Assembly (NCBI RefSeq): GCF_001280425.1
Contig: NZ_LIUF01000002.1
Location: 124,001 to 188,000, forward strand
Direction of reading: 5' to 3'
From: Haloarcula rubripromontorii
Lineage (GTDB): Archaea; Halobacteriota; Halobacteria; Halobacteriales; Haloarculaceae
Length of the DNA: 64,000 nucleotides
The number at the start of each line of letters is the position of its first letter. Position 1 is the stretch's first letter. Shown in pieces: positions 1 to 64,000 of this stretch. Made by a program: the position numbers and the translations under genes. The notes under the pieces were generated by a model. That model worked only from the letters and a program-made list of their open reading frames with translations. It did not search any database and was not told the DNA's origin.

Positions 1-243
1 CGCGACGCGCTCGATACCGTCCGGGTCGTAGTGGTGGACGTGAGTCACACAGACAACGTCGCCGTCTTCTGCGCGGTAGTCGCTGCTCGGTGGATGACCG
101 ATTCCGTCCGTGTGGGGTTCCCACTCGCCGGTGAGGACGCCGTACCGGCCCGGGTCGACGTACACCACCGTGTCGTCGCCGGCGAACCGGAGCGTCGCGT
201 ACCCCAGCCAGTCGACGGTCAGCCCGTCGTGTCGAACTGTCAT
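1..243 (-). CDS. Metallo-beta-lactamase-fold hydrolase, N-terminal part
   Basis: An open frame begins with ATG at 243 and runs off the left edge of the window, leaving 81 residues. The visible part has the start of a metallo-beta-lactamase fold: a short strand-rich N-terminus with WLGYATLRF, then VYVDPG, then THVHHYDPDG, which matches the metal-binding HxHxxD motif of the family. Haloarchaeal members are usually annotated as MBL-fold metal-dependent hydrolases with unknown substrate (family knowledge). The remaining metal ligands lie outside the window, so activity cannot be judged. It is divergent from the protease gene at 341. Confidence 0.75.
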   Translation of the reverse strand, partial: MTVRHDGLTVDWLGYATLRFAGDDTVVYVDPGRYGVLTGEWEPHTDGIGHPPSSDYRAEDGDVVCVTHVHHYDPDGIERVA

Positions 244-340
244 TGACCGTCGGTACGCGCTACACCCTGAATAAGTCCGCTACTCGTCGGCGTCGGTCCC
301 CGGCAGAAGATATACCCGACCGGTGCCCGTCTGCTCGCCT

Positions 341-1477
341 GTGCGAAACTTCCACATCACGACGGTCTGGGGGATTCCGATACGGGTCAACATCTCGTTG
401 CTGGTCTTTTTGCCGGTGCTGGCCTGGATTATCGGCAGCGGGGCGCAGATAGCGGTGTACGCGGGCATCGTGAGTGCCCTGTCGGGCGTGTCGCTCGACC
501 TCACGGTCCTGACCGCGGGCCAGACCCCATGGCTCATCGGGACCGCCGCGGCCGTCGGCCTGTTCGCCAGCGTCGCCCTCCACGAACTGGGCCACGCATG
601 GGCAGCGATGCGCTACGGCCTCCGGGTCGAGTCGATTACGCTCTGGATTCTCGGCGGTCTCGCCAACCTCGAAGCTATGCCCAAAGAGTGGAACCGGGAA
701 CTCGTCATCGCGCTGGCCGGCCCGGCGGTGAGTATTCTGACCGGGCTTGCCTGCTACGCCGCACTGTTTGCCCTGCCCGCGAGCGCGCAGGTGACGCTGT
801 TCGTTATCGGCTGGCTAGCCGTCACGAACATCTTTCTCGCCGTGTTCAACATGCTGCCGGCCTTCCCGATGGACGGCGGCCGCGTGCTCCGGGCACTGCT
901 CGCACGAAAGCGGCCGTATGCGACGGCGACCCGAATCGCCGCTCGGATCGGGACCGGGTTCGCCGTGCTGTTCGCCGTCATCGGCGTCCTCTCGTTCAGC
1001 CCGCTGTTGCTGCTACTCGCGCTGTTCGTCTACGGTGCTGCATCGAGTGAATCCCGTACCGTCGCGCTGGCAGCGCTGCTTGAGGGGCTGACCGTCGATG
1101 ACGTGGCCAGCCCGCTCGACGCAACTATCGAGGCCGACGCAACCGTCGAGGACCTCGTCGACCGGATGTTCGCTGATCGGCGGACCGAGTTCGCTGTCAC
1201 GCGCGGCGGCGACGTGATTGGCGTCGTCACAGTCGGCGATTTCAGGACACTCTCGAAGACCGAACGCGAAGCCGACACCGTCGCCGACCTGATGGACACC
1301 GACCTGCCGCGATTTGCCTCGGAGACGGCAGCCTTCGATGCGCTCGTCGAACTCGACACCGCCAGAGCCACTGCCGCATTCGTCGACGGCCCCGAGGGAA
1401 CCCGTGTTGTCTCCCGCGAAGACTTTGCCAGTGCGATGGAGATGCGGCGGCTCGTCGGCTCGCCGGAACCGTTCTAG
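341..1477 (+). CDS. Site-2 protease family membrane metalloprotease with CBS domains
   Basis: A 378-residue polytopic membrane protein of peptidase family M50. The zinc-binding HELGH motif is at about residues 81-85 within a membrane segment, and the second motif, [11 protein letters not shown], begins near residue 170 and supplies the Asp ligand. From about residue 250 to the end lies a soluble region resembling a pair of CBS domains, which in this subfamily sense nucleotides or energy state (family knowledge). GTG at 341 is preferred over the upstream ATG at 323: the protein then begins [11 protein letters not shown], and a TATA-like gatatacc at 309-316 would give a leaderless transcript. 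The substrate is unknown; family members cleave membrane-bound regulators. Confidence 0.88.
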
Positions 1478-1587
1478 CAGCGGGGCTGAGTCGCTGAGGC
1501 GTTTTCGAACAGCCAGATCGAACTGGTCCGCCACTCCCGCGCTAACGGTCGGTACACCCAAGAGGTGGCGACGTGCACTACTGGACA

Positions 1588-2442
1588 ATGCAATCCGGGT
1601 TCGTCGACCTGTTCGTCGACCTCGTCGGCACCGACCCGCTGATAAACGGCCTCGTTGGCGGGCTCATCATCGCGACGATGAATCTCTTCGGCGCGTCGCT
1701 CGTGCTGGTCTGGCGTGACCCTTCTGAGCGGGCGCTGGACACGGCGCTTGGGTTCGCCGCCGGCGTGATGCTGGCCGCCGCGTTCACGAGCCTCATCATC
1801 CCCGGCATCGAGCAGTATTCGGACGGAAACCCGGTTCCGACGCTCGTCGGCGTGGGCCTGGGAGCGCTGTTCCTCGACCGGGCCGACGGGCTCGTCCCAC
1901 ACGCCCATTACCTGCTGACCGGCAGCCGTCGGTCGGACGCGGCAAACCCCAGTCAGACCCTCCCGGTCGACGAGTCGAAACTGACGGGCGTCATCCTGTT
2001 CATCCTCGCGATTACGCTCCACAACATCCCGGAAGGGCTGGCCGTCGGTGTCGGCTTCGGCGCGGCCGCCGGCGACCCGCTCCAGATCGGGAGCGCGCTC
2101 TCGTTGATGCTCGCTATCGGTATCCAGAACATCCCCGAGGGACTGGCCGTCTCTGTCGCGGCAATCAACGCGGGTCTGGATCGTCGGCTCTATGCCGTCT
2201 TCTCGGGAATTCGCTCCGGCGCCGTGGAAATCCCGCTCGCAGTACTCGGCGCTGTCGCCGTCGTGACCATCGAACCGCTCCTGCCCTATGCAATGGGCTT
2301 TGCGGCGGGCGCGATGCTGTTCGTGATTTCCGACGAGATAATCCCCGAGACGCACCAGCGCGGCTACGAGCGGGTTGCGACGCTCGGACTGATGGCCGGC
2401 GTCATCGTCATGCTGTATCTGGACATCGCGCTCGCTGCGTGA
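1588..2442 (+). CDS. ZIP family divalent metal transporter
   Basis: A 284-residue membrane protein with about eight hydrophobic segments. Segment four carries HNIPEGLAVG (about residue 145) and segment five QNIPEGLAVS (about residue 180), the HNxPEG-type metal-binding motifs of the ZIP/GufA family. In the second motif His is replaced by Gln, as in several GufA-type members. The family moves zinc or other divalent cations toward the cytosol; which metal is used here cannot be told. ATG at 1588 is chosen; an in-frame GTG at 1573 would add five residues. It stands alone between the site-2 protease gene and a convergent small gene. Confidence 0.88.
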   Translation: MQSGFVDLFVDLVGTDPLINGLVGGLIIATMNLFGASLVLVWRDPSERALDTALGFAAGVMLAAAFTSLIIPGIEQYSDGNPVPTLVGVGLGALFLDRADGLVPHAHYLLTGSRRSDAANPSQTLPVDESKLTGVILFILAITLHNIPEGLAVGVGFGAAAGDPLQIGSALSLMLAIGIQNIPEGLAVSVAAINAGLDRRLYAVFSGIRSGAVEIPLAVLGAVAVVTIEPLLPYAMGFAAGAMLFVISDEIIPETHQRGYERVATLGLMAGVIVMLYLDIALAA

Positions 2443-2456
2443 GCCAGCAGCCAGCG

Positions 2457-2756
2457 TTACTCTTCGTAGGGCCAGTTCGGGTCACGGTCGAGGTCTGTCG
2501 GCTCCTCGCAGTCACCGGCTTCGTCAGGGGAACACGCCCCGTGTTCGCGGAAGTTCTCCCGCGCTTCCGTGAGTGACACGTGATTCGTATCGCTGACGAA
2601 CTCCGCGTCGCCGAACTGAATGGGGTCGTCGAGCCAGTGACACACCGGACACATCTCGTATGACCCGGGTCGGCCCTCCGGGAGTGTCTGGTAGCCACAG
2701 CACGGGCAATAGCCCAGTTCCCGTGCGGCTGGATTACCGGGCGTCTCGGTTGACAT
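2457..2756 (-). CDS. CPCC family cysteine-rich protein
   Basis: A 99-residue acidic protein with CPCC near residue 17 and CPVC near residue 36, two CxxC knuckles that probably bind one zinc or another metal. The layout YCPCCGYQTL then MCPVCHWLDD is typical of the CPCC cysteine-rich family, whose function is unknown. The C-terminus is rich in Asp, Glu and Pro. The gene converges on the ZIP transporter with a 14-bp gap. Proximity to a metal transporter is suggestive only. Confidence 0.8.
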   Translation of the reverse strand: MSTETPGNPAARELGYCPCCGYQTLPEGRPGSYEMCPVCHWLDDPIQFGDAEFVSDTNHVSLTEARENFREHGACSPDEAGDCEEPTDLDRDPNWPYEE

Positions 2757-2824
2757 ATTTCGTGGTATGTGTCTTCACACCATAGAATTATCGAACCGCG
2801 ATGCATGACTATCGCCGTGACGGA

Positions 2825-3109
2825 CTACTCCGACTGTGCGTCCTCGACTTTCTCCGCGTACTCCTCCAGTTCGGCGGCCAGTTCGCGGGCCTGGGCCGCC
2901 GACAGCGTCACCGAGTCAGCGTGTGGCTTCACCGCGTCGAGGTCGGTGTTGTCCATCTCCAGCTGGAGTTCGACATGGTCCGGGTTCTTCCGCGGCGCGG
3001 TCACGTTCAGGACGGCCAGGGCCTCCTCCTCGAAGCCGTGACCCTCTACCTCACCGTCGAGCAGGTCAAAGGTCGTGTACGCGTTGACCTTCATGATGCG
3101 GTCGACCAT
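2825..3109 (-). CDS. Small conserved haloarchaeal protein of unknown function
   Basis: A 94-residue acidic protein, with no signal peptide or membrane segment. It starts VDRIMKVNAYTTFDLLDG, has a beta-rich middle (LNVTAPRKNPDHVELQLEMDN) and a C-terminal amphipathic helix. I recognise it as a type that recurs in haloarchaea (possibly the family numbered DUF6360) but no function is known to me. It lies 34 bp downstream of the nicotinate phosphoribosyltransferase gene on the same strand and may be cotranscribed with it. Confidence 0.7.
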   Translation of the reverse strand: MVDRIMKVNAYTTFDLLDGEVEGHGFEEEALAVLNVTAPRKNPDHVELQLEMDNTDLDAVKPHADSVTLSAAQARELAAELEEYAEKVEDAQSE

Positions 3110-3143
3110 ACGCCGCGTAGGCGGGCCGGCGACTTAACGCCCG

Positions 3144-4304
3144 TTACTCGTCCCCGACGCCCTCGTAACCCACCCGTTCGGCGTCGTCCGCCGCGCGGTC
3201 GACAGCGGCATCGAGGTCGAACTCCCGGACGACGTCGCCGTCCCGAATCAGCGGCTCCATGAGCGAGTCGGCCCCGGCCGGCCCCTCGCGCTCGGCCAGT
3301 CCGAGGTGGTGGCCGCCGTCGGCGGTCCGGTACACCGACTTCTTCCCGGTGAGCTTCCCGCGCTTGGCCGCCGGCTCGCCGTCCACCTCGACGATGTCTA
3401 GCGCGAAGTCCAGCGGGTCGGCGTTGGCGACGTAGCTCCCGACGCCGAAGCCGTCGGCCACGTCCCGAAGCTCACGGAGCGTCGTCGGGGTCAGTCCCCC
3501 GGAGAGGAACAGGTCCACGTCCTCGTGGCCGTAGGCGTCCAGCGTCCAGCGGACTTCGCGGACGATGTGCCGGAAGTCGCCGCGGCGGGAGCCGGTCGTG
3601 TCCAGTCGGACGCCGGCAAGGTCGTCGATGGCTTCGGCCGCCCGCAGCGCCTCGTCGGCCTCGTCGCTGTAGGTGTCCGTCAGCGCGATGCGGGGCGTCT
3701 CCTCGGGGACGGCCTCGTCGAAGGCTTGCCACGCCGCCTCCTGATTGCCCCGGCCGAAGCATATCATCAGCGCGTGGGGCATCGTCCCGCCGGCATTCCG
3801 GCCGATGACCTCCCCCGCGGCGACGTTCGAGATGCCGTCGAGCCCGCCCAGAAGCGCCGCCCGCTCGACCATCGCGCCGATGGAGGGGTGAACGTGGCGC
3901 GAGCCAAAGGAGAGTACTGTCGACTCCGGCGCGGCGTGGCGGGCTTCTAACGCCCGCGTCGCGATGCCTGTCGGATGCGAGAGAAACCCAAGGAGCGCGG
4001 TCTCCAGCCGACAGAACTCCCGATAGGACCCCTCGATTCGCATTACCGGGCCACCGTCGAACAGTTGGCCCTCCGGAAGCGCGTCGGCGTCGACGCTTCG
4101 GCCCTCCAGTAGCCGGGCGGCGTCTTTCAGCCCCGCCAGCAGCTTCCACCGACCTGTCGCGAACTGGTTTGCCGTCACCTCGGCGACCACGTCCGGGTTC
4201 TTGCCCGCGTGCTCCAGCGCTTCCATCGTCCGGTCGAAGTAGGCGTCGGTCGCCCGCCCCTCGCGAATCGCCTCCGGAGAGACGATGTCGAACTCCTCGG
4301 TCAT
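3144..4304 (-). CDS. pncB: Nicotinate phosphoribosyltransferase
   Basis: A 386-residue cytosolic enzyme of NAD salvage that makes nicotinate mononucleotide from nicotinate and PRPP. The archaeal short form is recognisable: a quinolinate/nicotinate PRTase fold with FCRLETALLGFLSHPTGIATRA near residues 97-118, FGSRHVHPSIG near 133, the LDTTGSRRGDF substrate segment near 220-235 and a barrel strand DLFLSGGLTPTTLREL near 260 that binds phosphoribosyl groups. Length fits the archaeal family. A nicotinamidase-like hydrolase lies 3 kb away (7321-7893), so both ends of the nicotinamide-to-NaMN route may be encoded here. Confidence 0.88.
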   Translation of the reverse strand: MTEEFDIVSPEAIREGRATDAYFDRTMEALEHAGKNPDVVAEVTANQFATGRWKLLAGLKDAARLLEGRSVDADALPEGQLFDGGPVMRIEGSYREFCRLETALLGFLSHPTGIATRALEARHAAPESTVLSFGSRHVHPSIGAMVERAALLGGLDGISNVAAGEVIGRNAGGTMPHALMICFGRGNQEAAWQAFDEAVPEETPRIALTDTYSDEADEALRAAEAIDDLAGVRLDTTGSRRGDFRHIVREVRWTLDAYGHEDVDLFLSGGLTPTTLRELRDVADGFGVGSYVANADPLDFALDIVEVDGEPAAKRGKLTGKKSVYRTADGGHHLGLAEREGPAGADSLMEPLIRDGDVVREFDLDAAVDRAADDAERVGYEGVGDE

Positions 4305-4366
4305 TGTCCCGTGTTCGGCCGGGCGAGGGAAAAAGCGGTCCGGTCGACGGTCGCGGGACAGCGCTC

Positions 4367-5725
4367 TCAGCGCGCCGGGTCGTGTATCTCGCTCAGGTCG
4401 CCGACCGCCGGTCCGTTGACGATGCGGACGGTCTCCCCCGACCGGACCACGCGGAAGGCGTCGTTGAACTGCGATTCGTCGGGGACGACGTAGACGTTCT
4501 CGCGGGGCTGGCTGGCGCCGTGTTCCTCTGTCAGCGCCGCTCGGTAGGCCCGTTCGAACTCCCTCGCGTCTTCCTCGGTATCCCAGCGCGTCTCCCAGAC
4601 GTAGCCGTAGCCGCCCGAGCCGTTGCGGTAGGGCACGACGAGGTCACCGCCCCAGCCCGCCGAAATCTCGCTCTCGTAGCTGTAGCGGTCGCCATCCACC
4701 TGCCCGTTGTGGTACATCATCGCATAAACCGAGGTCTCTCCGACTGTGTCGCCGACCGGGTCGTGGTCGAAGCGGCTCCACTCGTCGGACGAGCGGTCCG
4801 CGACGCTGACGTTTACTGGCTTTTCGTCGGGATATTTCTCCGGGTGGAGTACCTGCTCGGTGCTATCCGGGAAATCGTCGTGCAGCGCGTCGACAGCGCT
4901 CCAACCGCCGTCCGAGCGCATTTGATCGACGAACCGCGGCCCGGTGACGTAGGGCTGATAGAGGACGGTGAACAGCCCCTCGTTGTAGCTCGGCGACTGG
5001 TTCCCGCCGTCCCCGTCATCGCTGCCTCCCCCGCTGTTCGTGCGATCAGGGAGCGCGATGCAGCCCCAGCCGTCGCCACAGCGGCGCTCGTAGAGGATTC
5101 GGACGTAGTTGGCCTCGCCCTCGGTGACACCCTGCCGTGACAGCTGTGTGTCCTGCGTCTTTGCGGACCCGTTCAGCCCGAAGTGCTGGTCCTGCAGGGC
5201 ATGAACGAGTTCGTGTGAGAGCGTCCGCCGGTCGATCTGTGGCGTCTCCGTCGGGCTGACGATGACGATCTCGTCGCGACTCGGCGAGTAGTAGCCCTGA
5301 ACCGTCGTCGACAGCGTGTTGTCGATCTCCTCGCTGCTGCCCGAGTCCTCGCCGATGAGCAGGAGCGCCTCCCACACCTGGTCGTTCCAGGGGTCCTGTG
5401 GACGGCTGCTGCCGCCGCTGCCGTTGCCCCCCGAGCGATTCTGGTACTCGGCTCGGGAGATAACCGAAACCGGGACCGACTGCTTGAACTCCAAGTCGCG
5501 GACCTGCTCGACGCGGGCCATCGTCCGGGCGACGACAGCCGCTCGCTCGCTCTCGTTCAGTCCGTCGTCGGTCGTCACCGACACCGGGTCGTCGTACCAG
5601 TACCCGTTCTCGTAGCCGATGGCGTCTTGCCCGGTTGGCGTCTCGGGGTGGTCGCTGCCGCCGAAGGAGGGGACCGTACAGCCCGCAAGCACGACCGCCA
5701 ACACGACGAACAGTTCCTTACGCAT
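4367..5725 (-). CDS. Hvo_1808-type surface lipoprotein with HELVH motif (copy 1)
   Basis: A 452-residue exported protein. The N-terminus MRKELFVVLAVVLAGC is a lipoprotein signal with Cys at residue 16. Near residue 167 lies LSHELVHALQDQHFGL, an HExxH sequence of zinc metallopeptidases, followed about 30 residues later by an acidic EGEANYV. This is the layout of the Hvo_1808 family of haloarchaeal surface proteins. Its start overlaps by 8 bp the end of a close paralogue (5718-7175), so the two are probably cotranscribed products of tandem duplication. Peptidase activity is inferred from the motif only. Confidence 0.82.
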   Translation of the reverse strand: MRKELFVVLAVVLAGCTVPSFGGSDHPETPTGQDAIGYENGYWYDDPVSVTTDDGLNESERAAVVARTMARVEQVRDLEFKQSVPVSVISRAEYQNRSGGNGSGGSSRPQDPWNDQVWEALLLIGEDSGSSEEIDNTLSTTVQGYYSPSRDEIVIVSPTETPQIDRRTLSHELVHALQDQHFGLNGSAKTQDTQLSRQGVTEGEANYVRILYERRCGDGWGCIALPDRTNSGGGSDDGDGGNQSPSYNEGLFTVLYQPYVTGPRFVDQMRSDGGWSAVDALHDDFPDSTEQVLHPEKYPDEKPVNVSVADRSSDEWSRFDHDPVGDTVGETSVYAMMYHNGQVDGDRYSYESEISAGWGGDLVVPYRNGSGGYGYVWETRWDTEEDAREFERAYRAALTEEHGASQPRENVYVVPDESQFNDAFRVVRSGETVRIVNGPAVGDLSEIHDPAR

Positions 5726-7175
5726 CGTGGACCTCGCCCAGTTCGTCGGCTGTCGGTGCGTTCACGACGGTGACGGTCTGCCCGTCGACCCTGACCGAAA
5801 CAGCGTCGGTGTAGGGGCTGTCTTCCGCTATTATCCAGTGGCCCTCGGCGGTTCGAGTGCCGCCCCAGTGAGCGATGACTGCCGTCCAGGCGTCGGCGAA
5901 CTCCCGAGCGTCGGCCTCGCTGGCCCAGGTCGTTTTCCAGACGTAAGCCGTCTCGTCGCCGCTCTCGTAGACGTGCATCCGGCCGCCCTGCCAGCCGTCG
6001 GTCGCTGGCAGGTCGTAGTTGTACGGATCGTCGCTGTCCAGCGATCCGTCTTCGTAGTTGATGACGTCCCGCGTCTGGACGACGCTCGACTCGTTGTAGT
6101 CATCGGCGATGGTGTACGCCATCGACCCCGCAATGGCTGAGGGACCAACGACGGCGTAGTCGGGACGGTCGCGGTCAGTCGAGGGTCTGACCCGCTCCCA
6201 GTCGTCGCTGGAGCGGTCCGCAAGCGAGACTGACTCGGGTTCCCACTCGGGGTAGCGCTCGGGGTATGTCACTTCGGCGGCCCCGTCGGGATAGTTGTTG
6301 TATGCGTCGTTGACGGCGCCCCAATCGCCGCGCTCTCGAAGGTCACCGATCAGTCCGGGCCCGTCGCTGTAGGGGAAATACTGCATGAAGTTGATGCCGA
6401 AGTGGCGGTCGCCACCGCCACCGCCGCTCTGAGCAGGCCTGTCGATACAGCGCCATGCCTCGCCACAGCGGTCGGTGTAGGCCTGGGTGACGGCGACGGC
6501 GTCGCCTTCGACCACGCCGTTCCGACCCTGCACCTGATCCCGCGTCCGTGCGTCACTTTCGAGGCCGAACTGCTGGTCCTGCAGGGCGTGGACGAGTTCG
6601 TGGGCCAGCGTGCCCCGGCTAATCGTTGGCGTTTCGGAGTCGCTGACGATGACGATTTCACCGCGCTGGCTGCTGTAGTAGCCCAGCACGCTCTCGCCGC
6701 GGTTGCTGTTCTGGACGGCGATGGAATCGCGGTCCTCGCCGATGAAAAACAGCGCCTCGAACTTCACGTTGTCAAACCGGCGCAGCGAATCGCCGGTCTC
6801 GCCGCCGCCCGTGCTGTTGCGGTACTCGGCCCGCGAGACGACGGAGACCGGGACTGTCTCCTCGAACTCCAGCCCGCGAATCCGCTCGACGCGGGCCATC
6901 GTTCGTGCGACGACGGCGTCCCGCTCCGTCTCGTTCAGTCCGTCCTCGGTTGTTACCGACAGCGATTCGTTGTACCAGTAGCCGTTCTCGTAGCCCAGCC
7001 GGTCCGTCGCAGGCGCTTTCGGGGCGGAGTCGTTGCTCCCGTAGTCAGTCGCGGGTTCGCTCGGCGTCAGATCGACGTTGCTCGACTCCGTCTCTGGCGA
7101 CGCGGTGGGTGCCTGACACCCCGCAAGTAACAGCACAACGGCACAGAGAACGACGAGGGCGAAAGGGCGGCGCAT
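5718..7175 (-). CDS. Hvo_1808-type surface lipoprotein with HELVH motif (copy 2)
   Basis: A 485-residue paralogue of the gene just downstream. It has a lipoprotein signal peptide (MRRPFALVVLCAVVLLLAGC), then a low-complexity linker rich in Thr, Ser and Glu, and the same conserved segments: GYENGYWYNESLSVTTEDGL, VARTMARVERIRGLEFEETV and LAHELVHALQDQQFGL, the last with HExxH. EGDAVAV follows as the probable third metal-ligand region. It is the first gene of the two-gene unit. An insertion near residues 300-360 is absent from copy 1. Function beyond surface-attached, possibly proteolytic, is unknown. Confidence 0.82.
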   Translation of the reverse strand: MRRPFALVVLCAVVLLLAGCQAPTASPETESSNVDLTPSEPATDYGSNDSAPKAPATDRLGYENGYWYNESLSVTTEDGLNETERDAVVARTMARVERIRGLEFEETVPVSVVSRAEYRNSTGGGETGDSLRRFDNVKFEALFFIGEDRDSIAVQNSNRGESVLGYYSSQRGEIVIVSDSETPTISRGTLAHELVHALQDQQFGLESDARTRDQVQGRNGVVEGDAVAVTQAYTDRCGEAWRCIDRPAQSGGGGGDRHFGINFMQYFPYSDGPGLIGDLRERGDWGAVNDAYNNYPDGAAEVTYPERYPEWEPESVSLADRSSDDWERVRPSTDRDRPDYAVVGPSAIAGSMAYTIADDYNESSVVQTRDVINYEDGSLDSDDPYNYDLPATDGWQGGRMHVYESGDETAYVWKTTWASEADAREFADAWTAVIAHWGGTRTAEGHWIIAEDSPYTDAVSVRVDGQTVTVVNAPTADELGEVHDA

Positions 7176-7320
7176 CTACTTCCACGGTAGGTCACCACAG
7201 TGAAAAGTCACACGCTCACCGTGAGTACATTCGTCGGGCAGACCGATTTTTGTGTCTGTTTCCGCCGTCCGAACTACCGCCAGAGTAACTTTCGTAGTCG
7301 CGCCCCGCCAAAGCTCCCGC

Positions 7321-7893
7321 ATGGAACTCGACCCAGCGCAGACCGCTCTGGTCGTCGTTGACATGCAGAACGGCTTCTGTCACCCCGACGGAAGCCTCTA
7401 CGCACCGGACAGCGAAGCAGCTATCGCGCCCTGTACCGACCTCGTCGACCGTGCCCGCGACGCCGGCGCGAAGATTGTGTTCACCCGCGACGTGCATCCG
7501 CCCGACCAGTTCGAGGACACCCACTACTACGACGAGTTTGACCGGTGGGGCGAACACGTCGTCGAAGATTCGTGGGAAGCCGAACTCGTCGAGGAACTCG
7601 ACCCACAGGACGAGGATCTGGTCGTCGTCAAGCACACTTACGACGCCTTCTACCAGACGGAACTGGAGGGCTGGCTCGACGCCCACGGCGTGAAGGACCT
7701 AGTTATCTGTGGCACGCTCGCGAACGTCTGTGTGCTCCACACCGCCTCCAGTGCCGGCCTTCGCGACTACCGACCAGTGCTTGTCGAGGACGCCGTCGGC
7801 TACATCGAGGACGAACACCGCGAGTACGCACTGGACCACGCCGAGTGGCTGTTCGGCGAACTGACTGACAGCGACGCCCTCACGTTCGCCTGA
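7321..7893 (+). CDS. Isochorismatase-family cysteine hydrolase, nicotinamidase-like
   Basis: A 190-residue cytosolic hydrolase. ALVVVDMQNGFCHP near residues 9-22 carries the catalytic Asp; VVVKHTYDAF near 100-110 carries the Lys; LVICGTLANVCVLHTA near 130-145 carries the nucleophilic Cys. Together these form the Asp-Lys-Cys triad of the isochorismatase/nicotinamidase family. ATG at 7321 aligns with family N-termini; upstream in-frame codons add only unconserved sequence. Nicotinamidase (nicotinamide to nicotinate) is the likeliest activity given the nicotinate phosphoribosyltransferase at 3144-4304, but other amidases share this fold. Confidence 0.85.
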   Translation: MELDPAQTALVVVDMQNGFCHPDGSLYAPDSEAAIAPCTDLVDRARDAGAKIVFTRDVHPPDQFEDTHYYDEFDRWGEHVVEDSWEAELVEELDPQDEDLVVVKHTYDAFYQTELEGWLDAHGVKDLVICGTLANVCVLHTASSAGLRDYRPVLVEDAVGYIEDEHREYALDHAEWLFGELTDSDALTFA

Positions 7894-7896
7894 CGG

Positions 7897-7998
7897 ATGG
7901 GCGGGGACCCAGTTCGCGGCGATAGCGGCGAGGTCGGGGACGGTCCCGAGTACGACCTGAATTTCCGCAAACACCCGGAGCGCTACGGGGAGTCGTAG
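7897..7998 (+). CDS. 33-residue ORF resembling the start of DUF4385 proteins
   Basis: A short open frame starts with ATG 3 bp after the stop of the hydrolase gene and ends at 7996-7998. Its second half reads EYDLNFRKHPERYG, close to the conserved N-terminal stretch I associate with DUF4385 proteins (DLDFRKHPERY followed by a Gly-rich motif). Here a stop follows within three codons. It may be a translated microprotein or the remnant of a truncated gene. Tight coupling to the hydrolase favours translation, but evidence is limited to the motif resemblance. Confidence 0.4.
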   Translation: MGGDPVRGDSGEVGDGPEYDLNFRKHPERYGES

Positions 7999-8853
7999 CT
8001 ACGTGGCGTCGTCACCGGTCGTATCCTGCTCGATAGTCACCTGCACCTTCTCGCCGACGACGAGGTCGATGTCCTCGCCGACGAGTTTCGCGCCGAAACG
8101 CTTGCGGCCACAGAACAGTGCGATACCTGTTATTGGTTCGCCGTTTGCCAGTACGGTCAGGTCGTCCCATGCGACTGTGCGACCGTCGGCTGTCCCGAGA
8201 CGCGCTCCGGCGATAGCGGCGACCGCTGTCCCGTCCCCGGACAGCAACCCCCCGCCCGAGTAGTGTGGCAAACCGCCGTCGAGGACGCCCGAATCGTCGC
8301 CGTCGACATCGTTGGCGATGCCAGCGAAGGAGTCACCGGGTGCTGGATGGACCGGCTCGTCGAGTCGGACCCACGTCTCGCCGCCCTCGACGACAGTGCC
8401 CGTCCCGTCCCATGACAGCGGCGTCACGTCGACAGCCACGTCGACCGGCAGTGACCCCGATGCCCGATAGGGGTTCGTGTCGGGAGCACGGAAGCCGAGA
8501 TGGATGTGGTTCGGAACCCACGGCGCGAAAAAGCCCGCCCGGACCAGCTCCCCGAGGTCGTCCCCTACGGCGACCGTTTCGCCGGCCTCGACAGTGGGGT
8601 CGACGTGCAGTAGCCGCGCCACAGTGTCGCCAGTATCGACCAGAATGAGGTGGTCGTGTTCGGCGGCGTAGGCCTTCGGCGGGGCCTGCACTGTTTTCGT
8701 ATCCAGAACCTCACCGGCGACCGGTGACGGCGCGCGCTCGCCGTCGGGATAGAGGTCGATGGCACACCCCTCGTCGTGGGCGTCGAACGGCGAGTTGTAC
8801 AGGGAAAACCGGTAGTACTGAAAGAGTACGTCTCGCGGTATCGTGACGGCCAT
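7999..8853 (-). CDS. M23 peptidase-like domain protein
   Basis: A 284-residue protein without an evident signal peptide. The first half resembles a LytM/M23 beta-sheet domain: DAHDEGCAIDLYP near residues 24-36 recalls the HxxxD zinc half-site, followed by the SPVAGEV turn, LLHVDPTVEAGETVAVGDDLGELVRAG, typical of M23 strands, and NHIHLGFR near 116, the HxH half-site. The second half is an unrecognised beta-rich domain. With no peptidoglycan in archaea, the role is unclear; it may be a degenerate or differently used M23 fold. It converges on the short ORF at 7897-7998. Confidence 0.6.
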   Translation of the reverse strand: MAVTIPRDVLFQYYRFSLYNSPFDAHDEGCAIDLYPDGERAPSPVAGEVLDTKTVQAPPKAYAAEHDHLILVDTGDTVARLLHVDPTVEAGETVAVGDDLGELVRAGFFAPWVPNHIHLGFRAPDTNPYRASGSLPVDVAVDVTPLSWDGTGTVVEGGETWVRLDEPVHPAPGDSFAGIANDVDGDDSGVLDGGLPHYSGGGLLSGDGTAVAAIAGARLGTADGRTVAWDDLTVLANGEPITGIALFCGRKRFGAKLVGEDIDLVVGEKVQVTIEQDTTGDDAT

Positions 8854-9080
8854 CGACGGCGATTAGCGATGTATCACTATGGCTCTGTCGTCCGAGGATT
8901 CAAAACCCATGCCGGGACCACCGCTTCGCGTGCGCTGACGACCGCCGCGGCGGGGGCAGCGGGTGTGCGACACGTCCCGCCGCGACGACCACGTGTCGCC
9001 TGTTCGCTATCCGCCCCGCGAGAGATTCGTCTACTGAACTGGCAGACCGTTTTAATCCCGAGGGTCCGTATAGTCTGCCT

Positions 9081-9764
9081 ATGCGTCTGCTACGGGGCCG
9101 CGCCGCCGACCCCGAAACCGACTTCGAGCGGACCCGCGAGATGGCCGAGACGGTCGCTGAAGACCGCGAACCAGCCCTGCGAGCCTGGCGACCGCACAGA
9201 CAGGTCGCGTTCGGCCGCCGTGACGCGAACAGCGACGGCTACGACCGAGCGTGCCGGGCTGCTCGCGACCGGGGGTACACCGTCATTGAGCGCGCCGTGG
9301 GGGGCCGCGCCGTCGCATACACCGGATCGACTGTTTCGTTCTCCCTCGCCGTCCCGACCGATGACCCGCGAGGGAGTATCGACGACCGCTACGAGTGGGC
9401 CAAAGCCGCTGTAAAACGTGCCCTCGACGACTGCGGTATCACTGCTCGGACCGGGGAACCGGACGCTGCGTTCTGTCCGGGGAGCCACTCGCTTCAGGCC
9501 GACGGCAAAATAGCCGGGCTCGCCCAGCGCGTCCACCAGTCCGTCGCCGTTATCGGCGGCGTCGTCGTCGTTCGGGACCACGAGGCCATCGCCGGGGTGC
9601 TGGCCCCAGTCTACGAGACACTCGATGTCCGGTTCGACACACAGAGCGTCGGGAGTGTCGCCGACGCTGGAGGGACCGACGACCCTGGCCGAGTCATCGC
9701 GGCGCTGGAGCAGTCACTGGCTGACGGCCGTGACGTGTCGGTGCGCACCATCCGAGAGACTTAG
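9081..9764 (+). CDS. Lipoate--protein ligase-like protein (BPL/LPL family)
   Basis: A 227-residue cytosolic protein of the biotin/lipoate ligase fold. Matching segments are AWRPHRQVAFGRRD near residues 39-52, the ERAVGGRAVAYTGSTVSFSLAV stretch near 72-93 that corresponds to the lipoyl-AMP binding RRxGGG region, and a Lys-containing ADGKIAGLAQRV near 146-157. The family attaches lipoate to 2-oxoacid dehydrogenase E2 and GcvH proteins. Substrate is inferred. A TATA-like tttaat at 9051-9056 sits about 28 nt before the ATG, consistent with a leaderless transcript. It lies 24 bp before the dihydroorotase gene. Confidence 0.75.
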   Translation: MRLLRGRAADPETDFERTREMAETVAEDREPALRAWRPHRQVAFGRRDANSDGYDRACRAARDRGYTVIERAVGGRAVAYTGSTVSFSLAVPTDDPRGSIDDRYEWAKAAVKRALDDCGITARTGEPDAAFCPGSHSLQADGKIAGLAQRVHQSVAVIGGVVVVRDHEAIAGVLAPVYETLDVRFDTQSVGSVADAGGTDDPGRVIAALEQSLADGRDVSVRTIRET

Positions 9765-9788
9765 GGGCGCGCCCGGCCGACAGGGCGT

Positions 9789-11120
9789 ATGCTCATTCGT
9801 AACGCAACGCTGCCGGACGGCCGCCAACGCGACGTTCGGGTGCGTGGCGAGTCAATCGTTGAAGTCGGTCGCGATCTCGACGCGTCCGACGAGCACGTCA
9901 TCGAAGCGACTGGCAAACGGCTGTTTCCGGGAATGATTGACGCGCACGTTCACTTCCGCCAGCCCGGCTACCCCCACAAGGAGACATGGGAGAGCGGGTC
10001 GCGGGCCGCGGCAGCCGGCGGCGTCACAACCGTTGTCGACCAGCCAAACACCGATCCGCCGACCATCGACGGCGAGTCGTTCGACGAGAAAGCCGAGTTC
10101 GCCGCCGACTCTGTCGTCGACTGGGGTATCAACGGCGGCGTTACGGCCGACTGGATTCCGAACGTCCTCCTGCGCCGTCGCCTGTTCGCGCTCGGTGAGG
10201 TGTTCCTCGCAGACTCGACCGGCGACATGGGTATCGAGGCCGACCTGTTCGCAGACGCACTGGAGGCCGCCACCGACAACGACGTGCCGGTCACCGTCCA
10301 CGCTGAGGACGCCGATTACTTCAACAGCGACGCCAAGGCCCGCGACGACGCTGACGCATGGAGCGCGTTCCGCACCGCCAAGGCGGAGGCGAAAGCCGTT
10401 GAGCGGGCCTGCGCCGTCGCGAAAGAGCACGACGCGACGATACACATCGCCCACACATCCACGCTGGAGGGTGTCGACATCGCCAGCGAGGCCGGGATGA
10501 CGACCGAGGTGACGCCACACCACTTGCTGCTCTCCCGGCGTGACCTCTCTGAGCTGGGGACCTTCGGGCGGATGAATCCGCCCCTGCGCCGCGAAAAACG
10601 CCGCCAGAAGCTCTACGAGCGTGTCGTCGACGGCACCGTCGACATGATCGCGACGGACCACGCGCCACACACCCGCGAGGAGAAAGACGCCAGCATCTGG
10701 GACGCGCCGTCAGGCGTCCCCGGCGTCGAGACGGTCCTCCCGCTCCTACTGGCCGAAGCCCGTGACCCGGACAGCGGGCTCACCTACGAGCGCGTTCGGG
10801 ACCTCACCGCACGCAACCCTGCCGACGTGTTTGGCATCCAACAGAAGGGCGCTATCGAAGCCGGCAAGGATGCCGACCTCGTACTCGTCGATACGACTGA
10901 GACAAGCGAGATCAGTGGTGAGACGCTCCACTCGAAATGTGGCTGGACACCGTTCGAGGGCTACGATGCGGTGTTCCCTGAATGGACGATGGTTCGGGGG
11001 ACGGTTGTCTACGAGCGCGGCGACGCGCTGGACGCTGCAGACACAACCGCTCAGGAAGACGTGTTCTACGACCATCAGGGCGAGAACGTCCGGGGCGCGG
11101 ACAGCGAGCGGCTAGAGTAA
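9789..11120 (+). CDS. pyrC: Dihydroorotase
   Basis: A 443-residue amidohydrolase that cyclises N-carbamoyl-aspartate to dihydroorotate in pyrimidine synthesis. The metal motif DAHVHFRQPG is at residues 51-60, the metal-bridging Lys region near 100, VHAEDADYF near 160, IHIAHTSTLEGV near 220, and ATDHAPHTREEKD near 290 with the last metal Asp. Length fits type I dihydroorotases. Allantoinase is the main alternative within this family; no purine catabolism genes are nearby, which favours pyrC. The 3' end overlaps the convergent small membrane protein gene by 9 bp. Confidence 0.9.
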   Translation: MLIRNATLPDGRQRDVRVRGESIVEVGRDLDASDEHVIEATGKRLFPGMIDAHVHFRQPGYPHKETWESGSRAAAAGGVTTVVDQPNTDPPTIDGESFDEKAEFAADSVVDWGINGGVTADWIPNVLLRRRLFALGEVFLADSTGDMGIEADLFADALEAATDNDVPVTVHAEDADYFNSDAKARDDADAWSAFRTAKAEAKAVERACAVAKEHDATIHIAHTSTLEGVDIASEAGMTTEVTPHHLLLSRRDLSELGTFGRMNPPLRREKRRQKLYERVVDGTVDMIATDHAPHTREEKDASIWDAPSGVPGVETVLPLLLAEARDPDSGLTYERVRDLTARNPADVFGIQQKGAIEAGKDADLVLVDTTETSEISGETLHSKCGWTPFEGYDAVFPEWTMVRGTVVYERGDALDAADTTAQEDVFYDHQGENVRGADSERLE

Positions 11121-11477
11121 CGCCGCGACGACGGACGTCCCGACCATTATCCCGCCGCCACCGCCACAGAGTCGTGCCATCGCTCGCCGCGAATCGCGCT
11201 CGGTCCAGTTGCTCCGTGTGTCCATGTGTTCCTGCATCGCTTCGATGCCGCGACCGGCGAGTATCGACCCTGACCAGCCCAGCAGGCCAAAGCCAAACAC
11301 CAGTGCGCCGAGAGCGAACACCGTCGCTTCGCTCGACCGTGCATCGCCGGTGTACAGCGTCCAGCCCGCCATGCCGAGGCTGCCAAGCAAGAGGCCGACG
11401 ACCAGCCCGCTCCCAACCAGCCGAACCCGGGCCGCGACGTACTGCCGTAGCCGAGGTGGGTCACCGCGCTGGGCCAT
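11112..11477 (-). CDS. Small membrane protein of unknown function
   Basis: A 121-residue protein with about three hydrophobic segments (residues 20-42, 50-72 and 104-121), joined by a charged loop holding RSNWTERDSRRAMARLCGG. I do not recognise the family. Its start overlaps the stop of the ABC permease gene by one base (TGATG), so it is probably the last gene of the ABC transporter operon and translationally coupled, but nothing in the protein suggests a transport role. Confidence 0.65.
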   Translation of the reverse strand: MAQRGDPPRLRQYVAARVRLVGSGLVVGLLLGSLGMAGWTLYTGDARSSEATVFALGALVFGFGLLGWSGSILAGRGIEAMQEHMDTRSNWTERDSRRAMARLCGGGGGIMVGTSVVAALL

Positions 11478-12406
11478 CAGTCGACCGCTTCGCGCATCCG
11501 CGGATCGAGCGCGTCGCGCATCCCGTCACCGAGCAGGTTGAATCCAAGGACGGTGATAGCGAGGAACAGCCCCGGGAAGAAGGAGAGCCACCACTCGCCC
11601 GTCAGGAGGCCGTTCTCGACACCACGGGATAGCATCAGGCCCCACGACGGCGTCCCTGCCTGCGCACCGAACCCGAGGAACGACAGCGCCGCGAGGTCGA
11701 TGATGGCGAGTCCGAAGTTCAGCGTCGACTGGACGGTAATCGGCGCGAGTGTGTTCGGCAGGATATGCCGAATGAGAACTCGCGGATCAGTCGCGCCAAG
11801 CGCGACCGTGGCGTCGACGTATTCATCTTCGAGCACTTTGAGCGCGGCTCCCCGGACAACCCGGGCGAACCGCGGCGTGTACACCAGCACGAGCGCCACC
11901 ACGGCCCGCCAGAGGCCGAGGTCTCGCGGGAAGATGGCGACCAGCGCAAGCGCGAGCAACAGCGGCGGGAACGCCAACAGCACGTCCATCGTCCGCATGA
12001 TGACGTTGTCGGTCACGTCGCCGTAGTACGCCGCGATAATCCCCAGACCGACACCCACGGTCGTCGATGTACCGACAGTAATCGTCCCGAACTTCAGGGC
12101 CAGCCACGCGCCGTACAGGCTCCGCTTGTAGATGTCACGCGCCGCCGCATCCGTGCCGAACAGCTGCTGGTTCGCGGGCGCGGGACCGAGCCAGCCGGGC
12201 GGCGCGCGGTCGGCAATCTCGGTGCCCAGCTGCGAGCTTGTGAGCGCGCCGAAGTCGTAGGTCACGCGGGCGTAGATGGCGACGGCTGCCATGCTGAGGA
12301 TAATCGTCAGCCCGACGACGGCGAGGCGGTTCGTCAGCAGGTCTGCGAGGAACGGAGACGCTCGTAGGCGTCCCAGCGTACCCCGTGTCTCAGTGTCCGT
12401 ACTCAT
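11477..12406 (-). CDS. ABC peptide importer permease (DppC/OppC type)
   Basis: A 309-residue inner-membrane permease. After a short cytoplasmic N-terminus come a first membrane segment (LAVVGLTIILSMAAVAIYA), an extracellular loop containing FGTDAAARDIYKRSLYGAW, and five more segments. The ATPase-docking EAA-like loop is YVDATVALGATDPRVLIRHILPNTLAPI near residues 195-222. FGTDxxGRD near the first loop is typical of the DppC/OppC half, here with Ala replacing Gly. It forms the channel with the partner permease at 12403-13485; the two overlap by 4 bp (ATGA). Confidence 0.92.
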   Translation of the reverse strand: MSTDTETRGTLGRLRASPFLADLLTNRLAVVGLTIILSMAAVAIYARVTYDFGALTSSQLGTEIADRAPPGWLGPAPANQQLFGTDAAARDIYKRSLYGAWLALKFGTITVGTSTTVGVGLGIIAAYYGDVTDNVIMRTMDVLLAFPPLLLALALVAIFPRDLGLWRAVVALVLVYTPRFARVVRGAALKVLEDEYVDATVALGATDPRVLIRHILPNTLAPITVQSTLNFGLAIIDLAALSFLGFGAQAGTPSWGLMLSRGVENGLLTGEWWLSFFPGLFLAITVLGFNLLGDGMRDALDPRMREAVD

Positions 12407-13485
12407 TGTTGAATCCGTGGGTCGAGGTAACTGTAGGTGACATCGACGAGGAGGTTCACGAGCGTGAACAGGAGGGCGAAGGTGAGCACTGTGCCCTGAA
12501 CGACCGGGTAGTCAGAGACGCCGATGGCGGTGACGATGGTCAGCCCCATCCCGTTGATGCCGAACACGGTTTCGGTCAGCACTGCCCCGCCCAGCAGCGT
12601 GCCGAACTGGATGCCGATGACGGTGACGACCGGAATCAGCGCGTTCCGGAAGCCGTGTTTCATCAGCGTGATCTTCGCGCCCTGCCCTTTCGCCCGCGCG
12701 GTCCGGATGTAATCCTGCCGGATGACTTCGAGCATCGAGGAGCGCATCATCCGCGAGATGAGCGCCGTCGAGTAGACGCCGATGACCACTGCCGGCAGGA
12801 ACAGGTGATGGATCGCCGAGAGGAACGCTTCGGTGTTCCCGAGCAAAATTGTGTCGACGGTTATCATCCCAGTCAGGGGCAGCTCACGACCCAGCAGCGT
12901 CCAAGTGTCGGGTAAGAACAACGTCGACTTGATGCGGCCGCTGGTCGGGAACACGTCGAGATACGTCGAGAACAGCAGGATGAGCAGCGGCCCGGACCAG
13001 AATATCGGTACGGAGATGCCAGTCAGCGCCCCGATTCGGGTGACGTGGTCCGTCAGCGAATCCTGTTTGACTGCCGAGATAATGCCCAGCGGCAGACCGA
13101 GCAGGATGCCTGCTGCCTGGCCGTAAATCGCGAGTTCGAGCGTGATTGGGAGGCGGTCCGAGATGACCGAACGAACGCTGTTCCCGCGGCTGATGCTGTA
13201 GGACTGGCCGAAGTCGAACCGCGCCGCATCCCACAGGAAGCTCAGGTACTGCTCCCAGAGCGGCCGTCGAAGTCCCAGCTCAACACGTATCTGTTCTAGC
13301 TGTTCGGCCGACGCGCGCTGGCCGGCGATGACGATCGCCGGGTCGCCCGGTGCCAGGTGGAGAATCGCGAAGACGACCGACGCCACGCCGAACAGCACGG
13401 GGATGAGCAACAGCAACCGCTTGATGACGAACCGTGGCGGTACCACCGGCTCGATCAGCCTGAAAAGAAACTGTGTCCAGTTCAT
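12403..13485 (-). CDS. ABC peptide importer permease (DppB/OppB type)
   Basis: A 360-residue membrane protein with six main hydrophobic segments. The N-terminal region has LLIPVLFGVASVVFAILHLAPGDP, the DppB-family start that ends in the conserved PGDP. The EAA loop is DYIRTARAKGQGAKITLMKHGFRNALIPVV near residues 263-292. A roughly 25-residue N-terminal extension (MNWTQFLFRLIEPVVPPRF) precedes the usual start. It lies 20 bp downstream of the binding-protein gene and overlaps the second permease gene, which indicates one operon. Confidence 0.92.
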   Translation of the reverse strand: MNWTQFLFRLIEPVVPPRFVIKRLLLLIPVLFGVASVVFAILHLAPGDPAIVIAGQRASAEQLEQIRVELGLRRPLWEQYLSFLWDAARFDFGQSYSISRGNSVRSVISDRLPITLELAIYGQAAGILLGLPLGIISAVKQDSLTDHVTRIGALTGISVPIFWSGPLLILLFSTYLDVFPTSGRIKSTLFLPDTWTLLGRELPLTGMITVDTILLGNTEAFLSAIHHLFLPAVVIGVYSTALISRMMRSSMLEVIRQDYIRTARAKGQGAKITLMKHGFRNALIPVVTVIGIQFGTLLGGAVLTETVFGINGMGLTIVTAIGVSDYPVVQGTVLTFALLFTLVNLLVDVTYSYLDPRIQQ

Positions 13486-13505
13486 TCGAAAGTTCTCTTG
13501 AAGCG

Positions 13506-15251
13506 CTACTGCAGCTCGACCGTGTTAAGATACGGGCCACCGACGGAGCTGACCGTGTAGGAATCTTCGACGACAGCCTCGTTGACCGCCCGGAGCGTCT
13601 CGGCGTAGTCGATGAACACCCAGGGGGACTCGTCGTAGGCGATCTGTGCGGCCTCCGCGTACATCGTCTCGCGGTCGCCTTCGGCGTAGGTCCGCTGGGC
13701 CTCGCGGACGAGCTCCATATAGTCGGTGTTGGCCCACCCGGAGACGTTGAGCGTCGAGTACCCTTCCGTGTCGAAACTGACCCAGTCCTGGCCGTCGGGG
13801 ACGGCGTCCATCTCGACTTTCGGGTCAAGCAGGACGTACATGAAGTTGTCCGGGTCGGCGTTGTCGGTGTACCAGCCGAGGAAGCAGGCGTCGTGTTTCC
13901 CGGCGGAGGTGTAGTCCAGGTACGGTCCGAAGTTGGAGAACTGGTTGATGTTGACCGTCAGGCCGATGTCCTCCAGGTCGGATTTGACCTGGTTTGCGGT
14001 CTGGACCGGGCTGGGGTTGTATCCCCGGGGATTCGAGAACGTCGCGAGTTCGAACTCGAAGCCGTCACCGTAGCCCGCCTCTTCGAGCATCGACCGGGCC
14101 TGGTCCTTGTCCGTCGGGTACGGGTCGAGGTCGTCGTTGTGCCCGAGCACGTCCGGCGGGAGCGGCTGGGAGGCCTGCGTTGCAAAGCCCTGATAGATCT
14201 GGTTGACGATGGCCTCGGTGTTGACGGCGTGGGCGATGGCCTGGCGGACCTGCCGGTCCCGGAACGGCTCGAACCGGGCCATGTTCATCGCCATGTAGCC
14301 GTGGTTGATGCCGTTCTTCCGTAACAGCGTCGCCGTCCCGCTCTCCTCTGCGCGCTGGAACCCGGAGGAGTCGAGGTTGTCCGTGATGTGTGAGGCCCCG
14401 TTGATCACGTCCTGCACCCGCGTGCTGTTTTCGGTGATTGTCTTGAAAATGACCGTCCCGACGTTCGGACCGTCGCCCCAATAATCGCCGTTGGCCGTCA
14501 GTCGGATGCGCTCGTTCGGGTTATCGAGCGTGTCGAACTGGAAGGGGCCGGTCCCCGCAGGTTCGGCTCCGAGGTCAGCCTGGCTGTCGCCCATCGCTTC
14601 GATCTGGGCCTTCGAGAGGACGGCCGCGGCGAACATCGCCAGGTTCCGCAGGAACGGGGCGTACCGTTGCGTGAGTTCGATCGTCAGTTCGTAGTCCTGG
14701 CTCGCGTCGACGCTCTCGATCCAGTCGCCCAGCGTGAACGGCCCGTATCCCGAGCGGGTTTCGTCGCCGAGGTAGTACTGGTAGTCGCTCTGGGTGAAGC
14801 GCTGCCAGGTCGCCTTGAAGTCCGACGCGGTGAACTCCTCGCCGTTGTGGAACATCACACCCTCTCGGAGCGTCAGCGTCGCGGTGGTTCCCTCGAGAGA
14901 GTAGTCGGTCGCGAGTCCATCCTCCAACTGGCCGCCGCTTCCGGCCGCAAACTGGATGAGCGTATCGAATATCTGGTTGGTGACTTTCGCGACTTCACCG
15001 CTCGTCGTCTGCTGGGGGTCGTAGTTTTCGGGGTGGTCACCGCGGGCGTACACGAGCGTCTGGTCGCTCGTTCCGTCCCCGCCGTCGCCGCCGTCGCTAC
15101 CGTCGCCATCAGTGCCGCCGCCACCGTCGCCGCCGTCGGTGCTACCACCGTCGCCACCGTCGCCGGAACAACCTGCGAGCGTTGCTGCTGCCGCGGCACT
15201 GCCGGCCGCGGTAAGGAAGCTCCGCCTGTCGAGAGAATCACCAGATGACAT
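13506..15251 (-). CDS. ABC importer substrate-binding lipoprotein (peptide type)
   Basis: A 581-residue extracellular binding protein. The N-terminus carries a twin-arginine signal (DRRSFLTAAGSAAAAATLAGC) with a lipobox Cys near residue 28, then a Gly/Asp/Ser linker of about 45 residues, the usual tether of haloarchaeal Tat lipoproteins. The mature part is a family 5 extracellular solute-binding domain (DPQQTTSGEVAKVTNQIFDTL, LREGVMFHNGEEFTASDF, RQAIAHAVNTEAI). The ligand is probably a di- or oligopeptide, but nickel or other solutes cannot be excluded. It has its own promoter upstream (15271-15282). Confidence 0.92.
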   Translation of the reverse strand: MSSGDSLDRRSFLTAAGSAAAAATLAGCSGDGGDGGSTDGGDGGGGTDGDGSDGGDGGDGTSDQTLVYARGDHPENYDPQQTTSGEVAKVTNQIFDTLIQFAAGSGGQLEDGLATDYSLEGTTATLTLREGVMFHNGEEFTASDFKATWQRFTQSDYQYYLGDETRSGYGPFTLGDWIESVDASQDYELTIELTQRYAPFLRNLAMFAAAVLSKAQIEAMGDSQADLGAEPAGTGPFQFDTLDNPNERIRLTANGDYWGDGPNVGTVIFKTITENSTRVQDVINGASHITDNLDSSGFQRAEESGTATLLRKNGINHGYMAMNMARFEPFRDRQVRQAIAHAVNTEAIVNQIYQGFATQASQPLPPDVLGHNDDLDPYPTDKDQARSMLEEAGYGDGFEFELATFSNPRGYNPSPVQTANQVKSDLEDIGLTVNINQFSNFGPYLDYTSAGKHDACFLGWYTDNADPDNFMYVLLDPKVEMDAVPDGQDWVSFDTEGYSTLNVSGWANTDYMELVREAQRTYAEGDRETMYAEAAQIAYDESPWVFIDYAETLRAVNEAVVEDSYTVSSVGGPYLNTVELQ

Positions 15252-15270
15252 GGGACTTTCTTCAAACAGA

Positions 15271-15282
15271 TCTATTATAATT
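15271..15282 (-). promoter_or_regulatory. TATA-like promoter of the substrate-binding protein gene
   Basis: Reading the minus strand, an AT-rich caattataatag lies about 25 nt before the ATG at 15251, in the 97-bp gap between the ATPase gene and the binding-protein gene. The spacing predicts a leaderless mRNA. A separate promoter here would allow the binding protein to be made in excess over the ATPase, as is usual for such importers. Confidence 0.5.
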
Positions 15283-15348
15283 GTACCGGATAGAACAATG
15301 ATTCTGTTATATATCTCCTGAGAGTTATGTGCAGCTAAGTAATATTAT

Positions 15349-18039
15349 TCAGGCACTGTCGCCGTCTTCTTGCTCGTACAGATGGCAGGCCGCTGGGTGG
15401 CCATCCGGCTGGAGTTCGGGGTGCTGTGTCTCACAGACGCTCTCGAATCGGTCGCGTAGCACTGATGCGGCGGCGTCCCAGTCTTCCTCCGCGAGATGTT
15501 CGATCGACGTTTCGACGACGCGGCGGTTCTCTCCGGTCAGGTTCGTGTCGAAGAACCGGTCGAACATCGTCTGTTTGAACGCTGCCATCGGCGTCTCTCC
15601 ACTGCCGCTTGGCGGCTCGGTGAGGTCTGCGCCGCCGTCCGTCGCCGCTGTGACGCTGTCGGCGTTTTCGGCCTGTTCTCGGACTGCATCGATGGCGATG
15701 GCCTCGTCCTCGACCCGTTGCCGATAGTCCATTACCTCGCGGTACGTCTCCTGTTCGATATCGATATCCGGCGGGATGACCTCGGGACAGCGAGTTCGGA
15801 AGTGACAGCCCGACGGCGGGTCAATCGGCGACGGGACATCGCCTTTCAGCAGTATTCGGTCGGCCTCGACGGTCGGGTCCGGCTCCGGGATCGCCGACAT
15901 GAGCGCCCGCGTGTAGGGATGTTTCGGGTCCGCGAACAGGTCCGGGGTGTCGGCGATTTCGACCACCTCGCCGAGATACATCACGGCGACGCGGTCACAG
16001 ATGTGGCGCACCACACTCAGGTCGTGGGCGATGAACAGGTACGTCAGGCCGAACTCATGCTGGAGGTCTTCAAGAAGATTGATTATCTGAGCCTGCACGC
16101 TCACATCCAGCGCCGAAACGGGTTCGTCACAGACGATGAAATCGGGGTCGACGGCGAGCGCGCGAGCGATGCCGACCCGCTGGCGCTGTCCGCCTGACAG
16201 TTCGTGCGGGTAGCGGTCGTACTGGTCGGGGTCGAGCCCCACCGCCTCCATGAGGTCGGCCACCCGTTCGACACGCTGCTCGCGGCGGGAGCCGTCCCCG
16301 GTGTCTTCCGGGAGGTCGTGGATCTTCAGCGGCTCCATAATCGTCTGGCCGACGGTCATCCGTGGATCGAGGCTGGACATCGGGTCCTGGAAGATCATCT
16401 GCAGGTCCCGACGGACTTCCCGGAGCCCGCTCTTGTCGAGGTCCGAAAGGTCTTGTCCGGCGAACACAACCGTTCCGTCTGTCGGTTCGAGAAGCCGGAG
16501 GATTGTCCGACCGGTCGTCGATTTCCCACAGCCGGACTCGCCGACGAGTCCCAGCGTCTCGCCCTCGTAGATGTCCATCGAGACGCCGTCGACAGCCTTG
16601 ACTGACTCCGGTTCGCGGCCGATGTACTTATCCAGCAGGTCGTCGGCCCGCGAGAAGTGCTTTTTCAGCCCGTCGACCTCCATGAGCTGTCTGTCCGTTC
16701 GCGTCGTCTCCGTTGCGGCAACGCCGGTGTCGCCAGTGCCGTACTCGTCCGTGTCGAACGACTCGAGGATACATTTCGAGCGGTGGGTGACGTCGTCCGG
16801 GCCGTGCTGGAGATACGGAATGTCGCCCTCGCGACACTCCGGCTCGGCCCACGGACAGCGGTCGGCGAAGTGACACCCTTCGGGCATGTCGATGAGGCTC
16901 GGGACGTTGCCTTCGATGGGAGTCAACCGTTCAGTCCCCTCGCCCGGTATCGACTCAAGCAGCGTGTACGTGTACGGATGGGACGGATTCTGGAAGATCT
17001 CCTCGACCGGTCCCTCTTCGACGATTTCGCCGGCGTACATCACGGCGACGCGGTCACAGGTCTCCGCGACGACGCCGAGGTCGTGGGTGATGAACAACAC
17101 CGACATCCCGAGGTCCGCCTGCAGGTCGTCGATGAGGTCCAGAATCTGTGCCTGAATGGTTACGTCGAGCGCCGTCGTCGGCTCGTCGGCGACCAGCAAC
17201 TTCGGTCGGCACGCCAGCGCGATAGCGATGAGGACGCGCTGGCGCATCCCGCCGGAGAACTCGTGGGGGTACTCGTCGACGCGGTCGGCCGGTTCGGGGA
17301 TACCGACCTCTTCCAGCAGCGAGATGACATCCGACCGGATCTCCTCGTCCATCTCGCCGCCCCGGCTGATCGAGGGCGTGATTTCACGGACGGCGTTGAA
17401 CCACGAGTCGTTTCGCTTGCTCCCGTAGCGGTGGAGGCGCAGGCTCTCCGCGACCTGTTCCCCGACTGTTATCGCGGGGTTCAGGGATGTCATCGGGTCC
17501 TGGAAGATCATCCCCATATCGCCGCCGCGGATGTCCCGCATCACCCGCTCCGGGGCCGCCGTCAGATCGACGTAGCCGTCGGTAATCGTGACGGGCGCGT
17601 CGCCGCTCTCCGAGAGGGCTTTCTTCGGGGCTTCCCGGATGAACTGCGTGGCCAGCGACAGGTCGTCAGCCGTCGTGTCAACTGATGCGGGGAGACGACT
17701 CCGGTCGACCGTCGCCGCGTCGATAGTGATGAAACCGCTGTCGCTGTCCTCTGTCCCTACTGCCTTCGGATACTGCCGGGACAGCCGCGTGACGGTCTCA
17801 ACTGCGCCGAACCGGATCTCCCCACCGGCGATGTGACCGGGCTCATCGACGATATCCATCGCCGAGAGCGCTGTGACGGATTTCCCCGAGCCGGACTCGC
17901 CGACCAGACCGACGGTTTCCCCCTCCCTGACGGTGAGGTCGATGCCGTCGACGGCTTTGACGGTGCCGCGGTCCGTCTCGAACTGAGTTCGGAGGTCAGA
18001 TAACGTTAAGAGGTCGCGCATCTGTCCCCCACTTCTCAA
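15349..18039 (-). CDS. Fused dual ATP-binding protein of the peptide ABC importer (DppD-DppF)
   Basis: An 896-residue cytoplasmic protein joining two ABC ATPases that are usually separate. Domain one (about 1-400) has GESGSGKS near residue 43 and [15 protein letters not shown] near 260. Domain two (about 430-770) has GESGCGKST near 505, [15 protein letters not shown] near 615 and CDEPVSALD. Each ends in the Cys-containing oligopeptide C-terminal motif ([23 protein letters not shown]). Domain one carries an insertion of about 70 residues between Walker A and the Q-loop (around residues 75-145), and there is a C-terminal extension of about 120 residues. It is the first gene of the importer unit. 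Confidence 0.9.
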
Positions 18040-18107
18040 AATACCAGTAAAACTGTTGTGCCACTATCCCACCAACAATTTATCCCGGCCGCCGCCACAC
18101 TCGACGT

Positions 18108-18626
18108 ATGAACGACCCTGCCGACCCCGAATCTAACCCCTTCGGCCGTGTCGTCGGTCACTGGGAGCAGGTCATCGACGACATGGCGGCGACGGCAACA
18201 CAGTACCGCGACGACGGCCGCGAGACCATCGAACTCCACCCCGGCGACGTGACGGTACTGACCGGCGAGCCGCGGACAATGGCCGAACAAACCGGCGAGT
18301 ACGAGCCAGAGACCCGGCGGCTCGGCTTCGATGTCGTGGTTCCCGGCGACGAATTCCGGCGGGTCGCCGACGCGCTCGAAGACCGCACCGTCGACCGCTC
18401 CGAGGTGTTCCGGGCGACCGGCGACGGGATGGTGTTCCTGCTTGTCGCGCTGGAATGTGGCGACGACCTCGCCGTGCTCGTGCCGCTGTACTACGACCAG
18501 ACCGACCGCGCGGACCTCTCGCAGGTCGCAGACGACCACGGACTGTACTCACATATCCGGCCGCTTACCGACGACGAGGTGGTCACCGTCAACCACGAGG
18601 ACCCAGAGCCGTTCTTCCCAGACTGA
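18108..18626 (+). CDS. Conserved haloarchaeal protein of unknown function
   Basis: A 172-residue very acidic cytosolic protein with no membrane segments. Visible landmarks are NPFGRVVGHWEQVIDDMAAT near residue 10 and a beta-rich core with LHPGDVTVLTGEP near 45, ending in EPFFPD. I recognise it as a recurring haloarchaeal type (possibly DUF7529) with no known role. A TATA-like atttat at about 18070-18075 lies 34 nt before the ATG. It diverges from the ABC transporter unit. Confidence 0.7.
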   Translation: MNDPADPESNPFGRVVGHWEQVIDDMAATATQYRDDGRETIELHPGDVTVLTGEPRTMAEQTGEYEPETRRLGFDVVVPGDEFRRVADALEDRTVDRSEVFRATGDGMVFLLVALECGDDLAVLVPLYYDQTDRADLSQVADDHGLYSHIRPLTDDEVVTVNHEDPEPFFPD

Positions 18627-18644
18627 ACCCCCGTTCTGGTACGG

Positions 18645-19085
18645 TCACCGACTGCGCGACTGTGCTCCCTCTCGGACTCGGGTCAGCCGGTACGCCGGCA
18701 CGTCGAAGACGATGCCATAGAGCAGTCGGTTGCCGATGACACCGACACCGAAGCCCGAGAGGACGGCCGCGAGCACGAGCGTCGTCGGCCCCTCGGAAAG
18801 CGTTACGAGGCCGGCGACAGCCCCGGCAAGCACGATGAACGACGCCAGTGCGGCGACCTCCGGGTAGACGCCCGGGACCGCGTCGTGTTCGACGACGGCC
18901 ATCGCGATTCCAGTCAGGAGTCCGAACCCGACAACCACCGCCAGGACGCCGACCAGCGCTGTCCCTGCCTCCGCGTAGCCAAGCACCGCGCCGCCGATGC
19001 CGATGGCCAGGTCCGTCCGTAGCACTTTCTGTGTCGCCTCGTTGGCCGACATCGACGGCTGTGTGTCGGGGTCGATGTCGTCCAT
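18645..19085 (-). CDS. Small polytopic membrane protein of unknown function
   Basis: A 146-residue protein with three or four hydrophobic segments between residues 28 and 130, rich in Gly, Ala and Val, and a short basic C-terminus (RLTRVREGAQSRSR). No motif is recognised. It lies 11 bp downstream of the gene at 19097-19828 on the same strand and may be cotranscribed with it. Confidence 0.65.
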   Translation of the reverse strand: MDDIDPDTQPSMSANEATQKVLRTDLAIGIGGAVLGYAEAGTALVGVLAVVVGFGLLTGIAMAVVEHDAVPGVYPEVAALASFIVLAGAVAGLVTLSEGPTTLVLAAVLSGFGVGVIGNRLLYGIVFDVPAYRLTRVREGAQSRSR

Positions 19086-19096
19086 CTCAGCCCTGT

Positions 19097-19828
19097 CTAC
19101 TCGTCGACCTGGAACTCATTGCCACACTCCGGACAACACACCTCGTCGTGCCGCAGCGCCGCCGACTGCTCGCGGACCTCCCGCATCACCGAGGAAATCC
19201 GGTCTTCGGCCTCCATCTCGTCCTCGACGGCGAGGTCGACGCCCTCGACTTCGAGCAGGAACTTCGCGACCTCGGTGGCCTCGTACATCACATCGTCGAG
19301 GTCCTCAGCGGTGAAGAAGTCACACATCGCACCGTAGAGGAACGTCGCGCCAGCCTTCCGGACTTTGTCCTCGAAGGCAGCGCGGGCCTGATTGACCGCC
19401 TGTGGCGTGTACGTGTCCGTCATGAACGGGACGAGTTCCGGGAGGTTCTCCCCGATTTTCGTCATCTCGACGCCCGTTTCGGTCCGGAAATCGGCGCAGA
19501 GGCGGGCGATGGCCCACTCGCGGGCGGTGATGTACGTCCGGTCCCGGAGGAAATCGTTCGCGCGGTCGTAAGTCCCGCCTTCGATCTTCTTGAAGCGGTC
19601 GTATTTCTGTACGTCGGACGGGACGTCACTGGCTTCCGACACCGCTGTCTCATTGCCTGACTCGGCCGAGACTGTTTCTTCCGAGGCCGAGTCAGCGGTA
19701 TCACTCTCCGTGGCGTCAGCGTCGTCGGCTCTGTCATCCGCGGCCGCCGGCTCATCCGGTTGGTGTCCGGCCGATTCGTCGTCTGCCGCCTCGACATCCG
19801 TCTCGTCCGGCGGTGCGCCCTCAGTCAT
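19097..19828 (-). CDS. DUF5806 family protein with C-terminal zinc-ribbon-like end
   Basis: A 243-residue cytosolic protein. The first 75 residues are a low-complexity acidic tail. The conserved core begins at KYDRFKKIEGGTYDRANDFL and continues through ITAREWAIARLCADFRTETG and LPELVPFMTDTYTPQAVNQA, a largely helical domain I associate with the haloarchaeal DUF5806 family. The last residues, CCPECGNEFQVDE, carry a CxxC that is unpaired here and may bind metal as a dimer. Function unknown; the strong conservation of the core I recall among haloarchaea argues for a housekeeping role (inference). Confidence 0.75.
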   Translation of the reverse strand: MTEGAPPDETDVEAADDESAGHQPDEPAAADDRADDADATESDTADSASEETVSAESGNETAVSEASDVPSDVQKYDRFKKIEGGTYDRANDFLRDRTYITAREWAIARLCADFRTETGVEMTKIGENLPELVPFMTDTYTPQAVNQARAAFEDKVRKAGATFLYGAMCDFFTAEDLDDVMYEATEVAKFLLEVEGVDLAVEDEMEAEDRISSVMREVREQSAALRHDEVCCPECGNEFQVDE

Positions 19829-19943
19829 AGCCGAGCATGCGTGCCCGCGGTGAAAAAGGGTATCGCCGCCGTCCCGCTGTCGTTGTCCTCTCCTAACAGT
19901 TCAGCCGGGTGGCTTTTTTACCGCTCCCATGCATGGCCCGAGT

Positions 19944-20315
19944 ATGAAAATACTGCTCGGTGTCGGGGGCAGCGAACTGTCCTACCAGGCACTGACTGAA
20001 ACACTCGAACGCGTATCGGAAACAGGCGACGAGCTGACCGTCGCTCTCTTCGAAAACGAAGACACCGATGCCGACGTTGAGACCGTTCACCAACGGATAC
20101 AGGAGCGTATCGACGAAAGCGGGCTCGAACCGCCGCTTCGACGCGTCGAGGGCTCCTCTCCGGGAAGCGAACTGGTGAACATCGCCGAGAGCGAGGGGTT
20201 CGATAGAATCGTCCTCGGTGGCGGCGGTCGCTCGCCGCTCGGGAAGATACAGCTCGGCCCCATCGTCGAGTTCGTCCTCCTGAACGCACAGACGCCGGTG
20301 ACTCTCATCCGATGA
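19944..20315 (+). CDS. Universal stress protein (UspA-like), divergent
   Basis: A 123-residue protein with the USP alpha/beta fold: MKILLGVGGSELSYQALTET at the start, GFDRIVLGGGGRSPLGKIQLGPIVEFVLLNAQTPVTLI at the end. The latter is the G-2x-G-9x-G-S/T nucleotide-binding region, with the final Ser/Thr replaced by Ile-Val. ATG at 19944 is chosen because a TATA-like tttttta at 19913-19919 lies about 27 nt upstream (leaderless). Its stop overlaps the start of the acetyltransferase gene by 4 bp (ATGA), so the two are one transcription unit. Confidence 0.82.
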   Translation: MKILLGVGGSELSYQALTETLERVSETGDELTVALFENEDTDADVETVHQRIQERIDESGLEPPLRRVEGSSPGSELVNIAESEGFDRIVLGGGGRSPLGKIQLGPIVEFVLLNAQTPVTLIR

Positions 20316-20833
20316 CCCGCACGTATCCAGACGAACCCGCCGAAGCGTTTCCACAGCCACCGCAGACGATTACTGACCGCGAGGACCGCTCCATCGACGT
20401 CATCCCTGCCGACGACGCCGACACGGAGAGTCTCGTCGAGATGTATCTCGACTTCGACCCCGCCGACCGGGCGCAGGGTATCCCGCCGGTCAAGGAGGAA
20501 GCCATCCGCGAGTGGCTCGAAACGATCCTTGACGGCGACTGTGTCAACGTCGTTGCCAAACACGATGACACTGTTGCCGGCCACGCGACGCTGGTTCCAG
20601 ACAACGAGGACGAGCACGAACTCGCTATCTTCGTATTACAGAGCTACCAGGGTGCTGGTATCGGGACGGCGCTGGTCGAGACGCTGCTTGGGTACGGCCA
20701 GTCCGAAGGTATCGACCACGTCTGGCTCACCGTCGAGCGGTGGAACGACCCGGCGATATCGCTGTATGAGAAGGTCGGGTTCGAAATCAGTAGCGCCGAG
20801 AGCTTCGAGATAGAGATGGCGATCCGGCTTTAA
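20312..20833 (+). CDS. GNAT family N-acetyltransferase
   Basis: A 173-residue cytosolic enzyme of the GNAT fold. The acetyl-CoA binding motif A is ELAIFVLQSYQGAGIGTALVETLLGYG near residues 103-129 (Q-x-x-G-x-G/A pattern) and motif B is WNDPAISLYEKVGFE near 146-160. It follows a USP gene with a 4-bp overlap, so they are probably cotranslated. The acceptor substrate cannot be told. The 3' end overlaps the convergent USP gene by 4 bp. Confidence 0.85.
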   Translation: MTRTYPDEPAEAFPQPPQTITDREDRSIDVIPADDADTESLVEMYLDFDPADRAQGIPPVKEEAIREWLETILDGDCVNVVAKHDDTVAGHATLVPDNEDEHELAIFVLQSYQGAGIGTALVETLLGYGQSEGIDHVWLTVERWNDPAISLYEKVGFEISSAESFEIEMAIRL

Positions 20834-21264
20834 ACGGTAAGGACCGGCTGGCTGGCGTACTCGATGACGTAGGTCGCCGCGCGCCCGACGGCCTCTTCGC
20901 TTTCGTCTTCGCGCGGGACGACGATGAAATCCGCGTTAACGTCCTCTGCCACGTCGAGGACGACACTGCCCGGTGTTTGCATCAGTCGCGTCTCCGAGAA
21001 CGCGGTGGCGGACGACGTTTCGAACGCACCGTCGTGAGCGTCGCGGAACCGCTCTCGGATGCTTTCGGTGAACGCTTGATGCTCCTCGGCGATCGCGGTC
21101 GCGCTCACGTTGCCGCTGTCGATATCCCGGTGGAGCCGTTCGTCGATGACGAACAGCAGGTGGAGATCGGCGTCATACCGCTCCGCGACGGCGATCGCGT
21201 ACTCGGCCGCTCGTTCCGACTGGTCGCTGCCGTCGACCGGCGCGAGTACGAGGTCGATGTCCAT
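20830..21264 (-). CDS. Universal stress protein
   Basis: A 144-residue USP-fold protein that starts MDIDLVLAPVDGSDQSERAAEYAIAV, with the typical Asp and Ser of the first strand-loop. It ends ADFIVVPREDESEEAVGRAATYVIEYASQPVLTV, where the usual Gly-rich ATP loop is replaced by a charged stretch, so nucleotide binding is doubtful. ATG at 21264 is the family-typical start; further upstream in-frame sequence is low complexity and antisense to the neighbouring gene region. It is divergent from the USP gene at 21389. Confidence 0.82.
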   Translation of the reverse strand: MDIDLVLAPVDGSDQSERAAEYAIAVAERYDADLHLLFVIDERLHRDIDSGNVSATAIAEEHQAFTESIRERFRDAHDGAFETSSATAFSETRLMQTPGSVVLDVAEDVNADFIVVPREDESEEAVGRAATYVIEYASQPVLTV

Positions 21265-21388
21265 CACTCGCCAGTGCGACCCCGGCCGGCAAAAATCCAC
21301 CGAGGTTCGTGCCAACTCCGCGGTGTCAGCCGGAGCGTCCCTCGCCGTGACCAACAGTGTATTTAGTCGCGGCTTCGATGCGTGGTGT

Positions 21389-21853
21389 ATGTTCGATACG
21401 GTGGTCATCGCCACGGACGGCTCCGGCAGCGCAGAGCGGGCCGTCGAAGCGGCGCTGGACCTGGCAGCGCGCTTCGACGCAACTGTCCACGGGCTGTACG
21501 TCGTCGACACCGGCGAGGTTGAGACGACGCCCGAAGAGGTTCGCGAGGCGCTGGAGCGCGCGCTGGCGACCACTGGCGGCCGCGCCCTCTCGTTTATTCT
21601 GGAGGCCGCTGACGCCGAGGCAGACGAGGAGCTCGTCACCGCCGTCCGCGAGGGGGATCCGGCCGACGAAATCTGCAAGTACGCGGTGGAACACGACGCC
21701 GATGTCATCGTCAGCGGGACCCGCGGCCGCCACGGTGAACACGGGTACCTGCTGGGGAGCGTCGCCGAGGAACTCGTGCGGGAGGCCCCGATGCCGGTGC
21801 TGACCGTCCGCCAGCTCGAAGGGGAGCCAAATCCCGAGCGAACCGGGGTCTGA
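21389..21853 (+). CDS. Universal stress protein, ATP-binding type
   Basis: A 154-residue USP. MFDTVVIATDGSGSAERAVEAAL is the canonical first strand and Ser/Asp loop; DADVIVSGTRGRHGEHGYLLGSVAEELVREAPMPVLTV near residues 108-145 keeps the G-2x-G-9x-G-S ATP-binding motif, unlike the two other USPs nearby. ATG at 21389 fits family N-termini. It is the third USP within 2 kb, suggesting a local stress-response cluster. A hybrid sensor kinase gene follows 96 bp downstream. Confidence 0.88.
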   Translation: MFDTVVIATDGSGSAERAVEAALDLAARFDATVHGLYVVDTGEVETTPEEVREALERALATTGGRALSFILEAADAEADEELVTAVREGDPADEICKYAVEHDADVIVSGTRGRHGEHGYLLGSVAEELVREAPMPVLTVRQLEGEPNPERTGV

Positions 21854-21949
21854 GGTACCGCTCGAAGCACTGGGGCGTCGGCCGCACCGCTCGACCGACT
21901 GTAAATTTGACAGTAAGGTTATATTTCTACACCACGTATAGACAACGAG

Positions 21950-24259
21950 ATGTATCGTCAAGTCCGCGTACTCCACGTCGACGACGACCCGGAGTTCGCC
22001 GAGGTAGCCGCCACGTTTCTGGAACGTGTCGGCGATGGCTTCACTGTCGAGACGGCGGCGAACGTGAGCGACGGGCTTGCGCGTCTCGCCGAGGCGTCGT
22101 TCGACTGTGTGGTTTCGGACTACGATATGCCTGAGACGAACGGTATTGCGTTTCTGGAGACCGTCCGGTCGGAGTATCCGGACATACCGTTCGTTCTATT
22201 CACCGGCAAGGGAAGCGAGGAGGTCGCCAGCGAGGCCGTCTCCAAGGGCGTCAGCGATTACCTGCAGAAGGGCCATGGCACCGACCGCTACACCCTGCTC
22301 GCGAACCGAATCCAGAACCTCGTCGCGCAACACCGCGCGGAGGCGGGGCTGGAGTCACGTATCGAACAGCAGTCGGCCCTGGCGGCGCTGGGTACGTCCG
22401 CCCTCTCCGGCTGTGAGCGACAGACGCTGTTCGAGGAAGCGGTCGAACTCGTCTCGGATGCCCTCGGCACGGAGTACTCGAAGGTACTCGAATACCGCCC
22501 CGACAGCGATAACTTCCTGTTGCGGGCCGGCGTCGGCTGGCAGGACGGACTGGTCGGCACCGCGGTCGTCGGGGCCGGCGAGGAGTCCCAGGCCGGGTAT
22601 ACGCTCAAGACCGAGGGGGCAGTCGTCGTTGACGACCTAGCCACGGAGGACCGCTTCAGCGGCCCGCCGCTGTTGCTGGACCACGGCGTCGTGAGCGGTA
22701 TCAGCGTCGTCATCGGCGGGACCGACGACCCGTGGGGCGTCCTGGGCACCCACTCGACCGACCAGATTACGTTCACCGACGACGACGTGACGTTCGTCCA
22801 GAACGCCGCCAACCTGCTGGGGAACGCTATCCAGCGCCAGCGGTCCGAGCAGCGCCGACGCGAGAGCGAGCGCCGGTTCCGCGAGATAGCGGAGGTCAGC
22901 CCCGACACGATATTCCGTCTGGATACCGACGGCGTATTCACCTACGTCTCCCCGGTCATCGAATCGCTTCTCGGCTACACCCCAGAGGACCTCGTCGACA
23001 CTTCATTCCGGACATACGTTCCGGACGAGAGCATGGAAACGGCGTTCGACGGGTTCTCTCGGGTCGCGGCTGGCGAGACCGTCCGCGAACTCGAACTGCG
23101 TCTTATCGACGCCGACGGGGACCTGGTCGACATTGAGGTCAGCGCCAGCCCGGTCACACACGATGGGTCAGTTCGGTTCGTACAGGGTCTCGTGCGGGAC
23201 GTAACCGAGCGGACGAAACGCGAGCGCCGGCTTCAGCGACTGAAGGCGCAGTACGAAACCCTGATCGAGAACCTCCCCGAGATGGGTGTGTTCCTCTTCG
23301 ACCGCGACTGCCAGTACACCGTTTCCGGCGGCGGTGAACTCTCGTCTGTCGGCCTCACGTCGGCCGACTTCGAGGGGGCGACGCCACACGACCTGTTCCC
23401 GGAAGCGATTGCCGACGAACTCGAACACTACTACCGGGAGGCGCTTGACGGCCGCTCGAGCCGGTTCGAGCAGGAGTACCAGGACAGGCAGTACCAGGTC
23501 CAGACGGTTCCCGTCCGGAACGACGACGGGGATGTCATCTCCGGGCTGGCGGTGTCGGAAGACGTCACGGAGCGGCGAGAGCGCCAGCGGACGCTCGAAC
23601 GCCAGAACGAGCGCCTCCGGGAGTTCGCTGGCGTTGTCAGCCACGACCTCCGGAACCCGCTCAACGTCGCGCAGGGACAGCTCAAGCTGGCCCGGACCGA
23701 GTGTGACAGCGATCACCTCGACAACGTCTCCGCGGCAATCGAGCGGAGCAACAGGCTCATCGACGACCTGCTGACACTTGCCAGCAACGGGGACGAGGTC
23801 ACCGAGACGGAGTCGCTGGACCTCCGAGCAGTCGCCGAAGGATGCTGGCAGAACGTCCCGACAGGCGACGCGACGCTCGCAGTCCGGACCGAACAGACGA
23901 TTGTGGCGGACCGGGGCCGGCTCGAACAGCTCCTCGAAAACCTCGTCCGGAACGCGGTCGAACACGCACGACCCCGCTCGGAGGTCCCGGCCGACGCCCC
24001 GGATGGAGACGCCAGCGGCCTGACGGTGACCGTCGGTGCGCTTGCTGACGGGTTCTACGTCGCAGACACCGGCCCCGGAATCCCGCCAGAGGAGCGCGAC
24101 GAGGTATTCAAGGCGGGCCACTCGACTGCCGCGGACGGAACCGGGTTCGGGCTTCGCATCGTCGAGCAAATCGCTGACGCCCACGGGTGGACGGTCACTG
24201 TGACCGACAGCGACTCCGGCGGCGCACGGTTCGAAGTTCGCGGTATCGAGACGGCGTGA
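21950..24259 (+). CDS. Hybrid sensor histidine kinase (REC-GAF-PAS-PAS-HisKA-HATPase)
   Basis: A 769-residue soluble signalling protein. An N-terminal receiver domain (1-125) has the acidic pocket VDDD and the phospho-acceptor Asp57 in VSDYDMP. A GAF-like domain spans about 140-285, then two PAS domains (about 305-425 and 430-545), each followed by the coupling sequence DVTER. The HisKA helix has VVSHDLRNPLN with the phospho-His at 565, and the ATPase domain (about 640-769) has LLENLVRNAVEHA, DTGPGIPPEERD and GTGFGLRIV. No membrane segments, so the signal is intracellular. A TATA-like ttatattt at 21919-21926 precedes a leaderless start. The receiver may take phosphate from another kinase. Confidence 0.92.
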   Translation: MYRQVRVLHVDDDPEFAEVAATFLERVGDGFTVETAANVSDGLARLAEASFDCVVSDYDMPETNGIAFLETVRSEYPDIPFVLFTGKGSEEVASEAVSKGVSDYLQKGHGTDRYTLLANRIQNLVAQHRAEAGLESRIEQQSALAALGTSALSGCERQTLFEEAVELVSDALGTEYSKVLEYRPDSDNFLLRAGVGWQDGLVGTAVVGAGEESQAGYTLKTEGAVVVDDLATEDRFSGPPLLLDHGVVSGISVVIGGTDDPWGVLGTHSTDQITFTDDDVTFVQNAANLLGNAIQRQRSEQRRRESERRFREIAEVSPDTIFRLDTDGVFTYVSPVIESLLGYTPEDLVDTSFRTYVPDESMETAFDGFSRVAAGETVRELELRLIDADGDLVDIEVSASPVTHDGSVRFVQGLVRDVTERTKRERRLQRLKAQYETLIENLPEMGVFLFDRDCQYTVSGGGELSSVGLTSADFEGATPHDLFPEAIADELEHYYREALDGRSSRFEQEYQDRQYQVQTVPVRNDDGDVISGLAVSEDVTERRERQRTLERQNERLREFAGVVSHDLRNPLNVAQGQLKLARTECDSDHLDNVSAAIERSNRLIDDLLTLASNGDEVTETESLDLRAVAEGCWQNVPTGDATLAVRTEQTIVADRGRLEQLLENLVRNAVEHARPRSEVPADAPDGDASGLTVTVGALADGFYVADTGPGIPPEERDEVFKAGHSTAADGTGFGLRIVEQIADAHGWTVTVTDSDSGGARFEVRGIETA

Positions 24260-24343
24260 CCGACGCGCCCACACACCGCCGTGGCAGCGTCCTGTCACGG
24301 TCGAACCCGACGGCTTCTTGACGCCACGTCCGCTTGCTGGGGC

Positions 24344-25435
24344 ATGGACGATTGGCTCATCGACGACGACCGCCTCTCTATCGGCCGCAAATCCGTACTC
24401 CCCGGTGAGGGGTTCTTTATTCCGGACTCCTACGAGGAAGAGCAAGCCGAAGCCGAAGCCGCCGAGACCCTGGACGACGCCGGCGTCGTCGTCATCGCAG
24501 ACCCCGACGCCGACGGCCTGGCCTGTACCGCGCTGATTCGCCAGGCCCACGGCGAGGGCGCGCTGTTGCCCGCCGGCCCGCACGAACTTACGGAGGCACT
24601 CGAATGGACCGCTGAGTACGCCGATCCCGGTGTGACCGTCTTCATCTGTGACCTCTGTCCCGACCGCGAGTCCGACATCGCTCCTCTCGGCTCGCTGGTC
24701 GACACCGCCGAGCGGGTCGTCTGGTTCGACCACCACCAGTGGCCTGACGACCTCGCAGACGACGTGGACGCAGCGGGTGTCGAACGCACTGTCGGCGACT
24801 CCGACGAGGTGTGTACCGCCGACGTGGCGCTGTCGGAACTCGACTACGACTTCGACGAGCAGTGGGCCGACCTTGCCGCCGTCACCCGCGACCACGACCT
24901 CTGGATACGCGACGACCCCCGCAGCGACGACCTCGCGGACCTGTCCTACTGGAGCGAACCCGAGGAGTACATCGAGGCGGTCCGCGACCACGGCCCCGAC
25001 CTCTCCCCGGAGTTCCACGAGTTCCTCGACGAGAAGCGCGTCGAGAAGGAAGCGCTCATCGAGAAGGCCGTCGACCGGGCCGAACTCCGCGACGTGGGCG
25101 AGTGGACGGTCGGCGTCACCTACGGCCGCTGCTCGCAAAACGAGGTCGCCGAGGCCCTGCGCGAGCAGGGTGCGGACGCCGCCGTCATCGTCAAGCCGGC
25201 CGGCTCCGCCTCGATTCGCGGGACGGACAGCTTCGAGCGCGCCCACGAGGTCGCCCAGCAGGTCAACGGCGGCGGCCACCCGAAAGCCGCGGGCTGCAAG
25301 CCCGACATCTACGACGACATGATGGATTACGCGCACCACTGGACGACGCAGGGTGCGGTGGCGAAGCAGGCTATCGTGGATGCGTTTCGGCGGCTGCCCG
25401 AGGAAGAGGAGGAAGGAACGGACACCGAGCAGTAG
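24344..25435 (+). CDS. DHH-family phosphoesterase (RecJ-like)
   Basis: A 363-residue cytosolic protein. VIADPDADGLAC near residues 50-61 is DHH motif I, ICDLCPD near 104 motif II, VWFDHHQWPDD near 126 the DHH motif itself, and TRDHDLW near 182 motif IV. The C-terminal DHHA1-like domain ends in NGGGHPKAAGC near 309-319. It resembles archaeal RecJ-like single-strand nucleases and nanoRNases; which substrate is used cannot be said. ATG at 24344 is chosen because the region before it is unconserved. The last 72 bp of the coding sequence are repeated 216 bp downstream. Confidence 0.85.
   Translation: MDDWLIDDDRLSIGRKSVLPGEGFFIPDSYEEEQAEAEAAETLDDAGVVVIADPDADGLACTALIRQAHGEGALLPAGPHELTEALEWTAEYADPGVTVFICDLCPDRESDIAPLGSLVDTAERVVWFDHHQWPDDLADDVDAAGVERTVGDSDEVCTADVALSELDYDFDEQWADLAAVTRDHDLWIRDDPRSDDLADLSYWSEPEEYIEAVRDHGPDLSPEFHEFLDEKRVEKEALIEKAVDRAELRDVGEWTVGVTYGRCSQNEVAEALREQGADAAVIVKPAGSASIRGTDSFERAHEVAQQVNGGGHPKAAGCKPDIYDDMMDYAHHWTTQGAVAKQAIVDAFRRLPEEEEEGTDTEQ
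25341..25412 (+). repeat. Direct repeat copy 1 (3' end of the DHH gene)
   Basis: Seventy-two bases inside the end of the DHH phosphoesterase gene, from the triplet encoding Thr in TTQGAV to the poly-Glu tail. They match 25557-25628 with one mismatch (t at 25381 versus c at 25597, silent). Beyond the poly-Glu segment the two copies diverge but both end in similar acidic codons and a TAG stop. Confidence 0.9.
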
Positions 25436-25442
25436 CTTTTCT

Positions 25443-25501
25443 GTGGGCTATCCCTATCGCGCTCGAACCGTGTGAGAGCGCGGCTTTTTCGCCCACGTTT
25501 T
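25443..25501 (+). terminator. Two-tier hairpin with oligo-T, probable terminator of the DHH gene
   Basis: An inner stem, CGCGCTC (25458-25464) with GAGCGCG (25476-25482), is followed by ctttttc. An outer stem, GTGGGC (25443-25448) with GCCCAC (25491-25496), is followed by gttttt. The nested dyad with T-runs on both sides starts just after the DHH stop codon at 25433-25435, the expected place for a terminator. Confidence 0.55.
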
Positions 25502-25556
25502 TCTCCGAGTGAGTCGCGACCGGCGTGAGCGACTCCGAGGATAAAAAGGTGGACTC

Positions 25557-25628
25557 GGACGACGCAGGGTGCGGTGGCGAAGCAGGCTATCGTGGACGCG
25601 TTTCGGCGGCTGCCCGAGGAAGAGGAGG
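25557..25628 (+). repeat. Direct repeat copy 2 (duplicated tail of the DHH gene)
   Basis: A 72-bp copy of 25341-25412 lies in the intergenic region. In the frame of the parent it still encodes the same C-terminal peptide (VAKQAIVDAFRRLPEEEE) and reaches a stop at 25648-25650, but no DHH domain precedes it. It is therefore a tail-only pseudogene fragment, perhaps left by a duplication or by exchange with a second allele. Confidence 0.85.
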
Positions 25629-25719
25629 GAGGCGTCGATACCGACCGATAGGCGGATTGTGGCGGTGTCTCACCGCCCGACCCAACGTTGATTTGTCCCT
25701 CCGCCGTCACTGCCGGGTG

Positions 25720-26157
25720 ATGCCCGAGTCCCTCCACACGCGAATCGCGCGCGAGACAGCCCTGAGAACGCACCTCGGAAGCGCCGTCGCCGTCGGCGCG
25801 ACGCTACTGGTTCTCGATGGCTCGATACGGTACGCCGCGGTCGCGGCGACGCTCGCCTTGTGCGTCTGGCTCGCTGCCGACGCCGCGCAGGTCGCTGTCG
25901 GTGACTACGCCGACCACGTGGTGTTCGGACTGCTCGTCTTCGGCTTCGTGGCGTACACAGTCGCGGCCGCCGGCCCGACGTGGGTCGTCGTCCCCGGGGC
26001 GCTTCTCGGCGGCTGGTTCCTCCTCGACGGTATCCAGCATCTCCGCCACGGCGTCACCCGTGACGAGGTCGGCGTTCCCTACTCCCACGACGGCGGTCCC
26101 GTAACGGGCCTGCCGAAGGCACTGCTCATCCGACTGGCCGAACCCGTCTTGCTGTAA
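25720..26157 (+). CDS. Small polytopic membrane protein of unknown function
   Basis: A 145-residue protein with about four hydrophobic segments between residues 20 and 110, then a soluble tail with GIQHLRHGVTRDEVGVPY. No family is recognised. ATG at 25720 is chosen; the longer open frame reaching back to 25525 is made of the duplicated DHH tail read in another frame and is not credible coding sequence. It ends 1 bp before the convergent gene. Confidence 0.65.
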   Translation: MPESLHTRIARETALRTHLGSAVAVGATLLVLDGSIRYAAVAATLALCVWLAADAAQVAVGDYADHVVFGLLVFGFVAYTVAAAGPTWVVVPGALLGGWFLLDGIQHLRHGVTRDEVGVPYSHDGGPVTGLPKALLIRLAEPVLL

Positions 26158-26589
26158 CTACTCCCCGACGACCCACTTGTCGCTGTACCGTTCCCCGCAG
26201 GCACACACCGCGTAGGCGTGGACCACGTCGCCCTCGGCGTAGAGGCCGCCCACGTCCTCGTTCTGCTCCTCGGCGAAGGCAAAAATAAAGCGGGTCGTGT
26301 GGTCGCTCTCCGGTTCCTCTTCGGCGACCGGACAGACCGCGCCGGTCAGGTCGTCGCCAATATCGCCCTCGGTTCCCATCGCCTCCTGGGCCAGCCCCAT
26401 CGGGTCGATACCGGTCGCTGACTGGAACGCGCTCCGGCCGTCGTCGCCCGGCAACACGAGGGCGTGCCCGTCCTCGACTTCGTCGGCGTACTCGGCCAGC
26501 GCACCCGGGTTCGAGACGGCGTCCTCGTGGAGGAAGAACAGCACGTCTTCGGGCCGCTCGCCAGCCAGAAACTCCGTGTGTTTGGTCAT
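26158..26589 (-). CDS. DUF5807 family protein
   Basis: A 143-residue acidic cytosolic protein. Its core, EFLAGERPEDVLFFLHEDAV at the start, ATGIDPMGLAQEAMGTEGDI near residue 58 and FAFAEEQNEDVGGLYAEGDVVHAYAVCACGERYSDKW at the end, matches a haloarchaeal family I know as DUF5807. The CACGE near the C-terminus and an isolated Cys near residue 86 could bind a metal. Function unknown. Confidence 0.72.
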   Translation of the reverse strand: MTKHTEFLAGERPEDVLFFLHEDAVSNPGALAEYADEVEDGHALVLPGDDGRSAFQSATGIDPMGLAQEAMGTEGDIGDDLTGAVCPVAEEEPESDHTTRFIFAFAEEQNEDVGGLYAEGDVVHAYAVCACGERYSDKWVVGE

Positions 26590-26693
26590 GCAGAGAGGGA
26601 GTCACTCGCCGGGCAAAAGTGCCGCGTTCCTCCCGCAGGTCTTTGTCCCGTCGTAGCCTCACTTTTAGGCACACTCACGGCATACAGACGCAC

Positions 26694-27119
26694 ATGACCG
26701 ACTTCGCCGAGTACGTCACGGACATCGTCCACGAACCGACCCAGACCGACAGCCCGGGGTTGGACCTCACCGTCGCCGGGGTGTACGAAGTCGTCGAGCC
26801 GGGGCGCATCGACTTCGGCGGCGGCGAACTCGACCCGGCCGGCGTCACACCCCATTCGAGCGAGAAACGAGACCCGGCTGACGACTACGAGTGGTGGACG
26901 CTACGGGGTGGCCAGTACCTCGTTGAGTACAACGAGTCGCTGACCGGCGCGGCGACGGTGACGCTCCAGCCCCGGACGGAACTGCTCGAACGCGGAGCGA
27001 CCCATCCGACGCTGCACGTTGATACGCTCCCGCGCGTGCCGCTGTCGGTCGGCGGCGCGGGGCTGAAGCTCAAGGAAAACGCCCGTGTCAGCACGATTGT
27101 GGCGGCAGACAAGGAGTGA
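26694..27119 (+). CDS. dUTPase / dCTP deaminase family protein
   Basis: A 141-residue cytosolic protein. The trimeric dUTPase-like beta-barrel is suggested by GLDLTVAGVYEVVEPGRIDFGG near residues 22-43, the WWTLRGGQYLVEYNESL strand near 64-80 with the Glu-Tyr-Asn of dCTP deaminase-like proteins, and LSVGGAGLKLKENARVSTIV near the C-terminus. Family members hydrolyse dUTP or deaminate dCTP to keep uracil out of DNA. Whether it deaminates is uncertain. TATA-like ctttta at 26663-26668 lies about 29 nt before the ATG. Confidence 0.65.
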   Translation: MTDFAEYVTDIVHEPTQTDSPGLDLTVAGVYEVVEPGRIDFGGGELDPAGVTPHSSEKRDPADDYEWWTLRGGQYLVEYNESLTGAATVTLQPRTELLERGATHPTLHVDTLPRVPLSVGGAGLKLKENARVSTIVAADKE

Positions 27120-27145
27120 CGCATCCGGTCCCACCGTCCCCGCCG

Positions 27146-29041
27146 CTACCAGTACGACGGCGTGCTTCCGTACAGCCGCATGAAGTGAAGCCGTTCGCTC
27201 ACGGCCCGCGAGAGCGGGAGGAGAAAGTCGCCGGTGTTGGGGAACAGCGTGACACCGGAGACGAGGAGATAGCCTGCTGTCAGCCCAGCGGCGACACCGA
27301 GAACGGCCGCTCCGGTTGCCTCGAACCCGCCGACGGCTGTGTCGAGGAGTACCCAGCACCCGACGCCGGCAGCGACCGTCAGCGCGGCGAGCGCGTACAG
27401 CTGGACGGCCTCGCCGAGGACTAGGTCACCGACCGCGATTACGCCGAGATAGAGCGGGACGCCGGTCAGGACCGCGGTACCGAAGCCGACTGCGGCCGAC
27501 CGCCCGGCGGTTTCGAGGGCGCGCCGAACCGCCGGTAGCCGTATCACCCAGTAGACGCCGACCGCGTAGAGTGGGTGGAGATACCGCATCGTGAGCATGT
27601 GATGTAGCGGGAGTGTCGTGAGCGCCAGCCCGAGCAACAACAGGACGTACACCGCGGTGAACGCATCGACGACAGTAACGGGGGCCGTCTGTCCGGCGAG
27701 GCGTGGCCGCCGGAGACTGACCCCGCGAGCGAGTCGGCGGGCGGCGAGCAGTGGATAGACCACGACGGCACCGAGCAGCGGCATCGATTCGAGGACACTG
27801 AGATTTACCGCGGCGTCCTGTCTCGGCAACAGACTGTCGATGTACCCGTGTCGAAGGAATATCCGACTCATCCGCTCAGGGTCAAGTAGGACGGCGTAGG
27901 ACGCGCCGAACTGGCCGAGAATTCGCGACAACACGCTGCCGCCGGAAGCGAACTGCCCGCCGGTGGCGTCGCTCCCGCTTGTCCCGCCTGCTCCGCCGTC
28001 GCCGCTGAGCACGTCACCGCTGTACTCCGGCAGTAGCCGGGGCGGTTGCAGCGGCTGGCCGGAGATGGCCAGGTTCGTCAGGAAAAACGGGACCAGCGAG
28101 ACAGACAAGGTGAGTCCGACCACCAGCAGCTCCCGGAGGTCGTTGGACCGGGCGGTCGGCAGGTCGACGGCCGCGATGGCCACCAGCAAGAAGAACCCCT
28201 CAGGGGCGTGAACCCACGTCACGGGCCCGACCCAAGCGTAGGTGAGCGCCCTGAAGCGTCTGGCGACGGTCGCGGAATCAGCCTCCCGGCTTCGGTAGAG
28301 AGTGTAGAGCACACAGACGACGAACAGCGCGGTGACGCTGTGGCGCTTCGGCAGGCTCGCCCAGAACCCTATCGGCGTCGCGAATGCGGCCGTCAGCCCG
28401 GCAACCACGCCCAGCCGGTCGGTGTACAGACGACTGACCAGCCGATAGAGGACGACGGCGGTGAACGCCGCTGCCAGCGCAGTCGTAAACTGAAGCGCCA
28501 GTAGCGGGTACCAGTACGGCGACAGCGGCGTCGCAACGAGTAGATTACCGACGAAGGCGGCGGCTCCGACGGCAGCTCCGACTAGGATACACAACCGGCG
28601 TCGGTCGAGCCAGACGCCGACACCGGCCGCCACTCCAATGACAGCGAACGACCAGAGACCAACCACCAAGACCCGGACATCCGCAACCAGCGAGACGGCT
28701 TCGAGCGCGAGCAGCCAGACGGCGGAGACAACTACGATGCCGTAGTTCCGGCCGTACACGCGGCCGTCGACGAGGTACGTTCCCGGCGAGGCCCCGGACG
28801 CGGGGCCGTACACCGCCCGGTCGATGAACAGGTGTCCGTCGACGACGCCGACGAGCGTATTCGCGAAGGTGAACTGGTCGTTTGAGAAGAACCCGAACCG
28901 CCAGTAGAGCCCGAACCACGCGAGCGCGGCGAGACAGAGTGTTGCCCCGATGTAGTTCCCGAACGCCACACGGAGCACTGCGACCCCGAGGGTGTCGGTA
29001 TCGACGCCGGTGTCAGGCGTGAACCGCTCGCGGACGCTCAT
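27146..29041 (-). CDS. Large polytopic membrane protein, cassette copy A, possible GT-C-like
   Basis: A 631-residue membrane protein with about 12-14 hydrophobic segments. The first outside loop contains FSNDQFTFANTLVGVVDGHLF, whose acidic-aromatic pattern loosely recalls GT-C glycosyltransferases; this is weak. Strong identities to the protein at 42038-44032 (YGRNYG, GFWASLPKRH, the WVHAPEGFFL/WIHAFEGFFL pair, PPRLLP) prove paralogy. A Gly/Ser/Asp-rich outside loop lies near residues 340-375. ATG at 29041 is chosen because it overlaps the upstream stop as ATGA; a longer in-frame start at 29107 is unlikely. It may serve the archaellum or its glycosylation (inference from location). Confidence 0.75.
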   Translation of the reverse strand: MSVRERFTPDTGVDTDTLGVAVLRVAFGNYIGATLCLAALAWFGLYWRFGFFSNDQFTFANTLVGVVDGHLFIDRAVYGPASGASPGTYLVDGRVYGRNYGIVVVSAVWLLALEAVSLVADVRVLVVGLWSFAVIGVAAGVGVWLDRRRLCILVGAAVGAAAFVGNLLVATPLSPYWYPLLALQFTTALAAAFTAVVLYRLVSRLYTDRLGVVAGLTAAFATPIGFWASLPKRHSVTALFVVCVLYTLYRSREADSATVARRFRALTYAWVGPVTWVHAPEGFFLLVAIAAVDLPTARSNDLRELLVVGLTLSVSLVPFFLTNLAISGQPLQPPRLLPEYSGDVLSGDGGAGGTSGSDATGGQFASGGSVLSRILGQFGASYAVLLDPERMSRIFLRHGYIDSLLPRQDAAVNLSVLESMPLLGAVVVYPLLAARRLARGVSLRRPRLAGQTAPVTVVDAFTAVYVLLLLGLALTTLPLHHMLTMRYLHPLYAVGVYWVIRLPAVRRALETAGRSAAVGFGTAVLTGVPLYLGVIAVGDLVLGEAVQLYALAALTVAAGVGCWVLLDTAVGGFEATGAAVLGVAAGLTAGYLLVSGVTLFPNTGDFLLPLSRAVSERLHFMRLYGSTPSYW

Positions 29042-29520
29042 TGCCGGACCTCGATCGTTATTTGCGTCACTGTGATCTGTCGCTCTCTGTCGCCTTCCCG
29101 GATCCATATCGTCAGCACTGCGTCGTAGCTACCCCGGTTGATCCGTTGTGGACTGATGCCGATGGGCTTCGGCCGGAGTCGCATCCGCGTCCCTTCGGTC
29201 CCGGCCAGCTCGTACCGGCTCGTCGCGGTGATCCACAGCGACGGGATATCGATCGTGTACCTGACAGCTGGGTTCCCAGTGACACGATCTACGGTCATCA
29301 CTGCTGGCGGTGCGTCCAGATGGTACCGGCCGGACCCGAACCGCCCTTGGTTGAGGGTAACCTGTTCTGTTGGCACAGAATCGACGGTCACGGCGGTGCT
29401 TCCGTCACCCACCGACGGTCCCGCCTGGGTGATGTCCACGGCGCCAACGAGCGGTCCCGACGCGACGGCGAGAATAGAGACGAAGAGCGCGAACGTGGCT
29501 GGCACCACCCACTCAGTCAT
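29038..29520 (-). CDS. Small exported protein, cassette copy A
   Basis: A 160-residue protein with an N-terminal hydrophobic segment (VVPATFALFVSILAVASGPLVG) that acts as a signal peptide or anchor, then a beta-rich outside domain. It is a paralogue of the protein at 41559-42041: both share GPLVG after the membrane segment, then DG(S/T)A, (L/I)xxGRFG and a V-x-G-x-P-x-x-x-Y core. It is followed by the polytopic partner with a 4-bp ATGA overlap. The dyad TATC-N6-GATA lies 46 bp upstream. Function unknown. Confidence 0.75.
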   Translation of the reverse strand: MTEWVVPATFALFVSILAVASGPLVGAVDITQAGPSVGDGSTAVTVDSVPTEQVTLNQGRFGSGRYHLDAPPAVMTVDRVTGNPAVRYTIDIPSLWITATSRYELAGTEGTRMRLRPKPIGISPQRINRGSYDAVLTIWIREGDRERQITVTQITIEVRQ

Positions 29521-29566
29521 AGTGTACCCGACATTGACTACCGTCGTATTTCACTCTACGGTAGCG

Positions 29567-29584
29567 ATTATCGCTTTGGATAAT
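29567..29584 (-). promoter_or_regulatory. TATC-N6-GATA dyad upstream of cassette A
   Basis: ATTATC-GCTTTG-GATAAT, a perfect inverted repeat in both 6-base arms. On the minus strand it lies 14 bp upstream of a TATA-like gaaatac (29546-29552), which is itself about 29 nt before the ATG at 29520. The same geometry recurs upstream of five other motility-locus genes. Confidence 0.7.
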
Positions 29585-29603
29585 GCGGCTCGGAGACAAG
29601 CAG

Positions 29604-30482
29604 TCAGGCGTTCACGTCTTCGAGGTGGCGGCTGGCGACGATCTTGCCCGTCGGCGTAAGCGTCGGGCCGTCAGCGCCGTCCTGTACGAGTCCATCGGCA
29701 GAGAGGTCCTGAAGAATCATCGACACCTGTGAGGAGTCCTTGCCGAGAATACTCGCCAGCGGCATCCCGTCCATATCGCCGGTCGAGTACATGGCGACCA
29801 GCACCTCCTTCTTGTCCTTCGTGAGCTCGACGTCTTTGAGCTCCTCCATGAGTTCGGCGTATTCGCGGCGGAGATAGCGCCCGAGGATGGACATCTTACG
29901 GTTCGACGCCATCGCGGCCAGCGTCGTCATGGCCGTGCCGTCTTTCATATGCCGGACTGTCAGTACCGGCCGGCTCTTGCCGTTAATCTCCCGCGTGTTC
30001 CGGTCGAAGTCCGACACCGTCTTGAGGTCGACGGCGAACGACCCGTCGTTGCGCCGGAACTCGACGTTACCGGGCGTGAGAAACAGTTTCGCCGACTTGA
30101 ACGCCTCGTCGGTGACGCGACCACCGACGCGGGCGCGCTCTTTGACCGTCGTTTCGGTACCGTTGATAACGGCCTTGAACAGTACCGTCCCGAACTTCTC
30201 GATTTTTTCGTCGCCGGCTTCGATAGCTGCGACGAGTCGCTTTCCCTTTCGCTCGAAGGCAATCGTAACCGTCGAGTCGAAGAAATCGCCCAGGTCGGGC
30301 GGGACCTGCCCGATGGCGATGTCGAAGATAGAATCCAGTGGAATCGTCAGCTTGTCGTCCTCGCTCGCGGCCAGTACCAGCCGCTTCTGGGAGAGGACGA
30401 TCCGACCCTTGATTGGGTCGCCCCGACCGGCCACTTCGGAGTTGAATTTACCGACGAAATCCGCGATCACTGATTCCGACAT
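29604..30482 (-). CDS. cheF: CheF, chemotaxis-archaellum adaptor (copy 1)
   Basis: A 292-residue cytosolic protein of the CheF (former DUF439) family. In Halobacterium salinarum CheF links phosphorylated CheY to the archaellum (established knowledge). Features are the N-terminal EVAGRGDPIKGRIVLSQKRLVLA domain near residues 16-40, KLTIPLDSIFDIAIG near 44, a central pleckstrin-like repeat, and a C-terminal winged-helix-like part (LTKDKKEVLVAMYSTGD, ILGKDSSQVSMILQDLSADGLV). A second CheF is encoded at 31470-32333. It stands 100 bp downstream of the preceding gene, with a perfect palindrome in between. Confidence 0.92.
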   Translation of the reverse strand: MSESVIADFVGKFNSEVAGRGDPIKGRIVLSQKRLVLAASEDDKLTIPLDSIFDIAIGQVPPDLGDFFDSTVTIAFERKGKRLVAAIEAGDEKIEKFGTVLFKAVINGTETTVKERARVGGRVTDEAFKSAKLFLTPGNVEFRRNDGSFAVDLKTVSDFDRNTREINGKSRPVLTVRHMKDGTAMTTLAAMASNRKMSILGRYLRREYAELMEELKDVELTKDKKEVLVAMYSTGDMDGMPLASILGKDSSQVSMILQDLSADGLVQDGADGPTLTPTGKIVASRHLEDVNA

Positions 30483-30493
30483 TCGTCCGTTAC

Positions 30494-30507
30494 CTGATGT
30501 ACATCAG
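30494..30507. promoter_or_regulatory. 14-bp perfect palindrome upstream of cheF
   Basis: CTGATGTACATCAG, 11 bp upstream of the cheF start at 30482 on the minus strand. A TATA-like caatatcag on the minus strand (about 30510-30518) lies just beyond it, so the palindrome would sit around the transcription start. It could be an operator; no second copy was noticed in the window. Confidence 0.35.
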
Positions 30508-30582
30508 CACTGATATTGAGCGTTTCGCGCGAGTATCAGCAGCAAAAATCGGATCTATTCGGGAAAACAGGGGCTACTGGCG

Positions 30583-31011
30583 TCAATTATCGAGAGTTCG
30601 AGCGATATCTGACAGCGAGGAGTCCGGTCCGCCCGTCGCTGTATAGACGACGCGCTTGCCCGGTGTCCGGAGGCCGTATTCGGTTCCGTCGGTGACCACG
30701 TCGAGGTGCGCCGAGCCGCCGAGCGAGATCTCGCTGTCGGCAACCCACTCCGCGAGGCGGTTCGTCCCGTCCCGTTCGCGGGCCAGTCGCCGATTGTCGG
30801 CAACGTGTGAGATCACCGGCTCGCCGTCGAGGCTCGTCTCGACGACAGCGTGGTATCGGTCGCCGTCCAGTGCAAGACGGACGGTGTCGCCGTCGTCGAA
30901 ATCGAGCTCGTCCGGGAGTGTAACCCGCGGTCGGTCGGTCCGGCCCACCGACTCGACAGGAACGCGATGCGTCTCGACGGCGTCGTGGTCACTGGGAACG
31001 CGGTCCGGCAC
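30583..31011 (-). CDS. Haloarchaeal protein of unknown function between S6e and CheF
   Basis: A 142-residue cytosolic protein that starts with GTG only 5 bp after the S6e stop codon. The first half resembles an AbrB/SpoVT-like or RNA-binding small beta domain (RPRVTLPDELDFDDGDTVRLALDG near residues 27-50), the second half is unrecognised. Family possibly DUF7112. Its position, translationally close to a ribosomal protein gene and upstream of cheF, is typical of haloarchaeal genomes as I recall them. Confidence 0.65.
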   Translation of the reverse strand: MPDRVPSDHDAVETHRVPVESVGRTDRPRVTLPDELDFDDGDTVRLALDGDRYHAVVETSLDGEPVISHVADNRRLARERDGTNRLAEWVADSEISLGGSAHLDVVTDGTEYGLRTPGKRVVYTATGGPDSSLSDIARTLDN

Positions 31012-31016
31012 GTGAC

Positions 31017-31403
31017 TTACTCGTCGTCGCCGAGAAGGTCGGCCACGTCGTCGCTGCCGCGGGCCGTGATCTTCGCGTTGATCTGGCGCGTGTCGTCGCT
31101 GACCTCGCGGCCGCGGACGGTGATCCGCTTGCGCTCGCCGTCGGTGGTCGGCTCGAAGCCGACGCCGCCATCGGACATGATCTCTTTCGTCATGACGCCG
31201 CGAACGTCAGGTCGCATCGGTCGGCCGGAGGTGTCCGAGCCGCCGGTCAGTTCAAGTGTGTACCCGTCGAGGCCGACAGCGCCGCCGTCGACCTCGTCGC
31301 CGAGCTCGCGGCCGATGAAGCGGTTTGCGTCCTGTCCGTCAACGTCGATCTGGTAGGTGTGGCCGTCCTCCGGGTCGGAGACGGCGACCGTGAATTCTGC
31401 CAT
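31017..31403 (-). CDS. rps6e: 30S ribosomal protein S6e
   Basis: A 128-residue ribosomal protein. [20 protein letters not shown] opens the small S6e domain, [30 protein letters not shown] (residues 29-58) is the family core, then [11 protein letters not shown], and the C-terminus carries [21 protein letters not shown]. Length fits archaeal S6e (about 125-135). ATG at 31403 matches the family start. A translation gene sitting between two cheF genes is odd functionally but looks intact. Confidence 0.95.
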
Positions 31404-31469
31404 ACCTGTTCTCAATCAACCGCGCTTCAAAAACGCGTCGAACCGTCCGTCCCGGCCACACGGTCTCGG

Positions 31470-32333
31470 TTACTGGTCAGCCATCGCATCGCTCGCAATC
31501 GAACGGCCCCGGGCCTCCAGCTGTACCTCCCGGCGTGTCCGGACCGGCTCGAGGATATCAGCCTGCATCAGCCTGTCGTACACGTCTTCGACTTCCTCGA
31601 TCTCCATGTCGACGAAGTCCGGGATCTTGAACGGTGAGATACCGGAGTACAGCGCCATCAGCACTTGCGTCTCTTTGTCGGAGAGGTCCACGTCGTCGGC
31701 GATATTGCGCTGCTCGCCCTGCCGGACAAGTCCCTCGATGAGCGAGACGTGTCGGGGCGTCCCCGAGATGTGGGTCTCGACGCTGGTGCCCTCGATGGTG
31801 TGTTCGACCTCCAGCAACGGTCGCTCGTCGCCCCGAATCGTCTTCTCCTTGGCCTCAACGGTCCCCACGTCGTCGATGTCCAGTTCGACGAACGTGCCGC
31901 TGGCGATGGCCAGATTGATGCAGTCGCCGTCGAGCTTGAGCCGCCCCTTCTCCCAGCCGCCATCCTGAACAACGCCACCCTTGACTGCGGGGTGGTTGAC
32001 GAGGACGACGGTCTGGTCGAGCAGCGTACTGTACAGTTTCTCCTGGAACTCCTCGGCCTTCTTCGCCGAGATGAGTGTCACGTTCCGGCCGGCCTGCACC
32101 TTGATGTAGCTGTCGACCTGTGCGAGTGGCTGGTTCATCTGGCTGGCCGTGACGCTGCTGACCTTCGACAGCGGGATGGTCCGCTTGCCGTCGTTGGTCG
32201 CGAGGACGAGCCGCTTGTTCGAGAGGAGAATCCGGCCGGGTAGCCACTCGATGTCGTTTCGCTTCCGCCCGTCCGAGACGACCTGGACGAACTTCCCCTT
32301 CGTATCGACCAGTGCGTGTTCTCCGTCGCTCAT
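31470..32333 (-). CDS. cheF: CheF, chemotaxis-archaellum adaptor (copy 2)
   Basis: A 287-residue paralogue of the CheF at 29604-30482. It shares the N-terminal GRILLSNKRLVLATNDGKRTIPLSKV motif (residues 33-58), a central beta region, HTIEGTSVETHISGTPRHVSLIEGLVRQ near 180-207, and a C-terminal winged-helix-like part (DLSDKETQVLMALYSGISPFKIPDFV). In H. salinarum two CheF proteins and a HEAT protein interact with Che and archaellum components (established knowledge); the same three are encoded here. It lies 59 bp downstream of the HEAT gene. Confidence 0.9.
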   Translation of the reverse strand: MSDGEHALVDTKGKFVQVVSDGRKRNDIEWLPGRILLSNKRLVLATNDGKRTIPLSKVSSVTASQMNQPLAQVDSYIKVQAGRNVTLISAKKAEEFQEKLYSTLLDQTVVLVNHPAVKGGVVQDGGWEKGRLKLDGDCINLAIASGTFVELDIDDVGTVEAKEKTIRGDERPLLEVEHTIEGTSVETHISGTPRHVSLIEGLVRQGEQRNIADDVDLSDKETQVLMALYSGISPFKIPDFVDMEIEEVEDVYDRLMQADILEPVRTRREVQLEARGRSIASDAMADQ

Positions 32334-32392
32334 CGGTTAGCCAGCTATCGCTCTGATGTACGCCCCGGCCCGTCTTAATCCACTCGGCTGAC

Positions 32393-33625
32393 TCATCCGC
32401 GGCCACCGAGCTTCGAGATGGCCGAGAAGGCCTTCTTCCGGACTACGTCGTGTTCAGTTTCGTCGATGAGTTTATCGAGCGTTTTCCGGGAGCGCTCGCC
32501 TCCGACTTTTCCGAGTGTGAAGATGGCCTGTCCACGGACCTCGGGGTCGACATCGTCGTCCTGCACGATTTTGAGCAGCCGCCGCTCCACCATGTTGTCG
32601 TCGCCGCCGAGTTCGGCGAGGCTCGTGGCGGCGAACTGCCGGAGCATCTGGTCGTCGTCGCTGAGCGAATCGACGAGCGACTCGATGACCCGGTCCCGCT
32701 CCTCCTGACTGGTGACTCGACCGAGCATCCATGCGGTGTTGCGACGCTGGGCTGCCTGCGTGCTCTCTTCGAGAATCTCGACCAGCGGGACGACGACGCT
32801 CCGGTCGTCCGTGTTCGAGAGCTTCTCGACGACGGTATCCCGTATCTCGTGGCTCTGTTCGGTCGGAACGTTCGACAGCAGTTCGATGAGCGAGTAGACG
32901 GCCGTCCGCCGGACGGCGGCCGAGTCGTCCGAGAGGGCTTCGATGAGATAGTCGACCGGTCGGTCGTTGCCGAAGTTCCCGAACGCGCCGACGGCGATGC
33001 GCCGGACCCGCTCGTCGTCGTCCTCGTACAGCGGCAACAGCGCCTGGAGCGCCTGTCGATTCCCGATGTTGCCCAGCGCGTCGGCAGCCTCGCGCCTGAC
33101 GCCGGCCTTCGGGTCCGACAGGACCGACTCAAGCGGTGTCGTCGCCCGCGAGTCGCCGATCTTTCCGGCTGACCGGGCCGCTCGTGCCCGTACTCTCGGG
33201 TCAGGGTCCTCGAAGCGCTCGGCGAGCTTCGGGACCGCGTCGGCCTGGTCGAGGTTGCCGAGGCCGTTCGCTGCTGCCATCCGGAGTTCCGGTACGTCGG
33301 CGTCGAGGACCTGCATGTACGCCTTCGCCTTCACCCAGTCAGCGGCGTCGTCTTCGAGGTCGACGCCGGCCATACTCCCGATAAGCTGTGTGATTGCGTC
33401 GCCACCGAGTTCGTCAAGCGAGTCGATAGCCGCGCCGGTGATCGCGTCGCTGTCGCTCTGGGCCGCGTCCACGAGTGCGTTGACCACGTCGCGCCGGTCG
33501 TCGTGGGCGTCGAAGTTTCCCAGTAGCTCCGCGGCACGGGTCTTGACTCGCTCGTTGTCGCTCTCCCTGAGGAGGCGGATGAGTTCCTGTGCCTTGCCGT
33601 CTCGTTCCAGTTCGTAGAGGCTCAT
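32393..33625 (-). CDS. HEAT-repeat protein of the chemotaxis locus
   Basis: A 410-residue all-helical protein made of about ten HEAT/PBS-lyase-type repeats of 30-31 residues, for example DPDPRVRARAARSAGKIGDSRATTPLESVLSDPKAGVRREAADALGNIG. It lies 6 bp downstream of cheR and upstream of cheF. It corresponds in position and type to the HEAT protein next to the cheF genes of H. salinarum, which was found to interact with CheF proteins (established knowledge). Probable role: scaffold in the CheY-CheF-archaellum pathway. Confidence 0.88.
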   Translation of the reverse strand: MSLYELERDGKAQELIRLLRESDNERVKTRAAELLGNFDAHDDRRDVVNALVDAAQSDSDAITGAAIDSLDELGGDAITQLIGSMAGVDLEDDAADWVKAKAYMQVLDADVPELRMAAANGLGNLDQADAVPKLAERFEDPDPRVRARAARSAGKIGDSRATTPLESVLSDPKAGVRREAADALGNIGNRQALQALLPLYEDDDERVRRIAVGAFGNFGNDRPVDYLIEALSDDSAAVRRTAVYSLIELLSNVPTEQSHEIRDTVVEKLSNTDDRSVVVPLVEILEESTQAAQRRNTAWMLGRVTSQEERDRVIESLVDSLSDDDQMLRQFAATSLAELGGDDNMVERRLLKIVQDDDVDPEVRGQAIFTLGKVGGERSRKTLDKLIDETEHDVVRKKAFSAISKLGGRG

Positions 33626-33631
33626 TGGTCG

Positions 33632-34441
33632 CTACACACGCCGGTAGATGCGGTGTCGCTTATCGACCGCTTCGAATGAATCCCGGCACTCCGCGGGCAG
33701 CGTTTCGGTCATGCCGATCATGAGGTAGCCGCCCTCGCGAAGCGACCCGCGGATCGTCTCGAAGATGGGGACCTTGAACTCCGAATCGATGTAGATGAGG
33801 AGGTTCCGGCAGAACACCAGATCGAAATCGCGCTTGGGGTCGCCCCGGATGAGGTCGTGTTGCTCGAACGTGACCATCTCTTTGACGCGGTCCCGAATCT
33901 GGAACGTGTTGCCGTCCTGCTCGATGTACTTCGTGAAATCGTCCAGTGGTTCCAGTTCATCAGCGATATCAGTTGTCTGGGAGGTCGTGTAGGTCCCGGT
34001 GCGGGCCTCTTCGAGGATGTCGGCGTTGATGTCTGTCGCTGTGATCTCGATCTTGCGGGCGTCGATGTCTGGATCGTCGAGTGCCAGCATCGCCGCCGAG
34101 TACGGCTCCCGGCCGTCGGCGCTCGGGGCCGACCAGAGTCTGACGCGACGGTTGTCGTCCGTAAGCTCTCGGAGGACCGGCCGCAGTCGCTCCCACGCGT
34201 CCGGGTTCCGGAAGAAGCCGGTGACGTTGATCGACAGCGAATCGAGCAGTTCCTCGCGCTCGCCGTCGTCGCGTTCCAGCAGTCGCTGGTAGGACTGGTA
34301 GTCCTCGGTGTCGGTCCGACGCATCCGCGCGGTGATGCGGCGGTCGAGATACGAGTCGTTGTAAAAGCCCGACTCGAAGTCCATCTCTTCGCCGATGAAC
34401 TCAACGAGATCGTTGAAGGTCCGTTCGCTGCCTTTGTTCAT
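33632..34441 (-). CDS. cheR: Chemoreceptor methyltransferase CheR
   Basis: A 269-residue cytosolic enzyme that methylates glutamates of chemoreceptors using S-adenosylmethionine. N-terminal helical domain (FNDLVEFIGEEMDFESGFYNDSYLDRRITARMRR), then the methyltransferase core with SINVTGFFRNPDAWERL (residues 90-106), LWSAPSADGREPYSAAMLA carrying the SAM-binding Gly/Glu region (the usual ACSTGEEPYS appears here as APSADGREPYS), ATDINADIL and FDLVFCRNLLIYID. Overlaps cheA by 4 bp. Works with CheB for adaptation. Confidence 0.94.
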   Translation of the reverse strand: MNKGSERTFNDLVEFIGEEMDFESGFYNDSYLDRRITARMRRTDTEDYQSYQRLLERDDGEREELLDSLSINVTGFFRNPDAWERLRPVLRELTDDNRRVRLWSAPSADGREPYSAAMLALDDPDIDARKIEITATDINADILEEARTGTYTTSQTTDIADELEPLDDFTKYIEQDGNTFQIRDRVKEMVTFEQHDLIRGDPKRDFDLVFCRNLLIYIDSEFKVPIFETIRGSLREGGYLMIGMTETLPAECRDSFEAVDKRHRIYRRV

Positions 34442-36417
34442 AGCGTCACCACGTCGAGGATGTGGACGATGTTCCCGTCGCCGAGAACGGCCGTGCCCGA
34501 GAGGCCGGGCGTGCCCGAGAGGATGCCCTCAAGCGGCTTGACGACGACCTCTTCCTGACTGTTGACAGAGTCACAGTGAAGCGCGACCTGCCGCTCGGAT
34601 TCGCGGATGCGGACGAGCATCCCGTCGCCGTTGGCCGTCTCGCCCTCGATGTCGAAGGTGTCGTCGAGGTGGATGACCGGGTAGATCTCGTCGTTGTGCT
34701 TGATGACCTCCTGTCCGTTGACCTGTTTCGCCTCCTCCGTCCCCGTAATCTCGTCGACGTTCTTGATGGGGACACCGTACTCCTCGTCGCCGACCTTGAC
34801 GAACAGCACCTTGACGATAGCCATCGTCACCGGCAGGCGCAGTGAGACGGTCGTACCCTCGCCCGGTTCGGAGTCGACGCTGACTGACCCGTCGAGCTGG
34901 GAGACCGTGTCGTGGACGACGTCCATTCCGACGCCGCGTCCGCTGGTATCGGTCACTTCGTCGGCCGTCGAGAAACCGGGGTGGAACACGAGGTCATACA
35001 CCGCGGAGTCGTCCATCGCGTCCAGTTCCTCTGGCGAGCGGACGCCTTTCTCGATGGCTTTCTCTCTGATGCCGTCCACGTCAAGTCCGGCCCCGTCGTC
35101 TTCGACTTCGATGATGACGTGGTCGCGCTCACGGGATGCCCGGAGCGTGATGTGGCCGGTCCGCGGTTTGCCCGCCTGTTCGCGCTCCTCGGGCGGTTCG
35201 ATGCCGTGGTCGACGGCGTTGCGAAGGATGTGCATCAGCGGGTCCGAGATCTCGGTGAGGATGGTCCGGTCGAGTTCGATGTCCTCGCCCTCGATGTCGA
35301 ACTCGATGTCCTTGTCGAGTTCGCGTGCGAGGTCCCGGACGAGCCGCGGGAACTTCCCGACGACTTTCTTCAACGGGATGAGCCGCATGTCCATCACCGT
35401 GTTCTGGAGGTTCGCCGTTATTTTGTCCAGTTCGTTCAGCGTCTCGCTGGTCGAGTCGAGGTTGTTCTGCTCGACACCGCGCCGGAGTTTGATCCGGCTT
35501 GTGACCAGTTGCTCGACGAGCCCGTGGAGGTCGTCGAGCTGGTCGACGTCGACCCGGACGGACTTGATTTCGTCGACGCTGTGTTCCTCTTCGGCCCCCG
35601 GGTCGGGGTCCGCGCTCGCGTCCGAACCGGTATCGCTGCTGGTGTCGGCGTCTCCCCCGCTTATCAGCTCGTCGGTCACGTCGGTCACGTCGAAGCTGTC
35701 GACCTTCCCGGTCGTCCCGAGTTCGGCGTCGACAGTCGCCGCGTCGGGGCCGTCGAGATACAGAACAAACGTGTCCTCGAATTCGCCGTCCTCGATATCG
35801 GCGCGGCTCGGACTTGAATCGAGAATGTCGAACCGCCCCTCGATGGATTCGACGGCCAGCATCGAATCGACGCCGAGCATATCCGAGTCTCCGACGCTGA
35901 TTTCGGCCTGCAGGACCTGCTCGTCGACGGCATCGCCATCGACCTCGACATCGCTGACGCTCGCATCCGTGGTGAGCGACTCGTCGCTGTCCGACGAGTC
36001 GCCGTCGTCTCCCGTTTCCGTGCCGCCCGCGGCGGCGGCCCCCTCTTCGAGGACGGCGCGGAGTTCGTCGACCATCTCGTCGGTCTCCGTCTCCGATTCG
36101 CCGTGTTCTTCGATCTCCCCGACGATGACCTCTATCTGGTCGACGCCGGCGAAGACAAGGTCCATCAGGTCCGGCGTGACCTCCATCTCGCCCTGGCGCA
36201 TCTCGTCGAGCAAATCTTCCATCGCGTGCGCGAGGTTCGCCGCGTTGTCAAAGCCCATCGCTCCGAAATTGCCCTTCAACGTGTGGGCTGTCCGGAAGAT
36301 CGAATCCATCGCCTCCGTGTTGGAGGGGTCGGATTCGAGTTCGAGCAGTGAGTTGTTGAGTTCGGTAATCGCTTCTTCACTTTCACGGATGAATGCGTCT
36401 AGATACTGGTCGTCCAT
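34438..36417 (-). CDS. cheA: Chemotaxis histidine kinase CheA
   Basis: A 659-residue cytosolic kinase. P1 Hpt domain: FRTAHTLKGNFGAMGF with phospho-His45. A long acidic linker (about 105-290) contains a P2-like CheY-binding region. P3 dimerisation starts near DEIKSVRVDVDQLDDLHGLVEQL, P4 ATPase has LMHILRNAVDHGIEPPEER, EVEDDGAGLD and GRGVGMDVV, and P5 (about 520-659) is CheW-like and ends in the regulatory domain. It autophosphorylates on receptor signals and passes phosphate to CheY (44119) and CheB (36420). Confidence 0.96.
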   Translation of the reverse strand: MDDQYLDAFIRESEEAITELNNSLLELESDPSNTEAMDSIFRTAHTLKGNFGAMGFDNAANLAHAMEDLLDEMRQGEMEVTPDLMDLVFAGVDQIEVIVGEIEEHGESETETDEMVDELRAVLEEGAAAAGGTETGDDGDSSDSDESLTTDASVSDVEVDGDAVDEQVLQAEISVGDSDMLGVDSMLAVESIEGRFDILDSSPSRADIEDGEFEDTFVLYLDGPDAATVDAELGTTGKVDSFDVTDVTDELISGGDADTSSDTGSDASADPDPGAEEEHSVDEIKSVRVDVDQLDDLHGLVEQLVTSRIKLRRGVEQNNLDSTSETLNELDKITANLQNTVMDMRLIPLKKVVGKFPRLVRDLARELDKDIEFDIEGEDIELDRTILTEISDPLMHILRNAVDHGIEPPEEREQAGKPRTGHITLRASRERDHVIIEVEDDGAGLDVDGIREKAIEKGVRSPEELDAMDDSAVYDLVFHPGFSTADEVTDTSGRGVGMDVVHDTVSQLDGSVSVDSEPGEGTTVSLRLPVTMAIVKVLFVKVGDEEYGVPIKNVDEITGTEEAKQVNGQEVIKHNDEIYPVIHLDDTFDIEGETANGDGMLVRIRESERQVALHCDSVNSQEEVVVKPLEGILSGTPGLSGTAVLGDGNIVHILDVVTL

Positions 36418-36419
36418 TG

Positions 36420-37529
36420 TCAGGTCACCTCAGTGGTAATCGTGTCGATAATGCCGTCCGCAATGTCGTCGATAGGCAAGACAGTGTCCACACAGCCCGT
36501 CTCGACGGCGCGCTTTGGCATGCCGTACACCGCGGACGTGGCTTCGTCCTGTGCGATAGTCTTGCCACCGGCCTGCTTGATCCGCCGAATCCCGTCCGCG
36601 CCGTCCTCGCCCATCCCGGTGAGGATGAGCCCGACGAGCGGGTCGTCGATCGTCTCTGCGGCCGTTCGCATCGTCACGTCGACGGCCGGACGGACGCTGT
36701 TGACCGGGTCGTCCTGTGTCAGCTTTGTCCGCAGTCGCCCGTTCCGGTAGTTCTTGACCTCCATGTGCTGGTCACCGGCGGCGACGAGGCCCTCACCGCC
36801 GCCGATGCGCGCCCCATCGGTGGCCTCCCGGACCTCGTAATCGCTTCGCGTGTTGATCCGCTCGGCGAACCGGCCGGTGAACCCCTCCGGCATATGTTGG
36901 ATGATGAGCACCCGGAGGTCTGCCTCGATAGGGAGGGTCTGCATTACTTTTTCTACCATCTTCGGGCCGCCAGTCGAGGAGCCGATAACGAGCGTCGGGT
37001 TCGAAACGTAGGCCGTCTGACCTGACGAACCCCCGGTTTCTCTCCGGTCAGCGGCCGAACCGCCGGCTGTTGTCGCTGCTGGCCCGCTGTCGCTACTTGT
37101 CCCGCCGCGGCTGCGCGTCGCGCCAACGTCGACCGCCGCGACGGAGCTGACCATCTCGACCAGCTGGTCTTTCAGGCGTGACATCTCCATCGACACCTCA
37201 CCACCCGGCTTGGTGAAGAAGTCGACCGCGCCCTTATCGAGCGCTTCGAACGTCACGTCGGCGTTTTCGTCGGTGTGGGCCGACAGCATCAACACCGGTG
37301 TCGGAGACTCCGCCATGATGCGCTCCGTGGCTTCGATGCCGTTCATTACCGGCATCTCGACGTCCATTGTCACGACGTCCGGCTTGTGTTCGATAACGGC
37401 TGACACAGCCTCCTCGCCGTCACGCGCCTGCGCGACAACGTCGATACCGCCATCACTGAGGATATCAGAGATGACACTCCGCATGAAGTGAGAGTCGTCT
37501 GCGACCACGGCGCGGACACCATCTGCCAT
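36420..37529 (-). CDS. cheB: Protein-glutamate methylesterase CheB
   Basis: A 369-residue response regulator-esterase. Receiver domain: VVADDSHFMR with acidic pocket and phospho-Asp56 in TMDVEMPVMNG. After a Ser/Gly/Thr-rich linker (about 140-175) the esterase domain carries the triad regions VIGSSTGGPKMVEK (Ser), IIQHMPEGFTGRFAERIN (His) and TGMGEDGADG (Asp). It demethylates or deamidates chemoreceptors. First gene of the minus-strand che unit; its TATA-like box on the minus strand is near 37609-37618, giving a leader of about 50-60 nt, and it is divergent from cheW. Confidence 0.95.
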   Translation of the reverse strand: MADGVRAVVADDSHFMRSVISDILSDGGIDVVAQARDGEEAVSAVIEHKPDVVTMDVEMPVMNGIEATERIMAESPTPVLMLSAHTDENADVTFEALDKGAVDFFTKPGGEVSMEMSRLKDQLVEMVSSVAAVDVGATRSRGGTSSDSGPAATTAGGSAADRRETGGSSGQTAYVSNPTLVIGSSTGGPKMVEKVMQTLPIEADLRVLIIQHMPEGFTGRFAERINTRSDYEVREATDGARIGGGEGLVAAGDQHMEVKNYRNGRLRTKLTQDDPVNSVRPAVDVTMRTAAETIDDPLVGLILTGMGEDGADGIRRIKQAGGKTIAQDEATSAVYGMPKRAVETGCVDTVLPIDDIADGIIDTITTEVT

Positions 37530-37628
37530 ATCACCAACGCTCCCGTCGGCTAGGAGACATCGGCGAACGAGACATCCTCATACCTACTTCGAAATCGCGT
37601 TCGGCCCCGAAATAAATACTCCGCCCAC

Positions 37629-37646
37629 GTAATCAAAGTTGATAGC
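37629..37646. promoter_or_regulatory. Degenerate TATC-N6-GATA-type dyad between cheB and cheW
   Basis: GTAATC-AAAGTT-GATAGC keeps the right half (GATA) and the spacing but has AATC instead of TATC on the left. It is 12 bp upstream of a TATA-like tttatg (37659-37664) serving cheW and about 10 bp from the TATA-like box of cheB on the other strand, so one site could serve both divergent promoters. Confidence 0.4.
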
Positions 37647-37699
37647 CCAGCAGGCACCTTTATGCGCCACTATCCGCGACAGTGTGGATAAGAACCGCA

Positions 37700-38134
37700 A
37701 TGGCAGCACAGTCAGCCACCACCGGCCAGGTACTCGAGTTCCAGCTCGGCTCGGAAACGTACTGCGTGAGTATCGACTACGTGACTGAGATCGTCGACAT
37801 CGGCGAACTCACGTCTGTCCCGAACGCCCCGCCACACGTCCGTGGTGTCATGGACCTTCGCGGGCGCACGACATCGATTGTTGACCCGAAGGTCGTCTTC
37901 GGCATCGAGGACGAGGGCGCGGAGAAGCGTATCATCGTTTTTGACCCGGAAATCGTCGAAGAGCAGGGCGCGGCCGGCTGGCTCGTCGACGAAGTGTATC
38001 AGGTAGTGCAGGTCACTCCGGAACAGGTCGACCGGTCCCCCGCGAACGACGCAGGCTCGATTCGCGGCGTCATCAAGCGAGATGACAGTTTTGTTATCTG
38101 GGTGGACCCCGCCATCGTCCACGCTGGTGACTGA
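37700..38134 (+). CDS. cheW: Chemotaxis coupling protein CheW
   Basis: A 144-residue SH3-like adaptor that couples CheA to chemoreceptors. EFQLGSETYCVSIDYVTEIV near residues 13-32, SVPNAPPHVRGVMDLRGRTTSIVDPKVVFG near 39-68, and the end DDSFVIWVDPAIVHAGD give the CheW barrel. Start ATG at 37700 fits the family; the in-frame upstream codon at 37682 adds only six residues. TATA-like tttatg at 37659-37664. It diverges from cheB. Confidence 0.95.
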   Translation: MAAQSATTGQVLEFQLGSETYCVSIDYVTEIVDIGELTSVPNAPPHVRGVMDLRGRTTSIVDPKVVFGIEDEGAEKRIIVFDPEIVEEQGAAGWLVDEVYQVVQVTPEQVDRSPANDAGSIRGVIKRDDSFVIWVDPAIVHAGD

Positions 38135-38222
38135 TTCCGGTTTGTTTAGCGACACACCAGCAAGACTTTTTAACATTCCCGACAGAGAAGTATCTAATCA
38201 ACTTCCAGTTCCTTCCGAAACT

Positions 38223-38948
38223 ATGATTGAGCAAACCAAAACGGGGATCGAGGGCCTCGACGACATTCTGAACGGCGGTATTGTGAAGAACTCGACAACA
38301 CTGGTGAGCGGTAACCCCGGCGCCGGGAAATCGATCCTCTGTCTCCAGTACATCTACAACGGCATCGAAAAGTACGACGAAAAAGGTATCTACCTCTCTT
38401 TCGAGGAGGATGAGTCGGACCTCCGAGAGGCCGCCGAATCCCTCGGCTTCGAAAACTGGCAGGACCACGTCGACAACGGCGATATCAAGGTGTACGACAA
38501 GCAGGTTCTCTTGCGCGAGAACGACTTCACGTCCTCGCTGGATATTCTACTGGAAGAACTCGAAGACGGCGACTACGACCGGCTGGTGCTTGATTCGCTT
38601 GCCATGTTCGAACTGTTCTTCGAAAACGAGAAGGAAAAACGGACCTACCTCCTGAAATTCACCGACATTCTCAGTGACAGCGGCCTCACGACGCTGATGA
38701 CCAACGAACAGGGGGCCGTTTTCCCGGACACCGAAATCGGGCTGGAGAACTATCTGACTGACGGCAACATCTATCTCATCCAGACGCCGACCGACACCGG
38801 CGTGAACAGATACGTCTGGGTCGCCAAGATGCGAAAGCAGAACATCGAGACCGACATCTATCCGATGGAGATCGACCGCGGCGGCATCGATGTCCACCAG
38901 AACGCCAGCGCCTTCTCGATGATGAGCGAGGAAGAATCACCAATTTAG
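38223..38948 (+). CDS. Single-domain KaiC-like / RAD55-type ATPase
   Basis: A 241-residue RecA-fold ATPase. Walker A VSGNPGAGKS near residues 29-38, a KaiC-type LSFEEDESDLREAA near 59-72, Walker B DYDRLVLDSLAMF near 118-130 and an NEQGAVFPDTEIGLENYLTDGNIYL C-terminal region. Haloarchaea encode several such single-domain KaiC relatives. ArlH in the same locus belongs to the broader family but is distinct in sequence. Located between cheW and the winged-helix regulator, it may be a motility regulator (inference). TATA-like tttttaac at 38166-38173. ATG at 38223 follows from alignment to KaiC N-termini (TGIEGLDDIL). Confidence 0.85.
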   Translation: MIEQTKTGIEGLDDILNGGIVKNSTTLVSGNPGAGKSILCLQYIYNGIEKYDEKGIYLSFEEDESDLREAAESLGFENWQDHVDNGDIKVYDKQVLLRENDFTSSLDILLEELEDGDYDRLVLDSLAMFELFFENEKEKRTYLLKFTDILSDSGLTTLMTNEQGAVFPDTEIGLENYLTDGNIYLIQTPTDTGVNRYVWVAKMRKQNIETDIYPMEIDRGGIDVHQNASAFSMMSEEESPI

Positions 38949-39053
38949 GAATAGGAATAGGCCATTATTACTCCGTAGAACGACGGATACAGACACACAG
39001 AACGCTATTTTCGCACGAACGCCCCGCAGTGCGTGTTTCCCCTTCTTTCACTC

Positions 39054-39071
39054 GATATCACAGGCGATAGC
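39054..39071 (+). promoter_or_regulatory. TATC-N6-GATA dyad upstream of the winged-helix regulator
   Basis: GATATC-ACAGGC-GATAGC, ending directly at a TATA-like tttatta (39072-39078) that lies about 30 nt before the ATG at 39105. Unlike the other copies, which sit 8-14 bp upstream of a TATA-like box, this one abuts it and would cover the BRE, suggesting autorepression. Confidence 0.65.
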
Positions 39072-39104
39072 TTTATTATCGACTGAATTTATGATTTGAT
39101 AACG

Positions 39105-39440
39105 ATGGATTCAGGGGAGATTCTTCAGACGCTTGGTAATAAATACAGTGCCGAAATCCTTGACGCGACGGACGAACCGGTCTCCGCACAGGAGCTCAGC
39201 GACGAACTCGGAATCCCCATCGCGACGTGTTACAGACGGATCGATGAACTGACCGAACACGATCTGCTTGAACTCCACGACAATATCCTCTCTGACGACC
39301 GCCGTCGTATCAAGGTGTACCGGCGCAATGTCGACGAGGTCAGGGTCGACTTCGACGACGAACTAACAGTCCACATCGAAGAACGGTCGGAAGTGACCAA
39401 CAAACTCGACGAAGCGTGGCGGACCCTGTCAGAGCGATAA
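39105..39440 (+). CDS. Winged-helix transcriptional regulator, candidate motility regulator
   Basis: A 111-residue DNA-binding protein. ILQTLGNKYSAEILDAT is the first helix pair of an ArsR-like winged helix, PVSAQELSDELGIPIATCYRRIDELTEHDLL (residues 26-56) the helix-turn-helix with recognition helix near IATCYRRID, and RRRIKVYRRNVDEVRVDFDD the wing. The C-terminus is a helix (SEVTNKLDEAWRTLSER), perhaps for dimerisation. ATG at 39105 follows a leaderless-type TATA. Its promoter carries the same dyad as other motility genes, making it the best candidate for the factor that binds it (inference). Confidence 0.85.
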   Translation: MDSGEILQTLGNKYSAEILDATDEPVSAQELSDELGIPIATCYRRIDELTEHDLLELHDNILSDDRRRIKVYRRNVDEVRVDFDDELTVHIEERSEVTNKLDEAWRTLSER

Positions 39441-39456
39441 AGCGGCTCTAACCGTC

Positions 39457-39474
39457 GTTATCACGAAAGATATT
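39457..39474 (+). promoter_or_regulatory. TATC-N6-GATA dyad upstream of the small membrane protein
   Basis: GTTATC-ACGAAA-GATATT, 12 bp upstream of a TATA-like tttaata (39487-39493) and 49 bp before the ATG at 39524. Core and spacing equal those upstream of archaellin, cheY and arlCE. Confidence 0.65.
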
Positions 39475-39523
39475 TTCGAGCATGGATTTAATAACGGGTT
39501 CGCTGTAGCACTGTACAGTGCTG

Positions 39524-39799
39524 ATGATAGAACTTCTCTATGCCATATCGACGCTGGTGTTCGTCGTCGCCGGACTGACAATGGTGGGGATGGCCATGCG
39601 GGCATACATCCAGACATCTCGGCAGGCGATGCTCCACCTCTCGGTGGGGTTTTCGCTCGCTATCGCGGGCGCGGCTGCGACGATGATTAGCGCGTTCATC
39701 AACGACTTCGAGGGGGTGCGGTCGCTACTGCTGGTCAACAGTGGGTTGACGACCTTCGGCTATCTGTTCGTGATGTACAGTCTCGTCACGTACGAGTGA
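39524..39799 (+). CDS. Small three-helix membrane protein paired with the regulator
   Basis: A 91-residue protein with three hydrophobic segments (about residues 1-23, 36-56 and 66-90) and few loops. The N-terminal segment, IELLYAISTLVFVVAGLTMVGMAMRAY, and the short HLSVGFSLAIAGAAATMISAF are typical of small membrane proteins found next to winged-helix regulators in haloarchaea (possibly DUF7521). ATG at 39524 is chosen over GTG at 39518. It may be a membrane sensor for the regulator upstream (inference). Confidence 0.7.
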   Translation: MIELLYAISTLVFVVAGLTMVGMAMRAYIQTSRQAMLHLSVGFSLAIAGAAATMISAFINDFEGVRSLLLVNSGLTTFGYLFVMYSLVTYE

Positions 39800-40158
39800 C
39801 TACGTGTTTCGGCTACACCAACTGACCGGCCAGCCTCCGACCGGGTCTCTCTGTCGACGATGGTCTCGATGTCCATATTCTATAACCCGAACCCCAACCA
39901 GCCCAGAAGTACCAGACCTCTCGACGATACACCAGACGACCATTTCCATCGCTGATACCAACTTACGGAAGCGATTAAATCTGATTCTTGGAGGTGCTGT
40001 GGCTCGGCCACCGTCTTCAGGCCAAATTATAGGTGTTCTCTATGCAAATCCCGCTAACAGCCCTTCAAAACGCCATTATCAGGTTGGATAATTTGGGGGG
40101 AGGTATTATTACTGGCGAAAAGAACGGTTGCATAGGGTCAGACAGACCCGGATCAACA
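39800..40158. other. 359-bp non-coding region upstream of archaellin
   Basis: No credible gene. It holds a short GTGGC/GCCAC hairpin at 39999-40011 (no T-run), the dyad at 40075-40092, a TATA-like tattatta at 40104-40111 and a predicted untranslated leader of about 20-25 nt before the archaellin ATG at 40159. AT-content rises toward the promoter. The left 180 bp show nothing recognisable. Confidence 0.6.
40075..40092 (+). promoter_or_regulatory. TATC-N6-GATA dyad upstream of archaellin
   Basis: ATTATC-AGGTTG-GATAAT, perfect in both 6-base arms. It lies 11 bp upstream of the TATA-like tattatta (40104-40111), the usual place for an archaeal activator just upstream of the BRE. Confidence 0.7.
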
Positions 40159-40764
40159 ATGCTAACGGAACTAACGAACGACGACGACCGCGGGCAGGTC
40201 GGTATCGGCACCCTGATCGTGTTCATCGCGATGGTGCTGGTGGCGGCAATCGCTGCGGGCGTCCTGATCAACACGGCTGGCTTCCTCCAGAGCAGCGCCG
40301 AGGAAACCGGCCAACAGAGCAGTGACCAAGTGACGAATCGGCTTGAGGTCGTGACCACGGTTGGGACCGTCGATGGCGGCGCGGTAGATACAGTTGAAGT
40401 GACGGTCAAACGAGCACCCGGTGCTGCGAATATAGACCTTGGAAGTACTATCGCACAGTGGGTCAGTTCGGACGGGTCTTACGACCTAACTCAGGGAGCT
40501 TCGGCTGACAGTTCGACATTTAGCGTGTCGGACGTACAAGATGACGACAACTCTATTTCTTCAAGTAACGTCCTCAACGACCCTGCAGACCGGGCGAAGC
40601 TGACGTTCTCTGCGAACGATATCATCGGTGACGGTACCGCTGGCACGGGTCTGTCAGAAGGCGCAACGGCAACTGTCCGACTGAACACCCAGTCTGGTGG
40701 AACCAGCACGGTTCGACTGGTCGTCCCGGAGACCCTGTCTGGTAATTCTGCAGTCACCCTCTAG
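40159..40764 (+). CDS. arlB: Archaellin, filament subunit of the archaellum
   Basis: A 201-residue type IV pilin-like protein. The short basic/acidic leader ends in DDDR|GQVG, the site of the prepilin peptidase, followed by the hydrophobic assembly helix [24 protein letters not shown] and the family-typical [13 protein letters not shown]. The outside domain is Ser/Thr/Asp-rich and beta-stranded and ends [13 protein letters not shown], the common archaellin C-terminus. Several N-x-S/T sequons are rare here, with few glycosylation sites visible (for example NDP is not one). This is the only archaellin gene in the window. ATG at 40159 gives a 12-residue leader. Confidence 0.95.
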
Positions 40765-40854
40765 ATTCGGTCATCTATTCGGTTTGACGCAGTTCTCTTT
40801 TCATCCACCCTGACCAGCGACGGAGTTATACGATAGCCTCACACACTAGTAGCT

Positions 40855-41430
40855 ATGGCTCGGCGGTCAGACGAACCGAATCCGGAAGAGGGCAAGGTAC
40901 TTTCGCCCGAAGAGCTCGATATCGCCGACGACGAGCACGTCACTGAAATCGACGAAGGCCGCTACGTCGTCTCGTCGGATGTCCGCACTGACGACTCCTA
41001 CGGGAACCAGGTCTCATCGGATTCGGCGTCTGAATCATCGCCGTCTCCTGCACCAGACCCGGAACCGTCGACGCCCAAATTCTCCGATGCGAACGTCCAC
41101 GAGTGGCTTGCCGAACAGATGGCCGACTCAAACGCCAGATACGGCTTCGACGTGACCGCGAAGTTCGACGGCGACGTCGACCAGCAGCAGCTTGCTTCCA
41201 ACGACATTGTCACCGTTTTCGAGAGCTTCATGCTCTGGTACGGCCGCCAGATGGACGGATCGACACCGGTCGAAGAAGTGCTAGGTATTCTGCTGTCGGA
41301 ATCGAACGTTCCGGTTCGCTACCCGCCAGCGGTCATCAAGCAGCTCGTCCGGTCGACACAATTGACGCCGGACGATTCCATCGCTGATCTCCTGGAGGCC
41401 GTCGAAGATGCCGACGGCGCGGAACTCTGA
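40855..41430 (+). CDS. Acidic protein of unknown function in the archaellum locus
   Basis: A 191-residue cytosolic protein. Residues 1-80 are disordered and acidic (Ser, Glu, Pro, Asp-rich). The conserved part (85-185) is helical: NVHEWLAEQMADSNARYGFDVTAKFDGD, FESFMLWYGRQMDGSTPVEEVLGILLSESNVPVRYPPAVIKQLVR. I recall homologues beside arl genes in other haloarchaea (possibly DUF7500), without known function. No dyad site lies upstream. It could be a regulator or adaptor of archaellum assembly (inference). Confidence 0.7.
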   Translation: MARRSDEPNPEEGKVLSPEELDIADDEHVTEIDEGRYVVSSDVRTDDSYGNQVSSDSASESSPSPAPDPEPSTPKFSDANVHEWLAEQMADSNARYGFDVTAKFDGDVDQQQLASNDIVTVFESFMLWYGRQMDGSTPVEEVLGILLSESNVPVRYPPAVIKQLVRSTQLTPDDSIADLLEAVEDADGAEL

Positions 41431-41558
41431 TACGGACCGCTTGTACGTCATTGCCACACGACGGCCTGCAATCGAGTAGCTGTTGCGGTCAACAGGACAG
41501 CAGTCTAACCAGCCGACGGGGGATTTAAATCTGGGCGCGGCAGTGTGTAGGGTAGATA

Positions 41559-42041
41559 ATGGTCCCGCGTCAGCCACCGACGGTTGTTGCCCTGTTTGTT
41601 CTGGTAACGCTCGTCGTGACGGGACCGCTCGTCGGCGTCGACGCTGTCAGAACGCAGCCGACGACTATCGGTGACGGGACGGCGGCCATCAGTTCCGTCC
41701 AACTGCCAACATCGGAGATACGGATCACGGACGGCCGGTTCGGAACGGACGTTGCGTATCTCCGGGTACCCGATGCCAGCGTAACCGTTGCTTCTGTCAC
41801 GGGCCGCCCGAGGCTGCTGTATCAGGTCGCGGTCCCTGCGCTCGACATCTCCCGCGAAGACGAGCAGGTCCTCTCGGAGGGCCAGTCTGGAACGCATCGA
41901 CTCGCGCCAGGCGACAGAGCGGTACGACCGTCGACACTGGAGCGGGACGTGTACAGGGGAACCGTCCTGCTTCGGGTCCAGAGCTTCGAAACCGCTGAGA
42001 CAATCGTCGCTGAAAACGTGACAGTGCAGGTGGACCGATGA
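41559..42041 (+). CDS. Small exported protein, cassette copy B
   Basis: A 160-residue paralogue of the protein at 29038-29520, of identical length. Hydrophobic N-terminus TVVALFVLVTLVVTGPLVGVDA, then a beta-rich outside domain containing RITDGRFGTDVAYLRVPD and VASVTGRPRLLYQVAVPALDI. TATA-like tttaaat at 41524-41530 lies about 31 nt before the ATG. Its stop overlaps the start of the polytopic partner by 4 bp (ATGA), as in copy A. Function unknown. Confidence 0.75.
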   Translation: MVPRQPPTVVALFVLVTLVVTGPLVGVDAVRTQPTTIGDGTAAISSVQLPTSEIRITDGRFGTDVAYLRVPDASVTVASVTGRPRLLYQVAVPALDISREDEQVLSEGQSGTHRLAPGDRAVRPSTLERDVYRGTVLLRVQSFETAETIVAENVTVQVDR

Positions 42042-44032
42042 CCCGAGACGCCGAGTGGTTCAGCGGTCGCTGTCGACAGTTTGGAAAGGCTGTGTTCGGC
42101 GACCGCTACGGCTATGTCCTCTGGCTCGGTCTGCTCGTTACGTTTGGGCTCTACTGGCGCGTCGGCATTTTCATCACCGACACGTACACCACAGCCAACG
42201 CGCTCGTCGCTGTGTCGAACGGGCAGCTCCACATCACAGAGACGCCGTACACCTTGACACTCGGCGCACAACCGGGCCTGCACGAGTCCGGCAGCAAGCT
42301 GTACGGACGAAACTACGGGCAGATCCTGCTAGCTGTCCCGCTGGTCTGGGCCCTTCAGGCGTTGTCTACCTTCATTACACCCCGGCTATTGCTTCTTGGG
42401 CTCTGGTCGGGCACTGCACTCGCTTTCGTGTCTCACGTCAGCGTGCTCGGGCAGCGCCACACCAATACCGCGAGACGCACTGTTCTGTGGGTCGGTAGCA
42501 GTCTCGTCGCCGTCCTGTTTCTGGCCGGTGCGCTGACAGCGACAGCCCTCCCGGACACCGCGCTCCCGATAGCTGCGTTCCAGATTTCAACGATGCTTGC
42601 AGCGGCGACGACCAGTGTCGTTCTCTACCGCCTCGTCGGAATCTGGCATGACCGCTCAGTTGCCCTGGCGGCTGGTGCTGCAATCGGTGTCGCCTCGTCT
42701 GTCGGATTCTGGGCTTCGCTTCCGAAACGGCACGTCATAGTGGGACTGTTGCTACTGATGTCGGTGTACCTGTTCGCTCGGAGCCGGCTTGCGTATGCTG
42801 ACGCCAGCTTTCGGGAGGCACTCGGCTTTCGCGCCGGTGCGTACGCCGCCGCTGGACTGGTAACTTGGATCCATGCCTTCGAGGGATTCTTCCTCGTGGT
42901 GACACTGGCCATCGTGGACCTTGTCACTGCGCGCCGAAATTCGCTCGTCCACCTCGCTGGTATCGGCCTCGCGCTCTTCCTTGGATCGGTCCCAATGCTC
43001 GTGACGAATTTCCTTATCTCCGGCAACCCGGTCAAACCGCCGCGGTTGCTCCCCGCCGTCGGGGGTGCGAACGTCGAGTTTACACCCGGCGGCGATGCCG
43101 GGACGGGTGGCGAGAGCGCCGCTGGCGGAACTGAGGGTGCTGGAGGGGATAGTGGCGCTGGCGAGACTGGTAGTGGGGATTCCACCGGGACAGGTGGTGA
43201 ATCCGGAACGCCGATACTCACACCGGTTTTCGGCCTGTTCGAACGTGTTCTGGGACCTGCGGCACCTGCGATGGTGTTCGTCTCGGATGCGGTCAGTCAT
43301 GGCCTTGACGTGTTAACTACGCCAAAGCGAATGTCCCAGATATTCCTGCGGAGCGGCTCCGCGCCACGGATCGACTACGCCCCCAATTCATACGAAGCGA
43401 TCGAACTCACGATGCTCGAGGCCGTCCCGCTTTTCGGCGCGGTCGCGGCACTCCCTGTGGTCCTGGGCCGATCAGCTAATCAGCGCATGCGGCAATGGAG
43501 TGTCCGTCCGTCACAGTACTCGCCCCGAACACAGACCGATCTGCTCGTTACGGCTCTCGCGGCTGTGTTCACGCTCATCTATCTGAGCCGTCTGCCGCTG
43601 CACACACAACTCACTGTTCGATACCTGCTGCCGACGGTCTCGATCATTATGTACGGCGTCGTTCGGCTTCCCGCAGTTCACGAACCCGTCAGCGAGGCGG
43701 GGGGGTGGCTCGCCGGCGGGTACGCCGCGAGTACAATCGGTGGTCTCATCCTCGGACTCGGTGTCGTTGCCGGACTCGATCTGGCGCTTGGAGAGTCGGT
43801 ACAGTTTCACGCACTCCTCAATCTCGGTGGGGCAGCAGTCTGTGGCGGGACTGTGCTGGGCCGCACACTCGTTCCTGATCGGGTCCCGTCCAGAGCGGTC
43901 GCACTGGGGCTGGCACTTCCGGCGGGACTGACGACAGCGTACCTCCTCCTGTCGGGGCTCGTGTACTTCCAGTATGGCTCCTTCGCGCTCGATTTCATCC
44001 GCGTTCTCACACGCCATCTCCCTGCGGTGTAA
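42038..44032 (+). CDS. Large polytopic membrane protein, cassette copy B
   Basis: A 664-residue membrane protein with about 12-14 hydrophobic segments, paralogous to 27146-29041. Shared landmarks are FGLYWRVGIF with the following acidic loop (TDTYTTANALVAVSNGQLH), YGRNYG, GFWASLPKRH, WIHAFEGFFL, LISGNPVKPPRLLP, and a C-terminal RLPLHTQLTVRYLLP. A Gly/Ser/Thr/Glu-rich outside loop (about residues 350-390) has expanded relative to copy A. It is not a known archaellum component; role in surface-protein modification is possible but unproven. Confidence 0.75.
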   Translation: MTRDAEWFSGRCRQFGKAVFGDRYGYVLWLGLLVTFGLYWRVGIFITDTYTTANALVAVSNGQLHITETPYTLTLGAQPGLHESGSKLYGRNYGQILLAVPLVWALQALSTFITPRLLLLGLWSGTALAFVSHVSVLGQRHTNTARRTVLWVGSSLVAVLFLAGALTATALPDTALPIAAFQISTMLAAATTSVVLYRLVGIWHDRSVALAAGAAIGVASSVGFWASLPKRHVIVGLLLLMSVYLFARSRLAYADASFREALGFRAGAYAAAGLVTWIHAFEGFFLVVTLAIVDLVTARRNSLVHLAGIGLALFLGSVPMLVTNFLISGNPVKPPRLLPAVGGANVEFTPGGDAGTGGESAAGGTEGAGGDSGAGETGSGDSTGTGGESGTPILTPVFGLFERVLGPAAPAMVFVSDAVSHGLDVLTTPKRMSQIFLRSGSAPRIDYAPNSYEAIELTMLEAVPLFGAVAALPVVLGRSANQRMRQWSVRPSQYSPRTQTDLLVTALAAVFTLIYLSRLPLHTQLTVRYLLPTVSIIMYGVVRLPAVHEPVSEAGGWLAGGYAASTIGGLILGLGVVAGLDLALGESVQFHALLNLGGAAVCGGTVLGRTLVPDRVPSRAVALGLALPAGLTTAYLLLSGLVYFQYGSFALDFIRVLTRHLPAV

Positions 44033-44051
44033 CTTGGTTTCGGAGCCCACC

Positions 44052-44069
44052 GATATCACACGCGATAAT
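44052..44069 (+). promoter_or_regulatory. TATC-N6-GATA dyad upstream of cheY
   Basis: GATATC-ACACGC-GATAAT, 12 bp upstream of a TATA-like tttatc (44082-44087) and 49 bp before the cheY ATG at 44119. It would control the cheY-cheC-cheD unit. Confidence 0.7.
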
Positions 44070-44118
44070 TTACGGGACACCTTTATCTTACCCATCACGG
44101 TATGTAGGCTTGATAGGC

Positions 44119-44478
44119 ATGCCAGACGTACTGATCGCCGACGATTCAGAGTTTATGCGTAACCTCCTCCGCGAGATTCTCGAAGAAGATCACGAGATCG
44201 TTGGGGAGGTCGAGAACGGAGTCGAAGCTGTCGAAGTGTTCAAAGAAGAGGGGCCAGACCTGGTGATGATGGATATCGTGATGCCGATCCGGGATGGCAT
44301 CGAGGCCACGGACGAGATCAAATCTTCTAATCCGGATGCGAACGTCATCATGTGTACAAGCGTTGGCCAAGAAGAGAAGATGAAGGAGGCGGTGAAAGCG
44401 GGGGCTGACGGGTATATCACCAAGCCGTTCCAGAAACCCAGTGTGATGGAGGCTATCGAGGACGTCGTCCCCTCATAG
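44119..44478 (+). CDS. cheY: Chemotaxis response regulator CheY
   Basis: A 119-residue single receiver domain. VLIADDSEFMRNLL holds the acidic pocket (Asp8, Asp9), Asp52 in LVMMDIVMP is the phospho-acceptor, TSVGQEEKM has the switch Ser, and GYITKPFQK the invariant Lys. Phosphorylated by CheA, it acts on the archaellum switch through CheF. It is followed directly (0 bp) by cheC. ATG at 44119 fits CheY N-termini. Confidence 0.96.
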   Translation: MPDVLIADDSEFMRNLLREILEEDHEIVGEVENGVEAVEVFKEEGPDLVMMDIVMPIRDGIEATDEIKSSNPDANVIMCTSVGQEEKMKEAVKAGADGYITKPFQKPSVMEAIEDVVPS

Positions 44479-45696
44479 ATGAACGTCGATATTCAGTCGC
44501 TCGGCACGTTCAACCAACTCGCTCACGAAGGGGCTGAACAGGCCACGCAGTCGATGGGCCAGATGACGGGTATCGATGCCGTCGTCGACGTAACCAAGAT
44601 CACGCTGCTCGACAGAGCAGATGTCGGCGAGGAACTGGCCGGCCGGGACTTCGTCGGGGTCGAGTTCTCCTTCGATGGCGTTTTGGAGGGCGATACCGTG
44701 CTTGCCTTCGACGTGGACAGCGCCGGAACGATCACCGAGGAGATGATGCCCGGTAGCAGCGACGACGAGGCGATGGCCAGAAGCGGTATCGAAGAGATCG
44801 GCAACATCATGATGAGCGGGTTCATCGATGGGTGGGCCGACTTCGTCGGTGCAACCATCGACCACTCCCCGCCGATGTATGTCGAGGAGTCCGGCAGTGA
44901 TGTGCTCCCCGATGCACCCGCTGACGCCGACCATCAGCAGGTGTTCGTGTTCAAATCCGAGATCGAATGGATCGACGAGTCGGTGAACTTCTACATCTAC
45001 ATGCTCCCTGAGTACGAGTCGCTCACGGAGATGATGGTAGAGCACGTCGACACGGACGGCGACGCCATCCCCATCGACAAGCTCCAGACGTTCAACGAGA
45101 TGACGACCAGCGGCACCCAGAAAGCCGCTGACAACGTCGAAATGATGACCGGTATCCCGACCGAGTCGGAGGTGACACAGATCAGCTTCGCCCCCATCGA
45201 AGACGTGCCGAAACAGATCGGCACGGACACCTTTGTCGGGACGGTCGTCGAGTTCACCGGGACGCCCAGTGGCTACCTCATGGTACTGTTCGACGAGGTC
45301 TCTGCAATCAACGTCGCGGAGGCGATGATGCCCATCGAGATGGACAGCGACGAGCTAACCGACCAGCACAAGGCTGCCATCGAGGAACTGGGGAATATCA
45401 TGACGAGCGGGTTCGTCGACGGCTGGGCGAATGTCCTTCAGACATCGGTCGAACACACGCCGCCGAAGGTCGTCCATGACATGGGGCGGGCGATCATGGA
45501 TCCGCTTGCGGCACAGGTCGGACAATATCAGGAACACGCGTTCATCATCGACTCGCAGATGCAGACCGACGACATTGAGTTCCAGGCAGAGATTCACGCC
45601 CTGCCCAACGAGAAAGAGTTGCGCGCTGCCCTCAACGACCTTGATGTCGAGCGGGCGACCGAGACGGGCGCGGATGTCGAACAGATATTCAAATAA
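44479..45696 (+). CDS. cheC: CheC, two-domain CheY-phosphate phosphatase
   Basis: A 405-residue protein with two CheC units (about 1-205 and 206-405). Each holds the phosphatase signature: SGIEEIGNIMMSGFIDGWADF near residues 96-116 and AAIEELGNIMTSGFVDGWANV near 298-318, with the E-x-x-x-N pair that attacks phospho-CheY. Most CheC proteins have about 200 residues, so this is a tandem duplication fused in one chain. It is cotranscribed with cheY and cheD, and cheD starts at its last base (overlap TAATG). Confidence 0.93.
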   Translation: MNVDIQSLGTFNQLAHEGAEQATQSMGQMTGIDAVVDVTKITLLDRADVGEELAGRDFVGVEFSFDGVLEGDTVLAFDVDSAGTITEEMMPGSSDDEAMARSGIEEIGNIMMSGFIDGWADFVGATIDHSPPMYVEESGSDVLPDAPADADHQQVFVFKSEIEWIDESVNFYIYMLPEYESLTEMMVEHVDTDGDAIPIDKLQTFNEMTTSGTQKAADNVEMMTGIPTESEVTQISFAPIEDVPKQIGTDTFVGTVVEFTGTPSGYLMVLFDEVSAINVAEAMMPIEMDSDELTDQHKAAIEELGNIMTSGFVDGWANVLQTSVEHTPPKVVHDMGRAIMDPLAAQVGQYQEHAFIIDSQMQTDDIEFQAEIHALPNEKELRAALNDLDVERATETGADVEQIFK

Positions 45697-46217
45697 TGAA
45701 AGTATACGATGGTACCCAAACAGAGAGCCCCGAACAAAGTACGCCCGAACGTATCAAGGTCGGCATCGCCGAGTACAAGGTGACCACAGAGCCGGCCGTG
45801 CTGACCACGAGTGGGCTCGGCTCCTGTATCGGGATCGCAATATACGACACCCGCAAGACGGTGGCCGGTCTCGTTCACGTCATGCTTCCGTCGGCGGCCG
45901 ATATCGACGGCGGGAACCATGCGAAGTTCGCGGACACAGGCATCGAAGCACTCATCGAGGCCATGGCGGATGCCGGGGCGTCGACGGAGGCGATGGAAGC
46001 CAAAATCGCCGGTGGGAGCGATATGCTCGACTTCTCGGAGAGTGGCTCCTCTATCGGGTCGCGAAACGCGAAGAAGGTACGCGAGACGCTCGATGAACAC
46101 GGTGTTCCCGTTGTCGGTGAAGACCTAGGTGGTGACCACGGCCGGTCCGTCAAACTCGAAGCCGACACCGGTAATTTCACCGTCAAAAGCGCGAACACGG
46201 ACTCGATAACACTGTGA
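45696..46217 (+). CDS. cheD: Chemoreceptor glutamine deamidase CheD
   Basis: A 173-residue cytosolic enzyme. LTTSGLGSCIGIAIYD near residues 34-49 carries the catalytic Cys, AGLVHVMLPS near 57-66 the His, and KIAGGSDMLDF near 107 the Thr/Ser-type third motif (here Ser). It deamidates receptor glutamines and binds CheC. Starts within the stop of cheC. Two short hairpins (46254-46278 and 46294-46315) follow downstream. Confidence 0.93.
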   Translation: MKVYDGTQTESPEQSTPERIKVGIAEYKVTTEPAVLTTSGLGSCIGIAIYDTRKTVAGLVHVMLPSAADIDGGNHAKFADTGIEALIEAMADAGASTEAMEAKIAGGSDMLDFSESGSSIGSRNAKKVRETLDEHGVPVVGEDLGGDHGRSVKLEADTGNFTVKSANTDSITL

Positions 46218-46253
46218 TATCTGCGGACAGTCTCCGTGCCTGCCGTTCGGCGT

Positions 46254-46315
46254 CAGACGGACGACAGCCGTTCGTCTGCCGGGGGCGCACTGGGACAATC
46301 TGTTCTCCGATTGTC
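46254..46315 (+). terminator. Tandem hairpins after cheD
   Basis: CAGACG (46254-46259) pairs with CGTCTG (46273-46278), and GACAATC (46294-46300) pairs with GATTGTC (46309-46315). No oligo-T run follows, so the evidence for termination is moderate, but the position between cheD and the arlCE promoter suits it. Confidence 0.35.
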
Positions 46316-46396
46316 TGGTCGGAATTAATCTGAAATGTAACGGGCTAGTACTTGGGCTGTTAATTTACCGTATCTGAGCCGGGAAAATGGGATATT

Positions 46397-46414
46397 ATTA
46401 TCAAATATGATACG
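46397..46414 (+). promoter_or_regulatory. TATC-N6-GATA dyad upstream of arlCE
   Basis: ATTATC-AAATAT-GATACG, 8 bp upstream of a TATA-like aatatt (46423-46428) and 44 bp before the arlCE start at 46459. It would drive the six-gene arl operon. Confidence 0.65.
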
Positions 46415-46458
46415 CTAAGGGGAATATTCAAGAGTAGAAACAGCATGAGATACAACAG

Positions 46459-48099
46459 ATGAGTAGTCCTGCTCTCGTGCCACTGGCTCCAGCCGTCTCA
46501 CCGGAACTGGTTGGACTGGCACCAGCCCTCTTTGTTCTGCTGACCGGCGGGCTGGTCGGTATGAGCATCAAAAATATGTTCGATTCGATTCTGTCGGACG
46601 ACGAGAGCGCGGACACGAGTGAGGACGACGGTGGCGGTGAGATGGCCGACGGCGGCGGTCTGATGGCCGATGACGGCGGTGGCGACGATCTCGGCGGTCT
46701 CGGCGGTCTCGACGATGGCGGCGACGACATGGGTGGGTTCGGCGACGACGAGTTCGGCGACATGGAGGACGCGAGCGGGCCTGACACTGACGAACTAGAA
46801 CACCGGCTCGACGAACTGGAAAACGAGGTCGGCAGCCTCTCCTCGACGGTCAACACGGTGCGGACAGAAAACGAGAGTATCTCGGAGTCCGTCGAAGAAA
46901 CCGAGGAGAACGTCCGGAAGCTGCTCGACATCTACGAGATGGTTACCCGTGGCGTCAACCCCTTCGCCGACGATGTCGATGGCGGCATGGGTGGCATGGG
47001 CGAAGGCGGCGGTTCCTTCGGCCTGTTCGATGATGACGGGAGCGACGACACCGAGGAGGACATCAACGACGATGTCGCCAACGCCGACGCAGAAGGGTTC
47101 TTCGACGAAGACTTGACGGAGGACACAGGCGGCGATATGTCGATGGACGACGGCGGCGTCGACGATATGTTTCCCGACGACGGCGACGATATGGGCGGCT
47201 TCGAGGACGACGGCGGGTCGTTCGACGAGGAGTTCGACGACTTCGACGACACGGAGGACGACATGAGCATGGACGATGGGATGAGCATGGACGACGAGGA
47301 GAGTATGGACGACGACAGCGACGACGGCGACGGCGGCAAATCGTTCGCAGAGCTCAAAGACGAGTACGAGTCCGGCGACGCCGAGTGGGCCGAAGGTGAG
47401 GAGCCTGAGGACGAAACGGACGACGATGACGACCTACTGGCGGACGACGATGATGATCTGCTGGCCGACGAGGACGACGACCTGCTCGGCGAGGATGATT
47501 CGGATGACGATGCAAGCGGGCTAGAAGACGACGACCTCTTCGACGAGGTTATCGAGGACGACGGGCTCGACGACGGTGAAGCGGCGACGGAATCTGAACC
47601 GGAGCCTGAGCCGGAACCCGAGCCCGAGCCAGCCGTAGAACCGGAGCCGGAGCCCGAACCTGAGCCCGAGCCGGAACAGACCACGCAAACGGACACGACA
47701 GCCGCTGGTCACGACGATGCAGCAACGGTAGACGACGATTCAGACGCAGGCGCGGACGACGACGGAAAACCGTACCTGGCGACGATGCCGGAAGGGTTCG
47801 CGGCGGACCTGATTATCGTCGAATGGCTCGAGTTCCTGGTCCAGCACTCGGGCTACCGTGAGACGGCTCGCGCCATCGACTACTACGAGACTATCGACTG
47901 GATCGACGAGTCGGTCGCGGACCAGCTCAAGGCGTACCTCCGGGGCTTCGACGACGTGAACGACACCGGGGATGGGCTGTCTATCGACCACCACACCGAG
48001 AGCCTACACTACATCTCGCAGCTTGACAGTGACAGCGGCGCTGACGCCGTTGCGCTCTCGAAACTGGTGGGGGGTGGTTCCGATGGGATTCAGCGTTAG
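46459..48099 (+). CDS. arlCE: ArlCE, fused cytoplasmic archaellum ring protein (FlaC-FlaD/E)
   Basis: A 546-residue extremely acidic protein. A hydrophobic N-terminus (PELVGLAPALFVLLTGGLVGMSI) is followed by a Gly/Asp linker, a FlaC-type coiled coil near residues 114-155 (ELEHRLDELENEVGSLSSTVNTV), a roughly 250-residue Asp/Glu/Met/Gly low-complexity region with an E-P repeat near 375-410, and a C-terminal FlaD/E domain (PYLATMPEGFAADLIIVEWLEFL to the end). Haloarchaeal fusions of FlaC with FlaE form the cytosolic collar that receives CheF signals (family knowledge). Larger than the H. salinarum homologue because of the acidic insertion. Confidence 0.92.
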   Translation: MSSPALVPLAPAVSPELVGLAPALFVLLTGGLVGMSIKNMFDSILSDDESADTSEDDGGGEMADGGGLMADDGGGDDLGGLGGLDDGGDDMGGFGDDEFGDMEDASGPDTDELEHRLDELENEVGSLSSTVNTVRTENESISESVEETEENVRKLLDIYEMVTRGVNPFADDVDGGMGGMGEGGGSFGLFDDDGSDDTEEDINDDVANADAEGFFDEDLTEDTGGDMSMDDGGVDDMFPDDGDDMGGFEDDGGSFDEEFDDFDDTEDDMSMDDGMSMDDEESMDDDSDDGDGGKSFAELKDEYESGDAEWAEGEEPEDETDDDDDLLADDDDDLLADEDDDLLGEDDSDDDASGLEDDDLFDEVIEDDGLDDGEAATESEPEPEPEPEPEPAVEPEPEPEPEPEPEQTTQTDTTAAGHDDAATVDDDSDAGADDDGKPYLATMPEGFAADLIIVEWLEFLVQHSGYRETARAIDYYETIDWIDESVADQLKAYLRGFDDVNDTGDGLSIDHHTESLHYISQLDSDSGADAVALSKLVGGGSDGIQR

Positions 48100-48520
48100 C
48101 GGCTCGGCGGCCGTCATTTTCGTGGCTGCCTTCATCGGCTTCGGGATGTTCTACTCCGCGGCCGCGAACAGCTTCGAGCGAGTCAACGATGCCCGCGAGG
48201 ACCAGCGCGACCGACTGCTCGATCAGCAAAACACTGACATCTCGCTTGTCTCGGCGACGTGGAACAGCAGCGGGAACGACAATCTCGTCGTGACCGTCGA
48301 CAACACCGGTTCGGAGACGCTGTCGGTCGATGCAACCGACCTGCTGGTCGACAACGAGTACCGCGCAGGTTACGGCACGACCGTCGACGGTGACGGTTCG
48401 ACGGACATCTGGGCGTCACAGGAGCGGTTGACGATTACCGTCTCCTCGCTCAGTAGCCAGCCTGACCGGGTGAAAGTCGTCACCGAGAACGGTATCGCCG
48501 ACACGATGGTGGTGAGCTAA
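48083..48520 (+). CDS. arlF: ArlF, archaellum stator-like subunit
   Basis: A 145-residue protein with an N-terminal membrane helix (SGSAAVIFVAAFIGFGMFYSAA) and an outside beta-sandwich (DISLVSATWNSSGNDNLVVTVDNTGSETLSVDATDLLVDN) of the FlaF family, which binds the S-layer and anchors the motor. ATG at 48083 lies 17 bp inside the arlCE reading frame, giving an overlap; an alternative start further up would extend into the arlCE frame without similarity. Confidence 0.93.
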   Translation: MGFSVSGSAAVIFVAAFIGFGMFYSAAANSFERVNDAREDQRDRLLDQQNTDISLVSATWNSSGNDNLVVTVDNTGSETLSVDATDLLVDNEYRAGYGTTVDGDGSTDIWASQERLTITVSSLSSQPDRVKVVTENGIADTMVVS

Positions 48521-48521
48521 C

Positions 48522-48974
48522 ATGGCGAGCGTCTCCGTCTCACACCTGATCCTGTTCATCGCGTCGATGGCCATCGCCGCGAGTGTGGCTGGCGTCTTTA
48601 CGAGCAGTATCGGCGAACTGAGCAACGCTGTCTCGGAACAGGGGGTGGACGTGAGCAGCGATGTCCGGACCGATGTGGAAATCATCTCCGACAGCGGCAG
48701 CGACAGTATCTACGATAGCGGCGACGAAACGATCACGATACACGTCAAAAACACTGGTTCGGAGACGTTGGCCCCGGTTCCCGGACAGGTGGACCTGTTC
48801 GTGGATGGGGTTTTCGCCAGTGACTACACGGTGACGCTGGAGCCGGACGGTGGCAACATCTGGCGGCCCGGTGAGGTCGTCCGCATCGATATCAACGACA
48901 ACCTCAGCAGCGGCGACCACCGTCTCAAGCTCATCGTCAACGGCGACGAGGAGGTGTTCGAGTTCAACACATGA
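48522..48974 (+). CDS. arlG: ArlG, archaellum stator subunit
   Basis: A 150-residue protein with an N-terminal membrane helix ([24 protein letters not shown]) and an outside beta-sandwich similar to ArlF ([28 protein letters not shown]). ArlG forms filaments capped by ArlF in the pseudo-periplasm (family knowledge). It begins 1 bp after the arlF stop and overlaps arlH by 4 bp (ATGA). Confidence 0.93.
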
Positions 48975-49732
48975 GTATCGCAAGTACTGACCTATTCTCG
49001 CTTGGACTGGACGATCACGACCGGCTGAACAAGGAACTGGGCGGCGGTATCCCACCCGGCAGTATCATCCTCGTCGAGGGGGACTACGGGGCCGGCAAAT
49101 CCGCCATGAGCCAGCGGTTCACCTACGGCCTCTGTGAAGAAGGCCACGAGGTGACCTACCTCTCGACGGAGCTGACCGTCGGGAGCTTCCTCGACCAGAT
49201 GCACTCGCTGTCGTACGACATGGTCGACCACATCCTCGACGAGAACGTGCTGTTCCTACACGCCGACATCGGCGAATCGAACGCTCTCACCGGCGGTGAC
49301 GAACAGTCAGACCGGAAGGAACTCCTCAAACGGCTGATGGAGGCCGAGGTGATGTGGGACGCCGATGTCGTTGTCATCGATACGTTTGACGCTATCCTCC
49401 GCAACGACCCCAAGTTCGAGGCCCTCGTCCGGCAAAACGAGGAGCGACAGGCCGCCCTGGAGGTCATCTCGTACTTCCGGGACGTCATCTCACAGGGCAA
49501 ATGCATCATGCTCACTGTCGACCCGTCAACGCTGGACGAGGAGGCCATCGGTCCGTTCCGGGCCATCGCAGACGTGTTCATCGAACTGGAGATGATCGAG
49601 GTCGGCAACGACGTGCGCCGGCAGATCAACGTCCTCCGATTCGCCGGCATGGGTGAGCAGGTCGGTGACACCATCGGGTTCTCGGTGCGTTCGGGAACCG
49701 GCATCGTCATCGAATCGCGCAGCGTCGCCTAG
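48971..49732 (+). CDS. arlH: ArlH, KaiC-like ATPase of the archaellum motor
   Basis: A 253-residue RecA-fold protein. Walker [15 protein letters not shown] near residues 36-49, [16 protein letters not shown] near 63, and Walker [14 protein letters not shown] near 132-144 are complete, so ATP binding is expected. ArlH forms a ring that regulates ArlI (family knowledge). Fourteen bases separate it from arlI. Confidence 0.95.
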
Positions 49733-49746
49733 AGGTGAGTTAAGAT

Positions 49747-51420
49747 ATGACAGATCACGGACGTGCGAAACCGTCGGACGAACTTCGACAGATGGCAGCG
49801 CGGCGGCCCCACCTGCGGGACCACCTGAAGAAGTTCAAACAGATCACCGGTGAGTTCCCGATGCTCATCGACGAGGCTGACGACGAGTACGAGACCAACC
49901 GGCCGAACGTGCTCTACCCGGTCGGTGGCCCCATCTTCTGTCATATCTACGGCGACGTGGGTCAGGACATGAAGTACTACGCTATTGAGCCGGAACTCGA
50001 CGAGGACGAGCGGGCCGTCTTCGGGAAGGTCCGGAACCGCCTGCTCCAGCGCAGCGTCAACAAGCCTGCGCCGGAAAACGAGGCCCAGTTCGACGACCGC
50101 ATCGAGGAACTGCTTCAGGAGACCACGAAAATCCGGGACGAGGACAGCGACAGCGGCGTGCTCACGCGCCTGTCGAACCTGACCGACGTGAGCAGCGTCG
50201 AGGTCACACAGGAGACCTACGAGAACATCCTCTACCGGCTGAACCGCGACATCGTCGGCCTCGGCCCGCTCGAACCGGTCATGCGCGACCCGGCCAACGA
50301 GGACATTCACGTTATCGGCCGTAGCGAATGCCACGTCGACCACGGGGTCTACGGCATGCTGGAGACGACTGTCGAGTGGCAGAGCGAGGAGGCCTTCGAC
50401 CAGTGGCTCCGCAACATGGGTGAGCGGATGGGCGATCCGGTCTCCGACTCGGACCCCATCGTCGACTCGACGCTCCCGGACGGGTCGCGTCTGAACCTCA
50501 TCTACTCCGACGACGTGAGCCTCAAAGGGCCTTCACTCACGATCCGTCAGGGCGACGACGTTCCGCTCTCGATTTTCCAGATTACCAAGTGGATGACGCT
50601 GTCGCCGCAACTGGCCGCGTATCTCTGGCTCTGTCTGGAGAACGAGCAGACCGTGTTCGTGGTCGGGGAGACGGCGTCCGGGAAGACGACGACGCTGAAC
50701 GCCATCACCTCGTTCATCCCCGACGACGCGAAGATCTACACCGCGGAGGACACCGCCGAGGTGCTGCCCCCACACAACACCTGGCAGCAACTCCTGACCC
50801 GTGAGGGCGAAGACGAGGGGACCAGTATCGACATGTTCGACCTGGTCGCCGCTGCACTGCGTTCTCGCCCCGACTACATCATCGTCGGGGAGGTTCGTGG
50901 TGAGGAGGGTCGGATGGCGTTCCAGGCGGCCCAGACCGGTCACCCGGTGATGCTGACGTTCCACGCGAGCGACATCGTGTCGATGATTCAGCGGTTCACC
51001 GGCGAACCCATCAACGTTCCCGAGACGTTCATGGATGTGGCCGACGTGGCGCTGTTCCAGAACCGCGTCAAGCAGGGCGATCAGGTCCTGCGCCGCGTGA
51101 CCAGCGTTCAGGAGATAGAGGGCTACTCGAAGGAGATGGACGGTGTCGTTACCCGGCAGGTGTTCAACTGGGACCCCGTCGAGGACGAGATCATCTTCCA
51201 GGGGATGAACAACTCCTTCGTCCTCGAAGAGCAGATCGCGACCCTGCTCGGCTACGAGGACACGCGTGACATCTACGACGACCTCGAATTCCGTGCGAAC
51301 CTCATCGAACGCGCCATTCAGGAGGGGATTCTGGGGTATCACGAGGTCAACGACTTCATTTCCGACTTCCAGCGTGACGGCGTCGAAGGGATTCCGTTCA
51401 ATATGGCACGGCCCGACTAA
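49747..51420 (+). CDS. arlI: ArlI, archaellum motor ATPase
   Basis: A 557-residue type II/IV secretion superfamily ATPase that powers both assembly and rotation. N-terminal domain with [26 protein letters not shown] near residues 58-83. C-terminal core: [18 protein letters not shown], Walker [16 protein letters not shown] near 303-317, Asp box [23 protein letters not shown], Walker [22 protein letters not shown] near 374-394, and His box [11 protein letters not shown] purine-rich gaggtgag at 49732-49739 provides a Shine-Dalgarno-like site 7 bp before the ATG. Confidence 0.96.
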
Positions 51421-51422
51421 CG

Positions 51423-53171
51423 ATGGCACAGGGTGAAGCCGAGAGCGACCTCGATCTGACGATATCCGAGACGATCCAGTCGCTCGTTGAGTCCTACCGC
51501 CAGATGACGATTCCGCTGGAGCGGTATCTCTTTCTCATCCTCCTACCAGCCGTCGCCTTCTTCATTATCTCGACGGTCGTTGCCCTACTGCTGGAGCAGC
51601 CCTTCGCAGTCCGAGCACCGATCCCCCTGCTCGGCTTCCTCGTGATGGCGTCAGCGATTTTCTACCCGAAAATCCTCCTGAGCCAGCGTAAACGCGAACT
51701 CAACAACCGGTTTCACCTGCTCATCACGCACATGACTGTGCTGGCGACGACGAAGATTGACCGGATGGAGGTGTTCCGAACGCTGGCCGAGGAGGACGAG
51801 TACGGGGAACTCGCCATGGAGATGCACCGCATCGTCCAGCTGGTCGACACCTGGAACCTGAGCCTCGACGACGCCTGCCGTCGCCGCGCCAAACAGGTCC
51901 CGAGCCGCGCCGTGTCGGACTTCTTCGACCGCCTCGCGTACACCCTCGGGGCCGGACAGGGACTCGACGACTACCTCCTGACCGAACAGGAGCAGATCAT
52001 CCAGCACTACTCGACGGTGTACAAGAGCTCCCTCGACAGCCTGGAAGTGATGAAGGACCTCTACCTGTCGATGATCCTGTCGATGACGTTCGCGCTGGTG
52101 TTCGCCGTCGTTCTCCCGGTGCTGACTGGGACGAATCCGACGATGACCGTCAGCGCCGTCATCGTGATGTTCGTGTTCGTCCAGACCGGGTTCTACCTCG
52201 CCATCCGCTCGATGGCTCCCTACGACCCGGTGTGGTTCCACCCGGTCGATTACCCGTCGCCGATTGAGTCAAAGCTCAACAAGTCGATGGCGGCCGGCGT
52301 GGGGCTGTCGATGCTGCTCGTGTTCATCACGCTGGGCGGGATGCTCGGCATCTCGCCGATCACGCTGAACGACCTCTTCTTTATGTTCGATGAAGTGCCG
52401 CTGCCGCTGTATGCCGCCGCGCCGATCACGCCGATGCTCATCCCCGGTATCGTCTTCCGGCAGGAAGAACAGCGCATCAAGGACCGGGACTCGGAGTTCC
52501 CGAACTTCATCCGCGCGCTCGGTGCAACCGAGGGCGCGAAGCAGTCTACCACTGGGGCGGTGCTTCGCACGCTCCGAAAGAAAGACTTCGGCGCGCTCTC
52601 ACCGAACATCGATAACCTCTACAAGCGGCTGAATATGCGGATCGAGCCGACATCTGCCTGGCGCTTTTTCACCGCCGACTGTCGGTCCTATCTCATCCAG
52701 ACCTTCTCCGAGATGTATCTTATCGGCCGCGAGATGGGTGGGTCGCCAAAGCAACTGGGCGAGCTCATCTCCGAGAACATGAATCAGGTGCTGCAGCTCC
52801 GCCAGAAGCGCAAGCAAGCGACGACGACGCTCGTCGGCCTCCTGTACGGGATGACCGCCGCGTCGACGTTCGCGTTCTTTATCGGCCTGCAGGTCGTCAA
52901 CATCCTCGCGGGCATGTCGCTCGACCTGAGTACCGGGAGCCGTCTTGACGCCGCCTCGCTCATCAACACCAGCGTCTACAACATCCCGCTCATCGAGTTC
53001 CTGCTCATCATTATCATCATGTTCGGCGCGATGCTGTCGTCGCTGATGATCCGAACTGTCGACGGCGGCCACAACGCCAACACCTACATGCACTTCGTCA
53101 TTCTCACATGGATCGGCGCTATTACCGGGACGTTCACGAAGTGGCTGGTGTCGCAGTTTCTCGCCATCTAG
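51423..53171 (+). CDS. arlJ: ArlJ, archaellum membrane platform protein
   Basis: A 582-residue polytopic protein with two related halves (T2SF-like domains), each with cytoplasmic helical parts and membrane segments (about residues 36-56, 65-80, 217-262, 290-345, 480-500, 520-545 and 555-575). Motifs QVPSRAVSDFFDRLAYTLGAGQGLDDYL and LRTLRKKDFGALSPNIDNLYKRL are typical. It binds ArlI and holds the growing filament. Starts 2 bp after arlI. Last gene of the arl operon. Confidence 0.95.
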   Translation: MAQGEAESDLDLTISETIQSLVESYRQMTIPLERYLFLILLPAVAFFIISTVVALLLEQPFAVRAPIPLLGFLVMASAIFYPKILLSQRKRELNNRFHLLITHMTVLATTKIDRMEVFRTLAEEDEYGELAMEMHRIVQLVDTWNLSLDDACRRRAKQVPSRAVSDFFDRLAYTLGAGQGLDDYLLTEQEQIIQHYSTVYKSSLDSLEVMKDLYLSMILSMTFALVFAVVLPVLTGTNPTMTVSAVIVMFVFVQTGFYLAIRSMAPYDPVWFHPVDYPSPIESKLNKSMAAGVGLSMLLVFITLGGMLGISPITLNDLFFMFDEVPLPLYAAAPITPMLIPGIVFRQEEQRIKDRDSEFPNFIRALGATEGAKQSTTGAVLRTLRKKDFGALSPNIDNLYKRLNMRIEPTSAWRFFTADCRSYLIQTFSEMYLIGREMGGSPKQLGELISENMNQVLQLRQKRKQATTTLVGLLYGMTAASTFAFFIGLQVVNILAGMSLDLSTGSRLDAASLINTSVYNIPLIEFLLIIIIMFGAMLSSLMIRTVDGGHNANTYMHFVILTWIGAITGTFTKWLVSQFLAI

Positions 53172-53183
53172 TACCTTTTTACT

Positions 53184-53229
53184 GCAGGGGGTTCCCGCAG
53201 CGCCGCAGGCGCGAGGAAACCCCCTTTGC
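53184..53229 (+). terminator. Bulged hairpin after arlJ, probable operon terminator
   Basis: GGGGGTTCC (53187-53195) pairs with GGAAACCCCC (53215-53224, one bulged A), and an inner GCGCC/GGCGC stem (53200-53204/53208-53212) extends the structure; GCA at 53184-53186 can pair with TGC at 53227-53229. It starts 13 bp after the arlJ stop codon. T-runs flank it on both sides (ttttt at 53176-53180 and ttt at 53225-53227). Confidence 0.5.
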
Positions 53230-53251
53230 AAAAATCCACGCTAAAAACGGC

Positions 53252-53283
53252 CTCCGAGTCGCGCTCTGCGAGCGCGCTCGGAG
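53252..53283. repeat. Strong inverted repeat in the arlJ-M29 gap
   Basis: CTCCGAG(T)CGCGCTC and GAGCGCGCTCGGAG flank a TGC loop: 14 bp of stem with one bulged T. It lies between the convergent arlJ and aminopeptidase genes and may terminate the aminopeptidase transcript from the other side. The remaining gap to 53434 shows no gene. Confidence 0.6.
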
Positions 53284-53434
53284 TGAAACCACGCGCCGTC
53301 GCCGCGCGGTACGGTGCCAGTGTCACGGCCGCGGCGACACCTGCCCTTCCCCGAGTCGCGCCACGGAGGGCGCTCTCGGCCAACAGCATCGCGACAGCCG
53401 CCGCCGACCGACGGCACAGCCAGCACCGCAGCGA

Positions 53435-54532
53435 CTACGCCTCGAAGCCGTCTTCCCACCGGAACAGCCCGTCTCGCTGGACGATTTCGCCGTCGACTTC
53501 GAGCCGCGATCCCTCGCCCATCGTCGTGATGAGGTCCTCGTGGACGGCGCTGTCGTTGCCGGACTCACCTTCGGGGAGACAGGCGTCGTACGCGCGCCCG
53601 AGCGCGAGGTGGACCGTTCCGCCCATCTTCTCGTCGAAGAGGATGTTGTCGGTGACGCGGTCGACGCCGCGGTTCATCCCGACCCCGAGTTCGCCAAGCT
53701 GGCGGGAGCCGCCGTCGGTGCCGATGATTTCCTCGATGACTGCCTCGCCCTGCTCGGCCGACCAGTCGACGACGACGCCGTCTTTGAACGTCAGCTCGAC
53801 GTTTTTCACCCGGCGGCCCTGTATCGTCATCGGCACGTCGAACGTGACGACGCCGGCGGTGTCGTAAGGCGCGGTGAACACCTCACCCGAGGGGAGGTTG
53901 TGGGAGTCGTAGGCCACACTGGCGGCGGAGTTGACGGCGACCCGACCGTCGATGAACAGCGTGAGGTCCGTGCCGTCAGCGACGAGACGGACCGTCTCGC
54001 CGTCGTCGAGAATGTCTTTCAGTCGGGCCTGTTCTTCGGCCAGCGCCTCCCAGTCCCGAAGCGTCGCGTCGTAGACGAAGTCCGCGTAGTCGGCGTAGGC
54101 CATCCCGGCCTGCTGGGCCATCGCCCGCGTCGGGTGCTGGGTCGACACCCAGTCGGTGTCCAGCCGGGCCTCCCTGATTTCTTGCCGGGCCGTCGAGTAC
54201 GCCTGCCGCCGGTCGCTGTCCACGTCGGCCGTCTCGGTGGTATTCCGCGATCCCTTCAGGAACAGCACACTGTCGGCTCGCTCGTACAGCGCCAGTTCGT
54301 ACTCGGGGTCCTCGGTGAACGACCCGTCGTGAGCCTGCAGATAGGCCCGTGTGAGTTCGTCCGACTGGTACGTCGACAGGAGGTTCGCGCCGCGGTCGCC
54401 AAGCTGCTCTGCCACGGCGACGGCGAGGTCGTGGGCACCGTCTTCAACGGCCACGACCACGTCGTCGCCCGCCTTGATGCGTGCGCTCCAGTCGACGAGA
54501 ATCCGAGCGTGTTCGCGTATGCGGTCGTCCAT
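53435..54532 (-). CDS. M29 family aminopeptidase
   Basis: A 365-residue cytosolic metallopeptidase (AmpS/PepS/AmpT type). The metal-site segments are ELTFKDGVVVDWSAEQGEAVIEEII near residues 246-270 (Glu ligands), GELGVGMNRGVD near 280 (Glu), LFDEKMGGTVHLALGRAYDA near 297-316 (Glu, His) and DSAVHEDLITTMG near 328-340 (His, Asp). Length is slightly below the usual 370-410. An ATCAC-N7-GTGAT dyad (54580-54596) lies about 48 bp upstream. Substrate range unknown. Confidence 0.88.
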   Translation of the reverse strand: MDDRIREHARILVDWSARIKAGDDVVVAVEDGAHDLAVAVAEQLGDRGANLLSTYQSDELTRAYLQAHDGSFTEDPEYELALYERADSVLFLKGSRNTTETADVDSDRRQAYSTARQEIREARLDTDWVSTQHPTRAMAQQAGMAYADYADFVYDATLRDWEALAEEQARLKDILDDGETVRLVADGTDLTLFIDGRVAVNSAASVAYDSHNLPSGEVFTAPYDTAGVVTFDVPMTIQGRRVKNVELTFKDGVVVDWSAEQGEAVIEEIIGTDGGSRQLGELGVGMNRGVDRVTDNILFDEKMGGTVHLALGRAYDACLPEGESGNDSAVHEDLITTMGEGSRLEVDGEIVQRDGLFRWEDGFEA

Positions 54533-54803
54533 GCTCTCACCAGGAGTGGCCGGAACAAAACGGCGGTGGTCCTCGGAATATCACGTACGATGTGATTGTA
54601 TTCCGTAGATTTTTTGCATTCCAGAGTCGGAGTATCCAGTGCAGCACGGGACAGCGTTACGTGGCAATTGCTGGCTTCCCACGGCCGCTTCCGAGGCAGT
54701 TGGGTGGCGACGGCGCCATGACTGACGACGGCACGGGTGGTGTTCGTGCCGCGCTTTTCTGTCGAACCGCAACCCCTACCTGTTCGGTCGGCGACTCCTC
54801 GGT

Positions 54804-55703
54804 ATGGAACTTGGCGTCATCGGACTCGGACGCATGGGCCGCATCGTCGTCGACCGCGTACTCGAAGCCGGCCACGAGGTCGTGGTCTTCGACATCGACG
54901 AGGAGAGCGTCGCTGACGCGGCAGACGCCGGCGCTCGGCCGGCCTCGTCTATCGCGGACCTCGCGGAGAAACTCGGCTCGGAGAAACGCATCTGGCTGAT
55001 GGTCCCGGCCGGAGACCCGGTCGACGCTGCGCTGGACGAACTGATTCCGACGCTCGACGGCGATGATATCGTGGTCGACGGCGGCAATTCCTACTTCGAG
55101 GACTCGGTTCGCCGCGCCGAGTCGACCGACGCGGCCTACCTCGACTGTGGCACGTCCGGCGGTCCGGCGGGTGCGGAACTGGGCTTCTCGCTGATGGTCG
55201 GCGGCCCGCAGTGGGCCTACGACGAACTGGTGCCGGTGTTCGACGCCGTCGCCACCGGCCCCGACGGCCACGACCGGATGGGGCCGGCTGGCTCGGGCCA
55301 CTACGTCAAGATGGTCCACAACGGCGTCGAGTACGCACTGATGCAGACCTACGGCGAAGGCTTCGAACTGCTGGCGAACGGGCGCTACGACCTCGACCTC
55401 GAATCGGTCGCCAACACATGGAACAACGGGGCCGTCATCCGCTCGTGGCTGCTGGAACTCTGCGAGGAGGCGTTCCGAGAAGAGGGCAACGACCTCGGCG
55501 ACGTGGCCGACCGCGTCGAGGGCGGGTCGACCGGGACGTGGACCGTGCAGGAAGCGCTCGAACAGGAAGTCCCGGTGCCGCTCATTTACCAGTCGCTGGC
55601 CGAGCGGTTCGGTTCGCGGGCCGACGACGGCCGCTTCTCACGCCGTCTCGCAAGCCGCCTCAGGTACGGCTTCGGTCGCCACGACGTCCCACGACGGGAG
55701 TGA
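54804..55703 (+). CDS. gnd: 6-phosphogluconate dehydrogenase, decarboxylating (short form)
   Basis: A 299-residue cytosolic enzyme converting 6-phosphogluconate to ribulose 5-phosphate. VIGLGRMGRIVVDRVLEAGHEV opens the Rossmann fold, LMVPAGDPVDAALDELIP and VDGGNSYFEDSVRRA follow, then the substrate motif YLDCGTSGGPAGAELGFSLMVGG (residues 112-134) and catalytic GSGHYVKMVHNGVEYALMQ (about 160-178, with the Lys). Short form of the Gnd family, likely NAD+-dependent in haloarchaea (family knowledge; the acidic end of strand 2, VVFDIDEES, fits NAD+). This enzyme supplies pentoses in haloarchaea. Confidence 0.93.
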   Translation: MELGVIGLGRMGRIVVDRVLEAGHEVVVFDIDEESVADAADAGARPASSIADLAEKLGSEKRIWLMVPAGDPVDAALDELIPTLDGDDIVVDGGNSYFEDSVRRAESTDAAYLDCGTSGGPAGAELGFSLMVGGPQWAYDELVPVFDAVATGPDGHDRMGPAGSGHYVKMVHNGVEYALMQTYGEGFELLANGRYDLDLESVANTWNNGAVIRSWLLELCEEAFREEGNDLGDVADRVEGGSTGTWTVQEALEQEVPVPLIYQSLAERFGSRADDGRFSRRLASRLRYGFGRHDVPRRE

Positions 55704-55721
55704 GTGTGCTACCGTATCGCG

Positions 55722-56177
55722 TCAGGATTCGCTTGCCGGAGCGGTACTTCTTGCGAGCACTGTCGTCTGGTCGTCTCCGTGCCAGACGAGGCTGACTTCG
55801 GCTCCGCCCTCGACGCTAACGCTCGACTGATCGCCGACAGTCACCTCGCCGTCGTCATCGTCCCACTCAACTGTTGCTCCGTCTGTCACTTCGATGGTGA
55901 GTTGCTCCGCGCTGATCGTATCACCACCGTCGTGTGTCACGACAGCAACTACGTCGTCTGTTGTCTGCTCGTACTCGAACGAGAACGAGGCCTGTGGGGC
56001 CACAGCTACGTCGCCCCCACCGCTACTTATGCCAAGCACGAAAGATGCAATCACCGCCGCGACGATGATGATAACCGGAATCAGGATGAGTAAGACAGCC
56101 ATACTGACGCCCAGTCCGACGAGTACTTTTCCAGCGGTGCCGAGATCGTTCCACGAGTCTTTTAGTCCCACAGCCAT
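55722..56177 (-). CDS. Membrane-anchored exported protein of unknown function, pilin-like
   Basis: A 151-residue protein. A 23-residue charged N-terminus (MAVGLKDSWNDLGTAGK) precedes one long hydrophobic helix (VLVGLGVSMAVLLILIPVIIIVAAVIASFVLG), then an outside beta-rich domain with a FEYEQTTDDVVAVVTHDGGDTISAEQLTIEV segment that resembles archaeal type IV pilin-like C-terminal domains. No clear prepilin cleavage motif is seen. ATG at 56177 is chosen over GTG at 56180. It converges on gnd and diverges from the ferredoxin gene. Confidence 0.6.
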   Translation of the reverse strand: MAVGLKDSWNDLGTAGKVLVGLGVSMAVLLILIPVIIIVAAVIASFVLGISSGGGDVAVAPQASFSFEYEQTTDDVVAVVTHDGGDTISAEQLTIEVTDGATVEWDDDDGEVTVGDQSSVSVEGGAEVSLVWHGDDQTTVLARSTAPASES

Positions 56178-56314
56178 CACAATTAATTGATAGTACTAAA
56201 CGCTATGGAAATTAATCACCTCGTCTGGCACACAGCCGTCTGATGGGTGGGCCGTTCGCGGGCGGCTGCGGGTGAAACAACAGCTAATTAAACCAGTATT
56301 CCATAGTCGTGCAC

Positions 56315-56899
56315 ATGGTAGAACTCGTTGGACTCGCCGCCGGGGCCACGCTCACCCTGCTCGTGGTCGCGCTCCACTACGCCAAAGGGACCGGTTGGGA
56401 GGCACCGGAAGATATCTCTCAGGAGGTCCTCGAGCAGCGGGCAGCGACAGTCCCTGAGACGGACTTTCCGGAGCCGTACAACCGCTCTATCGGCGGTGGC
56501 GGTGCCACAGCGATTCCGGCCGGTGAGGCCGAAGGCGAACTCGGCGAAGGTGAAGAGGCCGAGGAAGAAGACGACGGCTTCGATCCCGACGATATCGCCG
56601 ACGATGAGGTCGAGTACTACGAAATCGAATTCGCCAAGGAAGGCGAGACAATCGAGGTCGCCAACAACGAGACGATTCTCGATGCCGGCGAAGAAGAAGG
56701 CTGGGACCTTCCCTACGCCTGCCGCGAGGGCCAGTGTATCTCCTGTGCCGGCCACATCGAGGACGGCCCGGCCGAGGACTACATCCGCCACAGCAACAAC
56801 GACTCGCTGATGGACGACGACATGGAAGAGGGGTACTGTCTGACCTGTGTCGCGTACCCGACCAGCGAGTTCACTATCGAGACCGGCGAATCGCCCTGA
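56315..56899 (+). CDS. Membrane-anchored [2Fe-2S] ferredoxin
   Basis: A 194-residue protein. An N-terminal hydrophobic helix ([22 protein letters not shown]) is followed by a long acidic linker (to about residue 108) and a plant-type ferredoxin domain with the cluster ligands in [12 protein letters not shown] near residues 138-149 and C in YCLTC near 173-177, that is C-x4-C-x2-C-x(about 25)-C. It transfers electrons at the membrane surface; its partner is unknown. TATA-like taattaa at 56284-56290 lies about 27 nt before the ATG, so probably leaderless. Confidence 0.88.
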
Positions 56900-56944
56900 C
56901 GGGTTCACAATCGTTAAGACGGACAGTCTGATAGCGTTTCTTGT

Positions 56945-57017
56945 GGGCGGCTAGTTCAGCGGACAGAACGCCTGGTTCCGGACCAGATGGTCGGGGGTTC
57001 AAATCCCTCGCCGCCCG
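56945..57017 (+). tRNA. tRNA-Arg (anticodon CCG)
   Basis: A full 73-nt cloverleaf: acceptor GGGCGGC (56945-56951) with GCCGCCC (57010-57016) and discriminator G; D stem GTTC/GAAC; anticodon stem CCTGG/CCAGA (first pair C-A mismatched); loop TTCCGGA with CCG at 34-36; T stem GGGGG with CCCTC around loop TTCAAAT. CCG reads Arg codon CGG. CCA is not encoded. No intron. A 17-bp copy of the T-arm end recurs 106 bp downstream. Confidence 0.93.
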
Positions 57018-57101
57018 TACAGCGAACCCGAGTTTTACGAGCGGTGAGCGAACCGACAGCGAGGATTTGAATCAGGGGGTGTAGCGGCGCGGAACGACCG
57101 T

Positions 57102-57118
57102 GGTTCAAATCCCTCGCC
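57102..57118 (+). repeat. Partial repeat of the tRNA-Arg 3' end, possible att scar
   Basis: ggttcaaatccctcgcc at 57102-57118 is identical to tRNA bases 56996-57012. tRNA 3' ends are common integration sites in haloarchaea, and an integrating element leaves a repeat of this kind. The 106-bp spacing is too short for an element, so this would be a scar or a degenerate tRNA relic. The 270 bp from 57018 to 57286 hold nothing else recognisable. Confidence 0.55.
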
Positions 57119-57286
57119 ACCAGTGATTCTGACGACGAACGGACGTGAGGAGTCGAATCTCGAACCGAAGAGTGGTTTGAACACGGGAACCCAGCACCCG
57201 TACTCTGTTTCTTACGGCCCCCGGTGACTGTCGCGGCGCGGGAATCGCCGCAACGTCCTTGAGGTTCCGACACAAGGTACGAACAC

Positions 57287-58171
57287 ATGCGTGTGCTCGT
57301 CGTGGGTGCGACCGGATTCATCGGACAGCGACTGGTTCGTGCCCTGAACGACGCAGGCCACGACGTGGTGGCGTTCTCCCGGAGCGCGAGCGAGGAATCG
57401 TTTCCCGACGGGGTCGAGCCGTTCGAGGGCGACCTCGGCGACCCGGAGTCCCTCGATGGGCTCTGCGATGATATCGACGTTGCGTACTACCTCATCCACT
57501 CGCTCACTTCCGAGAACTTCGCCGAGTTGGACCGTCGCTACGCCCGTCGGTTCGCCGACGCGGCGTCGGCTGTGGGCGTCGACAGGGTTGTCTATCTCAG
57601 CGGTATCAGCGGTGACGAGGCGAACCTCTCGCCTCATCTGGCGTCGCGGCGCGAAGTCGAGTCGGTGCTGGCGGAGGGGTCGTTCGACCTGACGGTACTC
57701 CGGGCGGCGGTTATCATCGGCCCGGAGAGCGCGAGCTTCCGGATTGTCAACGACTTGACCGACCGCCTGCCGCTGATGCTCGTCCCCAAGTGGGTCAGAA
57801 CACCGTGTCAGCCCATTGGTGTCGACGACGCGATTAGCTACCTCGTGGCGTTGCTTGATGCCGACGAGACCCGTGGCGAGACCTACGACATCGGCGGGCC
57901 ATCAGTGTGGTCCTACGAGTCACTGCTGAAACTCACCGCGGCAGAGAAGGGCAAGCGACTGTTTATTATCCCCGTGCCGGTGATGACGCCGGGTCTGTCT
58001 TCACACTGGCTTCGATTCACGACAGACGTACAGTACGCCATCGCCCGGCCGCTGGCCGAGAGTATGCGGAACCCGGTCACGGTCGACCCGGCGATGGACC
58101 TGCAGGATGTTGTGCCGATCGACCAGACGCCGATCAAGGATGCCGTCCGGAAGGCGCTCGCTGCGGCGTGA
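57287..58171 (+). CDS. NAD(P)-binding Rossmann-fold protein (NmrA/NDUFA9-like)
   Basis: A 294-residue atypical short-chain dehydrogenase. VLVVGATGFIGQRLVRAL is the N-terminal GxxGxxG nucleotide-binding motif; GDLGDPESLDGLCDDIDVAYYLIHSL follows near residues 50-76; VVYLSGISGD near 101. The catalytic Tyr-x3-Lys of typical SDRs is not visible, as in complex I NDUFA9 and NmrA-like proteins. Role unknown; possibly quinone/lipid related or regulatory. Confidence 0.82.
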   Translation: MRVLVVGATGFIGQRLVRALNDAGHDVVAFSRSASEESFPDGVEPFEGDLGDPESLDGLCDDIDVAYYLIHSLTSENFAELDRRYARRFADAASAVGVDRVVYLSGISGDEANLSPHLASRREVESVLAEGSFDLTVLRAAVIIGPESASFRIVNDLTDRLPLMLVPKWVRTPCQPIGVDDAISYLVALLDADETRGETYDIGGPSVWSYESLLKLTAAEKGKRLFIIPVPVMTPGLSSHWLRFTTDVQYAIARPLAESMRNPVTVDPAMDLQDVVPIDQTPIKDAVRKALAAA

Positions 58172-58229
58172 CGATACCTCGACGTGTCCCTGCGGAACTC
58201 CTTTGAATCTGTCTGCTGCATACTCTCCC

Positions 58230-59132
58230 ATGCCCGAATCGGTCGCCGTCACCGGCGGTAACGGCCGCGTCGGCACGCATGTTCTCGAATATCTGGATGC
58301 AGCGGGATACCGGACGGTCAATCTCTCCCGTGGTCGGCGCGACGAGACGCACTCGGACGCATACATCGAGACTGACCTGCTTGAGGTGGGCGACGTGTAC
58401 GGAGCGCTCGCAAAGAGCGATGCCGACGCGGTCGTCCACCTCGGAATGATTGCCACGCCCGACCATACGCCGGGACACCGGACCTACGAGAGTAACGTCA
58501 TGTCCAGCTATCATGTACTGGAGGCCGCTGGCGAACTGGGCGTTGATACGGTCGCTCTGGCGTCGAGTTTCAGCGCTATCGGCGGCGGGTTTGAACCGGA
58601 CGCCATCACGCTCGACTACCTCCCGATTGACGAGGACCACCGGCTCACACCATCGAACCCGTACGCAATGGGGAAACAGACACTGGAGGTCGCCGCCGAC
58701 GGGTTCGCCCGCCGGAGCGCGAACGCACCGCAGACCATTACCTCGCTCCGGTTCCCGTGGGTGGTCGATGACGACCTCGCCCGCGAAACGTTCGTCGAAG
58801 CCGACCGTACTCTCGCCGGGCTCCGGGACTCGGAGCATTTCCATACCCAGCGGAACACGCTCTGTGGGTATGTCCACGCTACCGACGCCTGCACGCTCGT
58901 CGAGGCAGCCATCGAGGCGTCGTTCGACGGCCACGAGCGGTTCTGGGTGTCAGCCCCGGACACGAGCGCCGAGACACCGAGCGCCGAACTCGCGGCGGAA
59001 CTGTACCCCGAGGCCGACTACCGAGGACAGACGGGTGCGGGCAGCGACCCATATGCAGCACTCATCGACACGTCGAAAGCCCAGCAGCTACTCGACTGGG
59101 AACCGACCTGGCGTTGGCGACAACTGGCGTGA
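58230..59132 (+). CDS. NAD-dependent epimerase/dehydratase family protein
   Basis: A 300-residue extended SDR. VAVTGGNGRVGTHVLEYL at the N-terminus binds the nucleotide, DADAVVHLGMIATPDHTPG near 60, the catalytic Ser/Tyr/Lys are in ALASSFSAIGGG and SNPYAMGKQTLEV (YxxxK near residues 147-151), and the family LRFPWV follows near 175. Sugar-nucleotide or uronate substrate likely (uronate dehydrogenase is one relative) but undetermined. ATG at 58230 is chosen, with TATA-like tttgaat about 28 nt upstream. Confidence 0.82.
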   Translation: MPESVAVTGGNGRVGTHVLEYLDAAGYRTVNLSRGRRDETHSDAYIETDLLEVGDVYGALAKSDADAVVHLGMIATPDHTPGHRTYESNVMSSYHVLEAAGELGVDTVALASSFSAIGGGFEPDAITLDYLPIDEDHRLTPSNPYAMGKQTLEVAADGFARRSANAPQTITSLRFPWVVDDDLARETFVEADRTLAGLRDSEHFHTQRNTLCGYVHATDACTLVEAAIEASFDGHERFWVSAPDTSAETPSAELAAELYPEADYRGQTGAGSDPYAALIDTSKAQQLLDWEPTWRWRQLA

Positions 59133-59244
59133 AGCTGGCGGTGGCTCGTGCATCGAGCCGGACACTGCCATTACCACGCCGCATGTAGCGGCCGTTTCAT
59201 CCGGAACACGTCACTAAAACGTAATGTGTCTGTAAATAACAGGC

Positions 59245-60639
59245 ATGAGCGACGCAGAGCAGCCAGCCGAGACCGGAACACACGAGCATCACAACCACGA
59301 CCACGAGGGACCGGGGTATGCCACTCCGCAGGCCGCCATCGAGGAAGCAGAACCCGAACAGACAGCGTACGTGATGGGCCTGCACGTCGGTCAGGACGTC
59401 GACGCGCCGGACTTTCTGGCCGTCGTCGATGTCGACCCCGACTCAGACACCTACAGCGAAATAATAAACCGGGTCAAGATGCCGAACAAGGGCGATGAAC
59501 TCCACCATTTCGGGTGGAACGCCTGCTCCTCCTCGTGTCACATGGAGGGGCTGGAGCGCCGGCATCTCGTCATTCCCGGCCAGCGGTCCTCGCGCATCCA
59601 TATCGTCGACACCAAGGAGCGACGCGACCCCGAACTGACGAAAGTCATCGAACCGGAGACGGTGTACGACCACGACCTCTCCGCGCCCCACACCGTCCAC
59701 TGCATCCCCGACGGTGAGATCCTTATCTCCATGCTGGGCGACGCCGACGGCGATCTTCCCGGCGGTTTTCTGGAACTGAACGACGACTTCGAGGTGCAGG
59801 GCCGGTGGGACCCGCCCGGTGAGATCGAGATGAACTACGACTACTGGTACCAGCCCCGCCAGAACGTGATGCTGTCGACGGAGTGGGCGGCCCCGAAAAC
59901 CTACTACCCCGGTTTCGATCTAGACGATGTCGAGGACGGCAAATACGGCCAGCGGCTCAACTTCTGGGACTGGGAGGCCGGGACCGTCGAGCAAACTATC
60001 GACCTCGGCGAGGACGGCCTGATTCCGCTTGAGGCCCGCTTCCTGCACACACCCGAGAGCACGCACGGCTACGTCGGCGCGGCGCTATCCTCGAACATCA
60101 TCCATTTCCACGAATCGGACGGTGAGTATCACGCCGAACCGGTCATCGAGTTCGACGACCGTGAACACGAGGGGTGGGACATGCCGGTGCCAGCACTGGT
60201 GACGGACATCCTGATCTCGATGGACGACCGCTACCTCTTCGGGTCGAACTGGCTCCACGGCGAGGTGTGGATGTACGACATCTCGGACCCGTCGAACCCC
60301 CGAAAGGCAGATTCCATCTCTATCGGCGGCTACTTCGGCGACATTCAGCAGGTACAGGGCCGTGACATCGTCGCGGGTCCGCAGATGCTGCAGCTCTCGC
60401 TCGACGGCGAGCGGCTGTACTGGACGACCTCGCTGTTTTCGTCGTGGGACAACCAGTTCTTCCCCGAGGAGGCCGAGCAGGGGTCGGTGATGCTCAAGGC
60501 CGACGTAGACCCGCGAAAGGGGACGATGTCGCTGGACCGGGAGTTCCTTGTGGACTTCGGCGACCTGCCCGAAGGCCCCGCTCGCGCCCACGAGATTCGG
60601 TGGCCCGACGGAGACTGTACCAGCGACGTGTGGCAATGA
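59245..60639 (+). CDS. SBP56 family protein, methanethiol oxidase-like
   Basis: A 464-residue beta-propeller of the selenium-binding protein/methanethiol oxidase family. After a His-rich N-terminus (THEHHNHDHEG) come HHFGWNACSSSCHMEG near residues 92-107 with the conserved Cys pair, SAPHTVHCIPDGEILISMLGD near 147-167, and a C-terminal HEIRWPDGDCTSDVWQ, typical of the family. SBP56/MTO oxidises methanethiol to formaldehyde, hydrogen peroxide and sulfide in bacteria and binds copper (family knowledge). The ferredoxin gene begins 22 bp downstream. Confidence 0.85.
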   Translation: MSDAEQPAETGTHEHHNHDHEGPGYATPQAAIEEAEPEQTAYVMGLHVGQDVDAPDFLAVVDVDPDSDTYSEIINRVKMPNKGDELHHFGWNACSSSCHMEGLERRHLVIPGQRSSRIHIVDTKERRDPELTKVIEPETVYDHDLSAPHTVHCIPDGEILISMLGDADGDLPGGFLELNDDFEVQGRWDPPGEIEMNYDYWYQPRQNVMLSTEWAAPKTYYPGFDLDDVEDGKYGQRLNFWDWEAGTVEQTIDLGEDGLIPLEARFLHTPESTHGYVGAALSSNIIHFHESDGEYHAEPVIEFDDREHEGWDMPVPALVTDILISMDDRYLFGSNWLHGEVWMYDISDPSNPRKADSISIGGYFGDIQQVQGRDIVAGPQMLQLSLDGERLYWTTSLFSSWDNQFFPEEAEQGSVMLKADVDPRKGTMSLDREFLVDFGDLPEGPARAHEIRWPDGDCTSDVWQ

Positions 60640-60661
60640 GGGCAACGCGACCGAACGGCCG

Positions 60662-60979
60662 ATGACCGAGGTCCTGCTGGACTGGCGGGACAGCGACCGG
60701 ACGGAGACGGTTTCGGTGCCGGACGGCGAGACGATACTCGATGCCGCGGCGGCCGCGGATATCGGGCTGCCGTTCGGCTGTCGGACTGGTGCGTGCGGGA
60801 CCTGTACCGCTCGGCTGCTGTCCGGCGACGTGGTGCATCACCGCCCGCCGCGGGCACTCAAGGACCGACATCTTGCGGACGGCTACGTCCTGCTCTGTAT
60901 CGCCGAGCCGAGGACTGACGCGCATCTCGCCGTCGGTGCGACGGTGCAGGCCGAACTGGTTCCGAACCCCTGGAAGTGA
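60662..60979 (+). CDS. Small [2Fe-2S] ferredoxin
   Basis: A 105-residue plant-type ferredoxin. Cluster ligands C-x4-C-x2-C are in FGCRTGACGTCTARLL near residues 39-54, with the fourth Cys in YVLLCIAEP near 80. No membrane anchor. The gene lies 22 bp downstream of the SBP56-like gene on the same strand, so the two may be cotranscribed and function together in electron transfer (inference). ATG at 60662 is preferred; sequence before it overlaps the previous gene. Confidence 0.88.
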   Translation: MTEVLLDWRDSDRTETVSVPDGETILDAAAAADIGLPFGCRTGACGTCTARLLSGDVVHHRPPRALKDRHLADGYVLLCIAEPRTDAHLAVGATVQAELVPNPWK

Positions 60980-60990
60980 CGGGGTGTCGG

Positions 60991-61227
60991 TTAGGTCCGG
61001 TGGTGGCCTGACAGCGCCTGCTGGAGTACCTGTCCCAAGAACCCGATTGCCGGGACGACAAACACTGTCGCGTGGACCCACGCGTCGTAGGTGATATCGC
61101 TTGGCTTGGTCACGAGAAAGAGGCCGTAGAGGACGAGCATCACGATAACCCACAGGACGGTGATGACCAGAAACGGGACGGCGTCCCGGACTGGGTCGAC
61201 GACAGCGTCACGCAGTATGTCGGACAT
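60991..61227 (-). CDS. Small membrane protein with two helices
   Basis: A 78-residue protein with two hydrophobic segments (about residues 17-40 and 50-68). Short charged N- and C-termini. Not recognised. It converges on the ferredoxin gene with an 11-bp gap and lies upstream of (and in the same direction as) the dehydrogenase gene. Confidence 0.55.
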   Translation of the reverse strand: MSDILRDAVVDPVRDAVPFLVITVLWVIVMLVLYGLFLVTKPSDITYDAWVHATVFVVPAIGFLGQVLQQALSGHHRT

Positions 61228-61265
61228 GCGTGGGTTGTCAAGCTGAAGCGCTAAAAGCGTACCCG

Positions 61266-62333
61266 CTACCGGCCGAACTCCGTTACCAGTTCGATGCCGT
61301 CGGTCCCGTAGTCGGTCATCGCGGCCAGCCGCTCCGAAACTGCCTCCAGCGCCACCCGGCGGGTGACGAGCGTTCCGGGGTCAAGCGTCCCGTCGGCGAC
61401 CAGACGGAGAAGTTCGTCGTACCGCGACGGCGGCATCCCGCGTGAGCCGAGCACGTCGATATCCCAGCGGGTAATCCAGTCGGTCGGCAGCGCAACCTCG
61501 CCGCGTTCAGCATCGGTCGTCAGCCCGACCTGAACGTGCGTTCCCCGTGGTCGGAGGCATCGAACGCTGTTCCGGCAGGTCTCAGCCCGGCCCAGCGCGT
61601 CGACGGACACCTCTGTGCCGCCGTCGGTTTCAGCCTCGATAGCTGCTGGCACGTCCTCGACAGCGCTTGCGTCAACAACGGTGTTCGCACCCGCCTCGCG
61701 GGCCATCGCCAGCGCCTCGTCCCGGATGTCGACGGCGATGACGCTCGCACCCAGCGCCGACGCGATCTGGACGGCCGCCAGCCCGAGGCCGCCACAGCCA
61801 TGCACCGCGACGCGGTCGCCGGCAGCGATATCGGCCCGATGTGCCAGCGCGTGGAAGGCCGTGACGTACCGACAGCCCAGCGCTGCCGCGGCGTCGAACC
61901 CCACACCGTCGGGCAGTGTCACGAGGTTGTAGTCGGCCTGCGGGACGGCGACCCGCTCGGCGAACGCGCCCGGAACGTCGGACTCGAAGCCCAGCGCCCA
62001 CCCGCTCGTACAGACGTTGCCGTGACCGTTTCGGCAGTAGCTACAGGTCCCGTCGCCGAGGTTGAACGGGACGACGACGCGGTCGCCGGACGACACTGTC
62101 GTCACCCGGTCGCCCGTTTCGACGACGCGGCCCGCCGGCTCGTGGCCCAGTACCTGTCCTATCGGCACGTCGTCGTCGGCCCAGTCGCCGTGGCCCTGCC
62201 AGGCGTGCCAGTCGCTCCGACAGATCCCACACGCCTCGACCGCGACGACGGCCCCGTCCGGGTCCGCCATCGGGGGGTCCCGGTCCTGGACCGCAAGCGG
62301 TTCGCCGTACGCCTCAAGCACTGCGGCGCGCAT
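61266..62333 (-). CDS. Zinc-dependent alcohol dehydrogenase family protein
   Basis: A 355-residue medium-chain dehydrogenase/reductase. Catalytic zinc ligands: Cys in ACGICRSDWHAW near residues 34-45, His-Glu in LGHEPAGRV near 63-71, and an equivalent Cys near the YVTAFHALAH region. A structural-zinc loop is reduced to CSYCRNGHGNVC near 96-107. Nucleotide motif VHGCGGLGLAAVQIASALGASVIAVD near 168-193 with Asp at the strand end, favouring NAD+. Substrate unknown. Confidence 0.88.
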   Translation of the reverse strand: MRAAVLEAYGEPLAVQDRDPPMADPDGAVVAVEACGICRSDWHAWQGHGDWADDDVPIGQVLGHEPAGRVVETGDRVTTVSSGDRVVVPFNLGDGTCSYCRNGHGNVCTSGWALGFESDVPGAFAERVAVPQADYNLVTLPDGVGFDAAAALGCRYVTAFHALAHRADIAAGDRVAVHGCGGLGLAAVQIASALGASVIAVDIRDEALAMAREAGANTVVDASAVEDVPAAIEAETDGGTEVSVDALGRAETCRNSVRCLRPRGTHVQVGLTTDAERGEVALPTDWITRWDIDVLGSRGMPPSRYDELLRLVADGTLDPGTLVTRRVALEAVSERLAAMTDYGTDGIELVTEFGR

Positions 62334-62420
62334 AGGCCTGCTTCGCGCGCTCCGGACAAAGTATTGGAGGGCGATGCTACTGGGAGCGTTATTTTATACG
62401 CCGGACCAGTTATCTCGGAT

Positions 62421-62753
62421 ATGACCCTCCTCCCGGTTGCCGTCGCCCTGTTTGTGTCGCCAGTCGCAGTCGCGCTGGTGTACGCCGACGCCAGGCGGCG
62501 CGACCTGTCTCAGCGGTACTGTACCGTCGCCGCCTCCACCGTCGGTGTCGCCAGTTTCGGCGGGTTTCTCGCCGCAAGTGTCCTCGGTAGCGAGCTCCTT
62601 GCGGCGTACTATCGACTCTTGAACCAGCCGGCTATAGCCGTCACGCCGCTTGACCTCCTTTTTTCGCTGCTCATGGTTGGACTCGCCAGCACTACGCTGG
62701 CAGTCATAGGGTATGGGTTGGCCAGTCGGTACGGCCCGCTCGCGCCGTCGTGA
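62421..62753 (+). CDS. Small membrane protein of unknown function
   Basis: A 110-residue protein with three hydrophobic segments (about residues 3-20, 35-58, 75-100). No recognised family. ATG at 62421 follows a TATA-like ttttata (62392-62398) at about 26 nt, typical of a leaderless gene. Much longer upstream open sequence is antisense to the dehydrogenase gene and not credible. Confidence 0.6.
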   Translation: MTLLPVAVALFVSPVAVALVYADARRRDLSQRYCTVAASTVGVASFGGFLAASVLGSELLAAYYRLLNQPAIAVTPLDLLFSLLMVGLASTTLAVIGYGLASRYGPLAPS

Positions 62754-62804
62754 CCGCGGCCGATTACCCCCAATTTCAAAGCCGGCACGGCCCCACCGAG
62801 ACGT

Positions 62805-64000
62805 ATGGACGACACTGACTGGATCGGCCAGACGTTCACCAGCACGGTCGGGTGGGACCACCTGGAGGCGCTGGTCGACATCGGGAACCGGATGGCAGGC
62901 AGCGACGGCGAACGGAGGGCTGCCGAAGCGACCCGAGACACGCTGGCGGCGTACGCCCGCGACGCTCGGCTCTCCGAGTTCGGGATTCAGGGCTGGAAAC
63001 GCGGCGATAGCGCCGTCCACGCCGATGGGTCACCGGTCGCGACACAGGCCCACGAATGCATCGCCCTCCCGCGGTCGCCGTCCAGCGAAGTGACCGGCGA
63101 ACTGGTCGACATCGGTCACGGCCTCCCGGAAGATTTCGAGGACGCTGACTGTGAGGGCCAGATAGTGCTGGCCCGCTCTGACGTGCCCGACTGGTACGAC
63201 CGGTATATCCACCGGCGGGAGAAGTACTACCGCGCCGTCGAGGCCGGCGCAGTCGGATTCATCTACTGTAACCACGTCGAAGGCGTCCTGCCACCGACCG
63301 GGAGCGTCGGCACGGCTGAGGCACCCATCGGCGAGATTCCGGCAGTCGGCGTCGCCAGCGAGACGGGCGCGCGACTGGCCCGCCGCTACGCCGGTGATGA
63401 TGTCACCCTCAGCGTCAACTGCGAGACGCCCGCTGCGACGAGCCAGAACGTCCACGCCGAACTCGGACCGGACACGGACGAACGACTGCTGGTGACCAGC
63501 CACGTCGACGCCCACGACATCGCAGAGGGGGCGATGGACAACGGGGCCGGGACGGCGATGGTCGTCGAGGTGGCCCGCGCCTTGGCCGGCCGCGAGGATG
63601 CACTGGCGACCCGCGTGGAGTTCGTCGCTTTCGGTGCCGAGGAGGTCGGTCTGGTCGGCTCGAACCGGCTGGCCGCCGAAACCGCTCTTGACGGCGTAAC
63701 GGCCGTGCTCAACTTCGATGGTGTCGTTCAGGGACGCACGCTGAAGTGTTACACCCACGGCTTCGATGCGCTTTCGGCCGCTGCCGAGGACGTGGCCACC
63801 CGTCTCGACCACCCCATCTCGCTGACGCCGGAGCAGGGTCCCCACAGCGACCACTGGCCGTTCGTGCAGCGGGGCGTCCCTGGCTATCACGTGACCAGCG
63901 AAACCCCCGGCGAAGGGCGTGGCTGGGGGCACACCCATGCCGATACGCTGGACAAACTGGAACCCCGGACGTTCCGCGAGCAGGCCATCCTCCTGACCGA
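62805..64000 (+). CDS. M28 family zinc aminopeptidase (N-terminal part)
   Basis: An open frame of 398 codons from ATG at 62805 that runs past the window edge. A PA-like insert (around residues 95-190) precedes the M28 core: LLVTSHVDAHDIAEGAMDNGAGTAM near 230-254 (first His and bridging Asp), VEFVAFGAEEVGLVGSNRL near 270-288 (catalytic Glu pair), LNFDGVVQG near 301 and GPHSDHWPFVQRGVPGYHV near 345-363. No signal peptide is seen, so a cytosolic peptidase is likely. The C-terminus is outside the window. Confidence 0.88.
   Translation, partial: MDDTDWIGQTFTSTVGWDHLEALVDIGNRMAGSDGERRAAEATRDTLAAYARDARLSEFGIQGWKRGDSAVHADGSPVATQAHECIALPRSPSSEVTGELVDIGHGLPEDFEDADCEGQIVLARSDVPDWYDRYIHRREKYYRAVEAGAVGFIYCNHVEGVLPPTGSVGTAEAPIGEIPAVGVASETGARLARRYAGDDVTLSVNCETPAATSQNVHAELGPDTDERLLVTSHVDAHDIAEGAMDNGAGTAMVVEVARALAGREDALATRVEFVAFGAEEVGLVGSNRLAAETALDGVTAVLNFDGVVQGRTLKCYTHGFDALSAAAEDVATRLDHPISLTPEQGPHSDHWPFVQRGVPGYHVTSETPGEGRGWGHTHADTLDKLEPRTFREQAILLT

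Follow-up and report, generated by a model that had tools for sequence, protein, structure and literature searches.

A gene pair lying between a KaiC-domain gene and an archaellin gene was identified in the window (the whole stretch of 64,000 nucleotides from Haloarcula rubripromontorii analysed here), consisting of a small winged-helix (wHTH) regulator, apparently the Haloarcula orthologue of CsmR, and a three-helix membrane protein of the DUF7521 family. The regulator itself is already known. What is new here is the variant with a site at the regulator's own promoter and a membrane partner, together with the wider wHTH-DUF7521 class. It is fairly probable that CsmR would bind the TATC-N6-GATA dyad, assist its targets and limit itself, with DUF7521 as both its target and its dedicated partner. 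For the more general proposal, that CsmR-type wHTH proteins and DUF7521 form a membrane-coupled class in which the membrane protein would sense a signal and control its own regulator, the chances are evenly balanced. The paper of 2026 on CsmR (PMC13286277) leaves open its input signals and whether it activates or represses, and the Haloarcula-type locus gives a handle on both signals and sign, with a partner gene under the regulator's site and two promoter geometries whose half-sites could be exchanged. The repeated wHTH-DUF7521 pairing points to an unstudied haloarchaeal signalling class, and to a way to ask how these cells sense signals.

Genes and dyad sites in the window

Domain matches and coordinates of the two reading frames agree with the original prediction, and both promoters carry the dyad as exact copies, as it had also claimed (Table 1). 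Seven exact copies of TATC-N6-GATA were found in the window with 0.26 expected, and none of 100 shuffles of the window reached seven, which excluded a chance origin. The right half of the dyad is often CGATA in the window, compared with TGATA in the published motif. The six sites meant by the original prediction are most likely those beginning at 37631, 39056, 39459, 40077, 44054 and 46399. For the imperfect dyad at 37631-37644, a TATA-like box was located 14 bp off on both sides, and this single site appears to serve two divergent chemotaxis promoters.

Table 1. Features of the csmR-DUF7521 locus and its surroundings, in window coordinates
Feature	Position	Strand	Evidence or remark
KaiC-domain gene, positional counterpart of CirA	38223..38948	+	PF06745, E 6e-50
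Apparent csmR orthologue, 111-aa winged-helix regulator	39105..39440	+	PF12840 HTH_20, E 7e-13
DUF7521 three-helix membrane protein, putative CsmR partner	39524..39799	+	PF24365, E 7e-8; 91 aa
Archaellin, putative dyad target	about 40159..40764	+	PF01917, E 3e-34
csmR promoter dyad TATCACAGGCGATA	39056..39069	.	exact TATC-N6-GATA match; ends 2 bp before TATA
csmR TATA-like box TTTATTAT	39072..39079	+	sequence; AT profile of 35 csmR promoters
DUF7521 promoter dyad TATCACGAAAGATA	39459..39472	.	exact TATC-N6-GATA match
DUF7521 TATA-like box TTTAATAA	39487..39494	+	14 bp after dyad; sequence and AT profile
Archaellin promoter dyad TATCAGGTTGGATA	40077..40090	.	13 bp before TATTATTA
Dyad TATCACACGCGATA before cheY-cheC-cheD	44054..44067	.	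14 bp before TTTATC; CheY_Halo NF041367
One-mismatch dyad AATCAAAGTTGATA, common to divergent cheB and cheW promoters	37631..37644	.	cheB and CheW by domain match
Dyad TATCAAATATGATA before the 46459-48099 gene (arlCE-type in the original prediction)	46399..46412	.	TATA spacing less clear

The promoter of the KaiC-domain gene was devoid of the dyad when the window sequence was inspected. Neither of the exact dyads at 8022 and 29569 has the TATA geometry of the targets or of the regulator's own promoter, and the 8022 site was set aside as lying outside the dyad-TATA geometry. The one at 29569-29582 is situated between two minus-strand genes with no TATA at the usual distance, and the 160-aa protein downstream of it had no NCBIfam match. 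A DUF7500 protein (40855-41430) adjoins the archaellin.

Identity of the regulator and of its binding motif

CsmR (HVO_1209) of Haloferax volcanii is a 13 kDa wHTH protein encoded beside arlA1/arlA2 (PLoS Genet, June 2026; PMC13286277). The window regulator is 97-100% identical in named Haloarcula species, and shares 53-69% identity over 110 aa with most other haloarchaeal CsmR proteins and 47% with one of family f3. In the phylogenetic tree it was placed in one clade with Haloferax-type CsmR, with six Haloarcula paralogues outside (support 100/98); the Haloferax-type genomes were recognised by gene order, the HVO_1209 sequence itself standing outside the comparison. In their loci csmR is accompanied by two archaellins and by a KaiC gene in convergent orientation (csmR-arlA-arlA-cirA), and copies of the published motif are present. 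The apparent orthology with CsmR rests on this supported clade apart from the paralogues and on the gene order shared with the Haloferax-type loci. In addition, the upstream neighbour of csmR in Haloferax-type loci, where the published map has hvo_1208, looked on inspection like a DUF7500 protein and not like DUF7521. Elsewhere, a csmR-like gene unlinked to archaellins adjoins queC/queD/queE-like genes, judged by eye (L139, L140 and L143, families f3 and f7), and in f7 this gene has cheW and cheY/cheB-like neighbours as well.

The AlphaFold2 model of the regulator (pLDDT 86) is composed of a wHTH, four strands and a C-terminal helix. Its best PDB fold matches in the structure search were Phr (2p4w) and AbfR2 (6cmv), and the top Foldseek matches included Phr (2p4w, E 1e-4), PH1932 (2cwe) and CzrA (1r1u), all of which points to an ArsR-type wHTH fold. 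No Lrp chain was present among the 50 PDB fold matches listed, PDB sequence relatives were not found, and the AsnC-type HTH (PF13404) reached only E 0.006, below the cut-off. The description "ArsR-like" is thus upheld for the fold, with Phr as best match, whereas CsmR was classified on publication as Lrp/AsnC-like (PMC13286277).

ChIP-seq in Haloferax revealed TATCA(N4)TGATA near TATA in 50 of 65 CsmR peaks, and this motif falls at archaellum and chemotaxis promoters; binding of the dyad in vivo and control of motility by CsmR were shown in Haloferax volcanii only (PMC13286277). The Haloarcula locus resembles this system in the small wHTH protein encoded beside archaellins and a KaiC-like gene, and in the same dyad, which precedes BRE/TATA at genes of the archaellum and of chemotaxis. 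Unlike the Haloferax type, it has a dyad at csmR itself that covers BRE, and next to csmR a DUF7521 gene whose promoter is of the target type. The ChIP-seq motif of the apparent orthologue supports, by analogy, the predicted role of the winged-helix protein as reader of the TATC-N6-GATA dyad in Haloarcula.

Regulator and dyad were also expected to co-occur across haloarchaea. Within the family, the median number of spaced dyad-TATA sites was 6 with a csmR orthologue versus 1 without (p 3e-7; by genus means, p 0.007). Genome-wide dyad counts against a reversed-pattern control are usable within one family and confounded in some genomes (the control was also high in g12, and three g22 genomes were affected), so the spaced pattern was used instead. 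Genus g3 has kept archaellins and has few dyads and no csmR orthologue. Within the family, the original prediction therefore withstands its own refuting condition, absence of the gene from species that keep the dyad. Outside the family the relation is less clean, since three f4/g22 genomes possess many dyads and a divergent csmR with no detectable archaellin. In these genomes (G014, G313 and G316), 81-98 TATCA-N5-GATA matches per genome were counted, versus 7-16 in the control.

The DUF7521 membrane protein

The AlphaFold2 model of the DUF7521 protein consists of exactly three helices (2-31, 34-59 and 65-90), and the loop that joins helices 1 and 2 is basic and has the conserved sequence R-A-Y-x2-T. 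According to the positive-inside rule this loop would be cytoplasmic, and it is a candidate contact site. No PDB sequence relative of DUF7521 was found, the fold search gave nothing above chance, and the family was not mentioned in the literature searched.

Among 105 DUF7521 genes in 20 genomes of 10 families, 90 are located directly downstream of a CsmR-family gene on the same strand, compared with a chance expectation of about 0.7% each, and 3 of the remaining 15 adjoin a more divergent wHTH gene. Each of these 20 genomes has one to eleven copies, and all eight in the window genome are beside a CsmR-family gene. Across 73 modules the two families diverge in parallel (r 0.80, reached in 0 of 5000 shuffles), and the match persists when partners are exchanged only inside genomes (r 0.756, shuffled maximum 0.435). 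Linked genes that are inherited together can show such a match even if their products never touch. A wHTH-DUF7521 fusion, sought as evidence of contact, did not occur among the loci fetched, where no ORF had both domains. The csmR-DUF7521 pair is one of a large, apparently undescribed class of regulator-plus-membrane-protein modules. For the six other pairs of the window genome no such dyad was observed within 1.5 kb, therefore they probably have other DNA targets.

The DUF7521 gene belonging to csmR itself lies on the same strand in some families, is divergent in others, and is far off in L105, where it carries the dyad all the same. In Haloferax-type genomes csmR has no DUF7521 neighbour, so DUF7521 is not required for the regulon. 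The membrane partner of the original prediction is therefore part of a very general wHTH-DUF7521 pairing, and for CsmR it is lineage-specific.

A similar arrangement is known from the LytTR regulatory systems (HdrRM, BrsRM; PMC6193735), two-gene units, present in many copies per genome, that encode a small membrane protein and a soluble regulator which binds DNA and has self-binding sites. These systems differ in their LytTR fold and positive autoregulation, whereas CsmR is a wHTH protein with its self-site in a repressing position; their membrane family is unrelated by name to DUF7521, and the LytTR DNA-binding domain had no Pfam match in the window. The favoured view, by analogy, is that csmR-DUF7521 would work like LytTR regulatory systems without belonging to them. 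ArnR/ArnR1 of Sulfolobus likewise provide membrane-linked HTH control of the archaellum; there the HTH and membrane segments are in one chain, whereas the Haloarcula proteins are separate.

Promoter geometry, self-control and the sign of regulation

In the window, 13-14 bp separate the dyad from the TATA-like box at the DUF7521, archaellin, cheY and cheW/cheB promoters. In 38 of 41 archaellin promoters whose dyad is exact, the TATA-like box begins 15-16 bp beyond the end of the dyad. DUF7521 promoters resemble them, with an AT maximum at +14 to +19 past the dyad; the short dyad-TATA distances scored at DUF7521 promoters are due to a stretch of ATTTT next to the dyad. An exact dyad was present in 65 of 100 distinct csmR-type DUF7521 promoters, versus 0.1% in the shuffled control. 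At csmR, each of 33 unselected promoters from the Haloarcula group has the dyad at -49/-50 (one with a single mismatch), with half-sites 99.6%, spacer 81% and upstream flank 56% conserved, and in every genome of this group that was checked the dyad stops 2 bp short of TATA. Five csmR promoters from another lineage carry it at -18, where it covers the start region. The two geometries originally proposed, with the dyad near TATA at the regulator and further upstream at targets, are conserved across haloarchaeal lineages.

Self-limitation gains support because either of these two different csmR placements would be expected to block initiation, and autoregulation of csmR is likely in Haloarcula as judged from its promoters. 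This part of the original prediction is lineage-specific: beyond the Haloarcula group, at least half of the csmR promoters have no exact dyad, and the self-control dyad is absent in Haloferax-type genomes. The csmR transcript levels are stable in Haloferax.

The proposed mechanism starts from gene identity, the DNA motif (Haloferax ChIP-seq), conserved geometry and gene pairing, which were established here or published. CsmR would bind TATC-N6-GATA as a dimer. At the targets (archaellin, cheY-C-D, cheB/cheW and DUF7521) the dimer would sit upstream of TATA at a distance of two helical turns, beside BRE instead of over it, and would assist TFB. The position upstream of BRE is where archaeal activators help to recruit TFB. 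At the csmR promoter the dimer would lie one turn closer, over BRE (over the start region in another lineage), and would limit transcription of its own gene; the sign at each promoter is what we infer. DUF7521, as CsmR target and dedicated partner, would most likely hold or release CsmR at the membrane, and its rise would feed back on CsmR activity; here we infer both the physical contact and the direction of action. A comparable binding position is known for EarA of Methanococcus and Pyrococcus, a wHTH protein whose sites at archaellum promoters precede a weak BRE; neither sequence nor structural similarity between EarA and CsmR is reported (PMC13286277).

The activating sign at targets is the weakest step of the model, because deletion of csmR in Haloferax raises target transcripts: those of archaellum and chemotaxis genes rise most at bound promoters, yet motility is abolished, and the authors infer activation despite the rise (PMC13286277). 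Read plainly, the rise means repression. Of the claim that the regulator activates its targets, the conserved upstream geometry holds and the activating sign is putative. It is somewhat unlikely that CsmR represses at all sites and that motility of the mutant is lost for assembly reasons. Such a reading accounts for the published RNA-seq, in which the deletion raised bound genes with the motif most strongly (PMC13286277), but CsmR overexpression gave hypermotile cells (PMC13286277), and target promoters have the dyad upstream of BRE, which it leaves free, so that the contrasting csmR geometry would be purposeless.

It is also possible, though rather improbable, that DUF7521 is simply a co-regulated membrane protein of motility with no action on the regulator. 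Its target-type promoter, in common with archaellins, would fit this, as would genomes such as L105, where it remains by the archaellins while csmR is elsewhere. On the other side, DUF7521 pairs with CsmR-family regulators across haloarchaea, the other six pairs of the window genome lack the dyad nearby, and the two families diverge in step, all of which speaks against this reading. That another factor reads the dyad, the regulator gene being a mere target, is highly improbable: binding of the dyad by CsmR in Haloarcula is predicted by analogy, which leaves this reading some room, but ChIP-seq in Haloferax gives the same motif to CsmR (PMC13286277), and dyads fall in genera without csmR. CsmR as dyad reader with DUF7521 as its partner is the preferred account.

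Dyads with the target spacing also precede two halobacterial-chemoreceptor-like genes, L251 (G000:C1:329584) and L256 (G000:C2:252480), which suggests that the CsmR regulon probably extends beyond the archaellum cluster.
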